Notes under the pieces: model-generated | What the model saw: only the letters and a program-made list of their open reading frames with translations | What the model was told of the DNA's origin: nothing | Database searches by the model: none | Part shown: positions 1-64,000 of the stretch, one piece after another | Layout: the number at the start of each line of letters is the position of its first letter | How positions within the stretch are numbered: position 1 is the first letter of the stretch | Translations under genes and position numbers: made by a program | Origin: a virus | DNA length: 64,000 bases | Strand: one strand, 5' to 3' | IMG/VR virus record: IMGVR_UViG_3300002143_000079 | Location: 1 to 64,000 of that record

Positions 1-75
1 CAATTCAACCGTGGATGCTCCCGCGATTTCCAACAATTGTTCTTTGATGAGTTTCTTTAAATCAGCTTTATTCAT
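1..75 (-). CDS. 5' end of an unknown gene, cut by the window edge
   Basis: An ATG at 73-75 opens a minus-strand frame that runs off the left edge after 25 codons. It starts MNKADLKKLIKEQLLEIAG, a basic amphipathic opening that resembles the N-termini of the virion-region genes at 39296-39712 and 8389-9021. A TATTTAT element lies 4 nt before the start, as in other late genes here. The rest of the gene is outside the window, so no function can be given. Confidence 0.65.
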   Translation of the reverse strand, partial: MNKADLKKLIKEQLLEIAGASTVEL

Positions 76-79
76 GACC

Positions 80-86
80 ATAAATA
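80..86 (-). promoter_or_regulatory. TATTTAT element
   Basis: TATTTAT on the minus strand, 4 nt before the ATG of the left-edge gene. The surrounding TTGATATTTATGGTC is repeated in front of the GIY-YIG gene at 3459. Confidence 0.5.
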
Positions 87-106
87 TCAACCAGCAATAT
101 AAAATG

Positions 107-134
107 TTGATGTTTTTTAAGAATAGTCTATGAT
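107..134 (+). promoter_or_regulatory. Sigma-70-type promoter of the macro-domain gene
   Basis: TTGATG at 107-112, a 16-nt spacer, and TATGAT at 129-134. The -10 box ends 6 nt before the ATG at 141, which predicts a leaderless transcript for the only plus-strand operon. Confidence 0.7.
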
Positions 135-140
135 ATTGAC

Positions 141-614
141 ATGATAACAGAAGTTAAGATTGACTTATTAACGTATGAGGTAGATGCAATTGGACATTGT
201 ACCAATTGTTTCTGCACCATGGGAAGTGGCATTGCGAAACAAATAAAACTGCAGTTGCCAGAGGCTTATCAGGAGGATTTAAAGACCCAATCTGGTGACA
301 AAACCAAGTTTGGTAAGTTCTCAGTAGCCACAATCACCAAACCAAACATTGAAACCAAAATCAAGTTTGTCTACAATTTGTATGGTCAATACTACTACGG
401 TAAGGATAGTCGAAAATTGAACTATGAGTCGATTTACACGGCTATGGAGGGAATGAGAAAAGACTGTGTGGGTAAACCAATAAAATCTATCGGGCTACCT
501 AAGAACATGGGTTGTGCATTAGCTGGTGGTGATTGGAATGTAGTCAACGCAATGATTCATTCCATCTTCGATGATGCGCCGTTTGAGGTTTACATTTGTG
601 AATACACTAAATAA
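141..614 (+). CDS. Macro-domain protein (ADP-ribose-binding / Appr-1''-p phosphatase type)
   Basis: A 157-residue protein made of a single macro domain. The N-terminus has the family's beta strand and a glycine-rich loop (DAIGHCTNCFCTMGSGIAKQI), and the C-terminal half has IGLPKNMGCALAGGDWN, the second ligand-binding loop. Macro domains bind or hydrolyse ADP-ribose derivatives, including the 1''-phosphate produced in tRNA ligation and ADP-ribose on proteins. Members are common in T4-like phages, where they may salvage NAD fragments or remove host ADP-ribosylation; that role is inferred. It is the first gene of a plus-strand pair with the GMP reductase-like gene, which starts 1 nt after its stop, under a strong promoter. 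Confidence 0.85.
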   Translation: MITEVKIDLLTYEVDAIGHCTNCFCTMGSGIAKQIKLQLPEAYQEDLKTQSGDKTKFGKFSVATITKPNIETKIKFVYNLYGQYYYGKDSRKLNYESIYTAMEGMRKDCVGKPIKSIGLPKNMGCALAGGDWNVVNAMIHSIFDDAPFEVYICEYTK

Positions 615-615
615 T

Positions 616-1608
616 ATGGCCAAAATACTCAAAACAAAATCAATTTATTATAACGACATAAATTTGATTGCACAACCGGCTAATCCAAATTTCACAAGTC
701 GTGATTTGGTTCCAAAAGAACTACATAGAATTATCGTATCTCCAATGGATGCGGTAGTTGGTCCAGATTTCGCAAAAGCTGCGTCGGATTTGGGTCTGAC
801 GGTGTGTATTCATAGATTCTGCACTCCCGAAATTCAACTTGAAACATTCCGTAAAACCAATGGTTCCAATGTCTATGTCAGTATTGGATTGGATGATTGG
901 GATAGAGTTGAAAAGTTCAAGGATACAACAACTAATTGGTTAATTGATTGTGCAAATGGGTATTTACACAAAATCAAAAACGTCATATATGAACTTCGTA
1001 CCAGAGCCAATGTTTCCAACTTGATGTTGGGAAATATTCATTCTGCAGATGGAATCCGAATGTATAAAGAGTTCGATAATTGTGGTTTTAACATCCTTTT
1101 TCGTGTCGGTATCGCGGGTGGAAGTGCATGTTCAACGAGTGATGCAACTGGTGTAAATAGAGGAAATATCACTGAAATTATGGAGTGTGCAGAAGAAGCT
1201 GATTTGTATGAAAACTTCTACATTGTCGCTGATGGTGGTATTAAAAATGGTAATTATGCGGCAAAAGCATTCGGTGCAGGAGCAGATTTTGTTATGTTGG
1301 GTGGATTTTTCGGAAAGGCATTAGAGGCACAAACTAACGTCAGTAAAGATGGAACTTTTTGGGGTGGTGCGAGTCACAAACAACAGGAAAGATACAACAC
1401 TGGTCGAATTAGACATAGTGAAGGTAAGGTTTACACTGTCGATGGCACCAAGATTCCATTAAAGGATTTGATGTTCGGAGAAACAGGACTTTGGGGTGGA
1501 TTATCAAGTATTGTTAGCTATTCCGGTCATTTGACATTGAGTGATTTCATTGGAAATGGTGTATTTGAAATCAAGGAAAACAGTCTACCACCGGGAGATA
1601 GAAGATGA
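616..1608 (+). CDS. GMP reductase / IMP dehydrogenase family enzyme
   Basis: A 330-residue TIM-barrel protein. The start is the ATG at 616, directly after the macro-domain stop; an upstream in-frame codon would overlap that gene. The catalytic loop GGSACSTSDATG carries the nucleophilic Cys of this family, followed by the phosphate-binding VADGGIKNG and GADFVMLGG segments and a C-terminal GGLSSIVSYSG. There is no CBS insertion, which together with the length favours GMP reductase (GMP + NADPH to IMP) over IMP dehydrogenase. It would adjust purine pools during infection. Paired with a macro-domain gene it suggests a nucleotide-metabolism module, though this link is inference. Confidence 0.8.
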   Translation: MAKILKTKSIYYNDINLIAQPANPNFTSRDLVPKELHRIIVSPMDAVVGPDFAKAASDLGLTVCIHRFCTPEIQLETFRKTNGSNVYVSIGLDDWDRVEKFKDTTTNWLIDCANGYLHKIKNVIYELRTRANVSNLMLGNIHSADGIRMYKEFDNCGFNILFRVGIAGGSACSTSDATGVNRGNITEIMECAEEADLYENFYIVADGGIKNGNYAAKAFGAGADFVMLGGFFGKALEAQTNVSKDGTFWGGASHKQQERYNTGRIRHSEGKVYTVDGTKIPLKDLMFGETGLWGGLSSIVSYSGHLTLSDFIGNGVFEIKENSLPPGDRR

Positions 1609-1832
1609 AAACATCTCATATGGCTTCGAAATTAAGTCATCATTATAACGCAGGTGGTTATTTTAAACCAACTACGTTATGGACACCGGAAGAGATAGAA
1701 GAAAATGGCTTTTACTTTTTACCATGTCATAATTTTTTACAAGATTTGAATGATTTGGAGAATCAACAAAAAATGGTTTGTTCGGAAACTATAGAAATAA
1801 CGCTACTAAGAAAGATATTCCATTTAATTTGA
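1605..1832 (+). CDS. Small unknown protein, probably truncated at its 3' end
   Basis: The ATG overlaps the stop of the GMP reductase-like gene by 4 nt (ATGA), so translation is probably coupled. The first 57 residues look natural (MASKLSHHYNAGGYFKP, then an acidic TPEEIEENGFYFLPCHNF). The last 15 or so codons lie over the HNH reading frame and look like read-through into foreign sequence. Arrival of the HNH gene may have replaced the original C-terminus. No family is recognised. Confidence 0.5.
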   Translation: MKTSHMASKLSHHYNAGGYFKPTTLWTPEEIEENGFYFLPCHNFLQDLNDLENQQKMVCSETIEITLLRKIFHLI

Positions 1833-2095
1833 CAAATGAAGAAATGGAAAACATGTTTTCATCAAAGTGTTTTTATTGTGGAAGAATGCCGTATAGAACC
1901 ATACAGAAAAAAAATTGTTACGGTCATTATATTTGTAATGGTATAGATAGAAAAGATAATTTTAAAGGATATACGATAGAAAATTGTGTCTCTTGTTGTA
2001 TCGAGTGTAATTTTATAAAAAATAAATATCACATAGACGATTTTATAAAATTAGTTAGAATGATTTATGATAATACAAAATCATTGAGTTTGTAA
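1778..2095 (+). CDS. HNH homing endonuclease, N-terminally short
   Basis: About 105 residues with the zinc-binding CFYCG pair, then NGIDRKDNFKGYTIENC and CCIECNFIKN, which form the beta-beta-alpha metal HNH core of phage free-standing homing endonucleases. The frame opens at a TTG at 1778. No ATG precedes it, and the frame is open back only to about 1755, so the N-terminal part usual in this family is missing. It overlaps the end of the previous frame in another phase. It ends 4 nt before the convergent stop at 2099. It could be intact with a weak start, a fusion needing a frameshift, or a decayed copy. Confidence 0.6.
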   Translation: MFGNYRNNATKKDIPFNLTNEEMENMFSSKCFYCGRMPYRTIQKKNCYGHYICNGIDRKDNFKGYTIENCVSCCIECNFIKNKYHIDDFIKLVRMIYDNTKSLSL

Positions 2096-2098
2096 TAT

Positions 2099-2680
2099 TT
2101 AAACATCACATCGAATTTTATCAAATTCCAAACCATGTTTCTTACACAATTCATTACATTTAGTATATGCTGAGAATGCTTCTTGTGTATTTGGACTCTT
2201 ACTCAACGCTTTCAATTTTTTGATTTTATCGAACATTTCGAGAGTTACATCACCATAGAGATACATACCCATATTAGGTTGTTTCGATTCATATTCATTG
2301 TGTTGTAAATGACCCGTCTCTTTATTATATTGTTCTTCCAAGATACGAACGTCTTTACCTAAATCTTTATCTTCTCGTAACACCTCTAATAACGACTGAC
2401 TACCTTGTGGGTCATCACGTAACATAAAGTAGAGGAAGTTAAGAATAGGCGTCTCTCTGGTAGGAATAAAGACAGCTGTACAAATTTCTTCCGGTTTCAA
2501 CCCTTTACGTTTACCCTCTTCCAACAACAATCTCTTCTTTTCCGTTCCCGTCTCAATCTCAGTGTCGTATTTCTTATTATACTCTTGTGCCGAATAACCG
2601 AGGTTTGTTCTATCCCGCTGAGCCTCTTTCGTTTTATTTGCGAGATATTCTTTGTATTTGGTATCGTTAAAAATGTTCAT
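2099..2680 (-). CDS. Unknown protein, 193 aa
   Basis: A soluble, charged protein with no recognised family. The N-terminal 60 residues are highly basic and acidic and probably helical (KYKEYLANKTKEAQRD), followed by a more hydrophobic middle (TAVFIPTRETPILNFLYFML) and a helical C-terminal third. It is convergent with the HNH gene and lies downstream of a GIY-YIG gene on the same strand. The ATG is preceded by an AT-rich stretch without a Shine-Dalgarno sequence. Confidence 0.65.
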   Translation of the reverse strand: MNIFNDTKYKEYLANKTKEAQRDRTNLGYSAQEYNKKYDTEIETGTEKKRLLLEEGKRKGLKPEEICTAVFIPTRETPILNFLYFMLRDDPQGSQSLLEVLREDKDLGKDVRILEEQYNKETGHLQHNEYESKQPNMGMYLYGDVTLEMFDKIKKLKALSKSPNTQEAFSAYTKCNELCKKHGLEFDKIRCDV

Positions 2681-2706
2681 AACTTATCATATATATGTCG
2701 AACCTA

Positions 2707-3459
2707 TCATTGGATATTTTTTATTTTTCGTTTGTGGTATTTTACCGTCGTCATTCCAAGATTATATTTAGTAGACAATTCAACAACGGTCAGTAACCCA
2801 TCTTTTATATCCTGATATAAAAGTGGTTTAATTGTTTTCATCCTAGATTTACTTTCTTTTATACGTAATTTACATTCGTCGGTCATTTTACCAACCACTC
2901 TACCGGATAGATTATTGGAATATACGTAATTTATTTTTCGATTTCTCAACTTCTCAATTCTTTCTTGATACTTTTGCGGACCTTCACTTCCATATTTTTC
3001 AATAAACCAATTACGTGTAAATCGTCCCTTGGCTTTTCTTTTTTGGATAGAAATAGAATCATTTGAGTGACGTTTTCCAAACATCGGATTATTTTCACCT
3101 GAACAAATGGTTTTCATTTTCTCAATAAACTGTTCTTTATTTGGATTGTTAGTGATGTTGTCTCCACCACTTGCGGTGGAACAAATGTTATATCCCACGT
3201 CTCTTAAATATGGTTTAAATGTATCCAAGTAAAATTGTTCTCTAATAATCAACTGACCCAAATCCACCAGTTCTATTACATCAAACCGGAATTTACCCTC
3301 CCCATATAAATTCCACGCATTTTGTAATTTTTGATTTACATGACAACCATCATTAAGATTTCGACGGTGTTCCACCCACCGACCATCAATGTTTTTAGAT
3401 GACCCTATATAAAAACGGTGGGTTTCAACATTTGTTATTTTATAAATACCACTAATCAT
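2707..3459 (-). CDS. GIY-YIG homing endonuclease with NUMOD3-type motif
   Basis: A 250-residue Seg-like nuclease. The GIY-YIG catalytic domain is at the N-terminus: GIYKITN, then FYIGSS, with an Arg in the following helix and a Glu (REQFYLD) at the expected later position. Residues near 120-130 (GENNPMFGKRHS) match the NUMOD3 DNA-binding motif, and the basic C-terminal third (KYNLGMTTVKYHKRK) looks like a helix-turn-helix. It is a free-standing mobile gene placed after the major capsid gene's terminator, with its own TATTTAT element 5 nt before the ATG. Confidence 0.85.
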   Translation of the reverse strand: MISGIYKITNVETHRFYIGSSKNIDGRWVEHRRNLNDGCHVNQKLQNAWNLYGEGKFRFDVIELVDLGQLIIREQFYLDTFKPYLRDVGYNICSTASGGDNITNNPNKEQFIEKMKTICSGENNPMFGKRHSNDSISIQKRKAKGRFTRNWFIEKYGSEGPQKYQERIEKLRNRKINYVYSNNLSGRVVGKMTDECKLRIKESKSRMKTIKPLLYQDIKDGLLTVVELSTKYNLGMTTVKYHKRKIKNIQ

Positions 3460-3464
3460 TGACC

Positions 3465-3471
3465 ATAAATA
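3465..3471 (-). promoter_or_regulatory. TATTTAT element
   Basis: 5 nt before the ATG of the GIY-YIG gene at 3459, within the same 15-nt context as the copy at 80-86. Confidence 0.5.
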
Positions 3472-3503
3472 TCAAGAGTTCTATGGAAAGGTTAAAATTT
3501 AAA

Positions 3504-3532
3504 CAAAAAAGAGCCTCCAAAAAGGAGGCTCT
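3504..3532 (-). terminator. Rho-independent terminator after the major capsid gene
   Basis: A 9-bp stem (AGAGCCTCC / GGAGGCTCT) with a 5-nt loop, followed on the minus strand by a run of T. It lies 25 nt past the capsid stop and should end the scaffold-capsid transcript. Confidence 0.85.
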
Positions 3533-3556
3533 CTGTATTTAATTATTCGTTATTGA

Positions 3557-5236
3557 TTACACGTAGTTCAAGTCGGCAATCAAGATTCGGCCATAAAATT
3601 CTGGGCGAACTACCTTCTTAGCATAACGAGTCATGACACCACGACGAGGCGTGAAGTTCACTGGATCGTAAACCAATGGAGTTTGAACCAATGGGATGTA
3701 TGGGCTGTAAACAGCACCGGTTTCGAGGAAGTTATTTCCACGGAAACCAACCAAGATTTGGTTTTCAACCATGTATGGGTTCTTGTAAACTTGGAAACGG
3801 TTAGCGAAGCTACCGACCTTACTTACACCCATCGCGAATTTAGCACTATCACCGTCAGTGTTGACCATGAAGCCAGGGATACATTCCAAGACAGTAGCAA
3901 CATCGGGACTTACGACCACGAAGTTAGCACCACCACGGAGAGTCAATTGGTGAATCTTGTTAGATACCTTTTGGATCTTGTTACCGAGCGTTTGGAACCA
4001 TGTGGATTTGACATACGCGGTTCTGTTTGCTGCGGAATCTTCGATACGGGTGAACGAAGCGTTACCACTTGCGTCAAGCGTTCTGGTGAATTCCGTACCA
4101 ATCTTAGCAGACCATGCTTCGGTGGTGGCACCGGGAGCGGAGGTCAATAACATGTCGAGGATTTCGAGGTCGATTTCCATCGAGACATATTCACTCAAGA
4201 GAGCAGTCAATTCTGCTTCTGCGTCAATGCTGTGGTAAGCGTTCAAGTCTTGTGCGAGTTCTGGAGTCCAGACTGCTTTCAACTTACGGGTCTTAGCCAC
4301 GATTGGTTCGCTCTTGAGTTCCAAGTTGACTTCTGGAATACCAATGTCAACACCTGCGTTAATACCAGAGTTAGCACCACTTCCGCTAAACGGATATTTG
4401 TCTTCGAAGTCACCACGGGTTGCATCACTTGGTTGTAAGCTACCAGAGACAACGACTGTCGAAGCAGCCAAGTCCAAGGATGACGTTACAACTGCTTCAA
4501 CTACATAGTATGGAGAAGCTGCGGAACCAGTGTTATATACCTTCGTGAATTGACCCAACACGTTCAAGTCAACGGATTCGGAGAAGAAGGTGAAACTTCT
4601 TACTGCGGTTGTATCCCAACGAGCTGCGTTAGAACCGAGGTTCCACGTAATCTTTTGGTAATCACCGGCAACTGCACTTGCAGAATAGTCGGCATCATAG
4701 TTCACTGCGGACCATGCGGTTAAATCGACAGCCAAGGATGAGGATGCTGCGGTAACGACGGAAGACGTTGGGTTAATGGTATAACCGAAACGACCAGCAC
4801 CGTATAGACCGTTGGTAGCGCTATCGGTAGAACCGAGCTTCTTCAACGTACCACCGAACAACGAATCACCTTCGGTGTGCCCCCCACGGGTATTACCGTA
4901 TTTGAAGTCGAGATAGAAAATCAAACCGCTTGGGAGATTCATTGGTTGAACCGAGACGAATTCCTTTGCTGCGATTTCTGCGAACACACGGCGAACCAAT
5001 GGAAGAGCAACCCCTGCCCATTGTTCACTGTTGGTAGAAGTACCCGTTGAGGTAGCTTCCTTGATCAATTGTTGTGCTTGGTTTTCAAGCAAAACAGACA
5101 TTTGTGCCTTCTCGACACCTTTCAAACCTTCGAGCAAACCGGTTTTTTCCCATTTGCCTTGCAAACCACGTGTTTCTTCCAATAAACGATTCATTGGACT
5201 AACGTTGCTTGTCAACAATTCTTTAATTTCATTCAT
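3557..5236 (-). CDS. 23: Major capsid protein, gp23-like
   Basis: A 559-residue HK97-fold capsid subunit of the T4 gp23 family. The conserved N-arm and E-loop region is seen as GVALPLVRRVFAEIAAKEFVS followed by VQPMNLPSG, and the C-terminal end carries TRYAKKVVRPEFYG. The first 51 residues look like a propeptide for the gp21 protease: LLE occurs at residues 18-20, 34-36 and 49-51, and cleavage after Glu51 is the best guess. The Thr/Ser/Ala-rich middle (about residues 150-280) is longer and more variable than the core. It lies 41 nt after the scaffold gene, so the two are co-transcribed, and it ends before a strong terminator. Confidence 0.93.
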   Translation of the reverse strand: MNEIKELLTSNVSPMNRLLEETRGLQGKWEKTGLLEGLKGVEKAQMSVLLENQAQQLIKEATSTGTSTNSEQWAGVALPLVRRVFAEIAAKEFVSVQPMNLPSGLIFYLDFKYGNTRGGHTEGDSLFGGTLKKLGSTDSATNGLYGAGRFGYTINPTSSVVTAASSSLAVDLTAWSAVNYDADYSASAVAGDYQKITWNLGSNAARWDTTAVRSFTFFSESVDLNVLGQFTKVYNTGSAASPYYVVEAVVTSSLDLAASTVVVSGSLQPSDATRGDFEDKYPFSGSGANSGINAGVDIGIPEVNLELKSEPIVAKTRKLKAVWTPELAQDLNAYHSIDAEAELTALLSEYVSMEIDLEILDMLLTSAPGATTEAWSAKIGTEFTRTLDASGNASFTRIEDSAANRTAYVKSTWFQTLGNKIQKVSNKIHQLTLRGGANFVVVSPDVATVLECIPGFMVNTDGDSAKFAMGVSKVGSFANRFQVYKNPYMVENQILVGFRGNNFLETGAVYSPYIPLVQTPLVYDPVNFTPRRGVMTRYAKKVVRPEFYGRILIADLNYV

Positions 5237-5277
5237 AGTATTTGTATTTGTTAAACTAACATTTACGCTTTTTAAAT

Positions 5278-6327
5278 TTACTTCTTGATACCAGCGAGTT
5301 TTTGGAATCTTGAAACCGTTTCGTTAATCGGAGCACTGACGATTTTCTCGGCAGGCTTGGTTGTTCCAGTTGATTGTGATGCGAAGCCTTCAGCAATCGT
5401 GGTCTTTTGGCTTGGGGCCTTCTTCACTTTGCTAAGATTAAATGCTTCTGACAAATTATTGTAGGTCAATTTAACTTCACGAACGGACTTAGTTAAGTCG
5501 AACGCTTCAATAATCTTCATTTTTTGTGAGTTATCAAATGCGTGTGCTTTGAACAATTTGTTCGTATAAAGCAGTTTTGCATTCAATAGGTTCACTTCGT
5601 TGAGTTGGCTGCGTAAGAATTCAATAGTCTCGCAAGCCTCGGCAAATTGTTTTTTGGTTTCTTCAAGTTCTTTTTCTTTTTCTTCGTCTTTTTCTTCCTT
5701 CTCATCGGAATTTTCAGACAAACTTGAGAGTAATTCGTTTAAGTCGATTTCTTCATCGTCATCGTCTTTCTTTTCTTCCTCTTCTTCATTCAAACTAGCA
5801 ATCATTGCTTCCAAGTTGAGGTCTGCATCAACTGGTGGTGGGACATCCGTTGGAGGAGCAGATGGTGGAGGAACTGGAGCACCTTGTGCGCCTGGTAATT
5901 GATCCGGTGCGACAACCATAACTGGAGCAGCAACTGTTTGAACGGTAGCTGGGTCAATTGGTGCGCCTGGGACTGGTGGAACTGGAGCAGCAGGAGCTGG
6001 AACGGAAGCATCAACCGGAGCATCAGATGCTGGTGGAACGTCTTCTTCGTTAATATCTTTATTCAACTCTGCCAAAATTGCATCAATGTCTTCTGAGGTG
6101 ATTTCTTCACCTTCGGCAGCGACAGGATCAGGCGCGAGAGGAATCTCAGTTCCTTCTTCTTCATCAGTTCCTTCTTCTTCACCCAACTCTTCTTTTAATT
6201 TTTCAGCCATCAAACGGGCCATTCTTGGAGCGAAAGCTTCTTCGAGGGACGCTTTAGCATTTGCGAGTGCGCTTGCACGAACTGCTTTTGCATCAGCGAT
6301 AGCTTCTTTAAATAATTCTGAACTCAT
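5278..6327 (-). CDS. 22: Prohead core scaffold protein, gp22-like
   Basis: A 349-residue acidic protein just upstream of the capsid gene and downstream of the prohead protease, the T4 order 21-22-23. It has an N-terminal helix, acidic Glu/Asp runs, an Ala/Pro-rich linker near residues 100-170, then a strongly charged coiled coil (about 190-265). Such composition is typical of internal scaffolds that are digested by gp21 during maturation. Sequence identity to T4 gp22 is not evident by eye; the call rests on position, length and composition. A TATTTAT element lies about 95 nt upstream. Confidence 0.75.
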   Translation of the reverse strand: MSSELFKEAIADAKAVRASALANAKASLEEAFAPRMARLMAEKLKEELGEEEGTDEEEGTEIPLAPDPVAAEGEEITSEDIDAILAELNKDINEEDVPPASDAPVDASVPAPAAPVPPVPGAPIDPATVQTVAAPVMVVAPDQLPGAQGAPVPPPSAPPTDVPPPVDADLNLEAMIASLNEEEEEKKDDDDEEIDLNELLSSLSENSDEKEEKDEEKEKELEETKKQFAEACETIEFLRSQLNEVNLLNAKLLYTNKLFKAHAFDNSQKMKIIEAFDLTKSVREVKLTYNNLSEAFNLSKVKKAPSQKTTIAEGFASQSTGTTKPAEKIVSAPINETVSRFQKLAGIKK

Positions 6328-6424
6328 ATGTTTTAACTTTTGGTTATTTTTGTGAAGTTATTATAGAACTTCAATGAAGTGTGTAAAATTCGGAACAATA
6401 TATGAATAATATTGTATTCGTTGT

Positions 6425-6431
6425 ATAAATA
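6425..6431 (-). promoter_or_regulatory. TATTTAT element upstream of the scaffold-capsid operon
   Basis: About 97 nt before the scaffold ATG. If it starts the scaffold-capsid message, this would be one of few long-leader late transcripts in the window. Confidence 0.4.
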
Positions 6432-6458
6432 TAATTAAAAATACAAAAACGTTAAATT

Positions 6459-6941
6459 TTATTTAGTTGGCGATTGAGGTTGGCCAGATTGTTGATTATT
6501 TTGTGGATCATCAATATCAAAATACATTTCGAGTTTTTTACCAATATCCTCATATAAAGCCTCTAATTGTTGTTCTCGAATTTGAACTTCTTTAGCTAAT
6601 TTACCAAATTGTTCTGAGTATTTTTTTATTTCTTGATAATGTCTCTTTACAGTGTTTTCTTCAAACCAATCACCACATTCGTTGATAGCATATGCTTCAG
6701 ACAAATCGGCAATTTCTTGTAAATTTTTAGCAACTTCGGTAATTTTCGTTTCACGATATACAGATTTACCATATTCATTGTAACGAGCAACCATTGTTAC
6801 CAGTTTCTTTTTTTCATCCACTGACATTTTAGGAGTTTTATCCTCTTTACCTTGTGACGATTGTGGAGCCACTGGTGCTGTTGGTTTGACCGGATTTCCG
6901 TCAATATTCATGCCTTCCAAAAGTTTTTTCAATTGTATCAT
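6459..6941 (-). CDS. Unknown helical protein in the head-gene cluster
   Basis: 160 residues from the ATG at 6941; a TATTTAT element lies 6 nt upstream, and longer starts would run into the neighbouring gene. It has a Pro/Gln linker near residues 15-35, a long helical, probably coiled-coil middle (YQEIKKYSEQFGKLAKEV), and a Gln/Pro-rich tail. Its position between the protease and scaffold genes suggests a head-assembly role such as an additional core protein. No family is recognised. Confidence 0.65.
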   Translation of the reverse strand: MIQLKKLLEGMNIDGNPVKPTAPVAPQSSQGKEDKTPKMSVDEKKKLVTMVARYNEYGKSVYRETKITEVAKNLQEIADLSEAYAINECGDWFEENTVKRHYQEIKKYSEQFGKLAKEVQIREQQLEALYEDIGKKLEMYFDIDDPQNNQQSGQPQSPTK

Positions 6942-6947
6942 ACGATT

Positions 6948-6954
6948 ATAAATA
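6948..6954 (-). promoter_or_regulatory. TATTTAT element
   Basis: Placed 6 nt before the ATG at 6941; it supports that start over the upstream in-frame codons. Confidence 0.5.
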
Positions 6955-6955
6955 G

Positions 6956-7258
6956 TTAAAATTTTCCAAATAGGTCGTGAATCCGATGCATCAACTTTGT
7001 GTGATATCGGAATATCTCCGTTTTTGTTTTTTGATTGTTTATGGTTGGTTCTAAATACCAACCATCTTTTTTACGGTAAACTTTGAATTTAACCTTTTTT
7101 TCTTTACCGAGAAAGTCCTCCAACTGTTCAAATGACATGGAATATGCATCATCAACCTCAAAACCAAGGTCATTTAACATCTCCCATTCATGGATTAACC
7201 AATCATCGGGTGGAATGTAATCGGTTTGAATAGCACTTTTTAATGTTAACTTATTCAT
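6956..7258 (-). CDS. Unknown protein, 100 aa
   Basis: A small mixed-charge protein (PPDDWLIHEWEMLNDLGFEV) whose ATG overlaps the stop of the preceding gene by 4 nt, so translation is coupled. The C-terminal part is basic, with a lysine- and tyrosine-rich strand (VKFKVYRKKDGWYLEP). It sits inside the head-assembly cluster. No family recognised. Confidence 0.65.
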   Translation of the reverse strand: MNKLTLKSAIQTDYIPPDDWLIHEWEMLNDLGFEVDDAYSMSFEQLEDFLGKEKKVKFKVYRKKDGWYLEPTINNQKTKTEIFRYHTKLMHRIHDLFGKF

Positions 7259-7773
7259 TTGATATTCAATTCCTTTACAATGTAATTCACAAAATTAAAT
7301 AACGCATGTTCATCACCTCTAGGATTGATAGGTCTACTTATTTTGATTATTATAGTATCCTTCTCAACTTTCTCTGGTTGTGGTGCGGGTGTAGGACTTA
7401 CGGCCGACGCCACATCAACATCGTCAGCACTCAAATTCACCGGTCTACGATCTGGACAACATAACGCTACAAAAACGGGTTTAGGTTGTAATTTTTTTAT
7501 TACCACCATTTGCTTATTATTACCATTTGTCTGTTCCGTCGCACTATACTTGATTTGAGTTGCGGAAGATTCATCGGGTTTAATATCCAATGTTTGTAAA
7601 ATGTCTATTTCATCTCGCGTGAAAGGTTGACCAACATTTTCTGGTTTGTTTACAAAATCATCAAAGTTATCCTGCGCCTTAACATTCTTAACAACGGGAT
7701 TTTCGGCTTCCTCGGAAAGAAATTCCCGTATCAACCCCTTCAATATTTGTTTACCACTATTGTCATTTATCAT
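7255..7773 (-). CDS. Unknown protein, 172 aa
   Basis: A short helical N-terminus (KQILKGLIREFLSE), a polar linker, and a C-terminal beta-rich region (KDTIIIKISRP) separated by a Pro/Ala stretch. It begins 5 nt after the prohead protease stop and overlaps the next gene by ATGA, so it belongs to the same operon. No family recognised. Confidence 0.65.
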   Translation of the reverse strand: MINDNSGKQILKGLIREFLSEEAENPVVKNVKAQDNFDDFVNKPENVGQPFTRDEIDILQTLDIKPDESSATQIKYSATEQTNGNNKQMVVIKKLQPKPVFVALCCPDRRPVNLSADDVDVASAVSPTPAPQPEKVEKDTIIIKISRPINPRGDEHALFNFVNYIVKELNIK

Positions 7774-7778
7774 GATTG

Positions 7779-8387
7779 TTATTTAATTTCCGATAAAATG
7801 TCTCGAATAATATCATCCACTTTGGTCCACTTATTATCAATTGGATTAATTACATTCCTCGTTACCGACTCATTCATTGGAGCCTTTTGAGACATAAATG
7901 CCCCAATGGTGCTAGGATTGCTAACAAAATCAAACGCAATTAAACTAAAATCGTCGTTCACTTCTACGGTGCTTTCATTAACCTTCTTCACCGTTCCAGC
8001 ACCACGACTAGAAATTCCCAAGGTGATTCCACATTTCAACAATTCTTTCAAAATATTACCGCTTGGAGTAGTCAAAATTTCCACTTCACCCATCAATTCT
8101 TTACCATTCCACCATGTTCTGAGTATGTTATGACTAACGTTTTTTAAATTCACAACTTCACTGTCTGGATGGTCTAATTCACCCATTGCACGTTTTTGTT
8201 GAACAAAATTTTGATTATACTTTTCAACTTCACGTTGTAATATTTCAAAAGGATACACTCGACCATTTTGATTTTTTGACTCCGCACGTTGTAAAATACC
8301 ACTAACACACATTTTACCATCAGCCGCTGACTCGTTTAATGTTTGTTTAAACTCGAATGGAATACATTCTATCAATAATTCTTTCAT
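7779..8387 (-). CDS. 21: Prohead maturation protease, gp21-like (peptidase S77)
   Basis: A 202-residue serine protease of the T4 gp21 / herpesvirus assemblin fold. The start is the ATG at 8387, just after the preceding stop; the longer frame begins with TTG and would overlap. GELDHPD holds the catalytic His, GISSRGAG the nucleophilic Ser, and LKNVSHNI and TTPSGNILKELL are the conserved segments between them. It cleaves scaffold and capsid propeptides, probably after L-x-E sites, during head maturation. It lies between portal and capsid genes, as in T4. Confidence 0.93.
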   Translation of the reverse strand: MKELLIECIPFEFKQTLNESAADGKMCVSGILQRAESKNQNGRVYPFEILQREVEKYNQNFVQQKRAMGELDHPDSEVVNLKNVSHNILRTWWNGKELMGEVEILTTPSGNILKELLKCGITLGISSRGAGTVKKVNESTVEVNDDFSLIAFDFVSNPSTIGAFMSQKAPMNESVTRNVINPIDNKWTKVDDIIRDILSEIK

Positions 8388-8388
8388 A

Positions 8389-9021
8389 TTAGTTAGCAAT
8401 TTGTTTTTCAAGAGGGGTTGTAGGAGCTACTGGCGCTACTGGAGCTACGGCTGTTGGAACAGCAGGTTGCGATACACCAGCTTGTGTAGCATTCGACATA
8501 ATTTTTAATGGAATGGCTGTATTTACAAAAAATTGTTTATCCTTTTCTTGACGACCAGATTCAGCCCCATGTAAAATCAACTTATAATCGTCTTTACCAT
8601 AATAATCTTCCAAAGTGACTGCATCCACTCTTACATTATACATTTTTTCAGCTTGACCATATCCTTTACTAGCCTGTGCCTGAACATTTTTACCCGCTAA
8701 TTTCTGTGTTAAATTTTGACGAAATTTTTGTTCCAATGAAGATTCGGTTGACGCCATTGCTTGTTTTAAAGATTGTACATCTTTGGACGCATCGTATGAA
8801 GCTTCTTCATTTAATTTCTCATATTCCTCTTCGACCGTTTCATCAATGTCTTTTACGGGTTTATAACCCAACTTTTCACTACCTTTAGTTGCCGCGTTTT
8901 TACCTGCACCTTTACGACTAAACGCAAATGGTGTCTGATAACCAGCCACTGAACCAGTGGAGGTCATTTCTTTCAAGATTTCACTAACAATCTTTTTTAT
9001 TGCTGATTTAATGTCCTTCAT
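8389..9021 (-). CDS. Conserved head-cluster protein, possible prohead core component
   Basis: 210 residues with an N-terminal amphipathic helix (KDIKSAIKKIVSEILKEM), then TSTGSVAGYQTPFAFS, a signature I associate with head-cluster proteins of T4-like phages. A helical centre and an Ala/Pro/Val-rich tail follow. It lies directly between the 288-aa gene and the protease with 1-nt gaps. A structural or core role is inferred from position only. Confidence 0.65.
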   Translation of the reverse strand: MKDIKSAIKKIVSEILKEMTSTGSVAGYQTPFAFSRKGAGKNAATKGSEKLGYKPVKDIDETVEEEYEKLNEEASYDASKDVQSLKQAMASTESSLEQKFRQNLTQKLAGKNVQAQASKGYGQAEKMYNVRVDAVTLEDYYGKDDYKLILHGAESGRQEKDKQFFVNTAIPLKIMSNATQAGVSQPAVPTAVAPVAPVAPTTPLEKQIAN

Positions 9022-9022
9022 A

Positions 9023-9889
9023 TTATTTCAATCCGGCTTTGATTTCTTTAATCAATTCATATGAGAGTAACAACAACATGACGTGATTATCTTTAACACC
9101 CTTACTCAAATTTATCTTATTTAACTGATTATTTACTTCGTTAATTTTGATGCGGATAATTTGTGAATCAATATTTGGAGATAAATCTTCCAATTCTTTT
9201 TGAATTTTACTCTTTTCTTCCGCAATAAATGTAGAAATATGTGTTGTGTTAGACACTCCGTTGATATATTCCTTCAACATTCTCTTCTGACTTGAATCTA
9301 AGGAGTTGTATTTACTGTTGAGTTTTTCAACCAAGAATTTATATGCCAATAAACGAACTTCTTCACTTTCCTTTCTGTAATACTCCAACAATTCATCGTC
9401 TTTAACCTGATTATCCTTCTTATTGACAACTAAATTTTCCAATAAGAAGGATTTGGCTTTAACTACATCTTCAATTCTAAAACTGTTTGATTCGATGTGA
9501 TTTTCAAATACTTTGTAGATAGATGCGTGAACTTTATAATTTTTAATACTCGATTTTAGAAATGCGTCGATGGGATATGTTTCCTTAATTTCCTTGATTA
9601 AATCGTATTTTTCCTGATTGAGTTGTTTGGTATTAAGGGATTCCCTCGTTTTTAACACCACCGAAAGTGATTGTTCCGCTTTAGACTCAGTAAGAAACTG
9701 TTCATTGACGAGGAAGTTGTATAACTGCCACTCCTTCCCAAGCTGTTTGCTTTCTTTAAAATACTTGAATAGAATATCTTTAGCTTTCGACTCGTTTTTA
9801 CCCGCCAAAATGTCGGCGGTCACTTGTCTCGCTAATAATTCAAATAATATTCCCGTATTTTTGAATTTCGAATGTTTAGACTTATGCAT
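9023..9889 (-). CDS. Conserved portal-adjacent helical protein
   Basis: An almost entirely alpha-helical 288-residue protein that opens with KFKNTGILFELLARQVTADI, a segment conserved in proteins next to the portal gene in many environmental T4-like phages. The rest is Lys/Glu/Leu-rich. Its function is not known to me; a role in prohead assembly is suggested by its place between gp20 and gp21. A TATTTAT element lies about 21 nt upstream, and an AAGG sequence 13-17 nt before the ATG could serve as a ribosome-binding site. Confidence 0.7.
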   Translation of the reverse strand: MHKSKHSKFKNTGILFELLARQVTADILAGKNESKAKDILFKYFKESKQLGKEWQLYNFLVNEQFLTESKAEQSLSVVLKTRESLNTKQLNQEKYDLIKEIKETYPIDAFLKSSIKNYKVHASIYKVFENHIESNSFRIEDVVKAKSFLLENLVVNKKDNQVKDDELLEYYRKESEEVRLLAYKFLVEKLNSKYNSLDSSQKRMLKEYINGVSNTTHISTFIAEEKSKIQKELEDLSPNIDSQIIRIKINEVNNQLNKINLSKGVKDNHVMLLLLSYELIKEIKAGLK

Positions 9890-9910
9890 ATATCTAATTT
9901 ACCTTAATTT

Positions 9911-9917
9911 ATAAATA
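9911..9917 (-). promoter_or_regulatory. TATTTAT element
   Basis: About 21 nt before the ATG at 9889, in the gap that follows the portal gene. Confidence 0.4.
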
Positions 9918-9956
9918 TTGTGTTTTTTTGTTAAAATTCTATATTTTGTAATATAT

Positions 9957-11951
9957 TTAATTCTTATCGTCGGAAATGATGTTAGTTTCATCTAACATTG
10001 ACTTGGTGTTTCCACTTTCCGTTATCAATTCCGTCTTAACGTTCCGGTTTAAATGAGATGATAAACTACTCAAATTAATCGACTCAAATCCCAATGGTGA
10101 GTTATTTTTGAATTTATGACGAATTGGATTTTTTCGATAATCGGCTCTATTTTCCAACCGACCAAGTGGATCTTCTCCGAAAGGATAATCACGAGCATTT
10201 TTCTTACCCTTTTGCGACGGTCTAACATAAGTTTTTTCAGCCAACGGCGTTCCCCCTAAATCCTTAGCGCCTGGTTCTGGTTTGACTTTACCGGTATTAG
10301 CTCCTGCCTCATCGCCAGGTTCCCCCCCCGGTTCACCTTCACCCTCTGGTCCCGGTTCACCAGTGTCTTCCTCCCCATCTTTATCGGTAGGAGTGTATCC
10401 AGCCCCACCACCGCCGCCTCCAAGAGGTTCCAAGTTACCACCTCCATCAACTTTTTGCATCGAAACTGCTGGATCATTACCTTCCTCTTCAATTTGTGCA
10501 AATCTCCAATTTTGTTTAGCATCTTCAACCACTTCACTCTTGGTATCCAATACATCTTCATCGGACATATTAAATACATGTGCATATATCCACTTCTTAG
10601 AGAAGAGTTTATTTTCCATCATATCCTTAGCAACACCAACTTTAGCACCCCAAATATCCACTTTTTCTTTCTCGAAGATAGTTGATGGATTGGTCAATTC
10701 TAGTCTAAAATCTACCAAATTCTCATCGGTATATCCCTGTGAATATAAATGAACGATACCAATTTTTGTTAATTCACTGACAAGAATTTTTTGAATACGT
10801 GCGATAGTTCTTGCAAAACGAATGTCTTCCGCAGCCAATGTTGCTTTACCACTCAAATCTTCTTCATATCCCAAGAAGGCTTTCGGAATTTTCAACGCAG
10901 CCATCATTTTGTTTCTCAAATATTCGATGTCATCAATACCCGTAAATTCCATACCGGATAACGGTTGAATATCTGTTCCACTATCACTACCACGAACCGG
11001 TAGATAGAAATCCTCCACCATGTTCTGCATATTAAATCGAAGGTTATAATCACCCGTCTGTTCATCAATATATGGAACTTTCTTCAACTTACTAATGGTT
11101 CGTTCCATAAAATTATCAATTTCGGATGGAGGTATATTTCCGATATCAATTTTAAATACCCGTTTATCCGGTGCACGCATGATACGATGAATTAACATAG
11201 CATCTTCCATCAGACTCAACTGTTTCCAAACACGACGGCCACCTTCAATCATTGATTTACCATAAGGAAGGAAATTACTATCACTTATCAATCTAAAATG
11301 TGCAACTTGATAATTTTCCAATTCTTCCATGACACCCGATTCAAAACTAACTTGATACTTCACGTAGTTTTTATTCATTGGATCACTATTTTCAACTCGA
11401 CTAACATTATAAGCCGATAGTGGTTCGACCAAATAAACACCATATTCCGGGGAGATATACATTTTCAAGTAGAAGTCGCCGTATTTACACATATTACGTG
11501 TCCAACTCCATAGATTGAATTCGATATTCAAAATGTCATAGTAAAGATTTTCGAGAATCTTCTTAATATTATTATCGTCGGCCTTTATATTCAGAATAAA
11601 TCCCATTTCATTTTGTGTGAGACATTCATCCGCGTAAATATCCAACGCAGATGCAATGATTGGATCCATATCCATTGTATCATAATCTCGGAATAATTCG
11701 ATTCGAGAAGCTTGATATGCAAGAGTGAAATCTCTACTATACTGACCGTAACCAGATGTTCTTACTCGATTAAATCTATCACGCAATGTATTTCTATCCG
11801 TCGCATACTGAACGTGGTCGGTATCTTTTATCTTCAACATTTTACCACCGACATTACGGACTATGACATCTGTGGAAAAAAGTCTTTTCAATCTCGCATA
11901 AAGACTTTTTGATTTTAAATCTATTGGTTTATCGTTGTTGTTATTCTCCAT
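9957..11951 (-). CDS. 20: Portal vertex protein, gp20-like
   Basis: A 664-residue portal protein. Conserved T4-type segments include DMDPIIASALDIYADECLT, NLWSWTRNMCKYGDFY, HFRLISDSNFLPYGKSM, and KIPKAFLGYEEDLSGKATL near residue 360. These build the wing, stem and crown of the dodecameric channel to which the terminase docks. The C-terminal 150 residues are unusual: a Gly/Glu/Pro-rich low-complexity stretch (about residues 505-560, with a run of seven glycines) followed by a basic tail. It lies 30 nt downstream of the C-terminal terminase gene. Confidence 0.93.
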   Translation of the reverse strand: MENNNNDKPIDLKSKSLYARLKRLFSTDVIVRNVGGKMLKIKDTDHVQYATDRNTLRDRFNRVRTSGYGQYSRDFTLAYQASRIELFRDYDTMDMDPIIASALDIYADECLTQNEMGFILNIKADDNNIKKILENLYYDILNIEFNLWSWTRNMCKYGDFYLKMYISPEYGVYLVEPLSAYNVSRVENSDPMNKNYVKYQVSFESGVMEELENYQVAHFRLISDSNFLPYGKSMIEGGRRVWKQLSLMEDAMLIHRIMRAPDKRVFKIDIGNIPPSEIDNFMERTISKLKKVPYIDEQTGDYNLRFNMQNMVEDFYLPVRGSDSGTDIQPLSGMEFTGIDDIEYLRNKMMAALKIPKAFLGYEEDLSGKATLAAEDIRFARTIARIQKILVSELTKIGIVHLYSQGYTDENLVDFRLELTNPSTIFEKEKVDIWGAKVGVAKDMMENKLFSKKWIYAHVFNMSDEDVLDTKSEVVEDAKQNWRFAQIEEEGNDPAVSMQKVDGGGNLEPLGGGGGGAGYTPTDKDGEEDTGEPGPEGEGEPGGEPGDEAGANTGKVKPEPGAKDLGGTPLAEKTYVRPSQKGKKNARDYPFGEDPLGRLENRADYRKNPIRHKFKNNSPLGFESINLSSLSSHLNRNVKTELITESGNTKSMLDETNIISDDKN

Positions 11952-11981
11952 AAAATATATGATATATATAGTGATTGTGTA

Positions 11982-13184
11982 TTATAACAACCACTTTAGA
12001 TCTTCTCTTTCTCTATTTGGATTTGTTAATGAACTACCGGCTGATGAAGGCATGCTCCAATAATCATGAGATTTCTTTGTTTGGGATGTATAAATAACCT
12101 CGGTATCACCTGTTTTACTAATACCTCCGATTAATGATTTAACATACTCCCCGGATTCAGATTTGAGTCTAAGTGCTGTATCTCTTACCCATAATCCCAT
12201 ACCCAATGAAGTAACTAAATCGTCATTATATCCAGTCATTGCTTGTGCTTTTCCATTATTCCAGATGAAGACGGATAATTCTTCATATAATCGAATCGAG
12301 TTTGTAATAACACTACGTTCTCTGAAATAATCTTCCAATTTCGAAATTATAAGTGGTCTGGTTTTGGTGGTTGTGGTGAAACCCGGAACCATGTTTCTCT
12401 CAATTCGATGATGTTTGTTAGTTAATTGTTTTTCCAAATCGACGTAGTGTAAATCGGCACTACTATAAAATGTATTTGGATACTGTGAATCAATAACCTG
12501 TTGTAGAGTTGCCCATCCGATGTTGTTATTTTCCACGACCAATATTGCTTTATTATACTCGACTGCCATACTGACGAGTAGATTTCCATAAGTCTTGGTA
12601 TCTACCGCACCTTTAAATTCCGCAACCTGTGTCAATGATTCCATTTCAAGAACGTGAAATGCGGAATAATCATCACCATCACCACGAGCAACGTCGGCGC
12701 AAATCAAATAATTCTTCGTATAATCTGGATATTCCCAAATCCATAGACTTTGGTTTGCAAATCGTTTTTCTATTGGGTCTTTAATTCTATTTTCTTTAAT
12801 CCATTTCAACGTATCGGTTTCCAATACGGTATGGCCAGTTGTTGTAAAATCACAATTATGTGAGACAATCCCATCGACGTAAAAAATATTCCCACCAGTA
12901 ACTTCTACTATATCATATAATAGTATTGAATCATTAATTTTTTCAATACATTTAACTGTAGTATATTTATTAAGTTGACGTGAATCTAAAATAGTGCCAA
13001 TTGATAATTCCGAACATTTTATTTCTTTTCCATTAGATATAAATGGGTGTGTGAGTGAACATTTGAGAACTGTTCCATCCGATAATGTCAATTTTACATG
13101 TTCGGATTTCTCCAACTTTCTAATTCCTTCAAAATGTTGAAATCCAGACGGCGTTTGTATTTCATATTTATTATTTTTAATCAT
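11982..13184 (-). CDS. 17: Terminase large subunit, C-terminal half with C-intein
   Basis: 400 residues from the ATG at 13184, which overlaps the stop of the homing endonuclease gene; a TTG 15 nt further up is possible but less likely. Residues 1-110 are the intein C-part: TPSGFQHFEGI, the block B motif SLTHPF, LLYDIVEV (block F) and the splice end VSHN. The +1 extein residue is Cys. Residues 111-400 are the packaging nuclease, with RNase H-type acidic residues in CADVARGDGDD, LVVENNN and GYNDDLV. After trans-splicing with the product of 13928-14770 the enzyme would be about 538 residues. Confidence 0.92.
   Translation of the reverse strand: MIKNNKYEIQTPSGFQHFEGIRKLEKSEHVKLTLSDGTVLKCSLTHPFISNGKEIKCSELSIGTILDSRQLNKYTTVKCIEKINDSILLYDIVEVTGGNIFYVDGIVSHNCDFTTTGHTVLETDTLKWIKENRIKDPIEKRFANQSLWIWEYPDYTKNYLICADVARGDGDDYSAFHVLEMESLTQVAEFKGAVDTKTYGNLLVSMAVEYNKAILVVENNNIGWATLQQVIDSQYPNTFYSSADLHYVDLEKQLTNKHHRIERNMVPGFTTTTKTRPLIISKLEDYFRERSVITNSIRLYEELSVFIWNNGKAQAMTGYNDDLVTSLGMGLWVRDTALRLKSESGEYVKSLIGGISKTGDTEVIYTSQTKKSHDYWSMPSSAGSSLTNPNREREDLKWLL
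12855..13184 (-). other. C-terminal fragment of an atypically split intein
   Basis: The first 110 codons of the downstream terminase gene. Block B (TxxH) and blocks F and G are all here, ending in His-Asn before Cys+1. The 32-residue N-part is on a separate gene, so the break lies between blocks A and B. Canonical split inteins break later, at the endonuclease insertion site. Confidence 0.9.
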
Positions 13185-13899
13185 ATTTAATCCGTACAAA
13201 TTTACATCCTAGAAAATTTTCTATCTCAACTTGTCTCTGTAAATCTTTGTTTTTTAGTTTTCCATTTTTAAAATGTCTCGGTTCATCAATCTCCAAAACA
13301 ACATTTTTTTCCTCATCATAAGCATCTAACCAATATCCTAAACTTGATAGAAACACTTCACCACCGTTTTCTGCGTGCCGAAAATTATATCCATTATCAC
13401 GTCCATATGATTCAATCAATTTAATTGCACTGCGATTATATCTAGGAACACATTTACCGGAACAATTTGATATATAATTTATGGCTGCAATTCTTTGTTT
13501 TTTCTTCGTTTCCGTAGAATGTGATTTACAAGTAACATGATATTCTGGACAATATCTACAATATGTGTTCCATGTATATCGTTTACCACATTTACATAGT
13601 AATTTCTGGACATCTGCATTTTTTTCTACTAAAAACAAAATACGATATTTGAAATTAAAATTTCCTTTGTATGATTTTTGACTTTTAAACGTTAATTCTA
13701 AAATAGAAGTCCATGTATATATTGATTTATACAAAATTGGATCAGATTTTATTAGAGTTCTGTTTTTTGCTTTACCAAACAAAGATTTATAAAAATTTTC
13801 ATGCTTTAATCTACTAACTGTCTCGGATAAAGAATAAAATTCATTAATAGAGTTCAATTCTAATTTTATATTATCCCAACCTAATTTAACATAATTCAT
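13177..13899 (-). CDS. Free-standing homing endonuclease, EDxHD (I-Bth0305I / Vsr-like) family
   Basis: A 240-residue protein encoded between the two terminase halves. The C-terminal catalytic region reads YWLDAYDEEKNVVLEIDEPR, then H and, about ten residues on, KDLQRQ. This gives the E-D-x-H-D arrangement of the Vsr-like family found in fractured phage genes. A Cys4 knuckle (CKCG about 20 residues before CRYC) and a basic N-terminal half probably recognise DNA. It would cut intein-less or unfractured terminase genes and drive spread of the cassette. It starts 28 nt after the upstream half's stop, with its own TATTTAT element, and overlaps the C-intein start. Confidence 0.85.
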   Translation of the reverse strand: MNYVKLGWDNIKLELNSINEFYSLSETVSRLKHENFYKSLFGKAKNRTLIKSDPILYKSIYTWTSILELTFKSQKSYKGNFNFKYRILFLVEKNADVQKLLCKCGKRYTWNTYCRYCPEYHVTCKSHSTETKKKQRIAAINYISNCSGKCVPRYNRSAIKLIESYGRDNGYNFRHAENGGEVFLSSLGYWLDAYDEEKNVVLEIDEPRHFKNGKLKNKDLQRQVEIENFLGCKFVRIKYD

Positions 13900-13917
13900 A
13901 CAGTCACATTCTTGCGT

Positions 13918-13924
13918 ATAAATA
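13918..13924 (-). promoter_or_regulatory. TATTTAT element before the homing endonuclease
   Basis: In the 28-nt gap after the N-terminal terminase gene, 18 nt before the endonuclease ATG. It could give the endonuclease and C-terminal terminase half their own late transcript. Confidence 0.45.
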
Positions 13925-13927
13925 GTG

Positions 13928-14770
13928 TTAATTTGATAAAGAGATGAATAATTCTTCCAATGTCATATAACTTACGACTTTGGTGTTTATATCTCGAACA
14001 CAAACTTTGGATTCTCCCCACAGACAATCACATTCTTGAGCCGAACCTTTTACACCGGACAATTCCGTTTGTTTATCTCGCCAGTGTTGATCTCTTTCTG
14101 GATGTAAATACCAAGGGAGGTTAATGGTATTGAATTCATTTTCATCTGCCGCTGCTTTCATCCACGTCTTATGAAAGAAATTACCAACACCGTTTGGAGT
14201 ACTGAGAATAATTGCTTTACCACCAGTAGATAGAGTGTATTGTGCGGACAACCAAATTTCTTCGATATTGTCAATGAAGGCTGCTTCGTCAATAATCAAC
14301 AATGAAAGTGCGGAAGAACGACCTGCATCACCGGATGATGAAACTGCTTTGATTTGAGAACCATTTTTTAATCGGAGGGAAAGCCGATTATCTTCAACAC
14401 ATTGTAATTTCAACCAAGAAGGTAGATTATTGTTTGCAAATCTTACCCGTGTAACAATTTCTTTCGACGTTTCTTGTTTGATACTGATACAGAGAATGTT
14501 TTTATCAGGATGGAAAATCATCATCCATAATGAGTATGCGGACGTCAGAGTGGTAATACCCATCTGACGTGATTTGAGAATAATGTTGTAATTATTATCG
14601 CATAATTCTCTCAACGCTTTTTCCTGAAATGGATAAAGTTCAAATGGAATTGTCCCCCGAAGCGGATGTTGAATTTTAACATACTTCTTCATGAAGTATA
14701 TTGGATCCACCAAACACCTAGAATACTCACTCTTAATTACATCTCGTAAATTAACTTTTGGGTCACTCAT
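13928..14770 (-). CDS. 17: Terminase large subunit, N-terminal half with N-intein
   Basis: 280 residues. Residues 1-248 are the packaging motor ATPase: a Walker A variant (LKSRQMGITT), Walker B with catalytic Glu (LLIIDEAAFI), and coupling motif ILSTPNG, ending SAQECD. Residues 249-280 are a 32-residue N-intein that starts CLWGESKVCVRD with Cys1 and ends at the stop. The protein lacks the nuclease domain, which is encoded 750 nt downstream. Its ATG overlaps the preceding zinc-knuckle gene by 8 nt. Activity requires protein trans-splicing with the other half. Confidence 0.92.
   Translation of the reverse strand: MSDPKVNLRDVIKSEYSRCLVDPIYFMKKYVKIQHPLRGTIPFELYPFQEKALRELCDNNYNIILKSRQMGITTLTSAYSLWMMIFHPDKNILCISIKQETSKEIVTRVRFANNNLPSWLKLQCVEDNRLSLRLKNGSQIKAVSSSGDAGRSSALSLLIIDEAAFIDNIEEIWLSAQYTLSTGGKAIILSTPNGVGNFFHKTWMKAAADENEFNTINLPWYLHPERDQHWRDKQTELSGVKGSAQECDCLWGESKVCVRDINTKVVSYMTLEELFISLSN
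13931..14026 (-). other. N-terminal fragment of the split intein, 32 residues
   Basis: It holds only block A (Cys1, then GESKVCVRD) and a short helix (MTLEELFISL). This is far shorter than the roughly 100-residue N-parts of DnaE-type split inteins, and close to the 25-residue N-part I recall for the AceL-TerL intein, also from a terminase. Confidence 0.9.
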
Positions 14771-15368
14771 ATTTCTTTAACTTTTCCAACTGTTCATCAA
14801 TCCGAACCAATGCATCCAAACATTCCTGATAATCACGTTTTGCATCTTCCAACACTTGACCTTTAGTTGTATCTTTCCAAACATCTTTACTACCATCTTC
14901 GTTTATATAAACGATGTCCTCGTTGGAGTTTTCGAGATATTTTATGGTATCTTCGAGTTTACCCTTCAAATCCAAACAAAATCCTTTTTGATTTTTGAAA
15001 ATTTTGACTTGTTCGTAGTGACGAAATTCACCATCACGTTTCAATTTGGTTTCAAATTTGATTAAACAATCGTAACATCTACCGCTTTTGTAAAAAACTC
15101 GATCATCGAGATAATTACCCCATTTAACATCCATTTGACAATCTTTACATCTCAATCTAACGTCATCTGGATTTATTTTTACACTCTTATTGACACGTTT
15201 TTTACGACCACCTTTGAAAATCCAAGACTTATTTTGTGCATCGGTCCAAGTTTCACCTTCTTTTCGTTTTTTAAAATCCGGCACCCAACCAACTTGTGTG
15301 AATGGTCGTTCGCCTGCCAAATATCCTTTTACGATTTCGATGTTGCTTTTGTTTTTTGCTCTTTTCAT
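14763..15368 (-). CDS. Zinc-knuckle protein preceding the terminase; possible small-subunit candidate
   Basis: 201 residues. A central Cys4 motif (CKDC and, about 27 residues on, CYDC) probably binds zinc. A basic N-terminal region (KGGRKKRVNKSVK) and a C-terminal coiled coil (LDALVRIDEQLEKLKKYE) flank it. It lies where phages usually encode the terminase small subunit and overlaps the large-subunit start by 8 nt. No sequence similarity to T4 gp16 can be seen by eye, so the packaging role is only a suggestion. Confidence 0.6.
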   Translation of the reverse strand: MKRAKNKSNIEIVKGYLAGERPFTQVGWVPDFKKRKEGETWTDAQNKSWIFKGGRKKRVNKSVKINPDDVRLRCKDCQMDVKWGNYLDDRVFYKSGRCYDCLIKFETKLKRDGEFRHYEQVKIFKNQKGFCLDLKGKLEDTIKYLENSNEDIVYINEDGSKDVWKDTTKGQVLEDAKRDYQECLDALVRIDEQLEKLKKYE

Positions 15369-15460
15369 ATTATATAACCATTTAACAAAGATATATACAT
15401 TTCGGTTTATTTGAAGTTTAATTTTAATTCGTAAATTTATCGAAAGTCTCTATTTTATAC

Positions 15461-15467
15461 ATAAATA
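15461..15467 (-). promoter_or_regulatory. TATTTAT element upstream of the packaging genes
   Basis: About 92 nt before the ATG at 15368, in the 108-nt gap between the 798-aa virion gene and the packaging genes. Confidence 0.4.
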
Positions 15468-15476
15468 GTCTCAAAA

Positions 15477-17873
15477 TTAAGAAATAGCAGTAAAGTAAGG
15501 AATATAAACGGTTGATCCATTGAGGTTTATGGGAATATAACCCGATGCAGTTCTCGCTGCACCATCAAACGATGACGCGGTGAATTGGGTCACGTGGTTA
15601 TTGGATACACCATAATTCAAATAACTACTACTATTTGATTGACTCGCGGAAATTGAATAACTACTAGTTCCATATAGCCGTTCGGATGGAGACATGTATA
15701 TCGAACCAGTCATGTATAATTTACCATCAACTCGACAGTAATCCTCGGTATCCGTGCTCTCCACCACGAAAAATGCATTACCACTGGAATTATCCTTTTG
15801 TACGACGAAACTTTCAATGACGGATAGAGTAGCTCTATCAACTGTAAAAGATTGTGATGAATCACGGGATGATGATAATGTCAATTTACCACTACCAGAT
15901 GCCAATGCATTTATGATAGTGCCGGTGTCCGCAGTAACAAAATTGGGAATATTCTTCGCCAACGTTTCGCCATTCCTATCCATATTAACAATTTTACGAA
16001 TACCTGAGTAAATTGAATTGTTATTAATATCTAAAAATTCCACCTTTATTTCAAACTGTTCGTTTTTAATACTGACCGGGAAGGATATTCGGGTGAAGAA
16101 GGTATCTGGTGAAAAACCAAATTCCGCATGGGATGTCAAAGATAGATTATCAATTCTAAATTGACTGATATTGACTGGTATGATAACAATTGTTCCGATA
16201 TAGTCGTTGATAAAATTCAATAAATTGAAATCATCTTTCGTGAACGATTTTAAATTTGTCCCAATCGGAAGGTTATACTCTTTTAATAACAATCCTTTAC
16301 CATTGATATAGTTTTGTTCTACGGTTGCGGTTGATGTATTGTAGGAACCAGTCAAATAGAATAATAATCTACTCTCACTTACCGGATTGTTTTTTACAAT
16401 GTCAACGTTCGATGAAAATAGATAGTCTGTATTTTTATACAATTTAATAAAATTGGAATCATATGAAGAACCTGTTTTATTCGCAAACGAATTTGCATTA
16501 AAATCGACATATGAAGCTGAAGAAGTCAGACTTGTGACCAATGAAGTATCATTCTTTATTATGATATATCGACTTTGATTCAAATTAACATCTGTCGAAT
16601 TACAAATCATCGAATTCAAATGAGTAATCGAACTCTGAGTCAACGTTAAATCCGTCGAACTGGTGTAGTAATATTTGGCTATGTGATTCTGTTCGTAAAA
16701 CTCACCAATATTCGCATAAAACCTGTTAATTGTCGAAGAATCAAATATGAATTCTTTTTCGATAAGTGGTTCATCGGCGATACATTCAAATTCCGATGCC
16801 TTATTTAAACTACGTCTGTAAACTTTATGTCTATGAACTTTTCCCGTCAACGTTTTTAGATTTTTATAGGTTATATCAAGAAATGCCTCTTTCAAAAATA
16901 AATCTTCCCCATCAACTCTCTGTGAAAGATATATTGTAGGATCAGGAACACCATCGGGGTTAAGGGATGATGTAATCAATCCCGAAGATGTTAAGTATGT
17001 GCTCGAATTTAATGTTTGTGTGAATGATGCTGATACAATAGGCACTATTTGAGTCGTATTATTAATGTAATATGTGAATGGTCTATCCAATTGAAGTTCG
17101 GTCGTATTTGTTACTCCATCAACAAAGAAAGATTCCGTGATATTAACAACTTTGTTTTTCAATACGTTATTATCTAGGTATGATATTTCACTTATGTAAA
17201 GTTCGATTTCTCTATCTTTATTTTGTAAATTGAATGAATTTAAATCAATTGCAGATGAGGTGTCGGTGTATGAGAGTCGATAATCTAAATCAGTTTTCCG
17301 AATATCTATGGAATGTATATCAGTGTATATTTTTGGAAATAGTGAATATCCCTTAACGCTGCCGTTAATAGTTTCAATGGTTTGTGAACCACTGGATATT
17401 GACTCATTTAATATAAGAGATAAAAATTCCTCAGTTTCAACCGAGGGTGTATTGAAAAATGTAACTTTAGATGAGTTATCCAAAGTTGGGTTAATCTTTA
17501 TATTTGTGTTCCAACGAACAACTTTACCATCAACCGTCGTTCCCATCAATACAACTTTACCAAAGCCGGACGGTGTGGATTCATAAATATGGATAGAAAC
17601 TACCAAATCGGTTGTATCGGCATAAGAAAAATAACCCGATTTAGCGGTTTCGTAATACAATACTCCACCTTTAGAATCCAATATTTCCAACAAAATGCCG
17701 GATCGAGGCTTTAACTTATTCGACCCGTTTATGGTGAACATATTTTTACCAGCCGTCAACGTGGGATTTAAATCCGATATGACGAAATATTCTGAACGAT
17801 ATGACGTATCTTCAATATCGACTGGTCGATTTAATAGACTGTATTTTGTTCCCTTTTTGGTGCTACCATGCAT
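15477..17873 (-). CDS. Large virion protein, unknown fold
   Basis: A 798-residue Ser/Thr/Asn-rich, beta-strand-rich protein without membrane segments or signal peptide, the usual look of phage tail or baseplate-attached structural proteins. Segments such as DILDSKGGVLYY-type strands early on and many Tyr/Ser repeats support beta-sandwich or fibre structure. No catalytic motif is seen. It lies between the recombination genes and the packaging genes with a TATTTAT element 10 nt before its ATG, so late expression is likely. Confidence 0.65.
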   Translation of the reverse strand: MHGSTKKGTKYSLLNRPVDIEDTSYRSEYFVISDLNPTLTAGKNMFTINGSNKLKPRSGILLEILDSKGGVLYYETAKSGYFSYADTTDLVVSIHIYESTPSGFGKVVLMGTTVDGKVVRWNTNIKINPTLDNSSKVTFFNTPSVETEEFLSLILNESISSGSQTIETINGSVKGYSLFPKIYTDIHSIDIRKTDLDYRLSYTDTSSAIDLNSFNLQNKDREIELYISEISYLDNNVLKNKVVNITESFFVDGVTNTTELQLDRPFTYYINNTTQIVPIVSASFTQTLNSSTYLTSSGLITSSLNPDGVPDPTIYLSQRVDGEDLFLKEAFLDITYKNLKTLTGKVHRHKVYRRSLNKASEFECIADEPLIEKEFIFDSSTINRFYANIGEFYEQNHIAKYYYTSSTDLTLTQSSITHLNSMICNSTDVNLNQSRYIIIKNDTSLVTSLTSSASYVDFNANSFANKTGSSYDSNFIKLYKNTDYLFSSNVDIVKNNPVSESRLLFYLTGSYNTSTATVEQNYINGKGLLLKEYNLPIGTNLKSFTKDDFNLLNFINDYIGTIVIIPVNISQFRIDNLSLTSHAEFGFSPDTFFTRISFPVSIKNEQFEIKVEFLDINNNSIYSGIRKIVNMDRNGETLAKNIPNFVTADTGTIINALASGSGKLTLSSSRDSSQSFTVDRATLSVIESFVVQKDNSSGNAFFVVESTDTEDYCRVDGKLYMTGSIYMSPSERLYGTSSYSISASQSNSSSYLNYGVSNNHVTQFTASSFDGAARTASGYIPINLNGSTVYIPYFTAIS

Positions 17874-17883
17874 AATGATGCCT

Positions 17884-17890
17884 ATAAATA
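17884..17890 (-). promoter_or_regulatory. TATTTAT element
   Basis: 10 nt before the ATG at 17873, filling most of the 21-nt gap after the recombination nuclease gene. Confidence 0.5.
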
Positions 17891-17894
17891 GGTA

Positions 17895-20800
17895 TCAATA
17901 TACTATTTTCGAGTGTCCATCTTCTTTCTTTATCTCAATTTGACCATCCACCATATCTTTCATCATATCCAAATGACTTATTATCAACATAAAATCGAAA
18001 TTCGACTTCAATATTGCAAATAGGGATTGCATAGATGACAAATTATCCGAATCCGCACACCCAAATCCCTCGTCAATAGCGATGAAATTGGGTCTAGGTA
18101 GGTTTGAGAGATTGATTAATGCAACTCGGATGACCAAAGAGGTTAAGAACTTCTCCAACCCACTCGCCATTTCTAACGGCCACTTCTTATCACTATACAC
18201 CAGATTGGTGACGACATTTTTTCCATCGGTTTCTATATTTACCGAGAAATCCACAATCTGAGATAAAATTTCATTGACGTCACTTTCAATAACCGGGACA
18301 GCCTTGGATATTAAATCAAATGGAATACCGTCACGGGAAACCGATTTGACGTATAAATCGTATAACTTCAAATCAGATTCGGTTTTTTTCATCTTATCTC
18401 GGTTGACAATTTTCTCCTGCATGTTCTTTTCATATCCACTCAAATTTGCAGACAAGTTGATTATCTTGGTATTATTCTGTTTGATTAATATATCGGTGTT
18501 TCTAATCTCCTGTTGTATTTTACCTACTTTCAACTCCACTTCGAGGTTATATTTGATATTCGATTCATTGTCGTAATAGAGTTTGATGTCGTTATCCAAC
18601 TTAGTTAGGTGAACACTGTTCGACTGGACGGTTGACTCCAAAGATGTAATTTCTCGGTTTATAGAGATGATACGTCTGTCGCAGTTATTCAACTTGACTT
18701 TTAATAAATCACACTTTCGTTGCAATTCTTCGACATACACCAATGACTCAATGTGTTTTTTCTTATCCTCATAATTGATGACTAAATCATTAGCCTCTAC
18801 CTTATCATTGTCGAGGGAGCTTTCCGCATCCAACGCATCTTTAACAAATGAATTGTTGACACAATATTTGCAGTTTGGATCATATTGGTGGTTATGTAAT
18901 CTATTGATTTTATCTAATTTAGCAGTGATGAAAATCTTCTTCGTCTCAATGATGTGTTTAATAGATTGTAATTGTTCTCGCAACGTTTTTAGTTGATTGA
19001 ATTTTTGTGAAACGTCGTCGGTGTCAATAGATTTCAATTCTTCTTTGGTATTTTCCAACTCAATTGATTCCAACTTCAAAGATTCCTGCAATGTTACAAT
19101 CTGACTCTCCGATTTTGCAATGGTTGTAGATACTGAAATACGTGTCGATTCGAGGGATGTAATATTCTTCGGAATATTGTTCTCAATTTTAATCAACTTG
19201 GTGGTTTCTTCAAATAACGAAGAATTCAATTTTTCCTTTTCACCAACCAGTCTATCCGACTCTTCATTTAAAGTCACCAAATCTAATTTGAATCCATCAA
19301 TGGATTCACTCAAATCGTCAATCGACACACCGTTATCATAACGGTGGTATAACTTGACATCATTATTCAATTCTTTAAGTGTCTCCGACGCACTACTGTG
19401 TAGTATATCGAAGATATTCAATCCCATAAATTGTGATAACAAATCTTTACGTTCGGACTGTCCCATATCAACAAAATTACCCGATTTGTTATTTTGGATG
19501 GATAACACCGTTAAGATGAAATCCTCATAACTACCCACAAAATCACGGATTAAATCATTGGTGCTACGACGAGCCTCTCCGTTTAATTCGATTATGGAAC
19601 CATTTTCCTCTTTCCAGAATTTGACATCCACTTTTACATTTCCCTTTTTATCCGACTTACCATTTCGTTCAATGAAGTAATCGGTGTTATCTATTTCAAA
19701 GTTGAATTTACAGTGGAATGTAGCCTTTTGTGAATTTAAAATGTGCGTTGCTTTAAATGCTCTATCACATTTATCAAATATACAAAAACTCAATGCAGAC
19801 ATTAACGAGGATTTTCCCGAAGCATTGGATGCAAACAATCCAATTACATCTTTCATCTTTGTAAAATCAATGACGTTATCCTCACCGTAACTAAACATGT
19901 TACTAAACTCGAATTTTTTAGGTTTCCATCGAATGTTTCGGACCAATTTATCTTTGTCAATCAACTGATTCTGTTGTGTATTGATTTGAAAAATCGTCTC
20001 ATACATATCATCGGTAACCTCTTTATCCGATGTATGAGCCATAAGATATTCTTTAATTAACTTGTTCTGATGTTCCACAGAATTCAAATCAGCCAATGAA
20101 AGTTCTTCCACACTGACCGCAGCTGAGTTTGGTGTGGTTCCACTAGCGGATTTTAAATACACCAAATGTTCTACCTCACAACGTTTACGAATTTCATCAA
20201 TGACAGCTTTGATTTCTAAATAATCTGAGTCATTACATCTCACTCGTAATTTGACTTTCTTAGGAAGATTTGATAAATCCGTTTTAAGGTGTCCCTTATC
20301 AATGTCGATAGTATAGAAACCCCTTTCATTACCAATATCAAATTGTTTGTGTATTCGTTGTTTTAAATTCCACAATACATACCCATGGCTGTCAAGAGAT
20401 TCTCCGTGATTTTGTTGGATTAAACTACCAACATATACAATTTTCGTATCGGAATCTGGAATTTCAAGTGTCTGATATTTGTGAATATCCCCCAATAAGA
20501 CAATATCATGTCCATCAAATAGATTTGCGGTCACCGATTGATTGTTAATTCGATACCCGACGTCGGAGACTGCATCATGAACAGCTCCATGATACAACGC
20601 AATGACGTGTCTTGCTTGATTGGTGTATATTTTAGGAATGTCGGTGGCTCTGATATAACTCTCTACGGGATCGAACACGGACATGTGGTTGAATACAATG
20701 TCTCCTAAGATATAAATACCAGTATCCTTCAAGTAGAATAGATTTTTGTGATTGATAGCATTGACAATCGGACTCAAACTATCCATTCGACTCTTGTTGG

Positions 20801-21095
20801 TCAAAGTTGCGTCGTGATTTCCCGCAATCAATATAGTCGGACGCAAATCAGCAAGTCTTCGTAAGAAATCAGAAGCTATACCCACACATTCGGGACTGAG
20901 ATTTGATTTAGAGTGAAATAAATCACCCAATATTGCGACACATGTATTTTCCGGGGTCTTCGCAACGACCTCATATAACCTTTCAAACACGTCGAGATAT
21001 TCATCGTGTCTTTTTGTTAATCGGATGTGAATATCCGCAATGTGAAATATTCCAATAAACTCCGTCACATCACAGTTCAATTTTTGCACGTTCAT
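17895..21095 (-). CDS. Fused Mre11-Rad50 type nuclease-ATPase (gp47-gp46 fusion)
   Basis: A 1066-residue single polypeptide. The first 360 residues are the Mre11/SbcD/gp47 phosphoesterase with IADIHI, GDLFHS, GNHD, LYHGAVH and GDIHK metal-binding motifs. From about residue 400 follows the Rad50/SbcC/gp46 ATPase: Walker A FASNASGKSS near 425, coiled coils around a zinc hook CKYC near 740, and Walker B FIAIDEGF near 1010. The complex resects double-strand ends and supports recombination-dependent replication. In T4 the two subunits are separate genes; here no stop or restart is seen between them. Its ATG overlaps the primase stop by 4 nt. Confidence 0.92.
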   Translation of the reverse strand: MNVQKLNCDVTEFIGIFHIADIHIRLTKRHDEYLDVFERLYEVVAKTPENTCVAILGDLFHSKSNLSPECVGIASDFLRRLADLRPTILIAGNHDATLTNKSRMDSLSPIVNAINHKNLFYLKDTGIYILGDIVFNHMSVFDPVESYIRATDIPKIYTNQARHVIALYHGAVHDAVSDVGYRINNQSVTANLFDGHDIVLLGDIHKYQTLEIPDSDTKIVYVGSLIQQNHGESLDSHGYVLWNLKQRIHKQFDIGNERGFYTIDIDKGHLKTDLSNLPKKVKLRVRCNDSDYLEIKAVIDEIRKRCEVEHLVYLKSASGTTPNSAAVSVEELSLADLNSVEHQNKLIKEYLMAHTSDKEVTDDMYETIFQINTQQNQLIDKDKLVRNIRWKPKKFEFSNMFSYGEDNVIDFTKMKDVIGLFASNASGKSSLMSALSFCIFDKCDRAFKATHILNSQKATFHCKFNFEIDNTDYFIERNGKSDKKGNVKVDVKFWKEENGSIIELNGEARRSTNDLIRDFVGSYEDFILTVLSIQNNKSGNFVDMGQSERKDLLSQFMGLNIFDILHSSASETLKELNNDVKLYHRYDNGVSIDDLSESIDGFKLDLVTLNEESDRLVGEKEKLNSSLFEETTKLIKIENNIPKNITSLESTRISVSTTIAKSESQIVTLQESLKLESIELENTKEELKSIDTDDVSQKFNQLKTLREQLQSIKHIIETKKIFITAKLDKINRLHNHQYDPNCKYCVNNSFVKDALDAESSLDNDKVEANDLVINYEDKKKHIESLVYVEELQRKCDLLKVKLNNCDRRIISINREITSLESTVQSNSVHLTKLDNDIKLYYDNESNIKYNLEVELKVGKIQQEIRNTDILIKQNNTKIINLSANLSGYEKNMQEKIVNRDKMKKTESDLKLYDLYVKSVSRDGIPFDLISKAVPVIESDVNEILSQIVDFSVNIETDGKNVVTNLVYSDKKWPLEMASGLEKFLTSLVIRVALINLSNLPRPNFIAIDEGFGCADSDNLSSMQSLFAILKSNFDFMLIISHLDMMKDMVDGQIEIKKEDGHSKIVY

Positions 21096-22045
21096 AAATT
21101 CATTTTTAACTTACACATTTCATCGAAGTCGATAAATTTTGTATTGTTGATAATCTCCCAAGTTTTTTCAAATCCAAGTTTTGACGGGTCTTTCTCCGTC
21201 ATGACAACACACTTTGTTTTAATGTTGTTTTTCATTAAGAATGTCACAATATTGAGACATTCTGACAACGCATCGTTATCTAATACCACGTTTACCGACG
21301 TTACTCCATTTAATATCAACGATTCTCGTAGTTTTCTGGACAATGTTTTCCCAAATAACGGAACACAATTATATCTAATCGCCATTGCATCAAAAGAACC
21401 TTCAACCAATGTTATTTCCTGTGTGAAGTCCACCAAAGATTCAAACCCAATCACGTTTTTACTTCCCTCATAGTTCTTATACTTTAGAGAACATTGGTCA
21501 TAATAACTACGACCCACGAAAAAATTCAAATTGTTATCACCATCGTATGAAGGAACGATGATTCGTTGACGATAATCACCATCTTCACAATATCCAATTT
21601 GGTAACGATGAATATCGTAATCAGATACGTTCCTTGCTTTCAAATATTTCAACGCATTTCTATATTCTGGAGAGTTGTGATATTCGGATAGTGGTCTATA
21701 ATCTTTTGGAAGATTGACAATCTCAGCCACATTTTCTTTTGGTGAGAATAGATTTCGTAAATTGACGACATCAATATCCACGTCGATATTATGCGTCGAT
21801 TTTATATCAACTAGTCGGTATAATTCACGGGAAACGTTGAGTTTTTTGAAAAGAGATCGAAGAGTTAACCCGGAAAAATCACATGACCAACAATTATACT
21901 TACCTGTAATTAAGTTGACTTCCAACTTTCGTTTGTAATGTTTACATTTAGGGCAGAAATAAACCGCATCAGTGCCTTTTCTAATTTTAGCCTTCTGATT
22001 TAACGCTTTGTTTAAAACTGATACAATCTCTTCCTGATGTAACAT
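21092..22045 (-). CDS. DnaG-type DNA primase, gp61-like
   Basis: 317 residues. An N-terminal zinc ribbon (CPKC and, about 20 residues on, CWSC) is followed by the TOPRIM core: LVEGSFDAMA with the metal-binding Glu, and VVLDNDALSE with the Asp pair. It synthesises RNA primers for lagging-strand replication, normally with a gp41-type helicase that is not in this window. It shares a transcript with the downstream recombination gene (4-nt overlap) and has an early-type promoter with a 6-nt distance to the ATG. Confidence 0.88.
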   Translation of the reverse strand: MLHQEEIVSVLNKALNQKAKIRKGTDAVYFCPKCKHYKRKLEVNLITGKYNCWSCDFSGLTLRSLFKKLNVSRELYRLVDIKSTHNIDVDIDVVNLRNLFSPKENVAEIVNLPKDYRPLSEYHNSPEYRNALKYLKARNVSDYDIHRYQIGYCEDGDYRQRIIVPSYDGDNNLNFFVGRSYYDQCSLKYKNYEGSKNVIGFESLVDFTQEITLVEGSFDAMAIRYNCVPLFGKTLSRKLRESLILNGVTSVNVVLDNDALSECLNIVTFLMKNNIKTKCVVMTEKDPSKLGFEKTWEIINNTKFIDFDEMCKLKMNL

Positions 22046-22051
22046 GTCCGT

Positions 22052-22080
22052 AAACTACTCTAAATTATAGAAAAGGTCAA
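22052..22080 (-). promoter_or_regulatory. Early-type promoter of the primase-recombination operon
   Basis: TTGACC, 17-nt spacer, TAGTTT, then 6 nt to the primase ATG; the same layout as in the 52.6-64 kb gene array. Confidence 0.6.
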
Positions 22081-22081
22081 T

Positions 22082-22579
22082 TTAATATAACGAAAGTATC
22101 ATTGCATCATACATATCGGAATTACGTTCGTCCCAATTTCCTTTTTTATTGAGAACGTCAAATTGGTGGATTGGGTGAATCTTCTCCAAATACATCTTGA
22201 CGAATTCTTTGGATTTTATACCTTTTTCACGACACTTTCCGAGAACTTTTTTACGAGTAGTATTAACATTGAGAAGAACGACTGGATGATTCCATTCTTC
22301 AGCCACGATATACTCAAATACCGCGTTGAATCGTGCCAATTTAATTATCACCTGTTGTGAGGTGAATCCCCCAGCAAAACCACTGAGTGCGGATTCGAGA
22401 TGAATTGTTTTAACTTGGGGAAGAAGTTTATGAGACTTCAATGTAGTCAGAACGTGGAAGGTTTTTTCTTTGGAAGTTTCCAACTTTTTTATATCTATGA
22501 ATCCCGCGTCGAGTATAACGTTGTTTTCACAGAAAGACCACCCCACGGTTGTAGTAGACGCATCAAATCCTAATATCAT
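22082..22579 (-). CDS. RuvC-like Holliday junction resolvase
   Basis: A 165-residue RNase H-fold protein. It opens MILGFDASTTTVGWSF with the first catalytic Asp, has a Glu in TIHLESALSGF, and closes with an acidic pair in NSDMYDAMILSL, the usual RuvC order. It probably resolves branched DNA before packaging, the job done in T4 by the unrelated endonuclease VII. It lies upstream of the primase and recombination genes, fitting a recombination cluster. Confidence 0.8.
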   Translation of the reverse strand: MILGFDASTTTVGWSFCENNVILDAGFIDIKKLETSKEKTFHVLTTLKSHKLLPQVKTIHLESALSGFAGGFTSQQVIIKLARFNAVFEYIVAEEWNHPVVLLNVNTTRKKVLGKCREKGIKSKEFVKMYLEKIHPIHQFDVLNKKGNWDERNSDMYDAMILSLY

Positions 22580-22611
22580 ATCACATATATAGTATGTGTC
22601 ACGATATAAAA

Positions 22612-22839
22612 TTAACCTTTGTATTTCTGAGTCGAATGACCCTTGAGATAGGAAGAATCTTTCTTAGGAAGTTTGGAATTTTTTCCACCACGGGTAAAGC
22701 CATCTGCGAAATCATTGGCAATACCATCGGTAAATTTAACTCCCGCTGATTTCGCATCAAACGCCCCACCAACTTTGGATTTATTATATCTGTCTTCCAA
22801 ACTCGTCTTCAAAGATTCTCTGTTAATTTGATTTGCCAT
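22612..22839 (-). CDS. Small basic protein, 75 aa
   Basis: A hydrophilic Lys/Gly/Ser-rich protein (KLPKKDSSYLKGHSTQKYKG at the end) without recognised motifs. A TATTTAT element lies 5 nt before the ATG, so it looks like a separate late gene between the virion genes and the resolvase. Confidence 0.6.
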   Translation of the reverse strand: MANQINRESLKTSLEDRYNKSKVGGAFDAKSAGVKFTDGIANDFADGFTRGGKNSKLPKKDSSYLKGHSTQKYKG

Positions 22840-22844
22840 ATATA

Positions 22845-22851
22845 ATAAATA
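22845..22851 (-). promoter_or_regulatory. TATTTAT element
   Basis: 5 nt before the ATG at 22839, preceded by TGA as in several other copies. Confidence 0.5.
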
Positions 22852-22855
22852 TCAG

Positions 22856-25297
22856 TTAAATGTCGAATCGTATAATAAAATTCAAAGGAAAATTACCTTC
22901 ATTTTTTATAGGTGTTCCTAACTTAGCCACAGCTATCAAATCTAATCCATTATATAGACCTATGGTTGTAATGTATGGTGATAGATATGAACCAGTTGGG
23001 TTTATCGAACTAGATACCCACCTATCTTGAAATGCGTCTTTAATAGTTGGTGTTATTCCACGATTAGTCAAGGAATCCAAATAATCTTTCGCATCAACAT
23101 ATTGACTTCTAATACCTACACTTTTTGAGGTGATGAAGTTTTGATAGTTGTTAGGAGTCAATTTATCAATGAAATATTTCCATATGATTCTAATGTCGTC
23201 ATCATCGGTGATACCATCAGCATTTACATCCAATACGTCATCTAAATTGTTAATTATGTAGTTATAATCAACCGTTGTCAAGGTGGTAGAATTGAGGGCA
23301 ATTTGTGATTTATCCTCAAATGAACCACTTAGATAATAGTAAAACAAACTTCCTTCAACAGTTTCTTCAAATCCAGATGGATAATCGAACGGAAACAGGT
23401 TCCACCAAGTTTCCACACCTGTTATTTTTTTGTAAATGGCTCTTAAAATTTTATCACAGTCTTCAAAATCAAATTTACCACTTTTATTTAAGTCCAATGA
23501 TGCTGTTGGATAGGTATAAGATGTCGGATTTGTAGAATAGTTAAATTCCCCCGGTTCAACCGTACATATGATTTCCTTTTCATATAAAGACGTCTTGCTA
23601 TTATAAGATATGTCGTAAATTGGCTCATCATTCACATCACTCTCAAACATATAGTCGAAAATTGAACCGGATGTGGATATGACCATTTTTCCAGTTTTAT
23701 AAAAGACATTACCAACGTGATGATGTGCCTCAAAATCAGACAAGTTAAATATGTTAAAATCTCCATTAAGATTCAACGCCAAATCATCCCTATCCTGTAT
23801 GATTTCAATCAATCTATTAGAATCCGTCAATGCAATTGGTGAACCAACAATGACATTTTCATCGAAAATACAAACATCGTGTGCAAAGAAATTGTAAGGA
23901 TAACCGTATTTCTTTTTTGGTTTGAACTTCGCATAGACATTATCCCAACTATCATCGGTATTTTGGTATATGTAGAACATACCCAAGTAATCATTTTCCT
24001 CCAAATCATCACAATCTTCTGCTTTGAAAAGGGTATTCTGGATATAGGAAGAACTGAACTCGGATAAAAACTTCGGAGATGAAATTAGAAGATTGCTGTC
24101 ATACAAATCAACCGCGTGTCCAAATCTGTTAAATTTAAACGAGTCACTATCTCCAAATAATTTCGTTTCACGCCAGTATGAACTACTTGATGTGTTTAGT
24201 TCACACTCAATTAAATCGAATACATAAACACATCCATTACGGTAACAGTTAGAACCACTAAATTCTTGATAACTTCTGTCGTATGGAGCACCTATCGCAA
24301 CCGTGACGGAACTTGAGGATGAACAATATAGTGAAACCGCGTTACCAAAACCATCTGGTAATGTAATGATAGGTGAATATTGTGGTACTGGTATAAAGTT
24401 AAGATTTTCTACTTCTCGATTAGATTCAAACGTCGTTACTACTGACCACGCATCCGATGACGAAATATACTCATACAAATACACTTTAGAATCGGAATTC
24501 ATAATACTTCCGTTACCCACAACCAACTTATTGTAATTTTTGTCTAATTTAAGGCATCCACCAAAAAAACTTTCAGCACTAGATGTCAATACGCTGTGAT
24601 AAGTATATCCACTTGACCCACTCTTGAATACGAATACTGACCCACTGACGTTCGTAAATGGACTGCCTACCGCTATAAACTCCTGATTCATAGAAACGGA
24701 CCAACCAAATGAATTAGACCCTGTATCGGTCAATCCCGTGTCCGAAGCATAGAGAGAAACGAGTAATGAGGATGTCGAATTTGACATATCGTGTAATTCG
24801 ACTACACCATCATCGTCTCGAACGACATTATCAATGTGTAGTAAGGTGTAAACCATTTTGGTTGAACCTACGACGCATAAATTATCATAAACATCTAAAG
24901 ACCGACCGAAATCTGATTGAAGTATTTTTATGTTATCAAAATCCGCAATCAATATAGATGAACTATCATACACCGAGGTATCAATACTAGAACTAGTTCC
25001 CAACTCGGTAATGACCTCGTTACTACCTGAAATTAATGAATCTGATGAGGTTGTGTAATTTTCTGTAAAAAGGGTAAAATCTCCGTTTAAAGAAGTTCGT
25101 CTTACAGTAAAATTATACGCAAATCTATCCGTCGTCAAAGCATCGTATTTATAAAAATCCACACTACCTTCTTCCAATATCGCATTTGAGGAAGAAGAGA
25201 AGTTTTCAAACGATGGATTTCCAATAGCGCTGTAAATTTCATTTATCGCAACCGCATATCCAAAATCTTTCTTATCTATGTATATGTTTTTATGCAT
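22856..25297 (-). CDS. Virion protein with FG-GAP beta-propeller and dockerin-like domain
   Basis: 813 residues. About seven FG-GAP repeats can be read from residue 12 to about 510, for example DFGYAVAI, FGRSLDVYDNLCVVGS, SFGWSVSMNQEFIAVGSPF and GFGNAVSLY followed by AIGAPYD, so an integrin-type seven-bladed propeller is expected. Near residues 620-720 two calcium-loop repeats (DLNKSGKFDFEDCDKIL and DVNADGITDDDDIRIIW) have the form of a dockerin. The C-terminal 45 residues (YITTIGLYNGLDLIAVAKL) match the end of the protein at 28044-29132, probably an anchoring module. A tail-fibre or adhesin role is inferred. Confidence 0.8.
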   Translation of the reverse strand: MHKNIYIDKKDFGYAVAINEIYSAIGNPSFENFSSSSNAILEEGSVDFYKYDALTTDRFAYNFTVRRTSLNGDFTLFTENYTTSSDSLISGSNEVITELGTSSSIDTSVYDSSSILIADFDNIKILQSDFGRSLDVYDNLCVVGSTKMVYTLLHIDNVVRDDDGVVELHDMSNSTSSLLVSLYASDTGLTDTGSNSFGWSVSMNQEFIAVGSPFTNVSGSVFVFKSGSSGYTYHSVLTSSAESFFGGCLKLDKNYNKLVVGNGSIMNSDSKVYLYEYISSSDAWSVVTTFESNREVENLNFIPVPQYSPIITLPDGFGNAVSLYCSSSSSVTVAIGAPYDRSYQEFSGSNCYRNGCVYVFDLIECELNTSSSSYWRETKLFGDSDSFKFNRFGHAVDLYDSNLLISSPKFLSEFSSSYIQNTLFKAEDCDDLEENDYLGMFYIYQNTDDSWDNVYAKFKPKKKYGYPYNFFAHDVCIFDENVIVGSPIALTDSNRLIEIIQDRDDLALNLNGDFNIFNLSDFEAHHHVGNVFYKTGKMVISTSGSIFDYMFESDVNDEPIYDISYNSKTSLYEKEIICTVEPGEFNYSTNPTSYTYPTASLDLNKSGKFDFEDCDKILRAIYKKITGVETWWNLFPFDYPSGFEETVEGSLFYYYLSGSFEDKSQIALNSTTLTTVDYNYIINNLDDVLDVNADGITDDDDIRIIWKYFIDKLTPNNYQNFITSKSVGIRSQYVDAKDYLDSLTNRGITPTIKDAFQDRWVSSSINPTGSYLSPYITTIGLYNGLDLIAVAKLGTPIKNEGNFPLNFIIRFDI

Positions 25298-25298
25298 T

Positions 25299-27998
25299 TT
25301 ATGTGTAAGGGTCGTAAGAACCTTGATTTTCTAAATAGTGTTCAATAAACGATTCATCTTTTAACATCGAATTTAAATTAGACGAAGTGGTATAGGATGA
25401 ACCTGATAGATACAATCGGTTATAAGTAGTATCGGCGATATTCAATTCATCCAAAAGTTCATTCACAATGATTTTACCAAAATCAATCGACCAATTATCA
25501 TAAATTCCACTTCCTTGAACAGAATCCACAAAAACAACCAATTCAGTTGTTGAGTGGTCATAACTTACAAACCGACCAGTCATTGTGTTATTATAATCCC
25601 TCGAACCGGTTTGACCCATTGATATACTCGATGTTAACCGAGTAATATATGTTGGTACATTACGATATCCACCATAATGAGGATCGGATAAGTCAATGGA
25701 TCCAGTGTCAAGATAAAAAGTTTTCAATCCCACACTCATTGTCATTTCATTATCTTCACCACTGGAAATGTATGAATATAATTCTTTGTTGTTTACCTTC
25801 GTTGTTAAAAATCCCAAACCAGAAAACATTGGAGTTCCATGTGGGTCATGTAATTTGGAAATTTTAACCTTGTAATCCGTTAAATTATACTCTTTCGTAC
25901 CGTTAAGATTGATGTCAAAATTCAATGTTGTTGTTGATTTCAATGCACCCTTCAAAATTGTTGGAGATGTATAATCATTTGTATATACCAACTGTTGATA
26001 ATTTACATTTGGATCCAATATTGTGTAATTTCTACCCAAATGTATATCCGTCAAAGAATATTCGGTTGTGAATGGATGTTGACCCCATGCAAATGTAAAC
26101 CTATATGGTTTATCAACCGCATCCGTAATTCGTCGTTGTGATGCAACACTACGATTTCCTTTAGCTAGAACGGCACTTACATCCGCTAATCCAACAGTTG
26201 CGATTCCCCCAGCCACTACTGCCCAATCCGTCAATGATTCCCCGAATGGTATGAACGATTGTGAAAAATTATTCTTTCCCCATGCAATAATTCTACCGTC
26301 AGTTTTTAACGCAATGGTGTGGTCATCACCACATACTACATCTTGAATACCCGTTTCTGCACTAGTTGGTATTAATGATTGACTGTAATCAGAGTTTGAT
26401 GACCATGAGTATAAATCACCATTATTATCTAATATGATACCATGTTGACTACCAATTTCTACTTTATCTATATTTCCCACTTGTGGAATATTGGTAAATA
26501 AATTACATGAACTGTGGCCAAATCCATAAATTCGTCCGTTGGTATGTATCGCTACACTACCACTAGGTCCGGCTTTGATGTATCTATAATTGTTCGTTAC
26601 AGTTGGTAGTGAACCGGTGTAAGTTGATGTTCCCCACACATAAATTTTGCCATTATCGTCAATTGCAATTGCGTGTTGGTCACCAACTGATATGTCCCTC
26701 ACTTTGGTATCAAACGTAGGAATAGTCGTTGTTATTGTTGAGTCACCCCACGTAACCACATCACCCGAAGATTTCAATGCAACTACGAAATTCGTACCAC
26801 ATTCAATTTTTCGGAAATATCCCAACAAATCTTCATGTGGTAATGAAACTACATCCAAATTTGTACCGGCTTCACCCACATAAATAAGATTAGAGTTGTA
26901 ACTGATTGGAGTTACCACATCATTAATTGTATATCCATGAACGACGAAATCTTCAATGACATCACGATTGACATACAGAATGTTATTCTTGTAATACTGC
27001 CAATTAATAGATGAACTTACTCCAATATCGTTTACGGAGAAGTTGAAATTGGAAAAATTAACATACGATGCGGAATTGAAGTAGTTAATATCCTTATTTG
27101 CATCGGATACTATTACACTGAAAATGTTTTCTCGTGCGTGAAGATTTCCACGACCATCATCAACAATGGTATAAACTTGGTCACCCGAATCTTCGATTAT
27201 TTCCACACTATTTTCAACAATTTTATCACCAAAATATGCTTGAGGAATGGTTACAACTTTTATATTATCATATACAACTCGATTTTTTGCATCCAAAAAC
27301 ACATCAAAATTTTCCAACCCCAATAATTTCGTTGGGTCATTTGAATTGTTGTAGAACAAGTTCTTGATTTGATTGTAAGTAATACGTTTGTAGGTATTAT
27401 TCAAATTTTGAGGCTCTATATCAGGATTAAATTTGACATAACTATCAACTTGAATACCATCTTCAAAAGTCAAAAAATTATCCTCGGATTGTTCGAGACA
27501 TAAATCACATGATGAGTTTGTAAATGGAACATCCATAGTCAAATCAAATCTATACGTTGGACCATTATAAGGATCACGACTCGTACTTAATTCGTTGTAA
27601 CTTTCCAACAAGAAAAATTCGGAGGCGGCTTCGATACTGATGTAGGAAGATGTATCTTCTACCAAAATTTCATAATTACTTATGTTTCGTAACGAAGATG
27701 TACATCCAAATTGCCAACCATCCCCATAATCTATAAATTCTAAAGCTAGTGGAGTAGATAAGAAGCCCGCTACTCCGGTGGTGAATGATTCCGCGATAAA
27801 CGATGAACTTGTGGAACTTGATTCTTCCGATGTGAATGTATCCCCACTTTCCGAAGAAAAAGATGATGAATATATCACATATTCAAAATCTACATCACCT
27901 AGAAGTAAACTGGTGTTTTCCTTGCTTGTGGCTCTCCATCTTTTTGAAACGACAAATGGAACGGCACTAACATCATCTTTCTTGAGACTCTTAATCAT
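25299..27998 (-). CDS. Virion protein with RCC1-type beta-propeller
   Basis: 899 residues. The middle (roughly 380-600) contains RCC1-like blades: VALKSSGDVVTWGDS, AIAIDDNGKIYVWGTS, VAIHTNGRIYGFGHSS, GIILDNNGDLYSWSSN, and IALKTDGRIIAWGKNN, each with the G-x-ixaWG turn. Flanking regions are Ser/Tyr-rich and beta-structured. RCC1 propellers are protein- or glycan-binding platforms, so a host-contact or fibre function is plausible but inferred. The gene starts after a TATTTAT element and ends 1 nt before the FG-GAP gene. Confidence 0.8.
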   Translation of the reverse strand: MIKSLKKDDVSAVPFVVSKRWRATSKENTSLLLGDVDFEYVIYSSSFSSESGDTFTSEESSSTSSSFIAESFTTGVAGFLSTPLALEFIDYGDGWQFGCTSSLRNISNYEILVEDTSSYISIEAASEFFLLESYNELSTSRDPYNGPTYRFDLTMDVPFTNSSCDLCLEQSEDNFLTFEDGIQVDSYVKFNPDIEPQNLNNTYKRITYNQIKNLFYNNSNDPTKLLGLENFDVFLDAKNRVVYDNIKVVTIPQAYFGDKIVENSVEIIEDSGDQVYTIVDDGRGNLHARENIFSVIVSDANKDINYFNSASYVNFSNFNFSVNDIGVSSSINWQYYKNNILYVNRDVIEDFVVHGYTINDVVTPISYNSNLIYVGEAGTNLDVVSLPHEDLLGYFRKIECGTNFVVALKSSGDVVTWGDSTITTTIPTFDTKVRDISVGDQHAIAIDDNGKIYVWGTSTYTGSLPTVTNNYRYIKAGPSGSVAIHTNGRIYGFGHSSCNLFTNIPQVGNIDKVEIGSQHGIILDNNGDLYSWSSNSDYSQSLIPTSAETGIQDVVCGDDHTIALKTDGRIIAWGKNNFSQSFIPFGESLTDWAVVAGGIATVGLADVSAVLAKGNRSVASQRRITDAVDKPYRFTFAWGQHPFTTEYSLTDIHLGRNYTILDPNVNYQQLVYTNDYTSPTILKGALKSTTTLNFDINLNGTKEYNLTDYKVKISKLHDPHGTPMFSGLGFLTTKVNNKELYSYISSGEDNEMTMSVGLKTFYLDTGSIDLSDPHYGGYRNVPTYITRLTSSISMGQTGSRDYNNTMTGRFVSYDHSTTELVVFVDSVQGSGIYDNWSIDFGKIIVNELLDELNIADTTYNRLYLSGSSYTTSSNLNSMLKDESFIEHYLENQGSYDPYT

Positions 27999-28003
27999 TA
28001 ATC

Positions 28004-28010
28004 ATAAATA
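28004..28010 (-). promoter_or_regulatory. TATTTAT element
   Basis: 5 nt before the ATG at 27998 of the RCC1-repeat gene. Confidence 0.5.
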
Positions 28011-28043
28011 TGAGTCACATTATGATTTTCATTCAATAATCAA

Positions 28044-29132
28044 TTAAAAGTCAAGTCGGACACGAATTAGAAGTTCGTTTGTGAAGTCTTTTTTGGTTGG
28101 ACGACTCATCTTCGCAATAGCAACCAACTCATTTAGTTCGTTATATAGACCAACTGTGGTAATATAGGTTTTTGGTTCGGCCTGTAATTGCGTGATAATT
28201 TCACCCTTTGTATAATTTTCATCCGTGGTTTGATAAACAAACGATGGATTGTTGGAGAAATTGAAATCTTGATTCTTAACTCGTATGAAATAGTGAGCAG
28301 ACGGAACAATTTCCGATTTTCTTACTCGCATCATACCATTTGCACTTGGGGTCAATTTACCAAATAAAGACTGGTGATTGACGATAGACGATGTAGCGGA
28401 GTTGTTATATACGTGACCCGCGTAATGTCTTAATTTATCCGCATTTAAGATTAAAATACCATTCTTAGGATAAAATAGACCCAATCCTTGATATTCCGAT
28501 GCGGCAGCCGTTGAACGACCCAAAGACTCATCAAAACTACCCGAAACAACCTGATAAACTAGTCGTTGTTCTTTTTGTTCCGCCGCTGTCAATATTGGTA
28601 ACTCGTCAATCAATTGAAGACTTGCACTAGTATTTGATCCGGTAATTTTAAATGTCCATTGACCTCTATCAACTTGGTCTTTCATTAAATCGGATGAGAA
28701 AGCAATTACGAAAATTTCTGAACTGGTTATGTAAGTTGCGGCTGCGGAACTACCCGTTTTGAAACTAAACTTCCCATCAACATCCGCAATACCCAACAAT
28801 AAATTTTTATATTGGGTGTAAACAGCTGCGGAACTGGAAAATACCGATGAACCGGAAGTTGCTCCACCGTTGTTTGAATCACCATAACTTATTGAAAATA
28901 ACAATTGTCGGTTACTTACATTATCATCGTAGACGTTGGTATAGTACATTCCATTCAATACGTCATATATACCATTGGCACCGGTTAATTGCGTTTGTGC
29001 GCTGGATGTATAAAATGCTGATTGAGATATTTTGACATCGCCGCCGGGAAAGTAACCACTGGAAACTGTGGTTGTTTTACCCGAAATGACATCGGTGACT
29101 TCAAATGGTTGATATATCTTAAAATTTGACAT
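28044..29132 (-). CDS. Virion protein with shared C-terminal module
   Basis: 362 residues, beta-rich and Ser/Gly-rich, starting MSNFKIYQPFEV. The last 45 residues (TYITTVGLYNELNELVAIAK) are clearly related to the C-terminus of the FG-GAP protein, which suggests a common docking site on the tail or neck. It follows the 29141-29773 gene by 8 nt. No enzymatic motif is seen. Confidence 0.65.
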   Translation of the reverse strand: MSNFKIYQPFEVTDVISGKTTTVSSGYFPGGDVKISQSAFYTSSAQTQLTGANGIYDVLNGMYYTNVYDDNVSNRQLLFSISYGDSNNGGATSGSSVFSSSAAVYTQYKNLLLGIADVDGKFSFKTGSSAAATYITSSEIFVIAFSSDLMKDQVDRGQWTFKITGSNTSASLQLIDELPILTAAEQKEQRLVYQVVSGSFDESLGRSTAAASEYQGLGLFYPKNGILILNADKLRHYAGHVYNNSATSSIVNHQSLFGKLTPSANGMMRVRKSEIVPSAHYFIRVKNQDFNFSNNPSFVYQTTDENYTKGEIITQLQAEPKTYITTVGLYNELNELVAIAKMSRPTKKDFTNELLIRVRLDF

Positions 29133-29140
29133 AAAGTAGA

Positions 29141-29773
29141 TTATTCGACGGTTACGGTCACTGGAATACTTACACCACCACCGCTTTCATTACCAACGAT
29201 GGTCAATGTGGTAGTCGTTGTACGAGTAAGTTTCGAGGATGGGATAAATGCGAATTCCAATCCAACAACTGCTTGAGAACTTTCTGCCGATGTATCACCC
29301 GCAAATGATGTGACGGTTCCAACTGTCGTGCTCGTTGGTGCTTGAACTTTAACTATCAACGAACCAACTTTTGTATTACCTAAAATTGCGGTATATCCAC
29401 CATTGACGTTGTAATTATTTGGTGTAGTAGATGGAGAAATGACAATTTGAGCGGTATATGTAGATGCGATACTGATAGAACTTTGTGCGATAGATACTGT
29501 AGGAATGAATGTCGTTCCTTCTTCCAAGGTCACCAATTTGAACTTCATTACTTGCGTTTCGTCGGTATTTGGTTCAAAAACCGGAGTATTAATCAACGCA
29601 ATTTCCTTCAACTCTTCTGAATCGGCGTTTTCGTTGAAGAGGCTGTAATCAATTTCGTCGTCAGCTAATGCAAACGATGAAATTTTTAAACTTCCGTTAG
29701 TCGCAAGAAGTTCTCTTCCTTTTTTTGTTAAAACTGCGTCAACAACGATGGATTTGTTATCTAAGTATGCCAT
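29141..29773 (-). CDS. Conserved virion-associated protein with Ig-like C-terminus
   Basis: 210 residues. The N-terminal segment VDAVLTKKGRELLATNGSLK and SSFALADDEIDY is a family hallmark I associate with structural genes of T4-like environmental phages. The C-terminal half is Thr/Val-rich with alternating strands, resembling an Ig-like or fibre-attachment domain. A TATTTAT element lies 11 nt before the ATG. Exact function unknown. Confidence 0.68.
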   Translation of the reverse strand: MAYLDNKSIVVDAVLTKKGRELLATNGSLKISSFALADDEIDYSLFNENADSEELKEIALINTPVFEPNTDETQVMKFKLVTLEEGTTFIPTVSIAQSSISIASTYTAQIVISPSTTPNNYNVNGGYTAILGNTKVGSLIVKVQAPTSTTVGTVTSFAGDTSAESSQAVVGLEFAFIPSSKLTRTTTTTLTIVGNESGGGVSIPVTVTVE

Positions 29774-29784
29774 ATAATCAATTA

Positions 29785-29791
29785 ATAAATA
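29785..29791 (-). promoter_or_regulatory. TATTTAT element
   Basis: 11 nt before the ATG at 29773. Confidence 0.5.
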
Positions 29792-29821
29792 GTTTCAAAT
29801 TTGGGTTTTTTGTTTTTATTT

Positions 29822-32800
29822 TTAAACTGTAATACCACCTTCCATGTTTTTGATGGATGCACCGACTGGTATTGTTATTATAGGTTCTCTATCTGATTCA
29901 TTTGGTTCGTTTATCGTGGTAAACTTGGTTTGTCTCGATTTACCGGTATAAACCAGTCCAGTATCCAAACTACCGGTATCAAAATACAATTCTTTACGAA
30001 ATGGAATATTCTTACGGCTGATATGACGGAAATTCTCCACATCTGTTAAAGTTGTATATGCAGAAGACGTTACAAACGAACTACCACTGATAACTAACGT
30101 GACCTTTTTAAAGTCTTTTACCACGTTATTTGAATCAACCCCATCATCGGAATAACTCAATGTTCGTTTTTCGTTCAAAGTATAAGCTTTGTATGTCTGT
30201 CCGTCGAATTCCACATATCCAAAAGTATTTGGAAATATACTGACCATATACTTATCGGGGGTATCTTGGATATTTTCGAACGCTGAGAATGTATTGGTCA
30301 CAAACGTCGAGTTTACATTGGAAGTTGCAGCCACGGGTATTTCCGATGCGTTAAGAGATATTAATTCACCCTGATCAATATCCGCGATAATTTCTTTCAG
30401 GTCTATAATTGCATCCAAAGTTTGAATTTCACCTATAAACACTGCTTTTTCTTCAATACGACTTCTCTCCAAAATAGTTGGTTCAACCAATATTCCTTTA
30501 TAAACTCTATTTCTAGCAGGCAAGACATTTTTCAATGTATCAAAAATGCTTTTATCTACGAAAATTTTGTATATCGTAAATAACTCATTGAATAAAATAC
30601 GATTGATGTAGTTTTCCCCATAATAGTTTTTCCGTAAGGTTTCTAGTCCCAAATATTTACGTCCGAATTTTTCTCTTGGGTCGGAAATACTTGATACGAT
30701 TTCATAATCCCCGAAGAAATTCAATATGTCTTTATTTCGTTCGTGTATTGGTGATAGGAATATACCCAATTTATTAGCATCACTGTAGTAATTGTATTTA
30801 GATTTCGAGGTCCGTGTATTTGTTGGGGATAATGTATTATCCAACGTGGTCAATGATGTATATTCTACTTTATCATTTTCAAACCGACTTGGTCCAACCT
30901 CTCCTGTGAAATATTCATTACTGATGTCAAATTCACGGCTTTGGTGTGGGAATAGTGAATAGGACTGACTTACACAACTCGATGTATCGAAAGAATCGGA
31001 GATGTTGCTTCCCGTAAAATTATACATCAATGCGTAAGCCGAACTGTAATATCTATTGGCATTATCAACTCTAAATCCAGTAAGTTGTGAAGAACTATAA
31101 CTTACATCAAATGGAATTCCAAAGTGGAACCGGAATAAAATTTCTTCATAACTTGATGATGGTTGTCCTTGGTAGTAAGAGTTAAAATTCTTACACTTGA
31201 TGTAGAAATTCTCATCCGATAACGCAACTGATTGGAATACAAACTTATCCAAACATCCGTAGAACTTGACCACTTCATAACCACCGATTTCAGTCAAGAA
31301 GAAATTCTCTTGGTCATTTTCAGCAATCAAATCCAAGTCATCAACTTCATCTTCCAATAAAACACTTTGATTTGCCGTAGGAATGTTACCCAATTCCGAA
31401 ATCAAGTTTAAATTAGTGTCTACATTTCCGAAATAAGTTAATCCACCAACATTGTCAAATGCGGTATTCAAGGATCCACTAAGATAGAAACTAAACTTTT
31501 TATCAATTGGTTCCAGACAATATTCGTTTCTATGAACACATATGTCGTATCGAGTTGGAACCAAATTGTCATCAGATGCAGTTTCAAAATTTGAATCAAT
31601 TGGATTCTTTCTAAGTAAAAGACTCATCACTTCACCATTGAACATGTAGAAAGGTTCCGTCACCGCCGCAAATGATTCATCACCACTTTTTATAACGAAG
31701 TATAAACTACCCAACGTATCGCTTATTTTTATGAATCCAAACGAATAAATTTGGTCACCACCGGAGAATGAACTATGGATAGGAACAATGACCTGAGAGG
31801 TTGGATATTTTGTGGTATCAATATACAATTTGAAGTCAACCGATTTAAATGGTTCTAAATTTACAAACTCCACCCGTTCTTCCTCGGAACCAATGAATTC
31901 CAATAAATATTCCTTTTCTTCAATGGTATATGATGAACTAATTTCATTTTGCGTATATCCCCCACCAAATTCTTTCACCAGAATAAGATTGTTTGGGATA
32001 CCATATATCGCAAATATCTGTCTCAGACACTCTTCGGTTCCTTTACTTTTATATATTGATGGTAAATTAGTTAATAATCTCTTCCATATAGTTTTCGTTT
32101 TATCATCAACGGAAATTGAGTTGTTATACTTATTGGATTCTGAACTATTGAGGTATAATTCATCCACTTCGGAATATTCCAATGTTCCACTTAGTCCCGG
32201 TGGAACTTTAAAGCCAAATCCATTCAAAATATTCGTGATTAACTTTCCAGTCAATCCCGTTGAAGTATCATCGCCGATATTTTTGTAAATACCGATATTG
32301 GAAATGTAAAGATAGATGTTATCAAAGTGATGACCAACCATACTCAAGAACTTGAGATACTCATCGTTATCAGTGTCATTATATACATACTCCGGGGTGT
32401 TGTTTATAAGACTATCACGATTGTTGATGTCATACTCAGCACTATCGGTATCCAATGTGGCAACATAACTAGACGCACTAGAATCCGTTGTCGATTCAAC
32501 AAATGTCTCAGATGAAGTATCGTAAATGAAATATCCAGTCTTGTAGAGATATGATTCATAACCATCAAAACTTGCAAATATCGAATCAATTTCTTTATTG
32601 TTTAACTCAATTTTGTTATACACCCCAATTTTATCATTGGTTGCTGAATTAGTTGGATCAAAGGATTCCAATTCATCATTTTCTTCTTCTAAAACCGTTA
32701 TTCTTGATATTTTATTTTTAAATATTTTGACTCGTAAGTTAGCCGATGAGAAGATGACAAATTTGCTAAAATCAGTATAATCTACGTTGATATTTGCAAT

Positions 32801-34477
32801 CTTCTTGTTGACATCAATTTTATTTTTGATGTTACGATTCACTTCCAATTCATCAGACGTGTAATACTTCGTTCCCAAAGTTCGTGCAGATAGTTCGTTT
32901 ATATCAATGCTGAAATTGGGTTTATTTAATTTGATTGTATTCTTTTTAACACTACTCTCAAAGTTAATAGTTTGGAAGAAAGGTTCAATGGAAATGTTGA
33001 CTATATCTGAGAAATCTCCAATGACATATTCGGATGGAATACCATCTTTCAATTTCAACCAAAGTTCATTTCCATTTATTTTAAGAGTCAGTATTGGAAA
33101 AATTTGACCATTAATTTTCAACGCATTTTTAAGTGGACTCTTGAACTTATTTTTGAAATCCGATTCAATCGTTGTGAGAGTGTTTTTTAGAAATACATTA
33201 AATACACCATATAGATACTTTAATGAATCCGCATATTGCAATCTAACATCCGCTGGAAAATTGGATGGGGATTTATAGGATGCCAACCGACGTAACAATT
33301 TTTTATCACATGCGGCAAAATTTATTTCGTTGACCGATGTATTAAAATTGTTAAAGGTATTTACAAATTCATAGTTGAATTTGAGATAATTTAGTAGATA
33401 ATCTTTTATACCGAGGTAAGAAATGCTTTTTTGAATCTCACCGTCGTAAATAGTTTCACCGTAAAACACACTACGTAAAATTTCAAACACACCATCAGAA
33501 TCATTTTCCGCCAAACCAAATAATTGTTTTAGAGAATTGATTTCGGATTTGAAATTATCCTTTGTTAGATTATAAACATCGGTGATGTTGAATGTGTTTA
33601 CATAATATTCAAAATCATCGTAAATTCGATTGTTGATAAATGTGTTATAACCCAATGATAGAAATTCACTATTTAACTTAAAATCAGAATCGGATACGCG
33701 GCTTGGAAAATTAATTTCCACACCACTATTTCGGTGATTTTTATTATACGCAAATAATGTAACTGGAAAATCTTCCGTAGTGTCCAGTATGATTTGTCGT
33801 GTGGATGGTTTGTAAATTACATTATTGACATATTCAACTCCACCATTAAAAGAACCATCCTTTATTTTACTAAATTTGACAAGTGTTATATCCCCACTGA
33901 CAAAGTTTAGATTGTAGACTGTTCCCGATTTCAAACTCAAGGATTTATTTCCATCAAATAAAATTTGATTACCATCAAAAGTAACGGAAATGTTATTGAC
34001 TACATTTTCACTATTGAACGATTTTACTAATTTTATTTCTCTACGAGAATTGCTTATCTCTTTGATTATTAAAGGATTCGTCTGTGAGAAAAAATTCGAT
34101 ATAGGAGTCAACGATAGATAGAAATTGGCATCGGTGATAGAATTCTGTTCAACAATATCTTTAACAGAAATTAAGACATCCCGATTTCCATTTTGAATCA
34201 AATTGGAATTTGGTGGAAAGTAGTAATCTCGGAATACATTGTTATCAATATCCTCATATCGGTAAAAAAACTTTGTAGTGGTTGTAAAGCCAACCAAAGT
34301 GGATGAGGTGATTGGTTGTTTTTGACTATTATAGACACCAATCTCAATTACATCTTTTGTCGAATTACCAAAGAAATATTCTTGTGTAGATGAACTCGTA
34401 AACAATACATTCTCTCTCGAATTTATATAGCCTACGTCATTTATCTCATTGGGTGATTCTTTTAATATATTGAACAT
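29822..34477 (-). CDS. Very large tail/baseplate structural protein, 1551 aa
   Basis: The largest gene in the window. Around residues 800-830 it has TIWKRLLTNLPSIYKSKGTE followed by LRQIFAIYGIPNN, a motif found in phage baseplate or tail proteins of the LPSIYK / P2 gpI-like type. The rest is Asn/Ser/Tyr-rich with long beta regions, and there are no transmembrane segments. The ATG is preceded by AGTAAGGT, one of the few Shine-Dalgarno-like sites in the late region. It could correspond to a large wedge or fibre-connecting protein; exact T4 equivalence is not clear. Confidence 0.7.
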   Translation of the reverse strand: MFNILKESPNEINDVGYINSRENVLFTSSSTQEYFFGNSTKDVIEIGVYNSQKQPITSSTLVGFTTTTKFFYRYEDIDNNVFRDYYFPPNSNLIQNGNRDVLISVKDIVEQNSITDANFYLSLTPISNFFSQTNPLIIKEISNSRREIKLVKSFNSENVVNNISVTFDGNQILFDGNKSLSLKSGTVYNLNFVSGDITLVKFSKIKDGSFNGGVEYVNNVIYKPSTRQIILDTTEDFPVTLFAYNKNHRNSGVEINFPSRVSDSDFKLNSEFLSLGYNTFINNRIYDDFEYYVNTFNITDVYNLTKDNFKSEINSLKQLFGLAENDSDGVFEILRSVFYGETIYDGEIQKSISYLGIKDYLLNYLKFNYEFVNTFNNFNTSVNEINFAACDKKLLRRLASYKSPSNFPADVRLQYADSLKYLYGVFNVFLKNTLTTIESDFKNKFKSPLKNALKINGQIFPILTLKINGNELWLKLKDGIPSEYVIGDFSDIVNISIEPFFQTINFESSVKKNTIKLNKPNFSIDINELSARTLGTKYYTSDELEVNRNIKNKIDVNKKIANINVDYTDFSKFVIFSSANLRVKIFKNKISRITVLEEENDELESFDPTNSATNDKIGVYNKIELNNKEIDSIFASFDGYESYLYKTGYFIYDTSSETFVESTTDSSASSYVATLDTDSAEYDINNRDSLINNTPEYVYNDTDNDEYLKFLSMVGHHFDNIYLYISNIGIYKNIGDDTSTGLTGKLITNILNGFGFKVPPGLSGTLEYSEVDELYLNSSESNKYNNSISVDDKTKTIWKRLLTNLPSIYKSKGTEECLRQIFAIYGIPNNLILVKEFGGGYTQNEISSSYTIEEKEYLLEFIGSEEERVEFVNLEPFKSVDFKLYIDTTKYPTSQVIVPIHSSFSGGDQIYSFGFIKISDTLGSLYFVIKSGDESFAAVTEPFYMFNGEVMSLLLRKNPIDSNFETASDDNLVPTRYDICVHRNEYCLEPIDKKFSFYLSGSLNTAFDNVGGLTYFGNVDTNLNLISELGNIPTANQSVLLEDEVDDLDLIAENDQENFFLTEIGGYEVVKFYGCLDKFVFQSVALSDENFYIKCKNFNSYYQGQPSSSYEEILFRFHFGIPFDVSYSSSQLTGFRVDNANRYYSSAYALMYNFTGSNISDSFDTSSCVSQSYSLFPHQSREFDISNEYFTGEVGPSRFENDKVEYTSLTTLDNTLSPTNTRTSKSKYNYYSDANKLGIFLSPIHERNKDILNFFGDYEIVSSISDPREKFGRKYLGLETLRKNYYGENYINRILFNELFTIYKIFVDKSIFDTLKNVLPARNRVYKGILVEPTILERSRIEEKAVFIGEIQTLDAIIDLKEIIADIDQGELISLNASEIPVAATSNVNSTFVTNTFSAFENIQDTPDKYMVSIFPNTFGYVEFDGQTYKAYTLNEKRTLSYSDDGVDSNNVVKDFKKVTLVISGSSFVTSSAYTTLTDVENFRHISRKNIPFRKELYFDTGSLDTGLVYTGKSRQTKFTTINEPNESDREPIITIPVGASIKNMEGGITV

Positions 34478-34524
34478 ACCTTACTATAACTATTAAAACG
34501 ACTTACTAATTTACAATCAATGTG

Positions 34525-34995
34525 TTAGAATGTTTTTGGGGTATAAGGAAACTCAACATTAAAATCAGACTTAGATTGACCCTCTCCCCTATCAATACGA
34601 AGTTGAATAATCAATTCTCTAGTAGCGTTCAATTGAGATTCCAACCGATTTATCTCATCTACCGCGTTATTGGTTTCGGTTACCTTATATTGGAGGTTTG
34701 TAATAGTGTTCTCCAACATCTGTATAGTTAGTTGAGAATCATCATTTTGAGTATCGGGTGTATTGTTCGTCGGAGTCACATCTACGAATTCTTCAAATGC
34801 AAGTGGATATAGAATGGCCAATTTATCATCTTTATACTCAAGATTATTCAACGACAACTTTAAAAATTGTTGATTAAATACGTCAGATTCTTGTTTAAAA
34901 AAGAGATTACCAACGGAATTGTAACTGTATGTGTACAATAATGTTCCGTTTCTAAACGAATTGATTTCGTCACCAAATTTATTCAAATCTGCCAT
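34525..34995 (-). CDS. Virion-cluster protein with coiled coil
   Basis: 156 residues. The N-terminal 80 residues look globular (LLYTYSYNSVGNLFFKQES), followed by an acidic linker and a heptad-rich coiled coil (about residues 88-130). It lies between the giant structural gene and the DNRLRE-like protein, 1 nt after the latter. A connector or chaperone role is possible. No family recognised. Confidence 0.6.
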   Translation of the reverse strand: MADLNKFGDEINSFRNGTLLYTYSYNSVGNLFFKQESDVFNQQFLKLSLNNLEYKDDKLAILYPLAFEEFVDVTPTNNTPDTQNDDSQLTIQMLENTITNLQYKVTETNNAVDEINRLESQLNATRELIIQLRIDRGEGQSKSDFNVEFPYTPKTF

Positions 34996-34996
34996 A

Positions 34997-36241
34997 TTAT
35001 CTTATGATTTTAAAAACACTACCATTATCAAATAATTGAATAGAACCGTCGTCTAACTCAGTTTTAATGAGTATTCGATAATATCTCTCCTGAGCCAATC
35101 CCGTCGTATCTAAATAGAAATAATTTCCATATTCATCACAACTCAATTTAGTATAATCATCAAAGTCAATAATGGTTTCGGAACTTTCATTGTCTTTAAT
35201 AGCGTAGAAACTTGATGTTGGTAGGTATTTTGGAGTTAAATAAGCAGTCTGTGCAGACACAAATCGTTTTAGTGGGTTTTGTTCACGTGCAGATACCGTA
35301 AATTTCACCTTAGCCCCACTCTTATATTCCTTTTTTATACCTTTTATGGAAACATTCACACCGAGACTTGCGGTTACTGGTGATAAACTGGCCGTTACAA
35401 AGGATGAGTCATCCCATTTAACGTCTAAATATGGAGAATAAATGGTATTCGTCTCACGACCGAAAAACTTGAGATTACTTGTCGCATCTTCATTCAATTC
35501 ATCGGAAGTGAGTAGTATAATTCCTTCGTTTGGAATACAACCACAAATCCACGCTTGGCAAATACGAGTAACATCAAGTTCTATATCTGAGGATTGGTAA
35601 CTGAAAGATTGACTGCATATGTAACTAGCCCCGGAAACGGCGGAACAAAAACTTTGACTTGGATCATTGGAACAGCTGACTGGTGCCGAGTAATACCAAG
35701 TTCCCCCTCCCCGAGCAAACACCGCAACCGACGCAGTATCCAAGTAATTTGCCCCGGATAAATTTGTATCTAAATCAATATTTGGATACCAAACACTTGA
35801 AGTATCTGGATATTCTCGATAAGACCAATTTACTCCTGTATTGCCACCACCCGCAGCAAAAATACCCGTTCCCATATCCCAACTTTGACTTATTGGGTAT
35901 GCATAGATTTTATAATCTACCCCAATTTCCTTCGACTCCACCGTTCGGAGATTGAGAATGAATTTTGGATTTACCACACTTCCATTAGCAATAGATTCAC
36001 TAATGGTGGTCAAATCGAACTTCAATATAGAACGTTTTATGAAGGTTTTATACTCCGTAACGTAACGGTTTAAAAGATAATCATAAGACCCCGATATATA
36101 CCCCGATAAAATACCCGTGAAATTCTCCAAACTACCAGTGAACCCGCATATTGAACCACTAAATGACCCCGATGCACTACCGGATACGTAATTGCTACTC
36201 GAAATACCGGAAAAATAATCAACTGTGAATGATAATGACAT
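34997..36241 (-). CDS. Virion protein with Gly-Ser repeats and DNRLRE-like domain
   Basis: 414 residues. Residues 10-55 are short repeats of the type SGSFSGSICGFTGS. Then comes a DNRLRE-like beta-sandwich (RSILKFDLTTIS, PKFILNLRT and YKIYAYPISQSWDMGTG), a fold known from cell-surface and polysaccharide-associated proteins. A C-terminal domain follows. Two shorter neighbours (36257-36905) share the Gly-Ser repeats. An adhesin or decorative tail role is inferred. Confidence 0.68.
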   Translation of the reverse strand: MSLSFTVDYFSGISSSNYVSGSASGSFSGSICGFTGSLENFTGILSGYISGSYDYLLNRYVTEYKTFIKRSILKFDLTTISESIANGSVVNPKFILNLRTVESKEIGVDYKIYAYPISQSWDMGTGIFAAGGGNTGVNWSYREYPDTSSVWYPNIDLDTNLSGANYLDTASVAVFARGGGTWYYSAPVSCSNDPSQSFCSAVSGASYICSQSFSYQSSDIELDVTRICQAWICGCIPNEGIILLTSDELNEDATSNLKFFGRETNTIYSPYLDVKWDDSSFVTASLSPVTASLGVNVSIKGIKKEYKSGAKVKFTVSAREQNPLKRFVSAQTAYLTPKYLPTSSFYAIKDNESSETIIDFDDYTKLSCDEYGNYFYLDTTGLAQERYYRILIKTELDDGSIQLFDNGSVFKIIR

Positions 36242-36246
36242 ATGTA

Positions 36247-36253
36247 ATAAATA
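36247..36253 (-). promoter_or_regulatory. TATTTAT element
   Basis: 5 nt before the ATG at 36241. Confidence 0.5.
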
Positions 36254-36256
36254 ATA

Positions 36257-36607
36257 TCAAGTAGACGAAACTATCAGAGTATTTTCAGAATCATCAATCA
36301 TTTGATTCTCAGAGTCGTCAACTAAGTCAAACTCAACCGCAACAATTTGGTCACATAATATAAATCCATTGACACTACCCGTTGCACAATCAATACTACC
36401 GGTGAAGGTTCCGGTGAAATTATCCATACGAGAAGATACCAATTGGTTTGAATCCGATGTTCTTGCCACCGACGCGGTAATATAACCTATAATTAATTTG
36501 TTTATAGCACCGACTTCAATATATGGATCCAACGCAAAATTTTTCTCAACGTAATCGGGATAGTTCATTACGTAAGTATCTTTTTGACAATATATAAAAT
36601 GATGCAT
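36257..36607 (-). CDS. Small virion protein with Gly-Ser repeat, paralogue of next gene
   Basis: 116 residues beginning MHHFIYCQKDTYVMNYPDY, with a short FTGTFTGSIDC repeat near residue 70 and an acidic C-terminus. It aligns with the 97-aa gene at 36612 over the N-terminal MHxFIxxxxDTxxxNxPDYxxKNFxxD and the central repeat, so the two are paralogues. The pattern resembles the first strand of DNRLRE domains. It probably decorates the baseplate or tail. Confidence 0.62.
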   Translation of the reverse strand: MHHFIYCQKDTYVMNYPDYVEKNFALDPYIEVGAINKLIIGYITASVARTSDSNQLVSSRMDNFTGTFTGSIDCATGSVNGFILCDQIVAVEFDLVDDSENQMIDDSENTLIVSST

Positions 36608-36611
36608 ATGA

Positions 36612-36905
36612 TTAACAACTTCCCGTATCTGGTTCTATCCACATACCACTACCTGAAATAAATGCCGACCCACTTGTTATATCTCCCGAACCAGTCAGGG
36701 AACCCGAAAAATACCCACTGAAAGATAAAACTTGTAAATTCAACCTATCTCTCGAAATTTCACTTGAACCAGTTACAACAAACGTAACAACATTACGAGT
36801 AAACGCATTTATTTCCAAAATTTCATCTCGTCCGAAATTTTTCAAATAATAATCCGGGTCATTACAAATGAATGTGTCGGATGATGGAAATATGAATTTA
36901 TGCAT
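36612..36905 (-). CDS. Small virion protein with Gly-Ser repeat
   Basis: 97 residues: MHKFIFPSSDTFICNDPDYY opening, then a Gly-Ser repeat region (FSGYFSGSLTGSGD) that fills the second half. It lies 1 nt after the gp6-like gene and 4 nt before its paralogue, so the trio is one operon with the DNRLRE-like protein. It may be a short spike- or helix-like decoration. Confidence 0.62.
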   Translation of the reverse strand: MHKFIFPSSDTFICNDPDYYLKNFGRDEILEINAFTRNVVTFVVTGSSEISRDRLNLQVLSFSGYFSGSLTGSGDITSGSAFISGSGMWIEPDTGSC

Positions 36906-36906
36906 A

Positions 36907-38871
36907 TTACAATACTTTACCTCTAATATCGACGTCTGGATATTTTACTTCAAAAATAGTTGGGTCGATTGGTGGGTATATAATTTTATTCTTTGTTGCG
37001 GATGGTAAATCATATTCATAAATTGAATAATTATCCCCAGCCAAATTCTCGATTTCCAGATGAGCAACTGATTGAACTCCTTCAATTTTAGCAATTTCTA
37101 ATTCCAATTGACCGATGTTAATTGGTTGTGAAAATTGCCATGATTCGGAATTGAAAAAGTTTTTAATGGAGTCTATACACTCCGTCAATACTTCTTTTTT
37201 GTTGTAAGTGGAATACGTCAAAATTGTAAAATCGACACCGATGTTAACGACGAATCCATCAATGATATTTATTCTATCTGACATCATTCGGTATTTCGAT
37301 AGATAATTCCGTAAATTGTGTGCAAGTGCTTCGTTAACCGGAGTTAAATTGCCATTATCGTCGTATGCAAGAACATAGAGATTTATACCCAATGGATTTA
37401 CGCCTTCCAAATTTACTTTACGATAGTCTTTATTTTTTTCATCAACAACGATGTTGTTGTTTTCATCAATTAATCCTTGAATATACGTCGTATTGTTGGT
37501 ATATAAATCATTTTCCGTTATCACATGGACTTTAGATACCTTACCAAATTCCGCTGGCATACTCAATGTTCTCGCAATATAATCTTCTTTAGTCACCATT
37601 CTATTTTGTGTCGCAAAGTTTGAAATTGCATTTTGTTTGATTTCCAAAATACTTTCTTCACCCGCACCACCGGTAGCTGATGTGGAGTTTTCAACACGTA
37701 AACTATTTTTGATGGTATTTACCAAATTTAATTCGGATGGTAAATATTCTTCAACCTCATCGAAAGCAACTTTACTGATAGTGGTAATATCCCCAACGTT
37801 TGCGTTTGATTCTACTCCCCCACCAATAATATATTTGACCGTTAGAGTTGTATTGAATGGTGATAATCCATAAGAATTAGAATTGACGAATGCGGTTGGA
37901 TCCAACGTCAAATTATATTTACTGATATTGGCAAATCCTACACCCAACAACTCTGAATTAGGTATTAAAATTTCCTCTTCCAAACTATCCGTAGATGGTC
38001 CAAATTGTATATACGTTTTGTTATTTTCGTCTACATCAATAGTATAACGTCGATTGGTTCGCAAGTATTTCAATATGTTAGGTACGGATGAACGATATTG
38101 AGAAAATGTTTCAAAATTTAATTGGTTGTTTTCAACCGGCAACTCCACTAAATCTTGGGCAAGATAATCAACCTGATACCAATTGTTGTTATCCGCGTCA
38201 ATTATGCTAATCACCTTAATAACATTCGTTTCAGCCAATTCCACTCGAAGATTTGGGTTTTGACTGGTAACATTGAATTCCCGTGTAATAATTTTACCGG
38301 AATAAGCTTTGGTGGATTTTCTTAAAAGATAAAACTCCGGTTCTCCTACATCGTTTCGTGAGAACACTTCGTCGGTTCGGGGTGACGTTACACTGTCAAT
38401 GGAAAAATCAAGAGTTTCTGTGGTTATAAACGCAGCTCTATTTGAGGATAATACTTCCATACCCTCCCTCACTCGCATAGCATATCTCGTATCTGGTTCG
38501 AATGTGCCGTCGGATAATCGTTTTGATGGAACTATGATATACGCATCTAAAGTTGTTATCGCGGGTTTAGTAGGTTTGGAGATGTATCCTAAATACTTAG
38601 CCAGTTGAATAACATTCTTACGTTCTTCTGCAAAATTAATCAATCCTTCTTTGTATTGATAATCAATGTAAAAAGATAAAACATCACCAACATACGCAGC
38701 CATGTCGATAAACATTGTGCCCGGTGCTGCATCACTAAAATCTTTGTAACTTCTTGGATAGTATTGTTTAGAGAACTCAATCAATCCTTGTTTCAATTGA
38801 CCAAAATCTCGTCCAAGATATTTTACCTCTCTTGATTGAGGTTTAAAATTTTTATCTAATACGGTTGCCAT
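36907..38871 (-). CDS. 6: Baseplate wedge protein, gp6-like
   Basis: A 654-residue protein with the strongly conserved gp6 / baseplate-J N-terminus: KYLGRDFGQLKQGLIEFSKQ, then DFSDAAPGTMFIDMAAYVGD and LSFYIDYQYKE. The middle contains TRYAMRVREGMEV, and the C-terminal region has NFFNSESWQFSQPINIGQL, typical of gpJ-type wedge subunits. In T4, gp6 dimers link wedges into the baseplate ring. It is next to the gp25-like gene, as in many contractile tails. Confidence 0.9.
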   Translation of the reverse strand: MATVLDKNFKPQSREVKYLGRDFGQLKQGLIEFSKQYYPRSYKDFSDAAPGTMFIDMAAYVGDVLSFYIDYQYKEGLINFAEERKNVIQLAKYLGYISKPTKPAITTLDAYIIVPSKRLSDGTFEPDTRYAMRVREGMEVLSSNRAAFITTETLDFSIDSVTSPRTDEVFSRNDVGEPEFYLLRKSTKAYSGKIITREFNVTSQNPNLRVELAETNVIKVISIIDADNNNWYQVDYLAQDLVELPVENNQLNFETFSQYRSSVPNILKYLRTNRRYTIDVDENNKTYIQFGPSTDSLEEEILIPNSELLGVGFANISKYNLTLDPTAFVNSNSYGLSPFNTTLTVKYIIGGGVESNANVGDITTISKVAFDEVEEYLPSELNLVNTIKNSLRVENSTSATGGAGEESILEIKQNAISNFATQNRMVTKEDYIARTLSMPAEFGKVSKVHVITENDLYTNNTTYIQGLIDENNNIVVDEKNKDYRKVNLEGVNPLGINLYVLAYDDNGNLTPVNEALAHNLRNYLSKYRMMSDRINIIDGFVVNIGVDFTILTYSTYNKKEVLTECIDSIKNFFNSESWQFSQPINIGQLELEIAKIEGVQSVAHLEIENLAGDNYSIYEYDLPSATKNKIIYPPIDPTIFEVKYPDVDIRGKVL

Positions 38872-38873
38872 AA

Positions 38874-39293
38874 TTATATATTGACACTTTGTAAGTCAAA
38901 TGTTACCGAATCTTCAGTTTTCGTCTGTTTGATAGTAAACGACACAGATATTCTCAGTTTATAATTATCATCTCCTACGGGGTTTTCAACATTAATAATG
39001 TCAATTTCATCAATACTTACCTCTGGAATCCAATATGAGATTTCTTCAAAAAGGATATTTTTAGCAATTTCGTTCAAATTATCCGTTTTTTGTTCAAAAA
39101 CCAGCTCATACAACTTTGTTCCAAATTCCGGTGACATTCGGCGTTCACCCTTCTTGGTCTTTAAAAAATTCATGAGATTTTGTTTCACTTGATTGTTTGT
39201 ATCAAATGTTTGCTGAAAATACCCACCAGTTCCCCTTATAAAAGGAACTTCTAACCCAATAGGTGCATATGATGCTGATGTTCGGGTGGCCAT
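38874..39293 (-). CDS. 25: Baseplate wedge protein, gp25-like
   Basis: 139 residues of the gp25/lysozyme-like fold: KQNLMNFLKTKKGERRMSPE, then FGTKLYELVFEQKTD, the central gp25 signature, followed by IPEVSIDEID. It nucleates sheath assembly on the baseplate by contacting gp6 and gp53-type partners. It lies 2 nt before gp6, consistent with co-translation and joint assembly. Confidence 0.9.
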   Translation of the reverse strand: MATRTSASYAPIGLEVPFIRGTGGYFQQTFDTNNQVKQNLMNFLKTKKGERRMSPEFGTKLYELVFEQKTDNLNEIAKNILFEEISYWIPEVSIDEIDIINVENPVGDDNYKLRISVSFTIKQTKTEDSVTFDLQSVNI

Positions 39294-39295
39294 TA

Positions 39296-39712
39296 TTATC
39301 TCTTTTGTTTAGCTATTTTATCGGCAGCCTGTAATACCGAAGCATAATTCTTCGTAAAGACCCCAGACAACGAATCAGGCACCGCCTCTGGTGAGTCTAA
39401 TACCGAGGGGGCACTCTGTTGAGACGCCATCATCGAATTACTATCGTCATTGGGGATTTTAACGGTGGTTTCGTTTAAAATCTGATTTAGGATAGGGTTC
39501 GTTGAAAAGGTTTTAGGAGCCACAACTGGTGCTGGTCTGGAATCGGTGATTCTTTTAGACGAGTCAACCACATTTTTTAATATTTTGGTGGTATTTTCAA
39601 CAACTGGTTGTTTTTGGTTCTTGAAATATTCATCCAAAATTGCAGGTAATGCGGTTTTTAACTCCGTATTAACGATTTCACGAATTAGTTTTTTAAATTG
39701 ATCTGCATTCAT
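39296..39712 (-). CDS. Unknown baseplate-cluster protein, 138 aa
   Basis: N-terminal amphipathic helix (QFKKLIREIVNTELKTALPA), a long polar, Pro/Ser-rich disordered centre, and a short C-terminal helix. The opening resembles the left-edge gene and the 8389-9021 gene, so this helix may be a shared targeting or assembly signal. It sits between gp25- and gp5-like genes with 2- and 12-nt gaps. No family recognised. Confidence 0.6.
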   Translation of the reverse strand: MNADQFKKLIREIVNTELKTALPAILDEYFKNQKQPVVENTTKILKNVVDSSKRITDSRPAPVVAPKTFSTNPILNQILNETTVKIPNDDSNSMMASQQSAPSVLDSPEAVPDSLSGVFTKNYASVLQAADKIAKQKR

Positions 39713-39724
39713 AACGTATATATA

Positions 39725-41350
39725 TTAAAATTTTCTCGGACTTTCTCTTCTATTTGAGGCTGGCCATCCACCGGGAACACCCGTTCCAGAGAATGTGTTT
39801 ATTTTAGTTGATGGAACACCATCTACAATTTCTCCACCATCTCCACCCGGAGCATAACCCCCACCCGTCAAAAATACTCGACGACTCATAATGGTATGAA
39901 TCTTATCACGTAAACTACGTAATTGTCTGATTTGCACCGGAACTTGGGTATTTTTAGGAGTCGGAACACCCACATCTTCATGGGTGTGTTCGTGCCAGTG
40001 GGTATGTTCCTCCAACCATAAACATAAGTCGTATAACCAATCAGCTAAAGTCTGACCCAATACCGCTGGTTCGTTTGTATTATTATGTTCTCCCAAATAT
40101 ATAGCTGGTGAGTTAAACACCGTCTTGGTATTTGTGGTAAAAACTATTTGATTATGGGCATCGACAGTATATTCACTATCAGTTGTTACCATATAACGTT
40201 TCTTCGAAAAATGTAACGTCTCCCCAAACCTAGACGCAAAAATTAATCTATCACTATGTATTACAATTTGATCCCCACTCAATTCGGGCATTTTAAACGT
40301 GGTTGCGTTTGGTGGATTAAATTTGACCTGTTCCTCACCAGAATTTGTTGAAAAGTATTTTTTGTAACACGTTGTTTTAAATCTTGATACCGTCAATCCA
40401 CTTGTTATGTGAATAGAACTACCATCGTTGTTTATATCTTCAATTAAATATCCACCAACATTCTTCTCATTTGGTGAAGAGTTAACATCATCTATCTTAT
40501 TTAAGAGTGGATGTAATTGTTGTGTATTATCTTTCGCAATAGGTCTTTGTCTATTACGAATCAAAATCATGGGATTGCCACCACCAACCTCTTCCTTGTC
40601 ACTTTTATAGTTGTCGTAAACCCCTTTATCATTTTTACGATTATCGTCGTAGGCCCCCATTCTTATACTTTGACCAAACCGACTTTCAAAAATTGAATCT
40701 CCCTCATAATGTTTGAGATTTCGAATTTTATCATTAAACCAGAAGTAATTTCCCAAAATACCACGGAACCCCGAATAGAATCTATCATTCGTTGAATCGA
40801 GTCGAGATTCTGGCCCACGTAATTCAACAACCGTTGTGGAACCGGAATAACTCCGATTGGATATTTTCTTACCATATGTCTGTTCGTATCTAAAATCGGC
40901 GGAGGTATTGTTGTTATTTTTGGTGTTGATTTTGTTTGTATAGTAAAATTTATCCAAGATATAAACTACATTAACCACTTCATTTAATACTGGATATGTT
41001 GTAAAACTACTATCAATTGGAATTGCCCAAATCAAATTTTCCTTCTCAACCTTTTGTTGTGTATAACATAGTCTCACTAACACAGTTCCAATTGGATAAT
41101 AACTTTTATCCGAAGAACTTGCTGGAAGATTATTGTAATTTTTAGGATATTCCGATGGAATGGTAATGTTTCCCATTTCCCCATTTGCAAACAGAGGATG
41201 TTTGTCGTCGAGAATGATGTCCAAAACAACCCCCGGTTCGAACTGCGGCATGTTTTCACCCACTTGGAGATATTTGACATCTCTAAAAGTGGATAATTTG
41301 TTTACATCATCGGTTGAATTATTTAATATTGTTCGACCAGATGAATTCAT
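39725..41350 (-). CDS. Baseplate hub / spike protein, gp5-like
   Basis: 541 residues. After an OB-fold-like N-terminal region come ESRFGQSIRMGAYDD and GDQIVIHSDRLIFASRFGE, where repeated strands of the kind leading into a spike beta-helix are seen (FTTNTKTVFNSPAIYLGEH). A His-rich segment (HTHWHEHTHED) near residue 455 resembles metal-binding sites of spike proteins. A Gly-rich tail ends the protein. No lysozyme domain is evident, unlike T4 gp5. The assignment rests on these segments and on its place beside gp25 and gp6. Confidence 0.72.
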   Translation of the reverse strand: MNSSGRTILNNSTDDVNKLSTFRDVKYLQVGENMPQFEPGVVLDIILDDKHPLFANGEMGNITIPSEYPKNYNNLPASSSDKSYYPIGTVLVRLCYTQQKVEKENLIWAIPIDSSFTTYPVLNEVVNVVYILDKFYYTNKINTKNNNNTSADFRYEQTYGKKISNRSYSGSTTVVELRGPESRLDSTNDRFYSGFRGILGNYFWFNDKIRNLKHYEGDSIFESRFGQSIRMGAYDDNRKNDKGVYDNYKSDKEEVGGGNPMILIRNRQRPIAKDNTQQLHPLLNKIDDVNSSPNEKNVGGYLIEDINNDGSSIHITSGLTVSRFKTTCYKKYFSTNSGEEQVKFNPPNATTFKMPELSGDQIVIHSDRLIFASRFGETLHFSKKRYMVTTDSEYTVDAHNQIVFTTNTKTVFNSPAIYLGEHNNTNEPAVLGQTLADWLYDLCLWLEEHTHWHEHTHEDVGVPTPKNTQVPVQIRQLRSLRDKIHTIMSRRVFLTGGGYAPGGDGGEIVDGVPSTKINTFSGTGVPGGWPASNRRESPRKF

Positions 41351-41727
41351 GATTTGATTTCCTTAACTTTTACTAACTCGGTGGAATTTTTTTGAACATC
41401 CTGCATCGCATCCAACAACTGTTTACGTTCCTCGTCAGTTATGGCAAATGATTGGTCACCATCTCCACCCTCATTTTGTTTGGATAAAATACGTTGTATA
41501 ACCGCAGCTAATTTTACAAGTTGTTCATCGTTTTTAATTCCAGTGTCGAGATAATCACGAATAAGTGGCACGATAACCATTGCGTCGTTCACACTTTTAA
41601 TCAACGGACGGAGTTCACTGATTAAAATATCAATTTGGTCCTTCTTTTCATTCTGATTAACTACAATTTCTTTACAGAGTGATGAGAACGACTTACCTTT
41701 ATATATTTCAAATTCGATAGTTTCCAT
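41347..41727 (-). CDS. Unknown protein, 126 aa
   Basis: A helical, acidic protein (QIDILISELRPLIKSVNDAM) whose stop overlaps the hub-protein start by 4 nt (ATGA), so the two are probably translated together. A TATTTAT element 4 nt before the ATG marks it as the first gene of the baseplate operon. A chaperone-like role for the hub is possible but not shown. Confidence 0.65.
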   Translation of the reverse strand: METIEFEIYKGKSFSSLCKEIVVNQNEKKDQIDILISELRPLIKSVNDAMVIVPLIRDYLDTGIKNDEQLVKLAAVIQRILSKQNEGGDGDQSFAITDEERKQLLDAMQDVQKNSTELVKVKEIKS

Positions 41728-41731
41728 AACA

Positions 41732-41738
41732 ATAAATA
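41732..41738 (-). promoter_or_regulatory. TATTTAT element heading the baseplate operon
   Basis: 4 nt before the ATG at 41727. Confidence 0.5.
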
Positions 41739-42485
41739 TCAGATTGACCGCCTTTTACGATTTTTCCACAAATTCTTCCGATGTGACTCCGATTTGGCAA
41801 CACCTTTGGTTTTTTGACGAATTTTTTCACGTCGTTCATTTTCTATTTCTTCTAAGGAAACCTTACCAAGTGTCCAACCTTTTATAGAAAGTCTTTTACC
41901 ATTTAAAAACAAATTTAACCCACCACTATCAACTTTGTATTTTTTTCTAAAATCATATGGTGTAAGAGTTTCGACTATTCCCATTGATTCGTTGTAAAAG
42001 GCATATTTTGTTTTAATGTAACGTGCATTATTAATTCCTGTATGAGCGATACGATTTTTCTCTTTTTGTTTTTTTGTCTTCGGTTTACCATACATATAGG
42101 ATTTTTCACCCCTATTTGCCAAACTTTGTTTTATACGTGTTTCCAGACGTCTTTCGGAAACCCCCGACCAACTTTTCAAATAATTGCACAAATTTTCCAT
42201 ACCGTAGAAATCTATAAATGCGGATTCTAATGATAACGCCTCTATTTCCACGACGTTCTCAATCAACTTTTCATACTTTGGAGACAAACCTTTTTTAACT
42301 AGGTCATAAATCTTATTAAACAACTTATAGTTTGTCTTGTTAGGAACTTTTCCCAACCTCACATCTTTTTCATGTTTATACATTCTATTACCACACCCCT
42401 TACCGACGTAAAATACTTCGTCTGTAAGGGGATGTGACAATTGATAGGTGTAATATTTATTAACTAAGGGAACCGTTTTCGACAT
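41739..42485 (-). CDS. GIY-YIG family homing endonuclease
   Basis: 248 residues. The catalytic domain is a GIY-YIG variant: YYTYQLSHP, then FYVGKGCGNR with the conserved Gly and Arg, and a Glu in the helix SLESAFIDFYG. GEKSYMYGKPKTKKQKE matches a NUMOD-type DNA-binding motif, and the tail is very basic (KNLWKNRKRRS). The gene is inserted between the sigma-factor and baseplate genes; its start overlaps the last 26 nt of the sigma-factor gene. Confidence 0.8.
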   Translation of the reverse strand: MSKTVPLVNKYYTYQLSHPLTDEVFYVGKGCGNRMYKHEKDVRLGKVPNKTNYKLFNKIYDLVKKGLSPKYEKLIENVVEIEALSLESAFIDFYGMENLCNYLKSWSGVSERRLETRIKQSLANRGEKSYMYGKPKTKKQKEKNRIAHTGINNARYIKTKYAFYNESMGIVETLTPYDFRKKYKVDSGGLNLFLNGKRLSIKGWTLGKVSLEEIENERREKIRQKTKGVAKSESHRKNLWKNRKRRSI

Positions 42486-43356
42486 AGAGCTTAGTAATCT
42501 TATTCTGATACTCTTTCATCTTATTTATCACTTTTGTAATCTGCTGCGTTTTGCACGAAGAAATTTCACGGATATAAAGATATAATGCCTTCTTATTGAA
42601 GTGGTCTATTCGATCACTATTACGGAATAACTCGACGACTGCCTCAGCAATTTTCAAATCTTTCTTCTTGGTGAATATCTCGGTGAGATTTCTATCCCAA
42701 TAATCCACCATCATTGTGATGAATTGTTTAGTTTCCATTTCTTTGTGATGTGTATCCTCAGATTGTAATCTAACGGTGTTCGCTTCATTCTCTTCACTGA
42801 TATCAACTTGTTGGTTATATCGTTTGTAATTGGAATTGTTATTGAATATCAGGTAGTTCTTCGCAATGATACTGAAATATGAAAATGCCTTACCTTTACC
42901 TTCTTCATATTTATGAATGTTAGCCACCAAATGTGAAAGCGTTTCTTTTTGTACTTCCAATGGACCTACATCGAAGTAACTGAATTTGAATGTGTTAAAG
43001 ATATTCTCCACCAACTTTTCAAATGCAAACTTTATCTTGGTGTTGAAGATTTCATTGCGTTTATCAATATCTTCTTCTTTATTATACAATACAATGGAGT
43101 CTTCCGTATCTTTGGTAAAATACATTTTTTCAAAGGACGGTTTACGAACCTTCTTCACTGGAACCTCAACTACTGGTGTAGGTGTGGGCACCGGCGTTAC
43201 TTTCGGTTTTTCTTCACAAACATCGACTATCTGAACCCTATTTACATTTTTAATTTTAGCCGATTTGAATGTCTTTTTAGAAGTAACCTTATTCCTAGAG
43301 CCGGGTTTATTCTTGACTGTTTTCTTTGTTTTTGTTTTTTGAATCATCGTCGTCAT
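42460..43356 (-). CDS. 55: Late-transcription sigma factor, gp55-like
   Basis: 298 residues. The region HKYEEGKGKAFSYFSIIAKN, followed by YLIFNNNSNYKR, is the conserved sigma region-2 core of T4 gp55 relatives. The N-terminal 80 residues are a Lys-rich then Pro/Val-rich extension not found in T4 gp55. gp55 directs host RNA polymerase to late promoters; here the candidate site is the TATTTAT element found before many virion genes. The start overlaps the preceding membrane-protein gene by 50 nt; the fourth codon is also ATG and may be the real start. Confidence 0.8.
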   Translation of the reverse strand: MTTMIQKTKTKKTVKNKPGSRNKVTSKKTFKSAKIKNVNRVQIVDVCEEKPKVTPVPTPTPVVEVPVKKVRKPSFEKMYFTKDTEDSIVLYNKEEDIDKRNEIFNTKIKFAFEKLVENIFNTFKFSYFDVGPLEVQKETLSHLVANIHKYEEGKGKAFSYFSIIAKNYLIFNNNSNYKRYNQQVDISEENEANTVRLQSEDTHHKEMETKQFITMMVDYWDRNLTEIFTKKKDLKIAEAVVELFRNSDRIDHFNKKALYLYIREISSCKTQQITKVINKMKEYQNKITKLYVENGSLS

Positions 43357-43609
43357 AGGTTTTTTCTTTTAAATCGTTTATTATATCAACCATGTTAGAA
43401 AAAACAAACCCAACTTCATCATCCTTTTCAAACATTTCCCGGTCGTCAATAAATTTCAGTTTAGCGTAGGTATCTTGAACCATCTCTTTGAAATCCAAAA
43501 TCCAGACTTCGTATATTTTTACTTTCGTAAGACTTACGTTTAACGCTTTATAAAGAAAAATATTGATTGCCACCGACACCACTAATAAAATTGAAACTAT
43601 AATTATCAT
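43307..43609 (-). CDS. Small membrane-anchored protein
   Basis: 100 residues with a single N-terminal transmembrane helix (IIIVSILLVVSVAINIFLY) and a charged cytoplasmic part ending in an Asp/Lys/Asn run. No Shine-Dalgarno sequence is present; the ATG lies 2 nt after the preceding small gene's stop. It shares 50 nt with the gp55-like gene in another frame. Function unknown. Confidence 0.65.
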   Translation of the reverse strand: MIIIVSILLVVSVAINIFLYKALNVSLTKVKIYEVWILDFKEMVQDTYAKLKFIDDREMFEKDDEVGFVFSNMVDIINDLKEKTYDDDDSKNKNKENSQE

Positions 43610-43611
43610 AT

Positions 43612-43752
43612 TTAATAAGAACTTTCATCATCGTCTGTATCCTCGACATATTCTTCGAGATATTCTATCGCCTCATAAACCAAATCCCAATCTGATCGAG
43701 TTGTTGATTTTCTTAACATTTTTAATACTGCGTTTATATTGTTTTCGTCCAT
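43612..43752 (-). CDS. Small acidic protein, 46 aa
   Basis: MDENNINAVLKMLRKSTTRS opens the frame, followed by DWDLVYEAIEYLEEYVED and an acidic tail. The helical composition and the tight fit (2-nt gap to the next ATG) support a real gene despite its size. A near-match to the late element (GTTTATG) lies 3 nt before the ATG. It precedes a membrane-protein gene and the sigma factor. No family recognised. Confidence 0.6.
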   Translation of the reverse strand: MDENNINAVLKMLRKSTTRSDWDLVYEAIEYLEEYVEDTDDDESSY

Positions 43753-43791
43753 AACATAAACTACATAGTAACCAATATTCAAAAAATCAAA

Positions 43792-43957
43792 TTAATTTCG
43801 AAAAAGTCTCGCAAACTTCGTGTGTTTGGCCAGTTTTTTCTTTTTATCGACATTTTTTACTACATTTGATGATATTAATTCCGTGTTTGTTTCATCTGTC
43901 ACGACACTATCATTCAAATTACTAATGTCAAGGGTATTTATGATAATTTTTTTTTTT
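43792..43957 (-). other. Out-of-frame C-terminal extension of the membrane protein
   Basis: After a run of eleven A (minus strand, 43947-43957) the membrane-protein frame stops within eight codons. A shift of one base continues for about 50 codons (IIINTLDISNLNDSVVTDE, ending KHTKFARLFRN). The basic end looks like authentic protein. Either the homopolymer count is wrong, or the run supports frameshifting, or the gene is decaying. Confidence 0.45.
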
Positions 43958-44740
43958 ATCGTCGGTGAATAATATGTTATTATATGCCAATAGGAGACAA
44001 ATTGCAAGTGGATCAAACACGGAAATTAATAGGGCAATGAACCATTTTACAATAGTGTCCATGGGAACATTGAATTCATCCGACACATATTTAAATGTGA
44101 TTATATCACTCTTACTACGAGATTCGACTTTTACGTTATTAATAGTTGTCTGCAAATTCAATAATTCCTCGTTCGAAGATTGGATTTTCTGATTCTCTAA
44201 TTCAATATTCTTTTCGTTATTAGTTATCAGGTCCAAAGTTTGCGTTTGGATTTCTTGTAATTGAATTGGATTTCGAGCCAAGAAAGTATTCGTCATTGAA
44301 TCATTCAATCTCTTTTCTTGATTCACCCGAAGGCTGTCGATAGTTAATATACGACTTTTGGATTGTTCAATTTTTGACTGAGTAACCAATTTTTGAGACT
44401 CATACATTGCAATTTTTTCTTCGTATGTTGAGTTTTCTAAAGAAGATTTTTGATATGCAGAACTCAAATATCCAAATATACCCAATGAAGTAATAAACAT
44501 TAATACAACAACCCCAATGGTTAAGTATATTTTCAAAAACGATTTAGTCGATTCCCAATATCTAAACAAATAACTAGTCGCTACTAATTTACCCAATTCC
44601 AAGGAGGAAGCCATAATGATTGCGGCGACCATAGAACCTGAAAATAACATGGCAATACCAATAATAGAAAAATAAGCTGCACAGGTTGCGATGAAAAAGG
44701 ATGTGAAACCAACTAAATTTTTAAAAGAAAAGACGTTCAT
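43928..44740 (-). CDS. Membrane protein with long coiled-coil loop
   Basis: 270 residues from the ATG at 44740, chosen because a TATTTAT element lies 5 nt upstream. Three hydrophobic helices occupy residues 10-100 (FTSFFIATCAAYFSIIGIAM and two more). Then a coiled-coil domain of about 120 residues follows and a last membrane helix near residue 240 (WFIALLISVFDPLAICLLLA). The shape resembles host-membrane sensor or exclusion proteins, but no family is recognised. The end may be extended by a frameshift at an A-run. Confidence 0.65.
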   Translation of the reverse strand: MNVFSFKNLVGFTSFFIATCAAYFSIIGIAMLFSGSMVAAIIMASSLELGKLVATSYLFRYWESTKSFLKIYLTIGVVVLMFITSLGIFGYLSSAYQKSSLENSTYEEKIAMYESQKLVTQSKIEQSKSRILTIDSLRVNQEKRLNDSMTNTFLARNPIQLQEIQTQTLDLITNNEKNIELENQKIQSSNEELLNLQTTINNVKVESRSKSDIITFKYVSDEFNVPMDTIVKWFIALLISVFDPLAICLLLAYNNILFTDDKKKNYHKYP

Positions 44741-44745
44741 AAGAC

Positions 44746-44752
44746 ATAAATA
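44746..44752 (-). promoter_or_regulatory. TATTTAT element
   Basis: 5 nt before the ATG at 44740; it decides that start over one 36 nt upstream. Confidence 0.5.
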
Positions 44753-44766
44753 TGGAAATAAAAGAA

Positions 44767-44793
44767 AAAACCCCATCTTTCGATGGGGGTTTT
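44767..44793 (-). terminator. Bidirectional-looking terminator
   Basis: Stem AAAACCCCATC / GATGGGG with a TTTC loop and T-runs on both strands, between the HD-domain gene stop (44827) and the next start. Confidence 0.8.
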
Positions 44794-44826
44794 CTATAAA
44801 CCTATGTATATAAACGTATTACGTGA

Positions 44827-45486
44827 TTAACGATTTTCTCGTTTCCACAAATCATACTCCGTTCGACAAGCGATAAAATCACCTTGATGTAGGATACGGG
44901 GAAGATTGGTCTTCAATTCGTAATCAGGATTGTAATTTTTCAAATATGAGGTGTTTGCTTCGTGATAAAGACCATCTGACAACTTAATACCCAAGGTTTC
45001 TTTCCAAGTGCAGACAATTCCATACTGTTGAAGAATATACAAAGCTCGGTCAGTGACGTCCATATATTGAAGATTGGTGTTGAACTTGAATATCTCACCA
45101 CGATTTTTTACATGCCAGTCGCTGTCTTGTGGTAGATAGTATTCACCTTGTTGTCGGTCACCCAATTTACCCAAATCGTGATGAAGTGCGGCAAAAATTA
45201 GTTCTTCATCGGTGAAATCAATTTCCGCACCCATTACTGTCCATAACTTTTTGACACCCATGGAAGCTTTACAAACTCCTAAAATATGGTCTAAGTATCC
45301 ACCAATATAGGCATTGTGGAAATGTGCTTTTGCGGAAGCAGGAGCGGTTATCAATCGAAGTCCGTATTCATTCTCACTATAAAGGTGGAGAAGTTTCTCC
45401 AATCGTTCACCATCGAAATTCTTTTTAAGAAATGTGATGAATGACTCGTAATTATCTTGTAATTCTTGTTCGGTATATTCTTTCAT
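44827..45486 (-). CDS. HD-domain phosphohydrolase
   Basis: 219 residues from the ATG at 45486, chosen by an early-type promoter whose -10 box ends 8 nt upstream. HFHNAYIGGYLDHILGV and ALHHDLGKLGD provide the His and HD metal ligands of the HD superfamily. Such enzymes cleave nucleotides, cyclic nucleotides or nucleic acid ends; the substrate cannot be told here. It precedes a terminator. Confidence 0.82.
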   Translation of the reverse strand: MKEYTEQELQDNYESFITFLKKNFDGERLEKLLHLYSENEYGLRLITAPASAKAHFHNAYIGGYLDHILGVCKASMGVKKLWTVMGAEIDFTDEELIFAALHHDLGKLGDRQQGEYYLPQDSDWHVKNRGEIFKFNTNLQYMDVTDRALYILQQYGIVCTWKETLGIKLSDGLYHEANTSYLKNYNPDYELKTNLPRILHQGDFIACRTEYDLWKRENR

Positions 45487-45494
45487 ATGACATG

Positions 45495-45522
45495 AATATA
45501 CGTCACGACCAATAAAAGACAA
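45495..45522 (-). promoter_or_regulatory. Early-type promoter of the HD-domain gene
   Basis: TTGTCT, 16-nt spacer, TATATT, then 8 nt to the ATG at 45486. Confidence 0.5.
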
Positions 45523-45526
45523 TTTA

Positions 45527-45688
45527 TTATATCTCTGTATTTTTCAGAGTGAGTAGATATTTCTTACCGTCGTGGGATAACTGATTTATTTTAGCGTCGG
45601 TTATGTCACCATCCTTTGCCTTCTCATAAGACAATTTCATAATTTCCTCAAGGACGGATTCTAACTTTTCCAATGTTTCTTTTTTCAT
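45527..45688 (-). CDS. Small helical protein, 53 aa
   Basis: Starts MKKETLEKLESVLEEIMKLS and ends KKYLLTLKNTEI; a charged helix of the kind found in small phage regulators. It begins 1 nt after the tail-fibre-like gene stop and ends before the HD-gene promoter. Codon use and tight spacing support it. Function unknown. Confidence 0.6.
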   Translation of the reverse strand: MKKETLEKLESVLEEIMKLSYEKAKDGDITDAKINQLSHDGKKYLLTLKNTEI

Positions 45689-45689
45689 A

Positions 45690-46142
45690 TTAAGTCAATG
45701 TGAATGTTCTCCACTGACTTCCAACATAACCCTGAAATGAACCCGAAGTCAAGTTGTAAATAACCGTACCAGCTTGGACATTTGTTAAATTATTGACTTG
45801 GTTTTGGGTATATTGATAAACTGCAAATCCCATACCATCTTTACCACCCACCACTGAAACATTCGCATTGGCGCTATAAGATGATGAAGTAGAAGAACCT
45901 GCGGTGGTTGCATATGTCGAAAGACTCGATGTTTCTGCAACCACCGCAGTTTCGGAATTTTCACAACTAACAGAATGTTCTGACTCTTTGGGAATGAGAT
46001 TATCCGTAAAATATCCGGTAAGTTCATGTACGGACATGTTTTTTGTTTCGGAAAAATCTCTATCCACGACCACAAGTAAATCTTGCGAGTCTAAACTAGC
46101 AGACGTAAGTGGGGACAATTCTGTTATTCGTTTGTTTGCCAT
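45690..46142 (-). CDS. Short tail-fibre-like protein
   Basis: 150 residues. MANKRITELSPLTSASLDSQD and DLLVVVDRDFSETKNMSVHE form the N-terminal module seen in many phage fibre and collar proteins. A Ser/Thr/Ala-rich middle and a C-terminal strand-rich piece (VIYNLTSGSFQGYVGSQWR), typical of fibre ends, follow. It is probably attached to the virion. A TATTTAT element lies 10 nt before the ATG. Confidence 0.68.
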   Translation of the reverse strand: MANKRITELSPLTSASLDSQDLLVVVDRDFSETKNMSVHELTGYFTDNLIPKESEHSVSCENSETAVVAETSSLSTYATTAGSSTSSSYSANANVSVVGGKDGMGFAVYQYTQNQVNNLTNVQAGTVIYNLTSGSFQGYVGSQWRTFTLT

Positions 46143-46152
46143 ATATCAACAC

Positions 46153-46159
46153 ATAAATA
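46153..46159 (-). promoter_or_regulatory. TATTTAT element
   Basis: 10 nt before the ATG at 46142. Confidence 0.5.
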
Positions 46160-46164
46160 TGTGT

Positions 46165-46890
46165 TTATAATTGTTTTTTGGTTTTTTTAATGATAAATTG
46201 TACTAATTTGCTACGAACAATGTCGTCTTCGGTGAATTGGAATGTATAAATTCCATTCTCCCGACTCTCAGCATCATCGAAAACATCATACATTTTCTTG
46301 AATCCACTTTTACCATTAATGTCGGCTTGGTCAGGATCACCAATTACAAAGATTTTACTGAATTCACCAACACGGGTAATCAACGTCATCAATTCCTTGG
46401 TGGTTAAATTCTGTGCTTCATCCGCAACAATGGCCTTTGCATTCCAATTTAATCCTCGGAGAAATCCAACAGGAATAGAATCAATATGACCACCTTTTTG
46501 TAAAGCATCTATATCTCCATGACTAAGAAACTCATCCAATTTATCTAATAATGGTTGGAGATATGGTGCCATTTTTTCACTACTCTCACCGGGCAAAAAG
46601 CCCAATTTACTATCACTACTTTCAACGGCGCTACGAATGTATAAGAGATCACTGACTCGTCTATCATTCATTAATTTGAGAGATGCTAAAATAGCCAGAT
46701 ATGTTTTGCTTGTTCCGGCTGGACCTGATACGAATATCATTTTGACATTTTTATCAAATGCCAATTCTAAGAAGGATTTTTGTTTTTCGGTTAATTGTTG
46801 TTTTTCTGTTATGGTTATTTGATTTTTTATTTTCTTGTTTTGCGGAACTACTGGGCTTTTGTCAGTTAGTTTATTTTTACTTTTTTTCAT
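46165..46890 (-). CDS. phoH: PhoH-family ATPase
   Basis: 241 residues. After a basic 35-residue lead come Walker A (GPAGTSKT), LGFLPGESSEKMAPYLQPL, Walker B (IVADEAQN) and FVIGDPDQADI, all PhoH hallmarks. PhoH proteins are RNA-linked ATPases common in aquatic phages; their role in infection is not settled. The start overlaps the preceding gene's stop by 4 nt. Confidence 0.9.
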   Translation of the reverse strand: MKKSKNKLTDKSPVVPQNKKIKNQITITEKQQLTEKQKSFLELAFDKNVKMIFVSGPAGTSKTYLAILASLKLMNDRRVSDLLYIRSAVESSDSKLGFLPGESSEKMAPYLQPLLDKLDEFLSHGDIDALQKGGHIDSIPVGFLRGLNWNAKAIVADEAQNLTTKELMTLITRVGEFSKIFVIGDPDQADINGKSGFKKMYDVFDDAESRENGIYTFQFTEDDIVRSKLVQFIIKKTKKQL

Positions 46891-47192
46891 ATAGTTTTAA
46901 GCAATCTAACATTTACTTTCTTAATCTTACTACATAATTCGTAGTATTCATTTTCCATACAATAACTGTATATCTGTTCCATATTGGATAAGAAATTATT
47001 TTTATCCAGCGTGATAACAAAATCGGAATTTTTGAACTTAAAAACCTCGATAACAGTGAGATCATTTTCAACAGAGTGTTGAATTGAATTGACGACACTA
47101 TCCATCATTTTTAACTTATTTTCGTGGACATATGATTTTAGTTCACCATCTGACGACGGTAGAACCATTGGTTTATAGCAATTTTTTTTCAT
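46887..47192 (-). CDS. Unknown protein co-translated with PhoH
   Basis: 101 residues, mixed helix and strand (LTVIEVFKFKNSDFVITLDK), with a Cys near each end. ATGA overlap with phoH implies coupled translation. A TATTTAT element lies 16 nt upstream of the ATG. No family recognised. Confidence 0.65.
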   Translation of the reverse strand: MKKNCYKPMVLPSSDGELKSYVHENKLKMMDSVVNSIQHSVENDLTVIEVFKFKNSDFVITLDKNNFLSNMEQIYSYCMENEYYELCSKIKKVNVRLLKTI

Positions 47193-47208
47193 AAAAAGTT
47201 AACCGAAC

Positions 47209-47215
47209 ATAAATA
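47209..47215 (-). promoter_or_regulatory. TATTTAT element
   Basis: 16 nt before the ATG at 47192, heading the phoH pair. Confidence 0.45.
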
Positions 47216-47251
47216 TCAAAATAATATACCAAAATCAAATATACGCACAAT

Positions 47252-47281
47252 AAAAAACGTGACTATTTCTAGTCACGTTTT
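47252..47281 (-). terminator. Terminator upstream of the phoH pair
   Basis: Perfect 12-bp stem (AAAACGTGACTA / TAGTCACGTTTT) with a TTTC loop, T-rich on both sides. It closes the transcript from the gene at 47311-47520. Confidence 0.82.
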
Positions 47282-47310
47282 CAATTCAATTGATATTTTT
47301 AATCACCCTG

Positions 47311-47520
47311 TTAATCTTTACGTAGATTTTTTTCTACGATTTCCACCGTTGAAGATTTATCCCACTTTTGCGTCAACGATTTCCAATACGTATATTCATC
47401 AATCGCATTTTCGGGGTTATTGTATTCCAACTCCGAGACACGAAATCCATCTCTAGTGACAATGTATTTATGTGAATTGACTTTGTTAACCGGTTTAGTT
47501 TTATTAATGGTATTTGTCAT
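47311..47520 (-). CDS. Unknown protein, 69 aa
   Basis: A polar, basic protein (INKTKPVNKVNSHKYIVTRD, later TYWKSLTQKWDKS). It has its own TTGACA promoter with a 6-nt gap and a downstream terminator, so it is a complete single-gene unit. No motif recognised. Confidence 0.65.
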   Translation of the reverse strand: MTNTINKTKPVNKVNSHKYIVTRDGFRVSELEYNNPENAIDEYTYWKSLTQKWDKSSTVEIVEKNLRKD

Positions 47521-47526
47521 ATTTTT

Positions 47527-47554
47527 ATGTTACATTAGACTTCTCATTTGTCAA
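47527..47554 (-). promoter_or_regulatory. Early-type promoter
   Basis: TTGACA, 16-nt spacer, TAACAT, 6 nt to the ATG at 47520. Confidence 0.65.
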
Positions 47555-47560
47555 TGGATA

Positions 47561-47854
47561 TTAACCTAGTAGAATTTCCTTTTCCTTTTTATCTGCGGTT
47601 TCACTTGCGGTTTGAAGATACTCAACCAATTCATTTTTTCTTTCTTCGGATAAAATAACGTGGTCAGCCCAAGGATGTCCGGTTGTTAGAATTCGCCAAC
47701 ACCATCGAATTCTTTCACTCCAACGTAAAATAGCGCCATTATTACCAAGATGCCACATACTAAACCAATATTGTTTATCGTAGATGTCATATTCAACTTC
47801 CAACGCATGACCACTACATTCACATTTTAATATTTTACCTCGATTATATGTCAT
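47561..47854 (-). CDS. Unknown protein, 97 aa
   Basis: Starts with a CECSGH segment followed by strands rich in Trp and Tyr (DIYDKQYWFSMWHLG), then RWSERIRWCWRILTTGHPWA and an acidic helix. The Trp content is striking. I have the impression of a small conserved phage family, but no function is known. Before the ATG the minus strand reads TATAAATA, the T4-like form of the late element, unlike the other genes here. Confidence 0.6.
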   Translation of the reverse strand: MTYNRGKILKCECSGHALEVEYDIYDKQYWFSMWHLGNNGAILRWSERIRWCWRILTTGHPWADHVILSEERKNELVEYLQTASETADKKEKEILLG

Positions 47855-48055
47855 AATTTTTATATTTATACATTACACCAATGAAAACTTCGCCCGACTA
47901 TCCGTTAATTAACAGAATAAAACATTTGAGTTTTCATTTAGTTTGTATAGGAAGATTATCAGTGAAATTGATGTGTGGAAAGATATTATATTTGGAATTT
48001 TTAACGAAGGTGAAATTTTTCTTGAAGGGTGTGAAGAGAGCATTATTACCGTAAA

Positions 48056-48439
48056 TGGTGGAGATGATGGAAGTTGAATCCATGTCTTCAATCGTTATAC
48101 CGTCAAAGCCTACATGTTTAGGATGTTTAAATTTTCGAGATTGTGTTCTGAACATACCAAACCACACAACCCTTATACTCAAGTTTTCTCGTTTGGTAAC
48201 CTAAGTCGAATTACCAAACACTCACGAAAAATTCGTTGAATAGACTATCGTGTGTCATCCATTCAACGGCACAACCTTTTATTAGGCTGCGACAGCAACT
48301 TCGTCCATTTCTGGAGTGAAGTCATAGGCGATTACGTTTTTTGCGTTTAATCTTTTTGATAGAAATTTTTAAGAGGCCAACTATCATCCTCTACATGCCT
48401 CGTACTTTATCTCAACTGAATCGAAACCAGTACATCCCC
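48056..48439 (-). ncRNA. ssrA: Transfer-messenger RNA (tmRNA)
   Basis: A complete 384-nt tmRNA. The 5' end GGGGATG pairs with CATCTCC at the 3' end (7 bp, one G-U), followed by discriminator A and an encoded CCA. The 5' part keeps the tmRNA consensus CTGGTTTCGATTC, and the T-arm is ATGGA, loop TTCAACT, TCCAT. The tag frame (48344 down to 48282) encodes AKNVIAYDFTPEMDEVAVAA and a double stop, ending in the typical Ala-Ala degradation signal. It would rescue stalled ribosomes and tag their products. No intron or permutation is seen. SmpB is not encoded in the window and would come from the host. Confidence 0.93.
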
Positions 48440-48466
48440 ATAAAATTCTCAAAGAACAATACCGTC

Positions 48467-48494
48467 ACTATACTACATCTTTTCTATTTGTCAA
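48467..48494 (-). promoter_or_regulatory. Early-type promoter of the tmRNA gene
   Basis: TTGACA, 16-nt spacer, TATAGT; the mature 5' end lies 27 nt past the -10 box, leaving a short leader for RNase P to remove. Confidence 0.8.
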
Positions 48495-48495
48495 C

Positions 48496-49242
48496 TCATT
48501 GTGCAAACGAACGTCGAATATCTTTGTAGATTTCTCGAAGCACCAACTTCTCCATATCCGGCGTTGGTTCTGGTTGAATTGATGTAATGTCTACATCATC
48601 AAGATATTCCGTTGTCAAATCTTCACCATGAGGTTCTCTAGCAGTCGAGTTAGAAATACTAACCGTTGCGGTATATGTGTATTCAACTTCTCCAACCATG
48701 ACATACCCGGATTTTTTTTGAGTTTCCGAGTTACTATTTTCACTCACCGAAGCTTCCTTGATATTATACATCTTTCTAAATGTGTCGTATGTGTAAACCA
48801 TATCTTCACTGAAAGAATAAACGCCAATATCAACTTTACCATTGGAATATTTTGCGTTGACATATTGCCATTTTTTATCACGCATCATGAATGGTTCTTC
48901 ACCTTGTCTTTCTCCCACATATTCTGCATACATTTCATCGGAGTTATCTTCTCGGAGATAAGCAAAACGTTGTGACTCATCCTTCAACTGTTTTATCATT
49001 GATTGTGTATTGGGTTTTTTAATCCACGATTCATACGCCCAACTACCTTTAAATCTATCCCACCCAACACTTGCTTGTAAATTCGAGGACATTAGAAGTT
49101 CTTTGTAAAAAGCAGCTTTTTCAAAATCTTTGACCTTTAGTGCAGATTTCAATTCACGATTCATCAAATCATATTGCATGGTGTCTTTATTTGCCTCTAT
49201 GATATATTCTTTGATTATACTTTTTAATTTACTCTTCTTCAT
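48496..49242 (-). CDS. Unknown protein, 248 aa
   Basis: Basic helical N-terminus (KSKLKSIIKEYIIEANKD), a segment with Trp-rich stretches (GWDRFKGSWAYESWIKKP), and a beta-rich C-terminal domain (YVMVGEVEYTYTATVSISNS) closed by an acidic helix. The N-terminal helix resembles those of other virion-region proteins here. A TATTTAT element lies 7 nt upstream. Its TGA stop is 1 nt from the tmRNA -35 box. Function unknown. Confidence 0.65.
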   Translation of the reverse strand: MKKSKLKSIIKEYIIEANKDTMQYDLMNRELKSALKVKDFEKAAFYKELLMSSNLQASVGWDRFKGSWAYESWIKKPNTQSMIKQLKDESQRFAYLREDNSDEMYAEYVGERQGEEPFMMRDKKWQYVNAKYSNGKVDIGVYSFSEDMVYTYDTFRKMYNIKEASVSENSNSETQKKSGYVMVGEVEYTYTATVSISNSTAREPHGEDLTTEYLDDVDITSIQPEPTPDMEKLVLREIYKDIRRSFAQ

Positions 49243-49249
49243 ACGATGT

Positions 49250-49256
49250 ATAAATA
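49250..49256 (-). promoter_or_regulatory. TATTTAT element
   Basis: 7 nt before the ATG at 49242. Confidence 0.5.
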
Positions 49257-49264
49257 GTTACGAC

Positions 49265-49302
49265 AAAAAAGAAACCGCCGACTTTTAAGTGTCGGCGGTT
49301 TC
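49265..49302 (-). terminator. Terminator after the outer-membrane protein gene
   Basis: Perfect 12-bp GC-rich stem (GAAACCGCCGAC / GTCGGCGGTTTC), 8-nt loop, then T-run on the minus strand; 22 nt past the gene's stop. Confidence 0.88.
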
Positions 49303-49323
49303 TTAGAATTATCGTCCAATTGT

Positions 49324-50031
49324 TTAGAACTTGAATCGAACACCCGTAGTCAAAGCAAAATTACCTTCAAACTTACGAGCTGCGAGAGTCGTATCGGAGG
49401 TAACATAACTTGCATCGACATATGGAGTTACATACTTAATGCCGGTATAGGACAACTCACCACCAGCCAACCAACTTGTATGTTTATTGTAGAAGTAACC
49501 TTCAACACGGGGAGTCAACGAGACACCACGATAACTAAAGGTACGGTCCAAACCAACCGTTGTACCAAACAATTCCGTGTCAAAATCCCGAGCGACGGTG
49601 ACATAGGGACTTGCAATCTTCGTTAAAACTGGAAACTTATCCAATCGTAACGTTCCATAGGCCGTGAATGTATCAGTGAAAGCTCCTGCAATAACTCGTT
49701 TTTCAACACCACCTTTGAGATTGAAGACGATGTTACCATCACCAATATTACGTGAGAGATTTGCGTCCAAGACAGCTTGTTGAGCACTTTCTCCACGGAT
49801 ATAATATGTCACACCAACTTCGGGAGTAACAATCTTATTCGACAACGCCACAGTGGATGCGACGAAGGCACTATTTTTCTGGAATTGCAAACCCAAGTGA
49901 TTTGCTCGAGTGGTATAACCCACATCAAAACCTACTTGTGGTGTTACCTTGAACTCAGCAGCGGTTGCTGACATTATAGTTACCAATGCGACCAGCACCA
50001 AGGCGGCCAATGTTTTCATTTGTTTAATCAT
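49324..50031 (-). CDS. Outer-membrane beta-barrel protein with signal peptide
   Basis: 235 residues. A classical Sec signal (KTLAALVLVALVTIMSATAA) with cleavage likely after ATAA is followed by alternating amphipathic strands rich in Gly, Tyr and Thr, ending in the C-terminal Phe (GVRFKF) that signals Bam-dependent insertion. The size suits an 8- to 10-strand barrel. It is a stand-alone unit with promoter, about 60-nt leader, Shine-Dalgarno-like AAGGA and terminator, unlike its leaderless neighbours. Host acquisition is likely. Possible roles are altering the cell surface, excluding other phages or replacing a host porin. Confidence 0.85.
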   Translation of the reverse strand: MIKQMKTLAALVLVALVTIMSATAAEFKVTPQVGFDVGYTTRANHLGLQFQKNSAFVASTVALSNKIVTPEVGVTYYIRGESAQQAVLDANLSRNIGDGNIVFNLKGGVEKRVIAGAFTDTFTAYGTLRLDKFPVLTKIASPYVTVARDFDTELFGTTVGLDRTFSYRGVSLTPRVEGYFYNKHTSWLAGGELSYTGIKYVTPYVDASYVTSDTTLAARKFEGNFALTTGVRFKF

Positions 50032-50093
50032 ATTTATTTTTCCTTATATAACAATTGTCCCCGGATGACGCATCCAGTTCCAACTTTGAGATA

Positions 50094-50121
50094 AGTATAG
50101 GTTAAAACAACGTTGTGTCAA
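50094..50121 (-). promoter_or_regulatory. Promoter of the outer-membrane protein gene
   Basis: TTGACA, 16-nt spacer, TATACT; 62 nt from the -10 box to the ATG, leaving room for AAGGA about 9 nt before the start. Confidence 0.7.
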
Positions 50122-50124
50122 ATA

Positions 50125-50158
50125 TAAAAACCACCAAAGTTATAATCCCTTGGTGGTT
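50125..50158 (-). terminator. Terminator after the 666-aa gene
   Basis: 9-bp stem AACCACCAA / TTGGTGGTT with a 12-nt loop and a T-run on the minus strand. Confidence 0.82.
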
Positions 50159-50181
50159 AGTATGTTGTATAAGGTTGTCTT

Positions 50182-52182
50182 TTAGAGTCTGGATGACATT
50201 ATTTCTTTAAAAGTAATCTTTTCATCCAATCCATGACCAAAGCCAGGTTCGTCACTACGCACACGATATTCTGGACTCATATTGGGTTCGGAGGTGTCTA
50301 TATCGTCGGTTGGATTTTCATATTCCTCTTCTTGGTTCATATTTGCAACGACTTTATCAACTACATCTTCGTCTCGGTAGAAAAGTAATTTATCTTGACC
50401 ATGTGGTGCGTTGTCGTAAACAACAACACCTTCTTTACTATCTTTAATACACCAACCACGTAGATATGGAATTTTATAGAATCGTGACTCTTGCAATGAA
50501 GATGTTTCACCAGAATTATCCGGTTGTTTTTGAAACGATGGATAAGCGTGTGGTAAATCTTGTAATGTCATGCCTTCGGGAAGTTGTATATTGAATCGCA
50601 ATACTGGTGTGCCACCCATTTTACTAGTGTCCACCTTTTGCCAGTTGTTATCCAACAATTGAACATTGGCTCGTTTCAATTCTTTGACGACATCATTGGC
50701 CATTCCCCGCCAATATTTTGGATCCAAACCCCCAAGATAAAGATTAATGGTTCCTTTTTGTTTAAATGCGTCACTACCATCGGGAGATAACATTTGAGCT
50801 CCACGGGAACTACGATACTTGGAAAATTCTTCGTCACTTAATGTTTTACGCAAGTTAACAAATACCACGTCGTCAATTTCGTGGATTATATCTAAAATGC
50901 CTGCGGAATCTTGTGGTTGACTATAATCTTCACTTTCGTTTAAGTTTGTTTTCATATAATTTTCTAATTCAAATAATAAGGACTCGGCCGTGATTTCATT
51001 TTTACCATGCTTGTCTCTAATAGTTTGTAACATACTCTTGGGATTAACACCCATTGATTTTAACTTACGTAAAATACTAATTACACTCGTACCGTATTTA
51101 CTCAACTTGGTTTCCAACTCACGATACAACTCGACGGCTGGAATATACACTTCATTGTCTTCATCTTCCAATTTATCAATGGTTTGAATAATTACCTTTG
51201 AAATATCTCTCTCACCGGATAGATAAGCTGAGCGTAAGGCTTCAATAGCCACGTCTAAATTTTTGATTTTGAGTTTATAACTGTTTTCTTCACCTTTGGT
51301 CCACGTCGCACCTTTGACATGAGACTCAGCCTCGGCTTCAGCTCTTTCACGACGGAGTTCGGTTAATTTATCCAAAATCTCATTCTTGACAACGGCATCG
51401 ACTTTAGGTTTTGGTTCCGGTTTCTTATCCCCATAAACTTCGAGGTAAGGTATAAATTCCATATCTTTCTTCGTAACGTCTCTATTAGGCACCTCAAAGA
51501 ATACTTTATTAACATCCAGACCAGCCAGTTTTACCACTCGTTGATATAACTCCTGTTCTCGTGTCAAACCAACATACGTAATATACCACGCCGTAAAATA
51601 ATAATTACCATCAACCAAGAAAACTCTAAAACGTGTATATGATTTGTCAAAACCACCATAACGACTCTCCATTACCGCTTCCAGACCACTATGACCTTTA
51701 GCTGAGTAATCATCCCCAATAAAATCCTCCAAATAATCATTTAATATATCCCTCAAGACGTTATCCTGCTCACGATCGCCAGAATATGCAATAACCTTTT
51801 TATTAACCGCACTATAACCAACAATAGTCATTTTACCACCCAATAACTTGTTTGCAAAATTAAAGCCAGTAACCACATTGTTTTTACTGATATAATAATA
51901 ACTATTTTCCCCTACCTTGATGCTATCGGGACTTTCATTAATAAACATCTTTTCACTTTTCTCTCGTCTCTCCAGTTCATTCAATAAACCACCATGTTCC
52001 TGTGAGAGTTGTCTAATCATATCATGTAACATACCCATATCATGAACGACTTCTAATCCCCTAATGGCATTACCCGTTACATTATAGCCAGACCCATATT
52101 GCCGACTATAAACATTGACAAAAGTACCATCTTGAAATTTATGAGAACTGATTGGTCGATTTTTTTTAGTGAAAAGAGACAT
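50182..52182 (-). CDS. Unknown large protein, 666 aa
   Basis: Three parts can be seen: an N-terminal region of about 260 residues with strands (FRVFLVDGNYYFTAWYITYV), a central charged helical region (about 270-440, DKLTELRRERAEAEAESHVK), and a C-terminal mixed domain ending in an acidic tail. Several segments starting NESED or NESPD resemble propeptide or linker pieces of head-associated proteins. No catalytic motif is recognised. A TATTTAT element 11 nt upstream suggests late expression. Confidence 0.62.
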   Translation of the reverse strand: MSLFTKKNRPISSHKFQDGTFVNVYSRQYGSGYNVTGNAIRGLEVVHDMGMLHDMIRQLSQEHGGLLNELERREKSEKMFINESPDSIKVGENSYYYISKNNVVTGFNFANKLLGGKMTIVGYSAVNKKVIAYSGDREQDNVLRDILNDYLEDFIGDDYSAKGHSGLEAVMESRYGGFDKSYTRFRVFLVDGNYYFTAWYITYVGLTREQELYQRVVKLAGLDVNKVFFEVPNRDVTKKDMEFIPYLEVYGDKKPEPKPKVDAVVKNEILDKLTELRRERAEAEAESHVKGATWTKGEENSYKLKIKNLDVAIEALRSAYLSGERDISKVIIQTIDKLEDEDNEVYIPAVELYRELETKLSKYGTSVISILRKLKSMGVNPKSMLQTIRDKHGKNEITAESLLFELENYMKTNLNESEDYSQPQDSAGILDIIHEIDDVVFVNLRKTLSDEEFSKYRSSRGAQMLSPDGSDAFKQKGTINLYLGGLDPKYWRGMANDVVKELKRANVQLLDNNWQKVDTSKMGGTPVLRFNIQLPEGMTLQDLPHAYPSFQKQPDNSGETSSLQESRFYKIPYLRGWCIKDSKEGVVVYDNAPHGQDKLLFYRDEDVVDKVVANMNQEEEYENPTDDIDTSEPNMSPEYRVRSDEPGFGHGLDEKITFKEIMSSRL

Positions 52183-52193
52183 ATATGATGTTT

Positions 52194-52200
52194 ATAAATA
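52194..52200 (-). promoter_or_regulatory. TATTTAT element
   Basis: 11 nt before the ATG at 52182; the rightmost copy in front of a late gene in the window. Confidence 0.5.
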
Positions 52201-52218
52201 GAGTTTTACCTCCAAAAC

Positions 52219-52470
52219 ACCCCAAGAAAAAAATTGCCCCCGTGTTTTTTTGAAAAAGAAGGTCAATTAGTCAAAAAGATGGATAGGAAAACGCTATAAT
52301 TGCAAGAAAAGTGCCCCACAATAAAATAATTGTATATAGGAAGGCTAGAAAACGCTATAATTGCAAGAAAAGTGCCCCAGAGAAAAAAATGCCGTGTGTT
52401 TGCCTATAAAAACAGTGTTATCGGGACAAAAAGGCCCCAAAGAAAAAAATGCCGTGTGTGTGGCGCCGAC
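52219..52470. repeat. Degenerate tandem repeats of about 61 nt
   Basis: Four blocks start with CCCCA (near 52219, 52314, 52375 and 52434). A 31-nt core is perfectly repeated at 52288-52318 and 52349-52379 (begins AAAACGCTATAATTGC), and a third, diverged copy starts near 52409. A second shared piece, AGAAAAAAATGCCGTGTGT, occurs at about 52380 and 52440. A plus-strand frame of 66 codons spans it but its coding is only the repeat translated. It marks the border between late and early gene blocks. Confidence 0.7.
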
Positions 52471-52533
52471 ATGGCGTCAATAGAGGGGTCGGGCCCCCCC
52501 CTATCCAGAAGTGGTACCTCCCCACTTTAAGAC

Positions 52534-52570
52534 ACCCTCTCCCCCCCATATGGTGGGGAGGGTTAACCCT
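52534..52570. other. GC-rich hairpin and palindrome
   Basis: ACCCTCTCCCC pairs with GGGGAGGGT across a 10-nt loop (one bulge), directly followed by the 12-bp palindrome AGGGTTAACCCT (52559-52570). C-rich tracts extend from about 52490 to 52620. It lies 29 nt past the stop of the gene at 52599. It could stop transcription, but has no T-run. Confidence 0.6.
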
Positions 52571-52598
52571 GTTGACATCCCCCTCCCCATCCCTCACC

Positions 52599-52778
52599 TT
52601 ACCCCTCTACCTTCTCCATCTTTACTTCTTTGCCACCGGCCTCCTTGATGGCTTGGGCCAGTTGACAATCGGTGACGTGGCCATACTTCATACCATTGCC
52701 ACATATTGGGCATTGAGTCATTGACTCACCACGGATACTCCACTCAACTCGTAGCAACACATTAAGGATGTTTGTCAT
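52599..52778 (-). CDS. Small zinc-finger protein, 59 aa
   Basis: MTNILNVLLRVEWSIRGESM opens the frame, then CPICGNGMKYGHVTDC holds a CPxC pair and a further Cys, suggesting zinc binding, followed by a Lys/Glu helix. A promoter with a 6-nt gap supports the start. No family recognised, but the Cys spacing resembles zinc ribbons that bind nucleic acid or RNA polymerase. Confidence 0.7.
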   Translation of the reverse strand: MTNILNVLLRVEWSIRGESMTQCPICGNGMKYGHVTDCQLAQAIKEAGGKEVKMEKVEG

Positions 52779-52784
52779 GGTGTT

Positions 52785-52812
52785 ACTGTATATTAAACCC
52801 GTTGAATGTCAA
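52785..52812 (-). promoter_or_regulatory. Early-type promoter
   Basis: TTGACA, 16 nt, TACAGT, 6 nt to the ATG at 52778. Confidence 0.75.
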
Positions 52813-52829
52813 TGGATTATATTAACTAT

Positions 52830-52895
52830 TTACAACCTAACATCCATAGACATAGGGAGCAAACTCACCAGCTTCGGTATAGGTATGTTGTTCAT
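52830..52895 (-). CDS. Possible 21-residue peptide
   Basis: A short frame (MNNIPIPKLVSLLPMSMDVR then L-stop) follows a good promoter, 13 nt past the -10 box. It may be a peptide gene, a remnant, or a leader for the RNA itself. Only promoter placement supports it. Confidence 0.3.
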   Translation of the reverse strand: MNNIPIPKLVSLLPMSMDVRL

Positions 52896-52908
52896 GATAT
52901 AGGTTGTT

Positions 52909-52936
52909 ACAATACTAGCAATTTATAGAAAGTCAA
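52909..52936 (-). promoter_or_regulatory. Early-type promoter
   Basis: TTGACT, 16 nt, TATTGT. The whole 28-nt element is identical to the one at 53660-53687. Confidence 0.65.
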
Positions 52937-52945
52937 CGGTTATTT

Positions 52946-53185
52946 TTACTTGCTTCGTTTTGCGAGATATTCAGCCATATCCATTGTAGTCCAATAACCA
53001 CCACCGGTTGGACCTACAAAAGCCCGTAGAGCTTGCTTTTTTGTCACTTTGATACCAGCAGCACATATTGCCAACCACATATCACGGTGCATGTCAGCGA
53101 ATCCAACCACGGTGGAAAGGTTGTAGTGATAGGAGTTTATACACTTTAGAGCATTGAATGCTTTTTGGTATTTCGTAGCTTTCAT
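52946..53185 (-). CDS. Unknown protein, 79 aa
   Basis: A compact basic protein: KATKYQKAFNALKCINSYHY, a middle with MHRDMWLAICAAGIKVTKKQ, and a Gly-rich end (FVGPTGGGYWTTMDMAEYL). The centre could be a helix-turn-helix. It has its own promoter with a 6-nt gap. No family recognised. Confidence 0.65.
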   Translation of the reverse strand: MKATKYQKAFNALKCINSYHYNLSTVVGFADMHRDMWLAICAAGIKVTKKQALRAFVGPTGGGYWTTMDMAEYLAKRSK

Positions 53186-53191
53186 AGTGTT

Positions 53192-53219
53192 AGAATATCT
53201 GAGTATTATAGAAAGTCAA
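53192..53219 (-). promoter_or_regulatory. Early-type promoter
   Basis: TTGACT, 16 nt, TATTCT, 6 nt to the ATG at 53185. Its TTGACT supplies the TGA stop of the upstream pseudogene. Confidence 0.75.
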
Positions 53220-53394
53220 GGGGTTTCGTTAACTTCATCAACCTCCATCACCGTCACGTTTCCATAGTGACCCTGACGAAACATCTCCCATGCTTCTTGC
53301 CGGTCAAGAGCTTGAATGGGTGCGGGATAGGTAGGATACACTTCCCATCCTCATTTCTCACAGTCACAGTGGCGGTAAATGTCTTTGTTTTCAT
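53216..53394 (-). pseudogene. Frameshifted paralogue of the 55014-55199 gene
   Basis: From the ATG at 53394 the frame reads MKTKTFTATVTVRNEDGK, matching TVRDEDG of the paralogue. One nucleotide appears missing near 53338, and the match resumes in another frame (VYPTYPAPIQALDRQEAWEM, then GNVTV). The total, 179 nt, is one short of a codon multiple. Promoter and 7-nt gap are intact, so the break is recent, an assembly error, or a programmed shift. In the original frame it would stop after 47 codons. Confidence 0.7.
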
Positions 53395-53401
53395 AACTCA
53401 A

Positions 53402-53429
53402 ACAATACCAACCATTTATAAAAAGTCAA
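53402..53429 (-). promoter_or_regulatory. Early-type promoter of the pseudogene
   Basis: TTGACT, 16 nt, TATTGT, 7 nt to the ATG at 53394. Confidence 0.7.
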
Positions 53430-53641
53430 GTGGTTTTCATAGTTTTTTTGAACTCGAAAATCTCCATTTTCAATTTCACTACCGATTTTGAATCATATTT
53501 GCAATATCCTTTGCTGCAATCCTCCAAATAATTATCCAACGAATTTTCCAATTTTTCCAGTTGTTTTTCGGGAGATACAATCGCCGATGGTGTTGGCTGG
53601 CTAACACAATCTGCACCGGGAATGTGTCGAATTTTATACAT
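53426..53641 (-). CDS. Unknown protein, 71 aa
   Basis: MYKIRHIPGADCVSQPTPSA followed by a Lys/Leu-rich helix (EKQLEKLENSLDNYLEDC) and a basic C-terminal helix. Its TGA stop lies within the -35 box of the next promoter. The gap from the -10 box to the ATG is 18 nt, longer than usual. No family recognised. Confidence 0.62.
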   Translation of the reverse strand: MYKIRHIPGADCVSQPTPSAIVSPEKQLEKLENSLDNYLEDCSKGYCKYDSKSVVKLKMEIFEFKKTMKTT

Positions 53642-53659
53642 AATTATTTTGATATGAAG

Positions 53660-53687
53660 ACAATACTAGCAATTTATAGAAAGTCAA
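53660..53687 (-). promoter_or_regulatory. Early-type promoter
   Basis: TTGACT, 16 nt, TATTGT, 18 nt to the ATG at 53641; an exact duplicate of the element at 52909. Confidence 0.65.
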
Positions 53688-53694
53688 CCAGTTT

Positions 53695-54030
53695 TTATAC
53701 ATCTTCTGCACAACCATGTGAACCACAACAAGGACGAGGATTGCTATGGGGATTCATTTCTTCATCAAACGCACAGGTTTTACTGGTATAAACGTGACAA
53801 CAATGACATTTGTCAGTTCCATCATCAGAATCAACGGTTTCTTTCACAATCGACTCAACCTCATAAACCTCATTGGCTGAAACGATGATAACCACTCCAG
53901 CATCAAACTCCTTACATGGTTCGGTCAAGATAACGTGATAGGAATGAGAGTGAACCTCTGTAACTATACCGATTCCTTCTACACGACCATCCAACCGAAA
54001 CATTACGATGTCATTGAAATTTGCTTTCAT
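53695..54030 (-). CDS. Cys-rich protein, paralogue 1
   Basis: 111 residues. The N-terminal 60 form a small beta domain (FNDIVMFRLDGRVEGIGIVT, then VILTEPCKEFDAGVV) resembling SH3-like folds. The C-terminal part has Cys pairs CHCC and CCGSHGC, probably zinc-binding, around MNPHSNPRP. It is closely related to the gene at 54258-54593, and its tail is shared with 60796-60948. Function unknown; nucleic acid or protein binding is plausible. Confidence 0.7.
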   Translation of the reverse strand: MKANFNDIVMFRLDGRVEGIGIVTEVHSHSYHVILTEPCKEFDAGVVIIVSANEVYEVESIVKETVDSDDGTDKCHCCHVYTSKTCAFDEEMNPHSNPRPCCGSHGCAEDV

Positions 54031-54037
54031 TAGTGAT

Positions 54038-54065
54038 AATTTATCAGAGTTTTATAGAAAGTCAA
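54038..54065 (-). promoter_or_regulatory. Early-type promoter
   Basis: TTGACT, 16 nt, TAAATT, 7 nt to the ATG at 54030. Confidence 0.72.
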
Positions 54066-54073
54066 CCATTGAT

Positions 54074-54256
54074 TTAATAATTCCAATAGTTTACATCTTC
54101 CCACGTCAATTCGTTGGTGATAGCCATATCCGCAGTTGGATGTTGTTTGTTGTCATTCAACTCCCACAACCTATCTTTGGCTCTTTCGAGTGAGGCTGAC
54201 ACGTCAACCACCTCACAGGTTGATAGAAGATAGACACAATATGGACGTCCATTCAT
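54074..54256 (-). CDS. Unknown protein, 60 aa
   Basis: From the ATG at 54256, 1 nt after the stop of the upstream Cys-rich gene: MNGRPYCVYLLSTCEVVDVS, then a charged helix (SLERAKDRLWELNDNKQH) and a Trp/Tyr-rich end. It lacks its own promoter, so it is the second gene of a pair. No family recognised. Confidence 0.62.
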   Translation of the reverse strand: MNGRPYCVYLLSTCEVVDVSASLERAKDRLWELNDNKQHPTADMAITNELTWEDVNYWNY

Positions 54257-54257
54257 G

Positions 54258-54593
54258 TTACACGTCCTCCGCACAACCATGAGAGCCACAACAAGGACGT
54301 GGATTACTGTAGGGATTCATTTCCACATCAAACGAACACACGTCGTCCGTGTGAACGGAACAACAGTGACACTTGTTCGTATCGTCGTCTGACGAACCTG
54401 TTTCTTCTACAACCGCAGAGACTTCATAAATCTCGTTAGCTGAAACAATGATGATCACACCTGCGTCAAACTCCTTACATGGTTCAGTCAAGAGAACGTG
54501 ATAGGAGTGTGAATGGACTTCCGTCACTATACCAATTCCTTCCACACTCCCATCCAACCGAAACATTACCACATCATTAAAGTTTGCTTTCAT
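54258..54593 (-). CDS. Cys-rich protein, paralogue 2
   Basis: 111 residues, differing from paralogue 1 mainly in the linker (SAVVEETGSSDDDTNKCHCC). The beta domain and the MNPYSNPRPCCGSHGCAED tail are nearly identical, so a gene duplication put two copies 230 nt apart. Retention of both, with many silent changes, suggests selection. Same promoter type, 6-nt gap. Confidence 0.7.
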   Translation of the reverse strand: MKANFNDVVMFRLDGSVEGIGIVTEVHSHSYHVLLTEPCKEFDAGVIIIVSANEIYEVSAVVEETGSSDDDTNKCHCCSVHTDDVCSFDVEMNPYSNPRPCCGSHGCAEDV

Positions 54594-54599
54594 GGGAAA

Positions 54600-54627
54600 A
54601 CTCTACGTTAAATTTATAGAAAGTCAA
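54600..54627 (-). promoter_or_regulatory. Early-type promoter
   Basis: TTGACT, 16 nt, TAGAGT, 6 nt to the ATG at 54593. Confidence 0.75.
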
Positions 54628-54630
54628 CCA

Positions 54631-54996
54631 TTACTTGAGACTTTTCAACTCAGCCAAGAGACTTTCCAAATTTTCTTTACCCGACTCGATTTGTGCAATA
54701 AGTTTCCCTCGCTTTTGGTGAGTGGCTTTCAACGTGGTGAATTCAACTCCCAAGTCAATCGACGATTCATTTGTCAATGCAAACACTTGCGCGGGCCAAT
54801 ACCATTCCTCTCCACGAATAGAGATACCCGAAGAATTGATAGCTTGAATAACAAAAACAGTCTTGTTCTTCTTATGTTTTCTTGCCAAGGTTGACATATC
54901 CGCGTTGATAGAGTTATCAAACCCATCAAAGTATTCGTTCTTCTTGGGAACCCTAGTAAATACGACTTCATCTCCGACTTTTAGTTTTTTATTCAT
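54631..54996 (-). CDS. Unknown protein, 121 aa
   Basis: N-terminal small beta barrel (KLKVGDEVVFTRVPKKNEYF, later FVIQAINSSGISIRGEEWYW) of the kind seen in KOW or SH3-like domains, then a C-terminal coiled coil (KRGKLIAQIESGKENLESLL). It lacks a nearby TTGAC element and follows the 55014 gene by 17 nt, so it is probably co-transcribed with it. Function unknown. Confidence 0.65.
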   Translation of the reverse strand: MNKKLKVGDEVVFTRVPKKNEYFDGFDNSINADMSTLARKHKKNKTVFVIQAINSSGISIRGEEWYWPAQVFALTNESSIDLGVEFTTLKATHQKRGKLIAQIESGKENLESLLAELKSLK

Positions 54997-55013
54997 AAAT
55001 CTAATTGAAAGTA

Positions 55014-55199
55014 TTAACCGTGAACTTCGACATTCAAAACCGTCACGTTACCGTAGAACTGACCGTAGTAGAAGATTTCCCACGCTTCCTGACGACTACG
55101 AGCTTCAACCGGTGCGGGGTGATTCACATGCATCACACCATCTTCATCACGAACGGTAACATCTGCGCGGTAGAATTCAGTGTCGTATTGTTTAGTCAT
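55014..55199 (-). CDS. Unknown small protein, 61 aa
   Basis: The ATG at 55199 is 8 nt after the -10 box; the longer frame would start inside the promoter. It reads MTKQYDTEFYRADVTVRDED, then an Arg/Glu-rich helix (ARSRQEAWEIFYYGQFYG) and strands (NVTVLNVEV). It is the intact partner of the pseudogene at 53216. The helix resembles a small DNA- or protein-binding unit. Function unknown. Confidence 0.68.
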   Translation of the reverse strand: MTKQYDTEFYRADVTVRDEDGVMHVNHPAPVEARSRQEAWEIFYYGQFYGNVTVLNVEVHG

Positions 55200-55207
55200 G
55201 TGAATGA

Positions 55208-55235
55208 ACTCTACTTGGTTATTATAAAATGTCAA
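55208..55235 (-). promoter_or_regulatory. Early-type promoter
   Basis: TTGACA, 16 nt, TAGAGT, 8 nt to the ATG at 55199. Confidence 0.75.
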
Positions 55236-55263
55236 CGATTACTTGAACATTATTAATATTCAT

Positions 55264-55590
55264 TTAATTATTCACCAATGCGTGAACTCGGCACGAGTTG
55301 CATACGTGACCATCATTCTCTGGCTCCGGGCGACAGTCACATTGACCTTCACCGAACTGATCTTCCCAATCACTCAACAGACCTGCGGCGGCCTTTCTCA
55401 AGTCAGCCAGTTCCTTTTCCATGCGGTTGTAGTCAATCACCGTCTCGACAATACGAATGCCTTGCAACAGGTTACGTTTGTATGCGAGGGTTTCTGAGGT
55501 TGCGAAGATAACACCCTCGGCCTTCTTCAACTCACTCTGCAGTTGAGTCAAGACTTCTTCATTGGTTACGCCTTCGGAGATGATACACAT
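55264..55590 (-). CDS. Unknown coiled-coil protein with Cys-rich tail
   Basis: 108 residues from the ATG at 55590, set by the promoter 7 nt upstream. A long helix (EEVLTQLQSELKKAEGVIFA and onward to residue 75) ends in a Cys cluster: CDCRPEPENDGHVCNSC, likely a zinc site. It may be a zinc-stapled coiled-coil regulator. No family recognised. Confidence 0.65.
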   Translation of the reverse strand: MCIISEGVTNEEVLTQLQSELKKAEGVIFATSETLAYKRNLLQGIRIVETVIDYNRMEKELADLRKAAAGLLSDWEDQFGEGQCDCRPEPENDGHVCNSCRVHALVNN

Positions 55591-55597
55591 ATGAGTC

Positions 55598-55625
55598 ACG
55601 ATACCAAGGGTTTATAAAAAGTCAA
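55598..55625 (-). promoter_or_regulatory. Early-type promoter
   Basis: TTGACT, 16 nt, TATCGT, 7 nt to the ATG at 55590. Confidence 0.75.
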
Positions 55626-55632
55626 CAACCTT

Positions 55633-55980
55633 TTAACCTGAAATTTCCTGACACTCGGATATATCAAACTCCCTTGATGGCTTCTCTCCACCACACAACG
55701 TAAGAGTCAAATCCGAACTGTAATACCCGTTGTTAGAACCATAACCGGGAACCGCAACCGGATGACCATTGACGGGCTTCAATCGAATGCCGTAACCATC
55801 CACCTTTTCAAAGAAGTCGCCGTCAAGGTCAAACTCCATCCCCACGAAATCCGCAATGGTCAGATGTTCAAATGACAACCAGTGATGTTCACAACAATCT
55901 TGTCGGTGTTCAGAATAAAGAGATTGCCCATTGCTAAAACGAATGGAATCGTTGGAAACTTGTGATACAGTTACGTTCAT
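55633..55980 (-). CDS. Small conserved protein, DUF7448-like pattern
   Basis: 115 residues from the ATG at 55980, 7 nt past the -10 box. SIRFSNGQSLYSEHRQDCCE followed by HHWLSFEHL matches the strand plus DCC-x-x-x-W pattern of a small phage family that I recall as DUF7448; this link is tentative. The C-terminal half is beta-rich (YGIRLKPVNGHPVAVPGYG). Function unknown. Confidence 0.6.
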   Translation of the reverse strand: MNVTVSQVSNDSIRFSNGQSLYSEHRQDCCEHHWLSFEHLTIADFVGMEFDLDGDFFEKVDGYGIRLKPVNGHPVAVPGYGSNNGYYSSDLTLTLCGGEKPSREFDISECQEISG

Positions 55981-55987
55981 ATGTGAG

Positions 55988-56016
55988 ATATTATCGTAGG
56001 ATTTATAGGAAGTCAA
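55988..56016 (-). promoter_or_regulatory. Early-type promoter
   Basis: TTGACT, 17 nt, TAATAT, 7 nt to the ATG at 55980. Confidence 0.72.
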
Positions 56017-56019
56017 CAA

Positions 56020-56223
56020 TTATTCGTCACAATAGTCATCCGCCTCGTTTGCGTTGTAATCGGCCAAGTCATCCATTCCCGAACCATCACCCGACCATCC
56101 ACCACCATCATACGGTTCTTCGTCAATCTCCGTTCGTTCTTCGTAAGCCGATTCCAAGTGACTATCTTCAAAACCAAAGTCAGATTCTTCGGATTCGGTG
56201 GTAAGTTCAATTTCGTCGTTCAT
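56020..56223 (-). CDS. Highly acidic small protein, 67 aa
   Basis: Composed largely of Glu, Asp and Ser (ELTTESEESDFGFEDSHLES) with a Gly/Asp-rich centre and little hydrophobic content, so it is probably disordered. Such proteins can mimic DNA or act as antirestriction or polymerase-binding factors; that is speculation here. Own promoter, 9-nt gap. Confidence 0.65.
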   Translation of the reverse strand: MNDEIELTTESEESDFGFEDSHLESAYEERTEIDEEPYDGGGWSGDGSGMDDLADYNANEADDYCDE

Positions 56224-56232
56224 ATTGAAAAT

Positions 56233-56260
56233 AGATTACCAAACATTTATAAAAAGTCAA
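56233..56260 (-). promoter_or_regulatory. Early-type promoter
   Basis: TTGACT, 16 nt, TAATCT, 9 nt to the ATG at 56223. Confidence 0.74.
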
Positions 56261-56265
56261 TACCA

Positions 56266-56397
56266 AGATTTGCTAGGGTTTTCTCCCTATCATTTCATTA
56301 CCACTCGTCTTGGATTTCAACGAGTAGTCCCTGCTCACGTTCGGCGTTACTCCCTCACTAACAGGGTGATGGGAGTTTCCGTTCAGTTAGGACCGTC
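56266..56397 (-). ncRNA. Candidate structured RNA, copy A
   Basis: A 132-nt element that matches copy B at 60519-60650. Hairpins in order: ACTCCC/GGGAGT (with inner TCAC/GTGA), ACTCGT/ACGAGT, and TAGGG-AGAAAA-CCCTA. A longer-range pair GTCC/GGAC is also possible. Stems differ from copy B by paired changes, while GCCGAAC, GTGGTAATGAAATGAT and GCAAATCT are unchanged. Its promoter is at 56425, and transcription would begin near the short frame at 56418. No T-run follows, and the next promoter's -35 box lies a few nucleotides on. I do not recognise a known RNA family. Confidence 0.65.
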
Positions 56398-56418
56398 ACG
56401 AGCGTTTCTTAGTTTCAT
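56383..56418 (-). CDS. 11-residue leader-like peptide ending RDGPN
   Basis: MKLRNARDGPN, ATG 6 nt past a good promoter, stopping inside the structured RNA. The last five codons match those of the 38-residue frame at 60636 with different third positions (GGT/GGG, CCT/CCG, TGA/TAA). That suggests the peptide end, not only the RNA, is kept. It could be a regulatory leader peptide. Confidence 0.45.
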   Translation of the reverse strand: MKLRNARDGPN

Positions 56419-56424
56419 ATAATT

Positions 56425-56452
56425 AATTTACCAGTTATTATACAATTGTCAA
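56425..56452 (-). promoter_or_regulatory. Early-type promoter of RNA copy A
   Basis: TTGACA, 16 nt, TAAATT, 6 nt to the ATG at 56418. Confidence 0.74.
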
Positions 56453-56455
56453 CAA

Positions 56456-56878
56456 TTAAGAAACCCTCTGAATACTTTTAACCGTCAGAGTTTTGTAGTT
56501 GATACCAGAAAGAATATCACCCAAATTTTGCAGCGGAATATCGCCGTCTTCACACTCCACGGAAATGGTGTATCTCACCTTGACGTTTTCTTTAACCATC
56601 GCATCAAGTTCTTTCTCGGTGAGAATTTTCCAGTCACCGGTCTTGGTGAACTTGCCAATTGTATGCAAGTCATGACCTGCAAATTGATTGATATGCACTG
56701 AACCATCCTTGTCCACTCGATGCCAATCAAAACCGCCGAGCTTGGGTGCGGCCAAAAGTGCGAGAAAGCCAGCACTATCGAAACCAACGTGTTTTCCAGT
56801 TTCATTAAACGAGTTTCGGTAACTGTTGGTGTTGACAACGATGATTGTTCCCTCGGTGATATATTGTTTGTGATTCAT
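56456..56878 (-). CDS. Unknown protein, 140 aa
   Basis: Mixed alpha/beta protein: TEGTIIVVNTNSYRNSFNET, a Gly/Leu-rich middle (FDSAGFLALLAAPKLGGFDW), and a final strand-helix unit (RYTISVECEDGDIPLQNLGD). No catalytic motif stands out. It has its own promoter with a 7-nt gap. Function unknown. Confidence 0.65.
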   Translation of the reverse strand: MNHKQYITEGTIIVVNTNSYRNSFNETGKHVGFDSAGFLALLAAPKLGGFDWHRVDKDGSVHINQFAGHDLHTIGKFTKTGDWKILTEKELDAMVKENVKVRYTISVECEDGDIPLQNLGDILSGINYKTLTVKSIQRVS

Positions 56879-56885
56879 ATTTGAG

Positions 56886-56913
56886 ATAATATAGAAGTTT
56901 TTTAGAAAGTCAA
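56886..56913 (-). promoter_or_regulatory. Early-type promoter
   Basis: TTGACT, 16 nt, TATTAT, 7 nt to the ATG at 56878. Confidence 0.75.
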
Positions 56914-57059
56914 CAGTTTACAGAGCCAACATTGTCCACCAACTCAATTTTCCGATTCAATCGTTCATCTGGTGGAAGTTGCCAGAAGGGTAAACTCCAA
57001 TCCTCACGGAGTTTGAAAATGGCCTCGTTCAACGTGTCAAATTTCTCTTTGTTTGTCAT
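56910..57059 (-). CDS. Small unknown protein, 49 aa
   Basis: MTNKEKFDTLNEAIFKLRED followed by WSLPFWQLPPDERLNRKIEL; a helix, a Trp/Pro loop and a second helix. The start is fixed by a promoter 7 nt upstream, and the TGA stop is the TGA inside the next TTGACT. No family recognised. Confidence 0.65.
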   Translation of the reverse strand: MTNKEKFDTLNEAIFKLREDWSLPFWQLPPDERLNRKIELVDNVGSVNC

Positions 57060-57066
57060 GTGAGTG

Positions 57067-57094
57067 ATATTATGTTAATTTTATAAAATGTCAA
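57067..57094 (-). promoter_or_regulatory. Early-type promoter
   Basis: TTGACA, 16 nt, TAATAT, 7 nt to the ATG at 57059. Confidence 0.76.
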
Positions 57095-57097
57095 CCA

Positions 57098-57628
57098 CTA
57101 TTGGTAGAGATAGTTTGTTTTTTTCGGTGGATTACCAATCACCGATTTGCATGTCCGACAGGTATAAATTACACCTTTTTCAATTTTGTTCTTGATTTTC
57201 GCCGTGACTTTGATGTGTCCAACACCACACCTACAATCCAACGCAAATTTCTTGAAAATCCGTTTCTTAACCGATGTAGTGTCGTAGGAATGACAACGGC
57301 CAATATCCGCAACTTCCAGATTACGCATCACACTCCGCCATTCAGGACCATGACCTTGTTTTGCGAAAGGATACACCTGAAAACAAACGAGGTGTGCGAC
57401 TTCGTGAGGAACCGTCCGGTTAAGAAAAGTTTCAATGTTCTGTGAATAAAGTGTGGGAGAGAAAGCCACTTTGTTACCGTAACGAAACGCCTTTCCCGCG
57501 ATGTTTCCCATATCACCAAACTCTATCGTGGGAATATCAAATACACGATTATATCGTTTTTGAGCCAGTAACAGGGTTTCGACTATTTTGTTTTCCAAAC
57601 GAGTGATAAGGTCTTTGGTCAAGTTCAT
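57098..57628 (-). CDS. SprT-like zinc metalloprotein
   Basis: 176 residues from the ATG at 57628. The HExxH motif (TVPHEVAHLV), a third His in GHGPEWRSVMRNL, and a C-terminal zinc ribbon (CRCGVGH and CRTCK) match the SprT/Spartan family. Spartan relatives cut proteins crosslinked to DNA. In phages the target is unknown, but removal of DNA-bound proteins from replicating DNA is a reasonable guess. Own promoter, 6-nt gap. Confidence 0.88.
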   Translation of the reverse strand: MNLTKDLITRLENKIVETLLLAQKRYNRVFDIPTIEFGDMGNIAGKAFRYGNKVAFSPTLYSQNIETFLNRTVPHEVAHLVCFQVYPFAKQGHGPEWRSVMRNLEVADIGRCHSYDTTSVKKRIFKKFALDCRCGVGHIKVTAKIKNKIEKGVIYTCRTCKSVIGNPPKKTNYLYQ

Positions 57629-57634
57629 GACCAA

Positions 57635-57662
57635 AGACTATACCAGTTTTATAAAATGTCAA
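57635..57662 (-). promoter_or_regulatory. Early-type promoter
   Basis: TTGACA, 16 nt, TAGTCT,6 nt to the ATG at 57628. Confidence 0.75.
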
Positions 57663-57681
57663 CGATCTCGTTTATTTATTT

Positions 57682-58092
57682 TTAGTTTCCACCCATGTAT
57701 TGACCGAACTCATACACACTCATGGTTTCTGCTTGTTGGACCTTGCCTGGCTCAAGCCAGACAGTAATACAAAGCATGGCTCCATCTGTCTTGCCTGCCC
57801 AGATAAACGGATTGGGCACGTTTTCGAGATTCTTGCCTTGAAATTTGCTCTTCACAAAACGTCCACCACCACCCCATTGCAAAAAACCGGGTAGGTCAAC
57901 ACCGTGCATAATCACGTCTTGCAATGTTCCTTCAAACGTGCCCAATCGTGGTTCGTAGTGATGACCACCCATATCACAGTTTGGATCCTCACCCAAAACT
58001 TCCCATACATCGTATTCATTCAGACCATGATTTTCCAAGAGAGATTTGCCGGAGTAGGTGTTTTCGAGATACCTTTTATAGTTTGGAGTCAT
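57682..58092 (-). CDS. Unknown protein, 136 aa
   Basis: Contains DVWEVLGEDPNCDMGGHHYE and FLQWGGGGRFVKSKFQG, a Gly-rich loop with His and Asp residues that could bind metal or nucleotide, then a beta-strand end (TDGAMLCITVWLEPGKVQQA). It is well conserved in composition but not placed in a family. Leader of 14 nt after the -10 box. Confidence 0.65.
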   Translation of the reverse strand: MTPNYKRYLENTYSGKSLLENHGLNEYDVWEVLGEDPNCDMGGHHYEPRLGTFEGTLQDVIMHGVDLPGFLQWGGGGRFVKSKFQGKNLENVPNPFIWAGKTDGAMLCITVWLEPGKVQQAETMSVYEFGQYMGGN

Positions 58093-58106
58093 AAGTTATT
58101 GACTAG

Positions 58107-58134
58107 ATATTATACCAATATCATTTGTAGTCAA
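58107..58134 (-). promoter_or_regulatory. Early-type promoter
   Basis: TTGACT, 16 nt, TAATAT, 14 nt to the ATG at 58092. Confidence 0.65.
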
Positions 58135-58225
58135 TCAGAAACAGCAAACCTTTGCTATATTTTCTGATTTGGTTATCGGATGGATTGTCGGCCAGATTGC
58201 TGACTATCTTGACACCGTTGAATTG

Positions 58226-58405
58226 TCAAGGAATATACCAAACGGGAGCACCAATATTTGTATCATATTCCCCAACCACGGCTGATGTAGCATGACCTTG
58301 TTCTTTCAACTTCGCAACCCACTTCTCAACACGTTCTTTGGTAACGTGTTTGTCAAAGTAAATCAGTGCAGCGACTTCGGTGATGTTGATGGATGATTTA
58401 GGCAT
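58226..58405 (-). CDS. Small unknown protein, 59 aa
   Basis: MPKSSINITEVAALIYFDKH begins the frame, followed by a helix (ERVEKWVAKLKEQGHATSAV) and a strand. It has no TTGAC promoter of its own; upstream lies a hairpin-rich 111-nt gap, so it is probably expressed from the promoter at 58790. Its TGA stop lies in a TTGACA sequence. Confidence 0.65.
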   Translation of the reverse strand: MPKSSINITEVAALIYFDKHVTKERVEKWVAKLKEQGHATSAVVGEYDTNIGAPVWYIP

Positions 58406-58516
58406 AATTTTGTTTTGTGCTGTGTTGAGGTTCTGCGAACTGCGGCTTTGGTGCCACTCGACTCGTCAGTGCTGGAGAAACCAGCAGACGCGGGAGAATC
58501 CCGCGTTTCGTCGTTC
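58406..58516 (-). other. Hairpin-rich gap, possible RNA element
   Basis: On the minus strand: ACGCGGGATTCTCCCGCGT (8-bp stem), TGCTGGTTTCTCCAGCA (6-bp stem), GGC-ACCAAA-GCC and GTTC-GCA-GAAC follow one another within about 90 nt. The GC content is well above the surroundings. It could be an intercistronic processing or translational control element, or a weak terminator. Confidence 0.5.
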
Positions 58517-58780
58517 CTATTCTTCTACAATCGCAATGACGGACTTGAGCGCGTAGGTCAGACCACCTTCACTGCTCTCGATGCTGATTACATTTTTCCG
58601 TTGACCGTCAATCGTGATGACGAAGTTGATGGTGTCCGTGGTGGTAACCGACCATGTGATTGAACCACCGCAAATAAAGCCGGAGTAGCTTCCGTTCTTG
58701 GACTTCTTAACTTCGCTGATGTAGTTCGACAGCGATTGCTTAATACGTGCGTTGACTTCGGTATTTGGTTCTTTGTTCAT
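58517..58780 (-). CDS. Unknown protein, 87 aa
   Basis: N-terminal helix (NARIKQSLSNYISEVKKSKN), a Gly/Ser loop, then strands (SITWSVTTTDTINFVITIDG) and a final helix. A small alpha/beta protein without motif. It is first in a pair with the 59-aa gene, separated by a structured gap. Own promoter, 9-nt gap. Confidence 0.65.
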   Translation of the reverse strand: MNKEPNTEVNARIKQSLSNYISEVKKSKNGSYSGFICGGSITWSVTTTDTINFVITIDGQRKNVISIESSEGGLTYALKSVIAIVEE

Positions 58781-58789
58781 TGTGAAAAA

Positions 58790-58817
58790 AGACTACACCA
58801 AAACGATAAAATGTCAA
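58790..58817 (-). promoter_or_regulatory. Early-type promoter
   Basis: TTGACA, 16 nt, TAGTCT, 9 nt to the ATG at 58780. Confidence 0.75.
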
Positions 58818-59041
58818 CTTACTTTCTCTAGTTTTTTCAAACTATTTTCCGCCTGTTGCATGGCCCAATCCAACTTCTCCCTTGGCACTTCATTTATATC
58901 CATAGCCACGGTATCTTCCACACTCCGTTTACCATTTTTACGACCATACATCATACGAAAGACAAACTGCCAACCCTCTGGCATCTTAACCAGATTCGTT
59001 CTAAGATACTCTCGTGCAGTTTCTTCCAAGATATGATTCAT
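58814..59041 (-). CDS. Unknown protein, 75 aa
   Basis: MNHILEETAREYLRTNLVKM, a Trp/Phe segment (PEGWQFVFRMMYGRKNGKRS) and an acidic then basic helical end. It is probably a helical bundle. Its TGA stop is part of the next TTGACA box. The promoter with a 6-nt gap abuts the inserted GIY-YIG remnant. No family recognised. Confidence 0.65.
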   Translation of the reverse strand: MNHILEETAREYLRTNLVKMPEGWQFVFRMMYGRKNGKRSVEDTVAMDINEVPREKLDWAMQQAENSLKKLEKVS

Positions 59042-59043
59042 AA

Positions 59044-59724
59044 AACAAGATTATCAGAAAACATCAAACAGTCAATAATATTACCGGTGACCGTTATGTT
59101 GGTCAGACCAATCAACGAGTTGAAAAGAGATGGCAAGTTCATAAACGATGTAAACGAAATGCTCCCTTATACAATGCATTCCGAAAATATGGCCTTGACA
59201 ATTTTACATTCTCTATACTAGAAACAACGGATAACGATTTGTTACTTGATGAGTTGGAAATCAAACATATAGCCAATCAACGTTCTTTTAGAGATTGGAA
59301 TGAAGGTGGTTACAATCTCACAACCGGAGGATATGCCAATCGTGTAGTCAGTGCTGTTACACGACAAAAATTAAGAGAATCAACACGGCAATCATATCAA
59401 AATAATTCCAATAGAGGATTTCGTGTGGGAAATATTCCTTGGAACAAAGGATTGACTGGTTTAACTAAAGCCACACAAGTTGCGTGGAATAAGGGATTAA
59501 AAAATTGTCAAACCGCTTGGAATAAAGGTAAAACCTCGACTCAACAATATAACTTCTCAAATATCAAAACTCAAGAAGAATTTTGTGGCACTAAGAATGA
59601 ATTTGAATTGAAATTCAACGTGTCTAAATCAACTGTCAAACGAATATGTCAATCCAAACATTCTACTTGGATAGGAAAAAAAGTCCAGTGTCTTGACCCC
59701 GTTACACTGGAAAACGGACAATGA
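59044..59724 (+). pseudogene. GIY-YIG homing endonuclease lacking its N-terminus
   Basis: A plus-strand frame, open from 59044, encodes NITGDRYVGQTNQRVEKRWQ, then FRKYGLDNFTFSILETTD and ELEIKHIANQRS with the catalytic Glu. Three NUMOD-like repeats (IPWNKGLTG, VAWNKGLKN and TAWNKGKTS) and a helix-turn-helix tail follow. The GIY half of the motif and any good start codon are missing; they would lie across the promoter of the neighbouring minus-strand gene. The junction looks like a truncated insertion. Confidence 0.68.
59048..59075 (-). promoter_or_regulatory. Early-type promoter
   Basis: TTGACT, 16 nt, TAATCT, 6 nt to the ATG at 59041; it overlaps the broken 5' end of the GIY-YIG frame. Confidence 0.74.
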
Positions 59725-59937
59725 TTAAGCACTCAGGGAGAGTGGTATAGGTCCAAATTGTATTTTGTTCGGTTACAAAAGGTGTTATAAAGCACCAAAA
59801 AACCACAACATTTAAGGGATAGTTGCCACCTGTCAAGTTTTTATTTAATGGACACTTCACTAACCCTGTTCTCCGCCGAGAAAAATCGTGAGGGTTTCAG
59901 GTTAACCCACAACCTTTAGTACGACTACCAAGAGAAA

Positions 59938-60147
59938 TTACATTGATTGATACGTTTCCGACTGTTGCCACATAGCATACCACTCTTCATGAGCTTCTGT
60001 CAACTCCGAAAGAGGAACGCCCTTGTGATAAATCTTCCCGTTGAAGATACCACCGATGTTTGCGGTCTTCTTGAACAAGGTAGTCACCCGTTGGTAACCA
60101 TCCTTGTATTTGACCACTGAACCTTTGACGATTGGGTTGTTATTCAT
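59938..60147 (-). CDS. Unknown protein, 69 aa
   Basis: A small beta-rich protein (IVKGSVVKYKDGYQRVTTLF) with a Lys/Gly middle and a C-terminal helix (ELTEAHEEWYAMWQQSETYQ). The opening resembles SH3- or KOW-like folds seen elsewhere in this gene array. Own promoter, 9-nt gap. Function unknown. Confidence 0.65.
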   Translation of the reverse strand: MNNNPIVKGSVVKYKDGYQRVTTLFKKTANIGGIFNGKIYHKGVPLSELTEAHEEWYAMWQQSETYQSM

Positions 60148-60156
60148 TGTGGTAAG

Positions 60157-60185
60157 AGATTACTTGATTATTATCGAAACGTCAA
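60157..60185 (-). promoter_or_regulatory. Early-type promoter
   Basis: TTGACG, 17 nt, TAATCT, 9 nt to the ATG at 60147. Confidence 0.7.
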
Positions 60186-60188
60186 GCC

Positions 60189-60470
60189 TTAGTTGGCTTC
60201 ATCTTCACTGTCTTCATTCTCATCTTCCACCACCGAATCTTGAGCCAATTCCACAACTGCGTCCAAGGGAGTGATTGCGGAAAAGGTTGTCACCCACTCA
60301 CAATCACGTTCAAGTCCCGGTTCCAAGTGAGCCAACGTCTTATACCGAAACATTTCATATTCCCGTGGCGTCATAGCACCACGGCAGATGTCCTTGAATT
60401 CGTTGAGTATCTCCATCATTTCATTGTGGAGTTCATTCAAACGGTTTGCGTCGTCCATGTTGATATTCAT
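60189..60470 (-). CDS. Unknown helical acidic protein, 93 aa
   Basis: NINMDDANRLNELHNEMMEI starts a helical region that continues to about residue 50; the end is acidic (SVVEDENEDSEDEAN). Basic residues cluster near MTPREYEMFRYKT. No family recognised. Own promoter, 9-nt gap. Confidence 0.65.
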   Translation of the reverse strand: MNINMDDANRLNELHNEMMEILNEFKDICRGAMTPREYEMFRYKTLAHLEPGLERDCEWVTTFSAITPLDAVVELAQDSVVEDENEDSEDEAN

Positions 60471-60479
60471 TGTGAAAAT

Positions 60480-60507
60480 AGACTACCAAAAGTTGATAAA
60501 AAGTCAA
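60480..60507 (-). promoter_or_regulatory. Early-type promoter
   Basis: TTGACT, 16 nt, TAGTCT, 9 nt to the ATG at 60470. Confidence 0.75.
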
Positions 60508-60518
60508 GGGATTTGCCG

Positions 60519-60650
60519 AGATTTGCTGGGGTTTTCTCCCCATCATTTCATTACCACCCACCTCGGACTTCGGTGAATGGCCTCATCCTGTTCGGCCGTG
60601 CCCCCATTCCCTAGTAGAGTGGGCGGGGCTTCCGTTTAGTTCGGCCCGTC
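60519..60650 (-). ncRNA. Candidate structured RNA, copy B
   Basis: 132 nt, the same length as copy A. Stems: GCCCC/GGGGC (with inner CCCA/TGGG), ATTCACC/GGTGGGT and TGGGG-AGAAAA-CCCCA; the long-range pair here is GGCC/GGCC. At nearly every stem position that differs from copy A the partner base differs too. Unlike copy A it overlaps only the last codons of a 38-residue frame. It ends 10 nt before the next -35 box, with no T-run. Confidence 0.65.
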
Positions 60651-60752
60651 TCGTTCGGCTTCATAAACCCGGTTAGGGTAAAGAGTTACACCAAACTTTG
60701 CCGTGATGATTCGTTTCACACGAACGTTGATGTACTTAGGTAGGTCTTTCAT
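60636..60752 (-). CDS. 38-residue protein ending RDGPN
   Basis: MKDLPKYINVRVKRIITAKF followed by GVTLYPNRVYEAERDGPN. The basic strand-like composition suits a small RNA- or ribosome-associated peptide. The ATG is 8 nt past a TTGACA promoter. The C-terminal RDGPN and stop coincide with the 5' part of RNA copy B, as in the 11-residue frame at 56383. Confidence 0.6.
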   Translation of the reverse strand: MKDLPKYINVRVKRIITAKFGVTLYPNRVYEAERDGPN

Positions 60753-60760
60753 ATGGGAAC

Positions 60761-60788
60761 ATGTTATCAAAGATATTCAGGTTGTCAA
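60761..60788 (-). promoter_or_regulatory. Early-type promoter of the 38-aa gene and RNA copy B
   Basis: TTGACA, 16 nt, TAACAT, 8 nt to the ATG at 60752. Confidence 0.75.
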
Positions 60789-60795
60789 CAGGTTT

Positions 60796-60948
60796 TTATA
60801 CATCTTCTGCACAACCATGATGTCCACAGCAGGGACGAGGCTCACTATGTGGATTCATGTCCTTGTCAAAAGAACACTCACCATCGGTGCAAACGCCACA
60901 GATATGACAGCCCGGTTCATCGTCATCGGTGAATGATTTCTCAGGCAT
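60796..60948 (-). CDS. Cys-rich tail-only paralogue, 50 aa
   Basis: MPEKSFTDDDEPGCHICGVC, then MNPHSEPRPCCGHHGCAEDV, which is the C-terminal zinc module of the 111-aa paralogues at 53695 and 54258 without their beta domain. It shows the Cys module can stand alone. It lies 12 nt after the 60961 gene and is probably co-transcribed with it. Confidence 0.72.
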   Translation of the reverse strand: MPEKSFTDDDEPGCHICGVCTDGECSFDKDMNPHSEPRPCCGHHGCAEDV

Positions 60949-60960
60949 ATGTTTGAAAGG

Positions 60961-61155
60961 TTAGGCCGCAACAATCTCGCAGCCATACACAGACGGAAAG
61001 AATGCGCCATGCTCTGTGTAGATTCGTCCGGTGCTGGCGGAATGTTTTGGAGCGGCAAAGTCAGTCACCTTGCTATTGTCACCACGAAAATCTGTCACCG
61101 TGTCACCGATTTGAACTTCTTGCTTGGTCTTGAAGTTGATGAGCTTGTGTTTCAT
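60961..61155 (-). CDS. Unknown protein, 64 aa
   Basis: A small beta-barrel-like protein: INFKTKQEVQIGDTVTDFRG, SKVTDFAAPKHSASTGRIYT and FPSVYGCEIVA, in the style of KOW/SH3 folds. Own promoter, 8-nt gap; first of a pair with the Cys-rich 50-aa gene. Function unknown. Confidence 0.66.
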   Translation of the reverse strand: MKHKLINFKTKQEVQIGDTVTDFRGDNSKVTDFAAPKHSASTGRIYTEHGAFFPSVYGCEIVAA

Positions 61156-61163
61156 ATGTAATG

Positions 61164-61191
61164 ACTATACTTGATTTGTTTGGAATGTCAA
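61164..61191 (-). promoter_or_regulatory. Early-type promoter
   Basis: TTGACA, 16 nt, TATAGT, 8 nt to the ATG at 61155. Confidence 0.76.
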
Positions 61192-61199
61192 CGATTATT

Positions 61200-61403
61200 T
61201 TACAGTCGTTCAAATCCCGGCTTGAAGCATTTGCTGAAACATACTCGGCACATGAACACCGGCATCTTATGTTCTTTGCAGACGCCACAAGATTGATGAG
61301 CAAGTTGACCAGCATCAGGGCAGTTGCACCGCTCCAAGTCATCCTGTTCAGGCGCACGACCCGTTGCCGTTGTAAAATCTTCAATTGTCCAAGTAGCTTC
61401 CAT
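61200..61403 (-). CDS. Cys-rich zinc-finger protein, 67 aa
   Basis: After a short helix come CNCPDAGQLAHQSCGVCKEH and CRVCFSKCF: eight Cys and two His, enough for two zinc sites, in a RING- or ribbon-like order. The N-terminus (WTIEDFTTATGRAPEQDDLE) looks like a separate small module. Protein or nucleic-acid binding is likely; the target is unknown. Own promoter, 8-nt gap. Confidence 0.7.
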   Translation of the reverse strand: MEATWTIEDFTTATGRAPEQDDLERCNCPDAGQLAHQSCGVCKEHKMPVFMCRVCFSKCFKPGFERL

Positions 61404-61409
61404 ATGCGA

Positions 61410-61685
61410 TTACTTTATCAGATTTTTATTGGTTGTCAATCCACTTCTTGCAGATATATCACCAAACTTTTTCTGGAAACCTTCAAAAATCAAATCACTT
61501 TCCTTTTCCCAATCGTTATCTGCTTTCAATCTATTGTAGATATACTTAGGATTAGAATAATCGGCATGAGCGATATTACGAGCGTGGTTATGACGTTGCC
61601 AACAAGCTGTTTGCGCTTCACCATGCATTTTTTTCAAATCACTTGGCCATCCAGCAATTTGTTTTGATTCTGAAACTGTTTTCAT
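61410..61685 (-). CDS. Unknown protein, 91 aa
   Basis: Helical protein with a His/Trp/Asn-rich stretch (TACWQRHNHARNIAHADYSN) and a basic end. No TTGAC promoter is found; before the ATG the strand reads TAATTTATATCC, close to the TATTTAT element of late genes. It may therefore be expressed differently from its neighbours. No family recognised. Confidence 0.6.
   Translation of the reverse strand: MKTVSESKQIAGWPSDLKKMHGEAQTACWQRHNHARNIAHADYSNPKYIYNRLKADNDWEKESDLIFEGFQKKFGDISARSGLTTNKNLIK
61412..61439 (-). promoter_or_regulatory. Early-type promoter
   Basis: TTGACA, 16 nt, TAAAGT, 8 nt to the ATG at 61403; it overlaps the end of the next gene. Confidence 0.72.
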
Positions 61686-61780
61686 TGGATATAAATTACC
61701 AGAGATATTATATCAAAAAAATCATCTAATCACATGAAAATTATCACTTGACGAGATGATTCGTGCCACATCACATGGTT

Positions 61781-61918
61781 TTAGAATCCACCAAGGAATG
61801 TCAAGACCCATCTTGCATTACCGTCCTGCTTGACCTCAAAGGTCGCCGTTGAACCAGTGAAATCAATGAGGAACTTTGCCAGTTCGTTCAGGTCGTTGAA
61901 GTAGATTTTTCCGTTCAT
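61781..61918 (-). CDS. Small unknown protein, 45 aa
   Basis: MNGKIYFNDLNELAKFLIDF followed by TGSTATFEVKQDGNARWVLT; a helix and a beta hairpin, a clean alpha/beta mini-fold. Promoter with a 6-nt gap supports the start. No family recognised. Confidence 0.68.
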   Translation of the reverse strand: MNGKIYFNDLNELAKFLIDFTGSTATFEVKQDGNARWVLTFLGGF

Positions 61919-61924
61919 TGTGAT

Positions 61925-61952
61925 AATATAGTAGAAATATCTAATTTGTCAA
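61925..61952 (-). promoter_or_regulatory. Early-type promoter
   Basis: TTGACA, 16 nt, TATATT, 6 nt to the ATG at 61918. Confidence 0.76.
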
Positions 61953-62053
61953 CATTTGTTTATAGAAAGTAAAAATAATTGCATAGTAGCTACTGGTTAC
62001 GGCTCTTTTTCGCTATTCTCCACGGCTTAAATTGTGGACGCTATGCAAATTGG

Positions 62054-62284
62054 TTACTGGAGTGCTTGTATTGCACGTTGGAATGTCGTCCAACGGTTTC
62101 CGGGCAATCCACTCTTGTTCTGGAGGTCACGAACGGTGGAGTTCTCGTAACGGTCCATGAAAACCCCAAAGGTGATTTCCTCATCCCAAGAGGATTGGAG
62201 GTTTTTACGATTCCAACCATCGGGGTCAATAACTTCAACACCAAGAACCGCACACCAGACAGTAGAAGTCAGTTTGATTTTCAT
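62054..62284 (-). CDS. Unknown protein, 76 aa
   Basis: MKIKLTSTVWCAVLGVEVID, then FGVFMDRYENSTVRDLQNKS and a basic C-terminal helix. The start is set by a promoter 7 nt upstream; an overlapping frame ending at 62041 has no such support. It may be a small DNA-binding protein, but no motif is certain. Confidence 0.64.
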   Translation of the reverse strand: MKIKLTSTVWCAVLGVEVIDPDGWNRKNLQSSWDEEITFGVFMDRYENSTVRDLQNKSGLPGNRWTTFQRAIQALQ

Positions 62285-62291
62285 ACTTAAT

Positions 62292-62319
62292 AGACTACTA
62301 TTGTTTTATAAAATGTCAA
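62292..62319 (-). promoter_or_regulatory. Early-type promoter
   Basis: TTGACA, 16 nt, TAGTCT, 7 nt to the ATG at 62284. Confidence 0.76.
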
Positions 62320-62567
62320 CCCACAATCGTCGAGTGAACAAAGATTTGTTCCAATTTCTTCATGGCTTTCTTTTTGTCATACTCATGACCGATGAAATGA
62401 CACGTATCACCAATCCCCGTATAGATTCTCCATGCGTTTTTGTCAGTCGAAGAATCATTTGGTTTGGTTATGAATCCACTTTCATCACCAAAGATACTGA
62501 TAACAAACAGGTTTGGAATGCTGCTAGTTTTGTTGGTGACTCGTTTCCAAGTAATCATTGGTTTCAT
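62316..62567 (-). CDS. Unknown protein, 83 aa
   Basis: Alternating strands (SIPNLFVISIFGDESGFITK) and a C-terminal helix (EYDKKKAMKKLEQIFVHSTI), an alpha/beta fold without recognised motif. Its TGA stop is the TGA of the following TTGACA. Own promoter, 7-nt gap. Confidence 0.65.
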   Translation of the reverse strand: MKPMITWKRVTNKTSSIPNLFVISIFGDESGFITKPNDSSTDKNAWRIYTGIGDTCHFIGHEYDKKKAMKKLEQIFVHSTIVG

Positions 62568-62574
62568 TGGAAAT

Positions 62575-62602
62575 AGATTACTGGATATTTATAAAAAGTC
62601 AA
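62575..62602 (-). promoter_or_regulatory. Early-type promoter
   Basis: TTGACT, 16 nt, TAATCT, 7 nt to the ATG at 62567. Confidence 0.76.
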
Positions 62603-62775
62603 CGACTTTCGTACGTGTGGAGAAAAATAATGGTCCATGCAATCATGAGCACCACTATCAATCCAAAATTGGCAAGACTAAACTTCTTGGTATCGAAGTC
62701 ATAGATTGGATACCCAAACATTGAAGCAAGGGCACCAATGACGAATGCGCCGATAAGAAAGGCTTGGTGTGTCAT
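62599..62775 (-). CDS. Small membrane protein, 58 aa
   Basis: Two transmembrane helices: HQAFLIGAFVIGALASMFGY and ANFGLIVVLMIAWTIIFL, joined by a charged loop (DFDTKKFS). The stop lies inside the next TTGACT. Small two-helix phage proteins can act on the host membrane, for example in exclusion or lysis timing; which applies here is unknown. Promoter spacer 17 nt, 7-nt gap. Confidence 0.7.
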   Translation of the reverse strand: MTHQAFLIGAFVIGALASMFGYPIYDFDTKKFSLANFGLIVVLMIAWTIIFLHTYESR

Positions 62776-62782
62776 GGGTTTT

Positions 62783-62811
62783 AGAGTATGTCAGTTATTA
62801 TCGAATGTCAA
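62783..62811 (-). promoter_or_regulatory. Early-type promoter
   Basis: TTGACA, 17 nt, TACTCT, 7 nt to the ATG at 62775. Confidence 0.72.
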
Positions 62812-62814
62812 CAA

Positions 62815-63018
62815 TTAATTCTTTTCTTCCAAGATGGCTTCAAGTGTGCGTGCGAAATACACTTCCCCGGTTTCGATGCCCGCATAGTAGGCATCGTCAA
62901 TGTTACCACCCGCCGCATCATCGGGTAGAAAATCCTCACGGTCTGGACCAACCTTTTTTGCAGCGGTTTCGGTGATGAGGGCGACAATCTTCGCCAACTT
63001 TTCGTTTGAAATAAGCAT
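62815..63018 (-). CDS. Unknown protein, 67 aa
   Basis: N-terminal helix (ISNEKLAKIVALITETAAKK), an acidic Pro/Gly loop (DREDFLPDDAAGGNIDDAYY) and a C-terminal helix. It starts 5 nt after the stop of the 195-aa gene, so the two form an operon. No family recognised. Confidence 0.65.
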   Translation of the reverse strand: MLISNEKLAKIVALITETAAKKVGPDREDFLPDDAAGGNIDDAYYAGIETGEVYFARTLEAILEEKN

Positions 63019-63023
63019 AAATT

Positions 63024-63611
63024 TTAACGGTTAACCAACGAGTAAACCACACTCGGCTTACCCCGACCCGAATCAGTCTTGACTCGAGCAACTTCGACGA
63101 GCACACCACCCTCCATTTCCTTTTTGATATGGTTGTAGATGAGTGCGGGATTCCAACCAACACTGTTCACCAAGGCCAAGTCTTTCATGGTGAATCGCTC
63201 GGTAGCAGGATAGACCAACTCAGGCCTTTCATTACGAGCCCGACCAACCAGACGGGGTGCAACTTCCGTTTCATCACCATCATCGCTTGTATCCACCGTG
63301 GCGACTTTGCCTTCAACCAATTCCTGATACTTCACCATTGCGGCACCCAATCGGAGGAAACTCCATGCAGTGCGACCAAACTTCTCATTCGAGGGATACT
63401 GTTCGGTATCGTCCTCCAAGGTCTGCTTGAAGATTTGATGACCCTTCTTTAAGAGTTTGATACGAAACACTTCGTGATCCTTCAAGGTGCCATCCTCACG
63501 ATGACGAGCATAGAGAGCCACCGTCTCGGTGCGAGTAACCTGTTTGTAGGTCAGAGGATTGGCACTGTAACCACCAGCACCACTAACGAATTCCGTTTCA
63601 AGTGAAATCAT
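63024..63611 (-). CDS. Unknown protein with possible winged-helix C-terminus
   Basis: 195 residues. The last 60 (FTMKDLALVNSVGWNPALIY, then VARVKTDSGRGKPSVVYSL) have the helix-turn-helix plus wing form, with a basic Gly-Arg-Gly-Lys-Pro turn, of small winged-helix regulators. The first 115 residues are mixed and contain FGRTAWSFLRLGAAMVKYQE. A DNA-binding regulatory role is inferred. Own promoter, 6-nt gap. Confidence 0.66.
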   Translation of the reverse strand: MISLETEFVSGAGGYSANPLTYKQVTRTETVALYARHREDGTLKDHEVFRIKLLKKGHQIFKQTLEDDTEQYPSNEKFGRTAWSFLRLGAAMVKYQELVEGKVATVDTSDDGDETEVAPRLVGRARNERPELVYPATERFTMKDLALVNSVGWNPALIYNHIKKEMEGGVLVEVARVKTDSGRGKPSVVYSLVNR

Positions 63612-63617
63612 GTGAGT

Positions 63618-63645
63618 AGATTACCAGTGGTTTATAAAAAGTCAA
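63618..63645 (-). promoter_or_regulatory. Early-type promoter
   Basis: TTGACT, 16 nt, TAATCT, 6 nt to the ATG at 63611. Confidence 0.77.
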
Positions 63646-63653
63646 TAGACCAT

Positions 63654-64000
63654 TTACTTTTTGTTCAACTTTTTATGAGCCGCAACCAGTGCCTTGAGAA
63701 CGGTGATAGGAAACGTCTGACAACCAACTTTGACGGTATCCTTGGAAACAATCGCGGTGTATGAATCATTCAAGACCACTTCCACCGAATCACCATTTTT
63801 CAAATAATCCTTGAGATTGGAGACTTCAGCGAGGCTGAATTCCTTTCTATCTTGCAATGTGCGCCTACCGGAGATAACATTGACGTCAAAAATGACGTAA
63901 GGATATGCCGAAACTCCATTTCCCTCCATGGTTTCAGTCAATGCCTTTGGGCCAATGGGGATACCAGTTAGATTGGAAAGGATGGTGAGTGCAGCCAGTT
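63654..64000 (-). CDS. Unknown protein, 5' end beyond the window
   Basis: The frame is open to the right edge (LAALTILSNLTGIPIGPKAL, then TETMEGNG), so internal TTG or ATG codons near 63941 are probably not the start. The visible 115 residues include strands (YPYVIFDVNVISGRRTL) and a domain of the form SVEVVLNDSYTAIVSKDTVK, ending in a basic helix. No family recognised. Confidence 0.62.
   Translation of the reverse strand, partial: LAALTILSNLTGIPIGPKALTETMEGNGVSAYPYVIFDVNVISGRRTLQDRKEFSLAEVSNLKDYLKNGDSVEVVLNDSYTAIVSKDTVKVGCQTFPITVLKALVAAHKKLNKK

Follow-up and report, generated by a model that had tools for sequence, protein, structure and literature searches.

A terL locus with a split intein and a homing endonuclease preceded by a conserved, operator-like copy of the insertion site

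The window analyzed here is a stretch of 64,000 nucleotides and forms part of an 80-kb virus record of IMG/VR (IMGVR_UViG_3300002143_000079). Its packaging-motor gene terL is divided into two open reading frames with a predicted endonuclease gene in between, and all parts of the locus are located on the minus strand:

13928-14770, minus strand: terL N-half, ORF of 280 aa, consisting of a 248-aa ATPase extein and a 32-aa N-intein
14024-14038, minus strand: N-side of the insertion site with the Cys1 codon, CAAGAATGTGATTGT, encoding QECD and, across the junction, C
13928-14026, minus strand: N-intein CLWGESKVCVRDINTKVVSYMTLEELFISLSN and stop codon, with the Cys1 codon at 14026-14024
13917-13924, minus strand: promoter-like TATTTATA on the coding strand, which stops 2 nt before the operator-like copy
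13900-13914, minus strand: N-side copy of the insertion site, CAAGAATGTGACTGT, a putative operator which abuts the endonuclease ATG
13177-13899, minus strand: predicted EDxHD/Vsr-like homing endonuclease of 240 aa, free-standing, intact ORF
12855-13184, minus strand: C-intein of 110 aa, its ATG at 13184 overlapping the endonuclease stop
11982-12854, minus strand: terL C-extein (nuclease half) of 290 aa, with Cys+1 at 12854-12852

The N-half matches Pfam Terminase_6N (E 9.5e-15) as well as PHROG terminase families and encodes a T4-type ATPase, whose extein tail ..GSAQECD is directly followed by the N-intein and the stop codon. The initial annotation had described a terminase gene split into two ORFs, with a 32-aa N-intein carrying Cys1 on the N-half, and this is confirmed by the ORF coordinates. 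Its 110-aa C-intein with SLTH and with SHN before Cys+1 is likewise correct when counted from the ATG at 13184, which is the best start of the C-half; the first listed TTG at 13199 adds just five residues. The C-intein ends with ..VDGIVSHN directly before Cys+1. The proposed break between intein blocks A and B is in line with the placement of the motifs, as the short part carries the block A Cys1 and the long part T-x-x-H (SLTH, block B) together with blocks F and G. Extein lengths of 248 and 290 aa give the expected 538 aa for the predicted spliced terminase, and the endonuclease recorded within the locus is an intact 240-aa ORF between the halves. The same array is present on the IMG/VR contigs 3300002138_000037 and 3300002141_000035 and many diverged contigs have a matching anatomy, which makes an assembly artefact, named at the time as a possible objection, very unlikely.

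A profile of 38 C-inteins searched against the PDB had 6dsl as top match (E 5.4e-25), followed by gp41-1 (4.3e-12) and VidaL (4.4e-4). The entry 6dsl is the 'Consensus engineered intein CatC', a TerL-derived atypical split intein, and it is also the top fold match of the AF2 model of the C-intein (pLDDT 90.6; TM-score 0.80, prob 1.00). An alignment with AceL-TerL, which had been proposed in the initial annotation, revealed about 33% identity of the C-intein to IntC (E 4e-19). Based on the profile match, the fold match and the identity to AceL IntC, the window intein is, by sequence and model, a member of the known AceL/GOS/Cat-TerL class, in agreement with its earlier assignment to the AceL-TerL short-N class. 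This class had also been called rare, a label that has to be toned down since at least 44 distinct homologous split N-inteins were found by a pattern scan of IMG/VR. AceL-TerL, GOS-TerL and Cat-TerL share with the window the terL host, an N-intein of 25-37 aa, a long C-intein (~100-110 aa) and the block A/B split. The window intein itself has 32+110 aa with Cys1/Cys+1 and is about 33% identical to AceL IntC, and in contrast to these three the natural endonuclease and control region are in hand.

Cys1, the block B T-x-x-H, the block G Asn and Cys+1 are all present in the window intein, and from these motifs and from homology we infer that both halves join by protein trans-splicing. The products of the N- and C-half would associate, and Cys1, the block B His, the block G Asn and Cys+1 would drive the reaction to the 538-aa terminase. 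That the halves instead work as non-covalent subunits, or that one half is dead and splicing is absent, seems extremely improbable, as the splicing residues are intact in the N- and C-inteins throughout the aligned loci, the same intein also has contiguous relatives (L094, L098, L162) and characterised homologues splice (PMC11766414).

The endonuclease remained without a name in Pfam, NCBIfam and PHROGs searches and a sequence search of the PDB gave nothing meaningful. An alignment of 28 homologues from split-terL loci revealed the invariant residues E177, E181, D192, E203, H209 and D219, whose register with the E..D..H..D catalytic set is tentative, and a CxC..CxxC knuckle common to all 28; NUMOD3 was weakly matched in half of them (14/28). 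The AF2 model (pLDDT 89.7, pTM 0.56) showed weak fold matches to 3r3p, the catalytic domain of I-Bth0305I (prob 0.90, E 0.19), and to Vsr (1vsr; prob 0.51, E 0.40). Both rank under other, poorer-looking fold matches. Taken from alignment and model, the enzyme appears to be EDxHD-like. Fractured genes with free-standing EDxHD/Vsr-like endonucleases between split intein halves were reportedly described by Dassa and colleagues in 2009. This arrangement, an endonuclease gene between intein-bearing halves, is found in the window virus and in most other dereplicated endonuclease loci. Common to fractured genes, I-Bth0305I and the window are the endonuclease between the halves and, tentatively, a catalytic region with E/D/H/D residues, whereas the operator-like copy and the atypical split set the window locus apart from the Dassa-type genes.

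Most close terL relatives are without intein. The nearest inteinless one, L002, shares 75% identity in the C-extein; its terL is uninterrupted and contains the exact empty site ..GSAQECDCDFTTTGH.., and an intact CARGARTGYGAYTGYGAYTTY site is seen in inteinless relatives. This patchy occurrence is the pattern expected from a mobile intein, and for its spread the endonuclease would cleave terL genes without intein at the conserved ...CARGARTGYGAYTGYGAYTTY... site. Scanning IMG/VR with the QECDCLWG pattern yielded 77 DNA stretches, the majority of which contain terL halves with the endonuclease between them. In addition, there are halves without endonuclease (e.g., L004, L097, L103, L139, L149, L156), an endonuclease fused to the N-half (L151), endonuclease remnants (L101/102, L150, L158, L160) and contiguous one-ORF mini-inteins (L094, L098/104/142, L162). 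The locus displays the natural genetics of a split-intein class that is used in protein labelling, with gain, control and loss of the endonuclease.

The window contains the 15-nt sequence CAAGAATGTGAYTGT at exactly two places, the extein/intein junction (14038-14024) and 13914-13900, and the match of this copy to the junction extends to 18 nt at 89%. The core of the copy is CAAGAATGTGA. A repeat of the insertion site in front of the endonuclease had been overlooked at first reading. Matches to CARGARTGYGAYTGY were scored in the region before each endonuclease, using 29 loci after dereplication at 90% protein identity. A copy with at least 12/15 matches is present in 24 of the 29 loci and with at least 13/15 in 23, compared with 0.6% and 0.018%, respectively, of 11,191 random stretches of the same length from the same contigs. 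As the loci share ancestry, the 24 matches are not independent events and the retention of the copy is the stronger argument. Among single-copy loci the mean pairwise identity of the copy is 83%, while it drops to 38-40% in the neighbouring 15-nt blocks and to 38% at four-fold sites of the endonuclease, so that flanks and silent sites are saturated. In the clade with paired copies, called clade B here, the copy reaches 88% versus 50-56% in the adjacent 15-nt blocks.

Relative to the endonuclease, the copy lies in frame 0, 1 or 2 in 11, 5 and 11 loci, and its occurrence in all three frames rules out a coding role in the endonuclease ORF. In L003, L281 and L283 the start codon of the endonuclease is even formed inside the copy (C-ATG-AAT-..). 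Three frames together with a start codon within the copy argue that it is the DNA that is kept, rather than a peptide encoded by the endonuclease ORF. At position 3, 21 of 23 copies carry A, whereas G is found in 14 of the 23 junctions of these loci (one row, L151, is mis-scored and without copy); this difference at position 3 argues against a recent conversion from the junction.

Of all 8-mers counted in the 685 upstream regions taken from these contigs, ATATTTAT and TATTTATA have the strongest strand bias, each being found in 125 regions versus 7 and 14, respectively, for the opposite strand; TATAAATA is present in 14 of the 685 regions. TATTTATA is the reverse complement of T4's TATAAATA, and in the window it is located 7-21 nt before the ORFs starting at 9889, 13899, 17873, 49242 and 52182. 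With this statistical support we infer that TATTTATA is promoter-like. Of the 'likely late promoter' in the initial annotation, the box TATTTATA at 13924-13917 stands and the attribute 'late' is tentative. In most single-copy loci a TATNTAT-like sequence stops 2 nt upstream of the copy. With a distance between box and transcription start like that of T4 late promoters, the copy would be expected to cover the transcription start. Nine of 210 TATTTATA sites with a nearby ATG score at least 13/15 and all nine are endonuclease sites, with the rest at 11 or below. A chance match is ruled out by the control stretches, these other promoters and the conservation of the copy.

In the tree of the endonuclease, the copy is widespread with scattered absences, and the paired form is restricted to one supported clade, clade B, in which one direct and one inverted copy enclose the promoter-like box. 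Here the paired copies form a predicted RNA hairpin in the four loci tested (z -2.0 to -5.2), and around TATAAATA of the gp41-1 split-intein loci there is a similar hairpin, but no copy of the site. It is conceivable that the element primarily acts at the RNA level, as a hairpin or at the start site, and that its likeness to the insertion site is secondary. However, no hairpin was detected in three single-copy loci including the window (z -0.85, 0.40 and -0.14) and the site sequence is what both clades conserve. We consider RNA-level control very unlikely as the main role; a general RNA hairpin is rejected by the z-scores for the single-copy clade and is retained as an additional layer in clade B.

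The gp41-1 loci share with the window locus a free-standing endonuclease between the halves and a promoter-like box by the start, but differ in the GIY-YIG nuclease, the split after block B and the hairpin around TATAAATA in place of an insertion-site copy. NrdJ-1, which has a different nuclease, showed no significant site copy (p 0.55). The terL genes of Aeromonas PX29 (gp17A/17B), Providencia PSTRCR_127, Serratia 92A1 and Vibrio VP-1 are split at the same region by the same intein type, and the PX29 halves are already annotated as N-intein and C-intein. These loci of cultured phages differ in having GIY-YIG nucleases, which are free in Providencia and Serratia, fused to the N-intein in VP-1 and fused to the C-intein in PX29, and no site copy was found in the GIY-YIG terL loci checked.

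Homing-site-like operators over the own promoter have been described for T4 intron endonucleases (PMC2988022). I-TevI binds its operator as well as its homing site, cuts the operator ~100-fold less and represses its own late promoter, with hairpins as an additional control of translation (PMC2988022). With TATTTATA as the putative promoter and the proposed homing site, the window has the same characteristic feature, a homing-site-like sequence at the promoter of the endonuclease. As the arrangement fits the I-TevI logic feature by feature, autorepression suggests itself, and we regard a split-intein terL with a homing endonuclease that represses itself via the operator-like copy as the best explanation and a probable one, drawn from sequence and analogy. 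The endonuclease would bind the copy without productive cutting and would then block its own promoter. Since only the N-side through the Cys codon is present and the C-side half-site is missing, the copy may be left uncut. The inverted copies and the RNA hairpin of clade B could provide a second layer of control, which resembles the hairpins of the T4 system. I-TevI, I-TevII and I-TevIII all have the homing-site-like sequence over the own promoter, but belong to group I introns and are GIY-YIG or HNH enzymes, whereas a split intein and an EDxHD-like nuclease are found here. The likeness is thus convergent and not homologous.

A different use of the copy would be that of a weak cutting or recombination site, at which the endonuclease nicks its own locus and generates a donor end that aids homing. 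For some homing endonucleases it is reported that they bind their own sequence and cut it slowly (PMC10448857), and the inverted pairs of clade B could bind a dimer, as described for I-Bth0305I on its target (PMC3943268). Nevertheless, this role seems quite improbable to us, as the C-side of the site is missing from the copy, a location at the promoter would be unnecessary and cutting the own essential gene is costly.

The copy might also be a functionless, neutral scar left by the entry of the endonuclease gene into the intein gene, for example a piece of the target site that travelled with it or was duplicated. Its sequence equals one side of the insertion site, it is located at the border of the endonuclease cassette, and in clade B as well as L003 it forms part of the last codons of the N-half, in frame (e.g., ..QECDYL* or ..QEGDYL*), as an in-frame duplication would be. 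Moreover, it is sometimes kept where the endonuclease is deleted or broken: L149 and L101/102 have deletions within the endonuclease and retain the copy, which is also kept in L160, and in L158 the endonuclease is degraded and the copy is present with a single mismatch. A scar is nevertheless hard to reconcile with 83% identity among deeply diverged loci with saturated flanks and silent sites and with the fixed 2-nt spacing to the promoter-like motif. In addition, no trace of the copy is left where the endonuclease is wholly gone (L004 and also L097, L139 and L156, in which endonuclease and copy were both lost). We therefore consider a neutral scar unlikely and autorepression the preferred reading.

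Against autorepression, some loci lack the copy despite an intact-looking endonuclease gene (L134, L151, L161, L261) and in L132 and L152 it is weak; moreover, I-Bth0305I recognises nearly 60 bp (PMC3943268), compared with 15 nt in the copy. Endonucleases that have an additional N-terminal zinc-finger-like domain and an insertion point two codons upstream (QE|C) are without copy. QEFDC is found at the junction of L246, and the copy of this locus is altered at the same codon, although not identically (TAT versus TTT in the junction), which is suggestive at the sequence level and restricted to one lineage. Searching for covarying copies in which the codon is not Cys revealed only the known L246/L247 contig pair and two unrelated coding matches.

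The intein class is already known, and the conserved site copy by the endonuclease promoter seems to be the new part; no earlier mention of the repeat was found in literature searches, which missed the main papers on this intein class. We lean towards the broader view that EDxHD-type split-intein endonucleases independently evolved an I-TevI-style autorepression via a half-copy at the promoter, which is paired in one clade and is lost or decays after the death of the endonuclease, when the intein can re-fuse into one chain. If the operator reading is true, self-repression via a copy of the own target arose at least two times in unrelated nuclease families, in introns as well as inteins, which suggests that homing nucleases generally have to be restrained. 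In addition, the copies may serve as a readout of the target bases read by the nuclease in a family with few characterised members. For re-fusion, L098 offers a candidate: it is one continuous chain, and its linker LEDLYNKIQEPEYLL aligns with the clade B N-half end LEDLYWNLQEGDYLL. Judged by this aligned peptide position, the 10/15 DNA match alone not being significant, L098 has the look of a split intein whose two parts have re-joined in a single gene, with a fossil copy in the linker.

The dominant promoter-like motif in the phage lineage of the window is TATTTATA, the reverse complement of the T4 late box TATAAATA, and in the window start codons lie 7-21 nt downstream of it.

TATTTATA promoter-like motifs in the window
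9910-9917, -
13917-13924, -
17883-17890, -
49249-49256, -
52193-52200, -

In the gp41-1 loci, which carry other split inteins (L168, L172, L178 and others), TATAAATA is found inside a 12-bp hairpin ahead of the endonuclease, located between the N-half stop and the GIY-YIG start (example arms GTAAGTTATACT/AGTATAACTTAC) and resembling the translational hairpin of T4 I-TevI.

Related split inteins in five further loci (L287, L290, L292, L297 and L298) are apparently inserted two codons upstream (QE|C). In several of these the endonuclease is headed by a zinc-finger-like domain and the site copy, the 15-nt repeat of the N-side of the insertion site, is absent. Mini-inteins of the same family as the terL split intein also occur contiguously in single ORFs of three phage loci.

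L098:1072-2364, reverse, one-ORF mini-intein
L094:3858-5177, one-ORF mini-intein
L162:3741-5030, one-ORF mini-intein

As QEPEYLL is retained in the L098 mini-intein like a fossil, this suggests that a split gene has been joined back into one. In the terL N-half of Vibrio phage VP-1 (L085, 837-3053), an N-intein is fused to a GIY-YIG domain, and a second intein, which is contiguous, lies close to the Walker A region at QSRQSGK|C.

Outside terL, an additional intein-like insertion follows ..FRDYD|C in the portal gene of three sister phages; the portal gene of the window is uninterrupted at this position.

L003:7213-11229, portal gene with intein-like insertion
L004:7210-11010, portal gene with intein-like insertion
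L005:7221-10169, portal gene with intein-like insertion

Judged by their first residues, two more ORFs of the window resemble GIY-YIG endonucleases.

2707-3459, -, putative GIY-YIG endonuclease ORF
41739-42485, -, putative GIY-YIG endonuclease ORF
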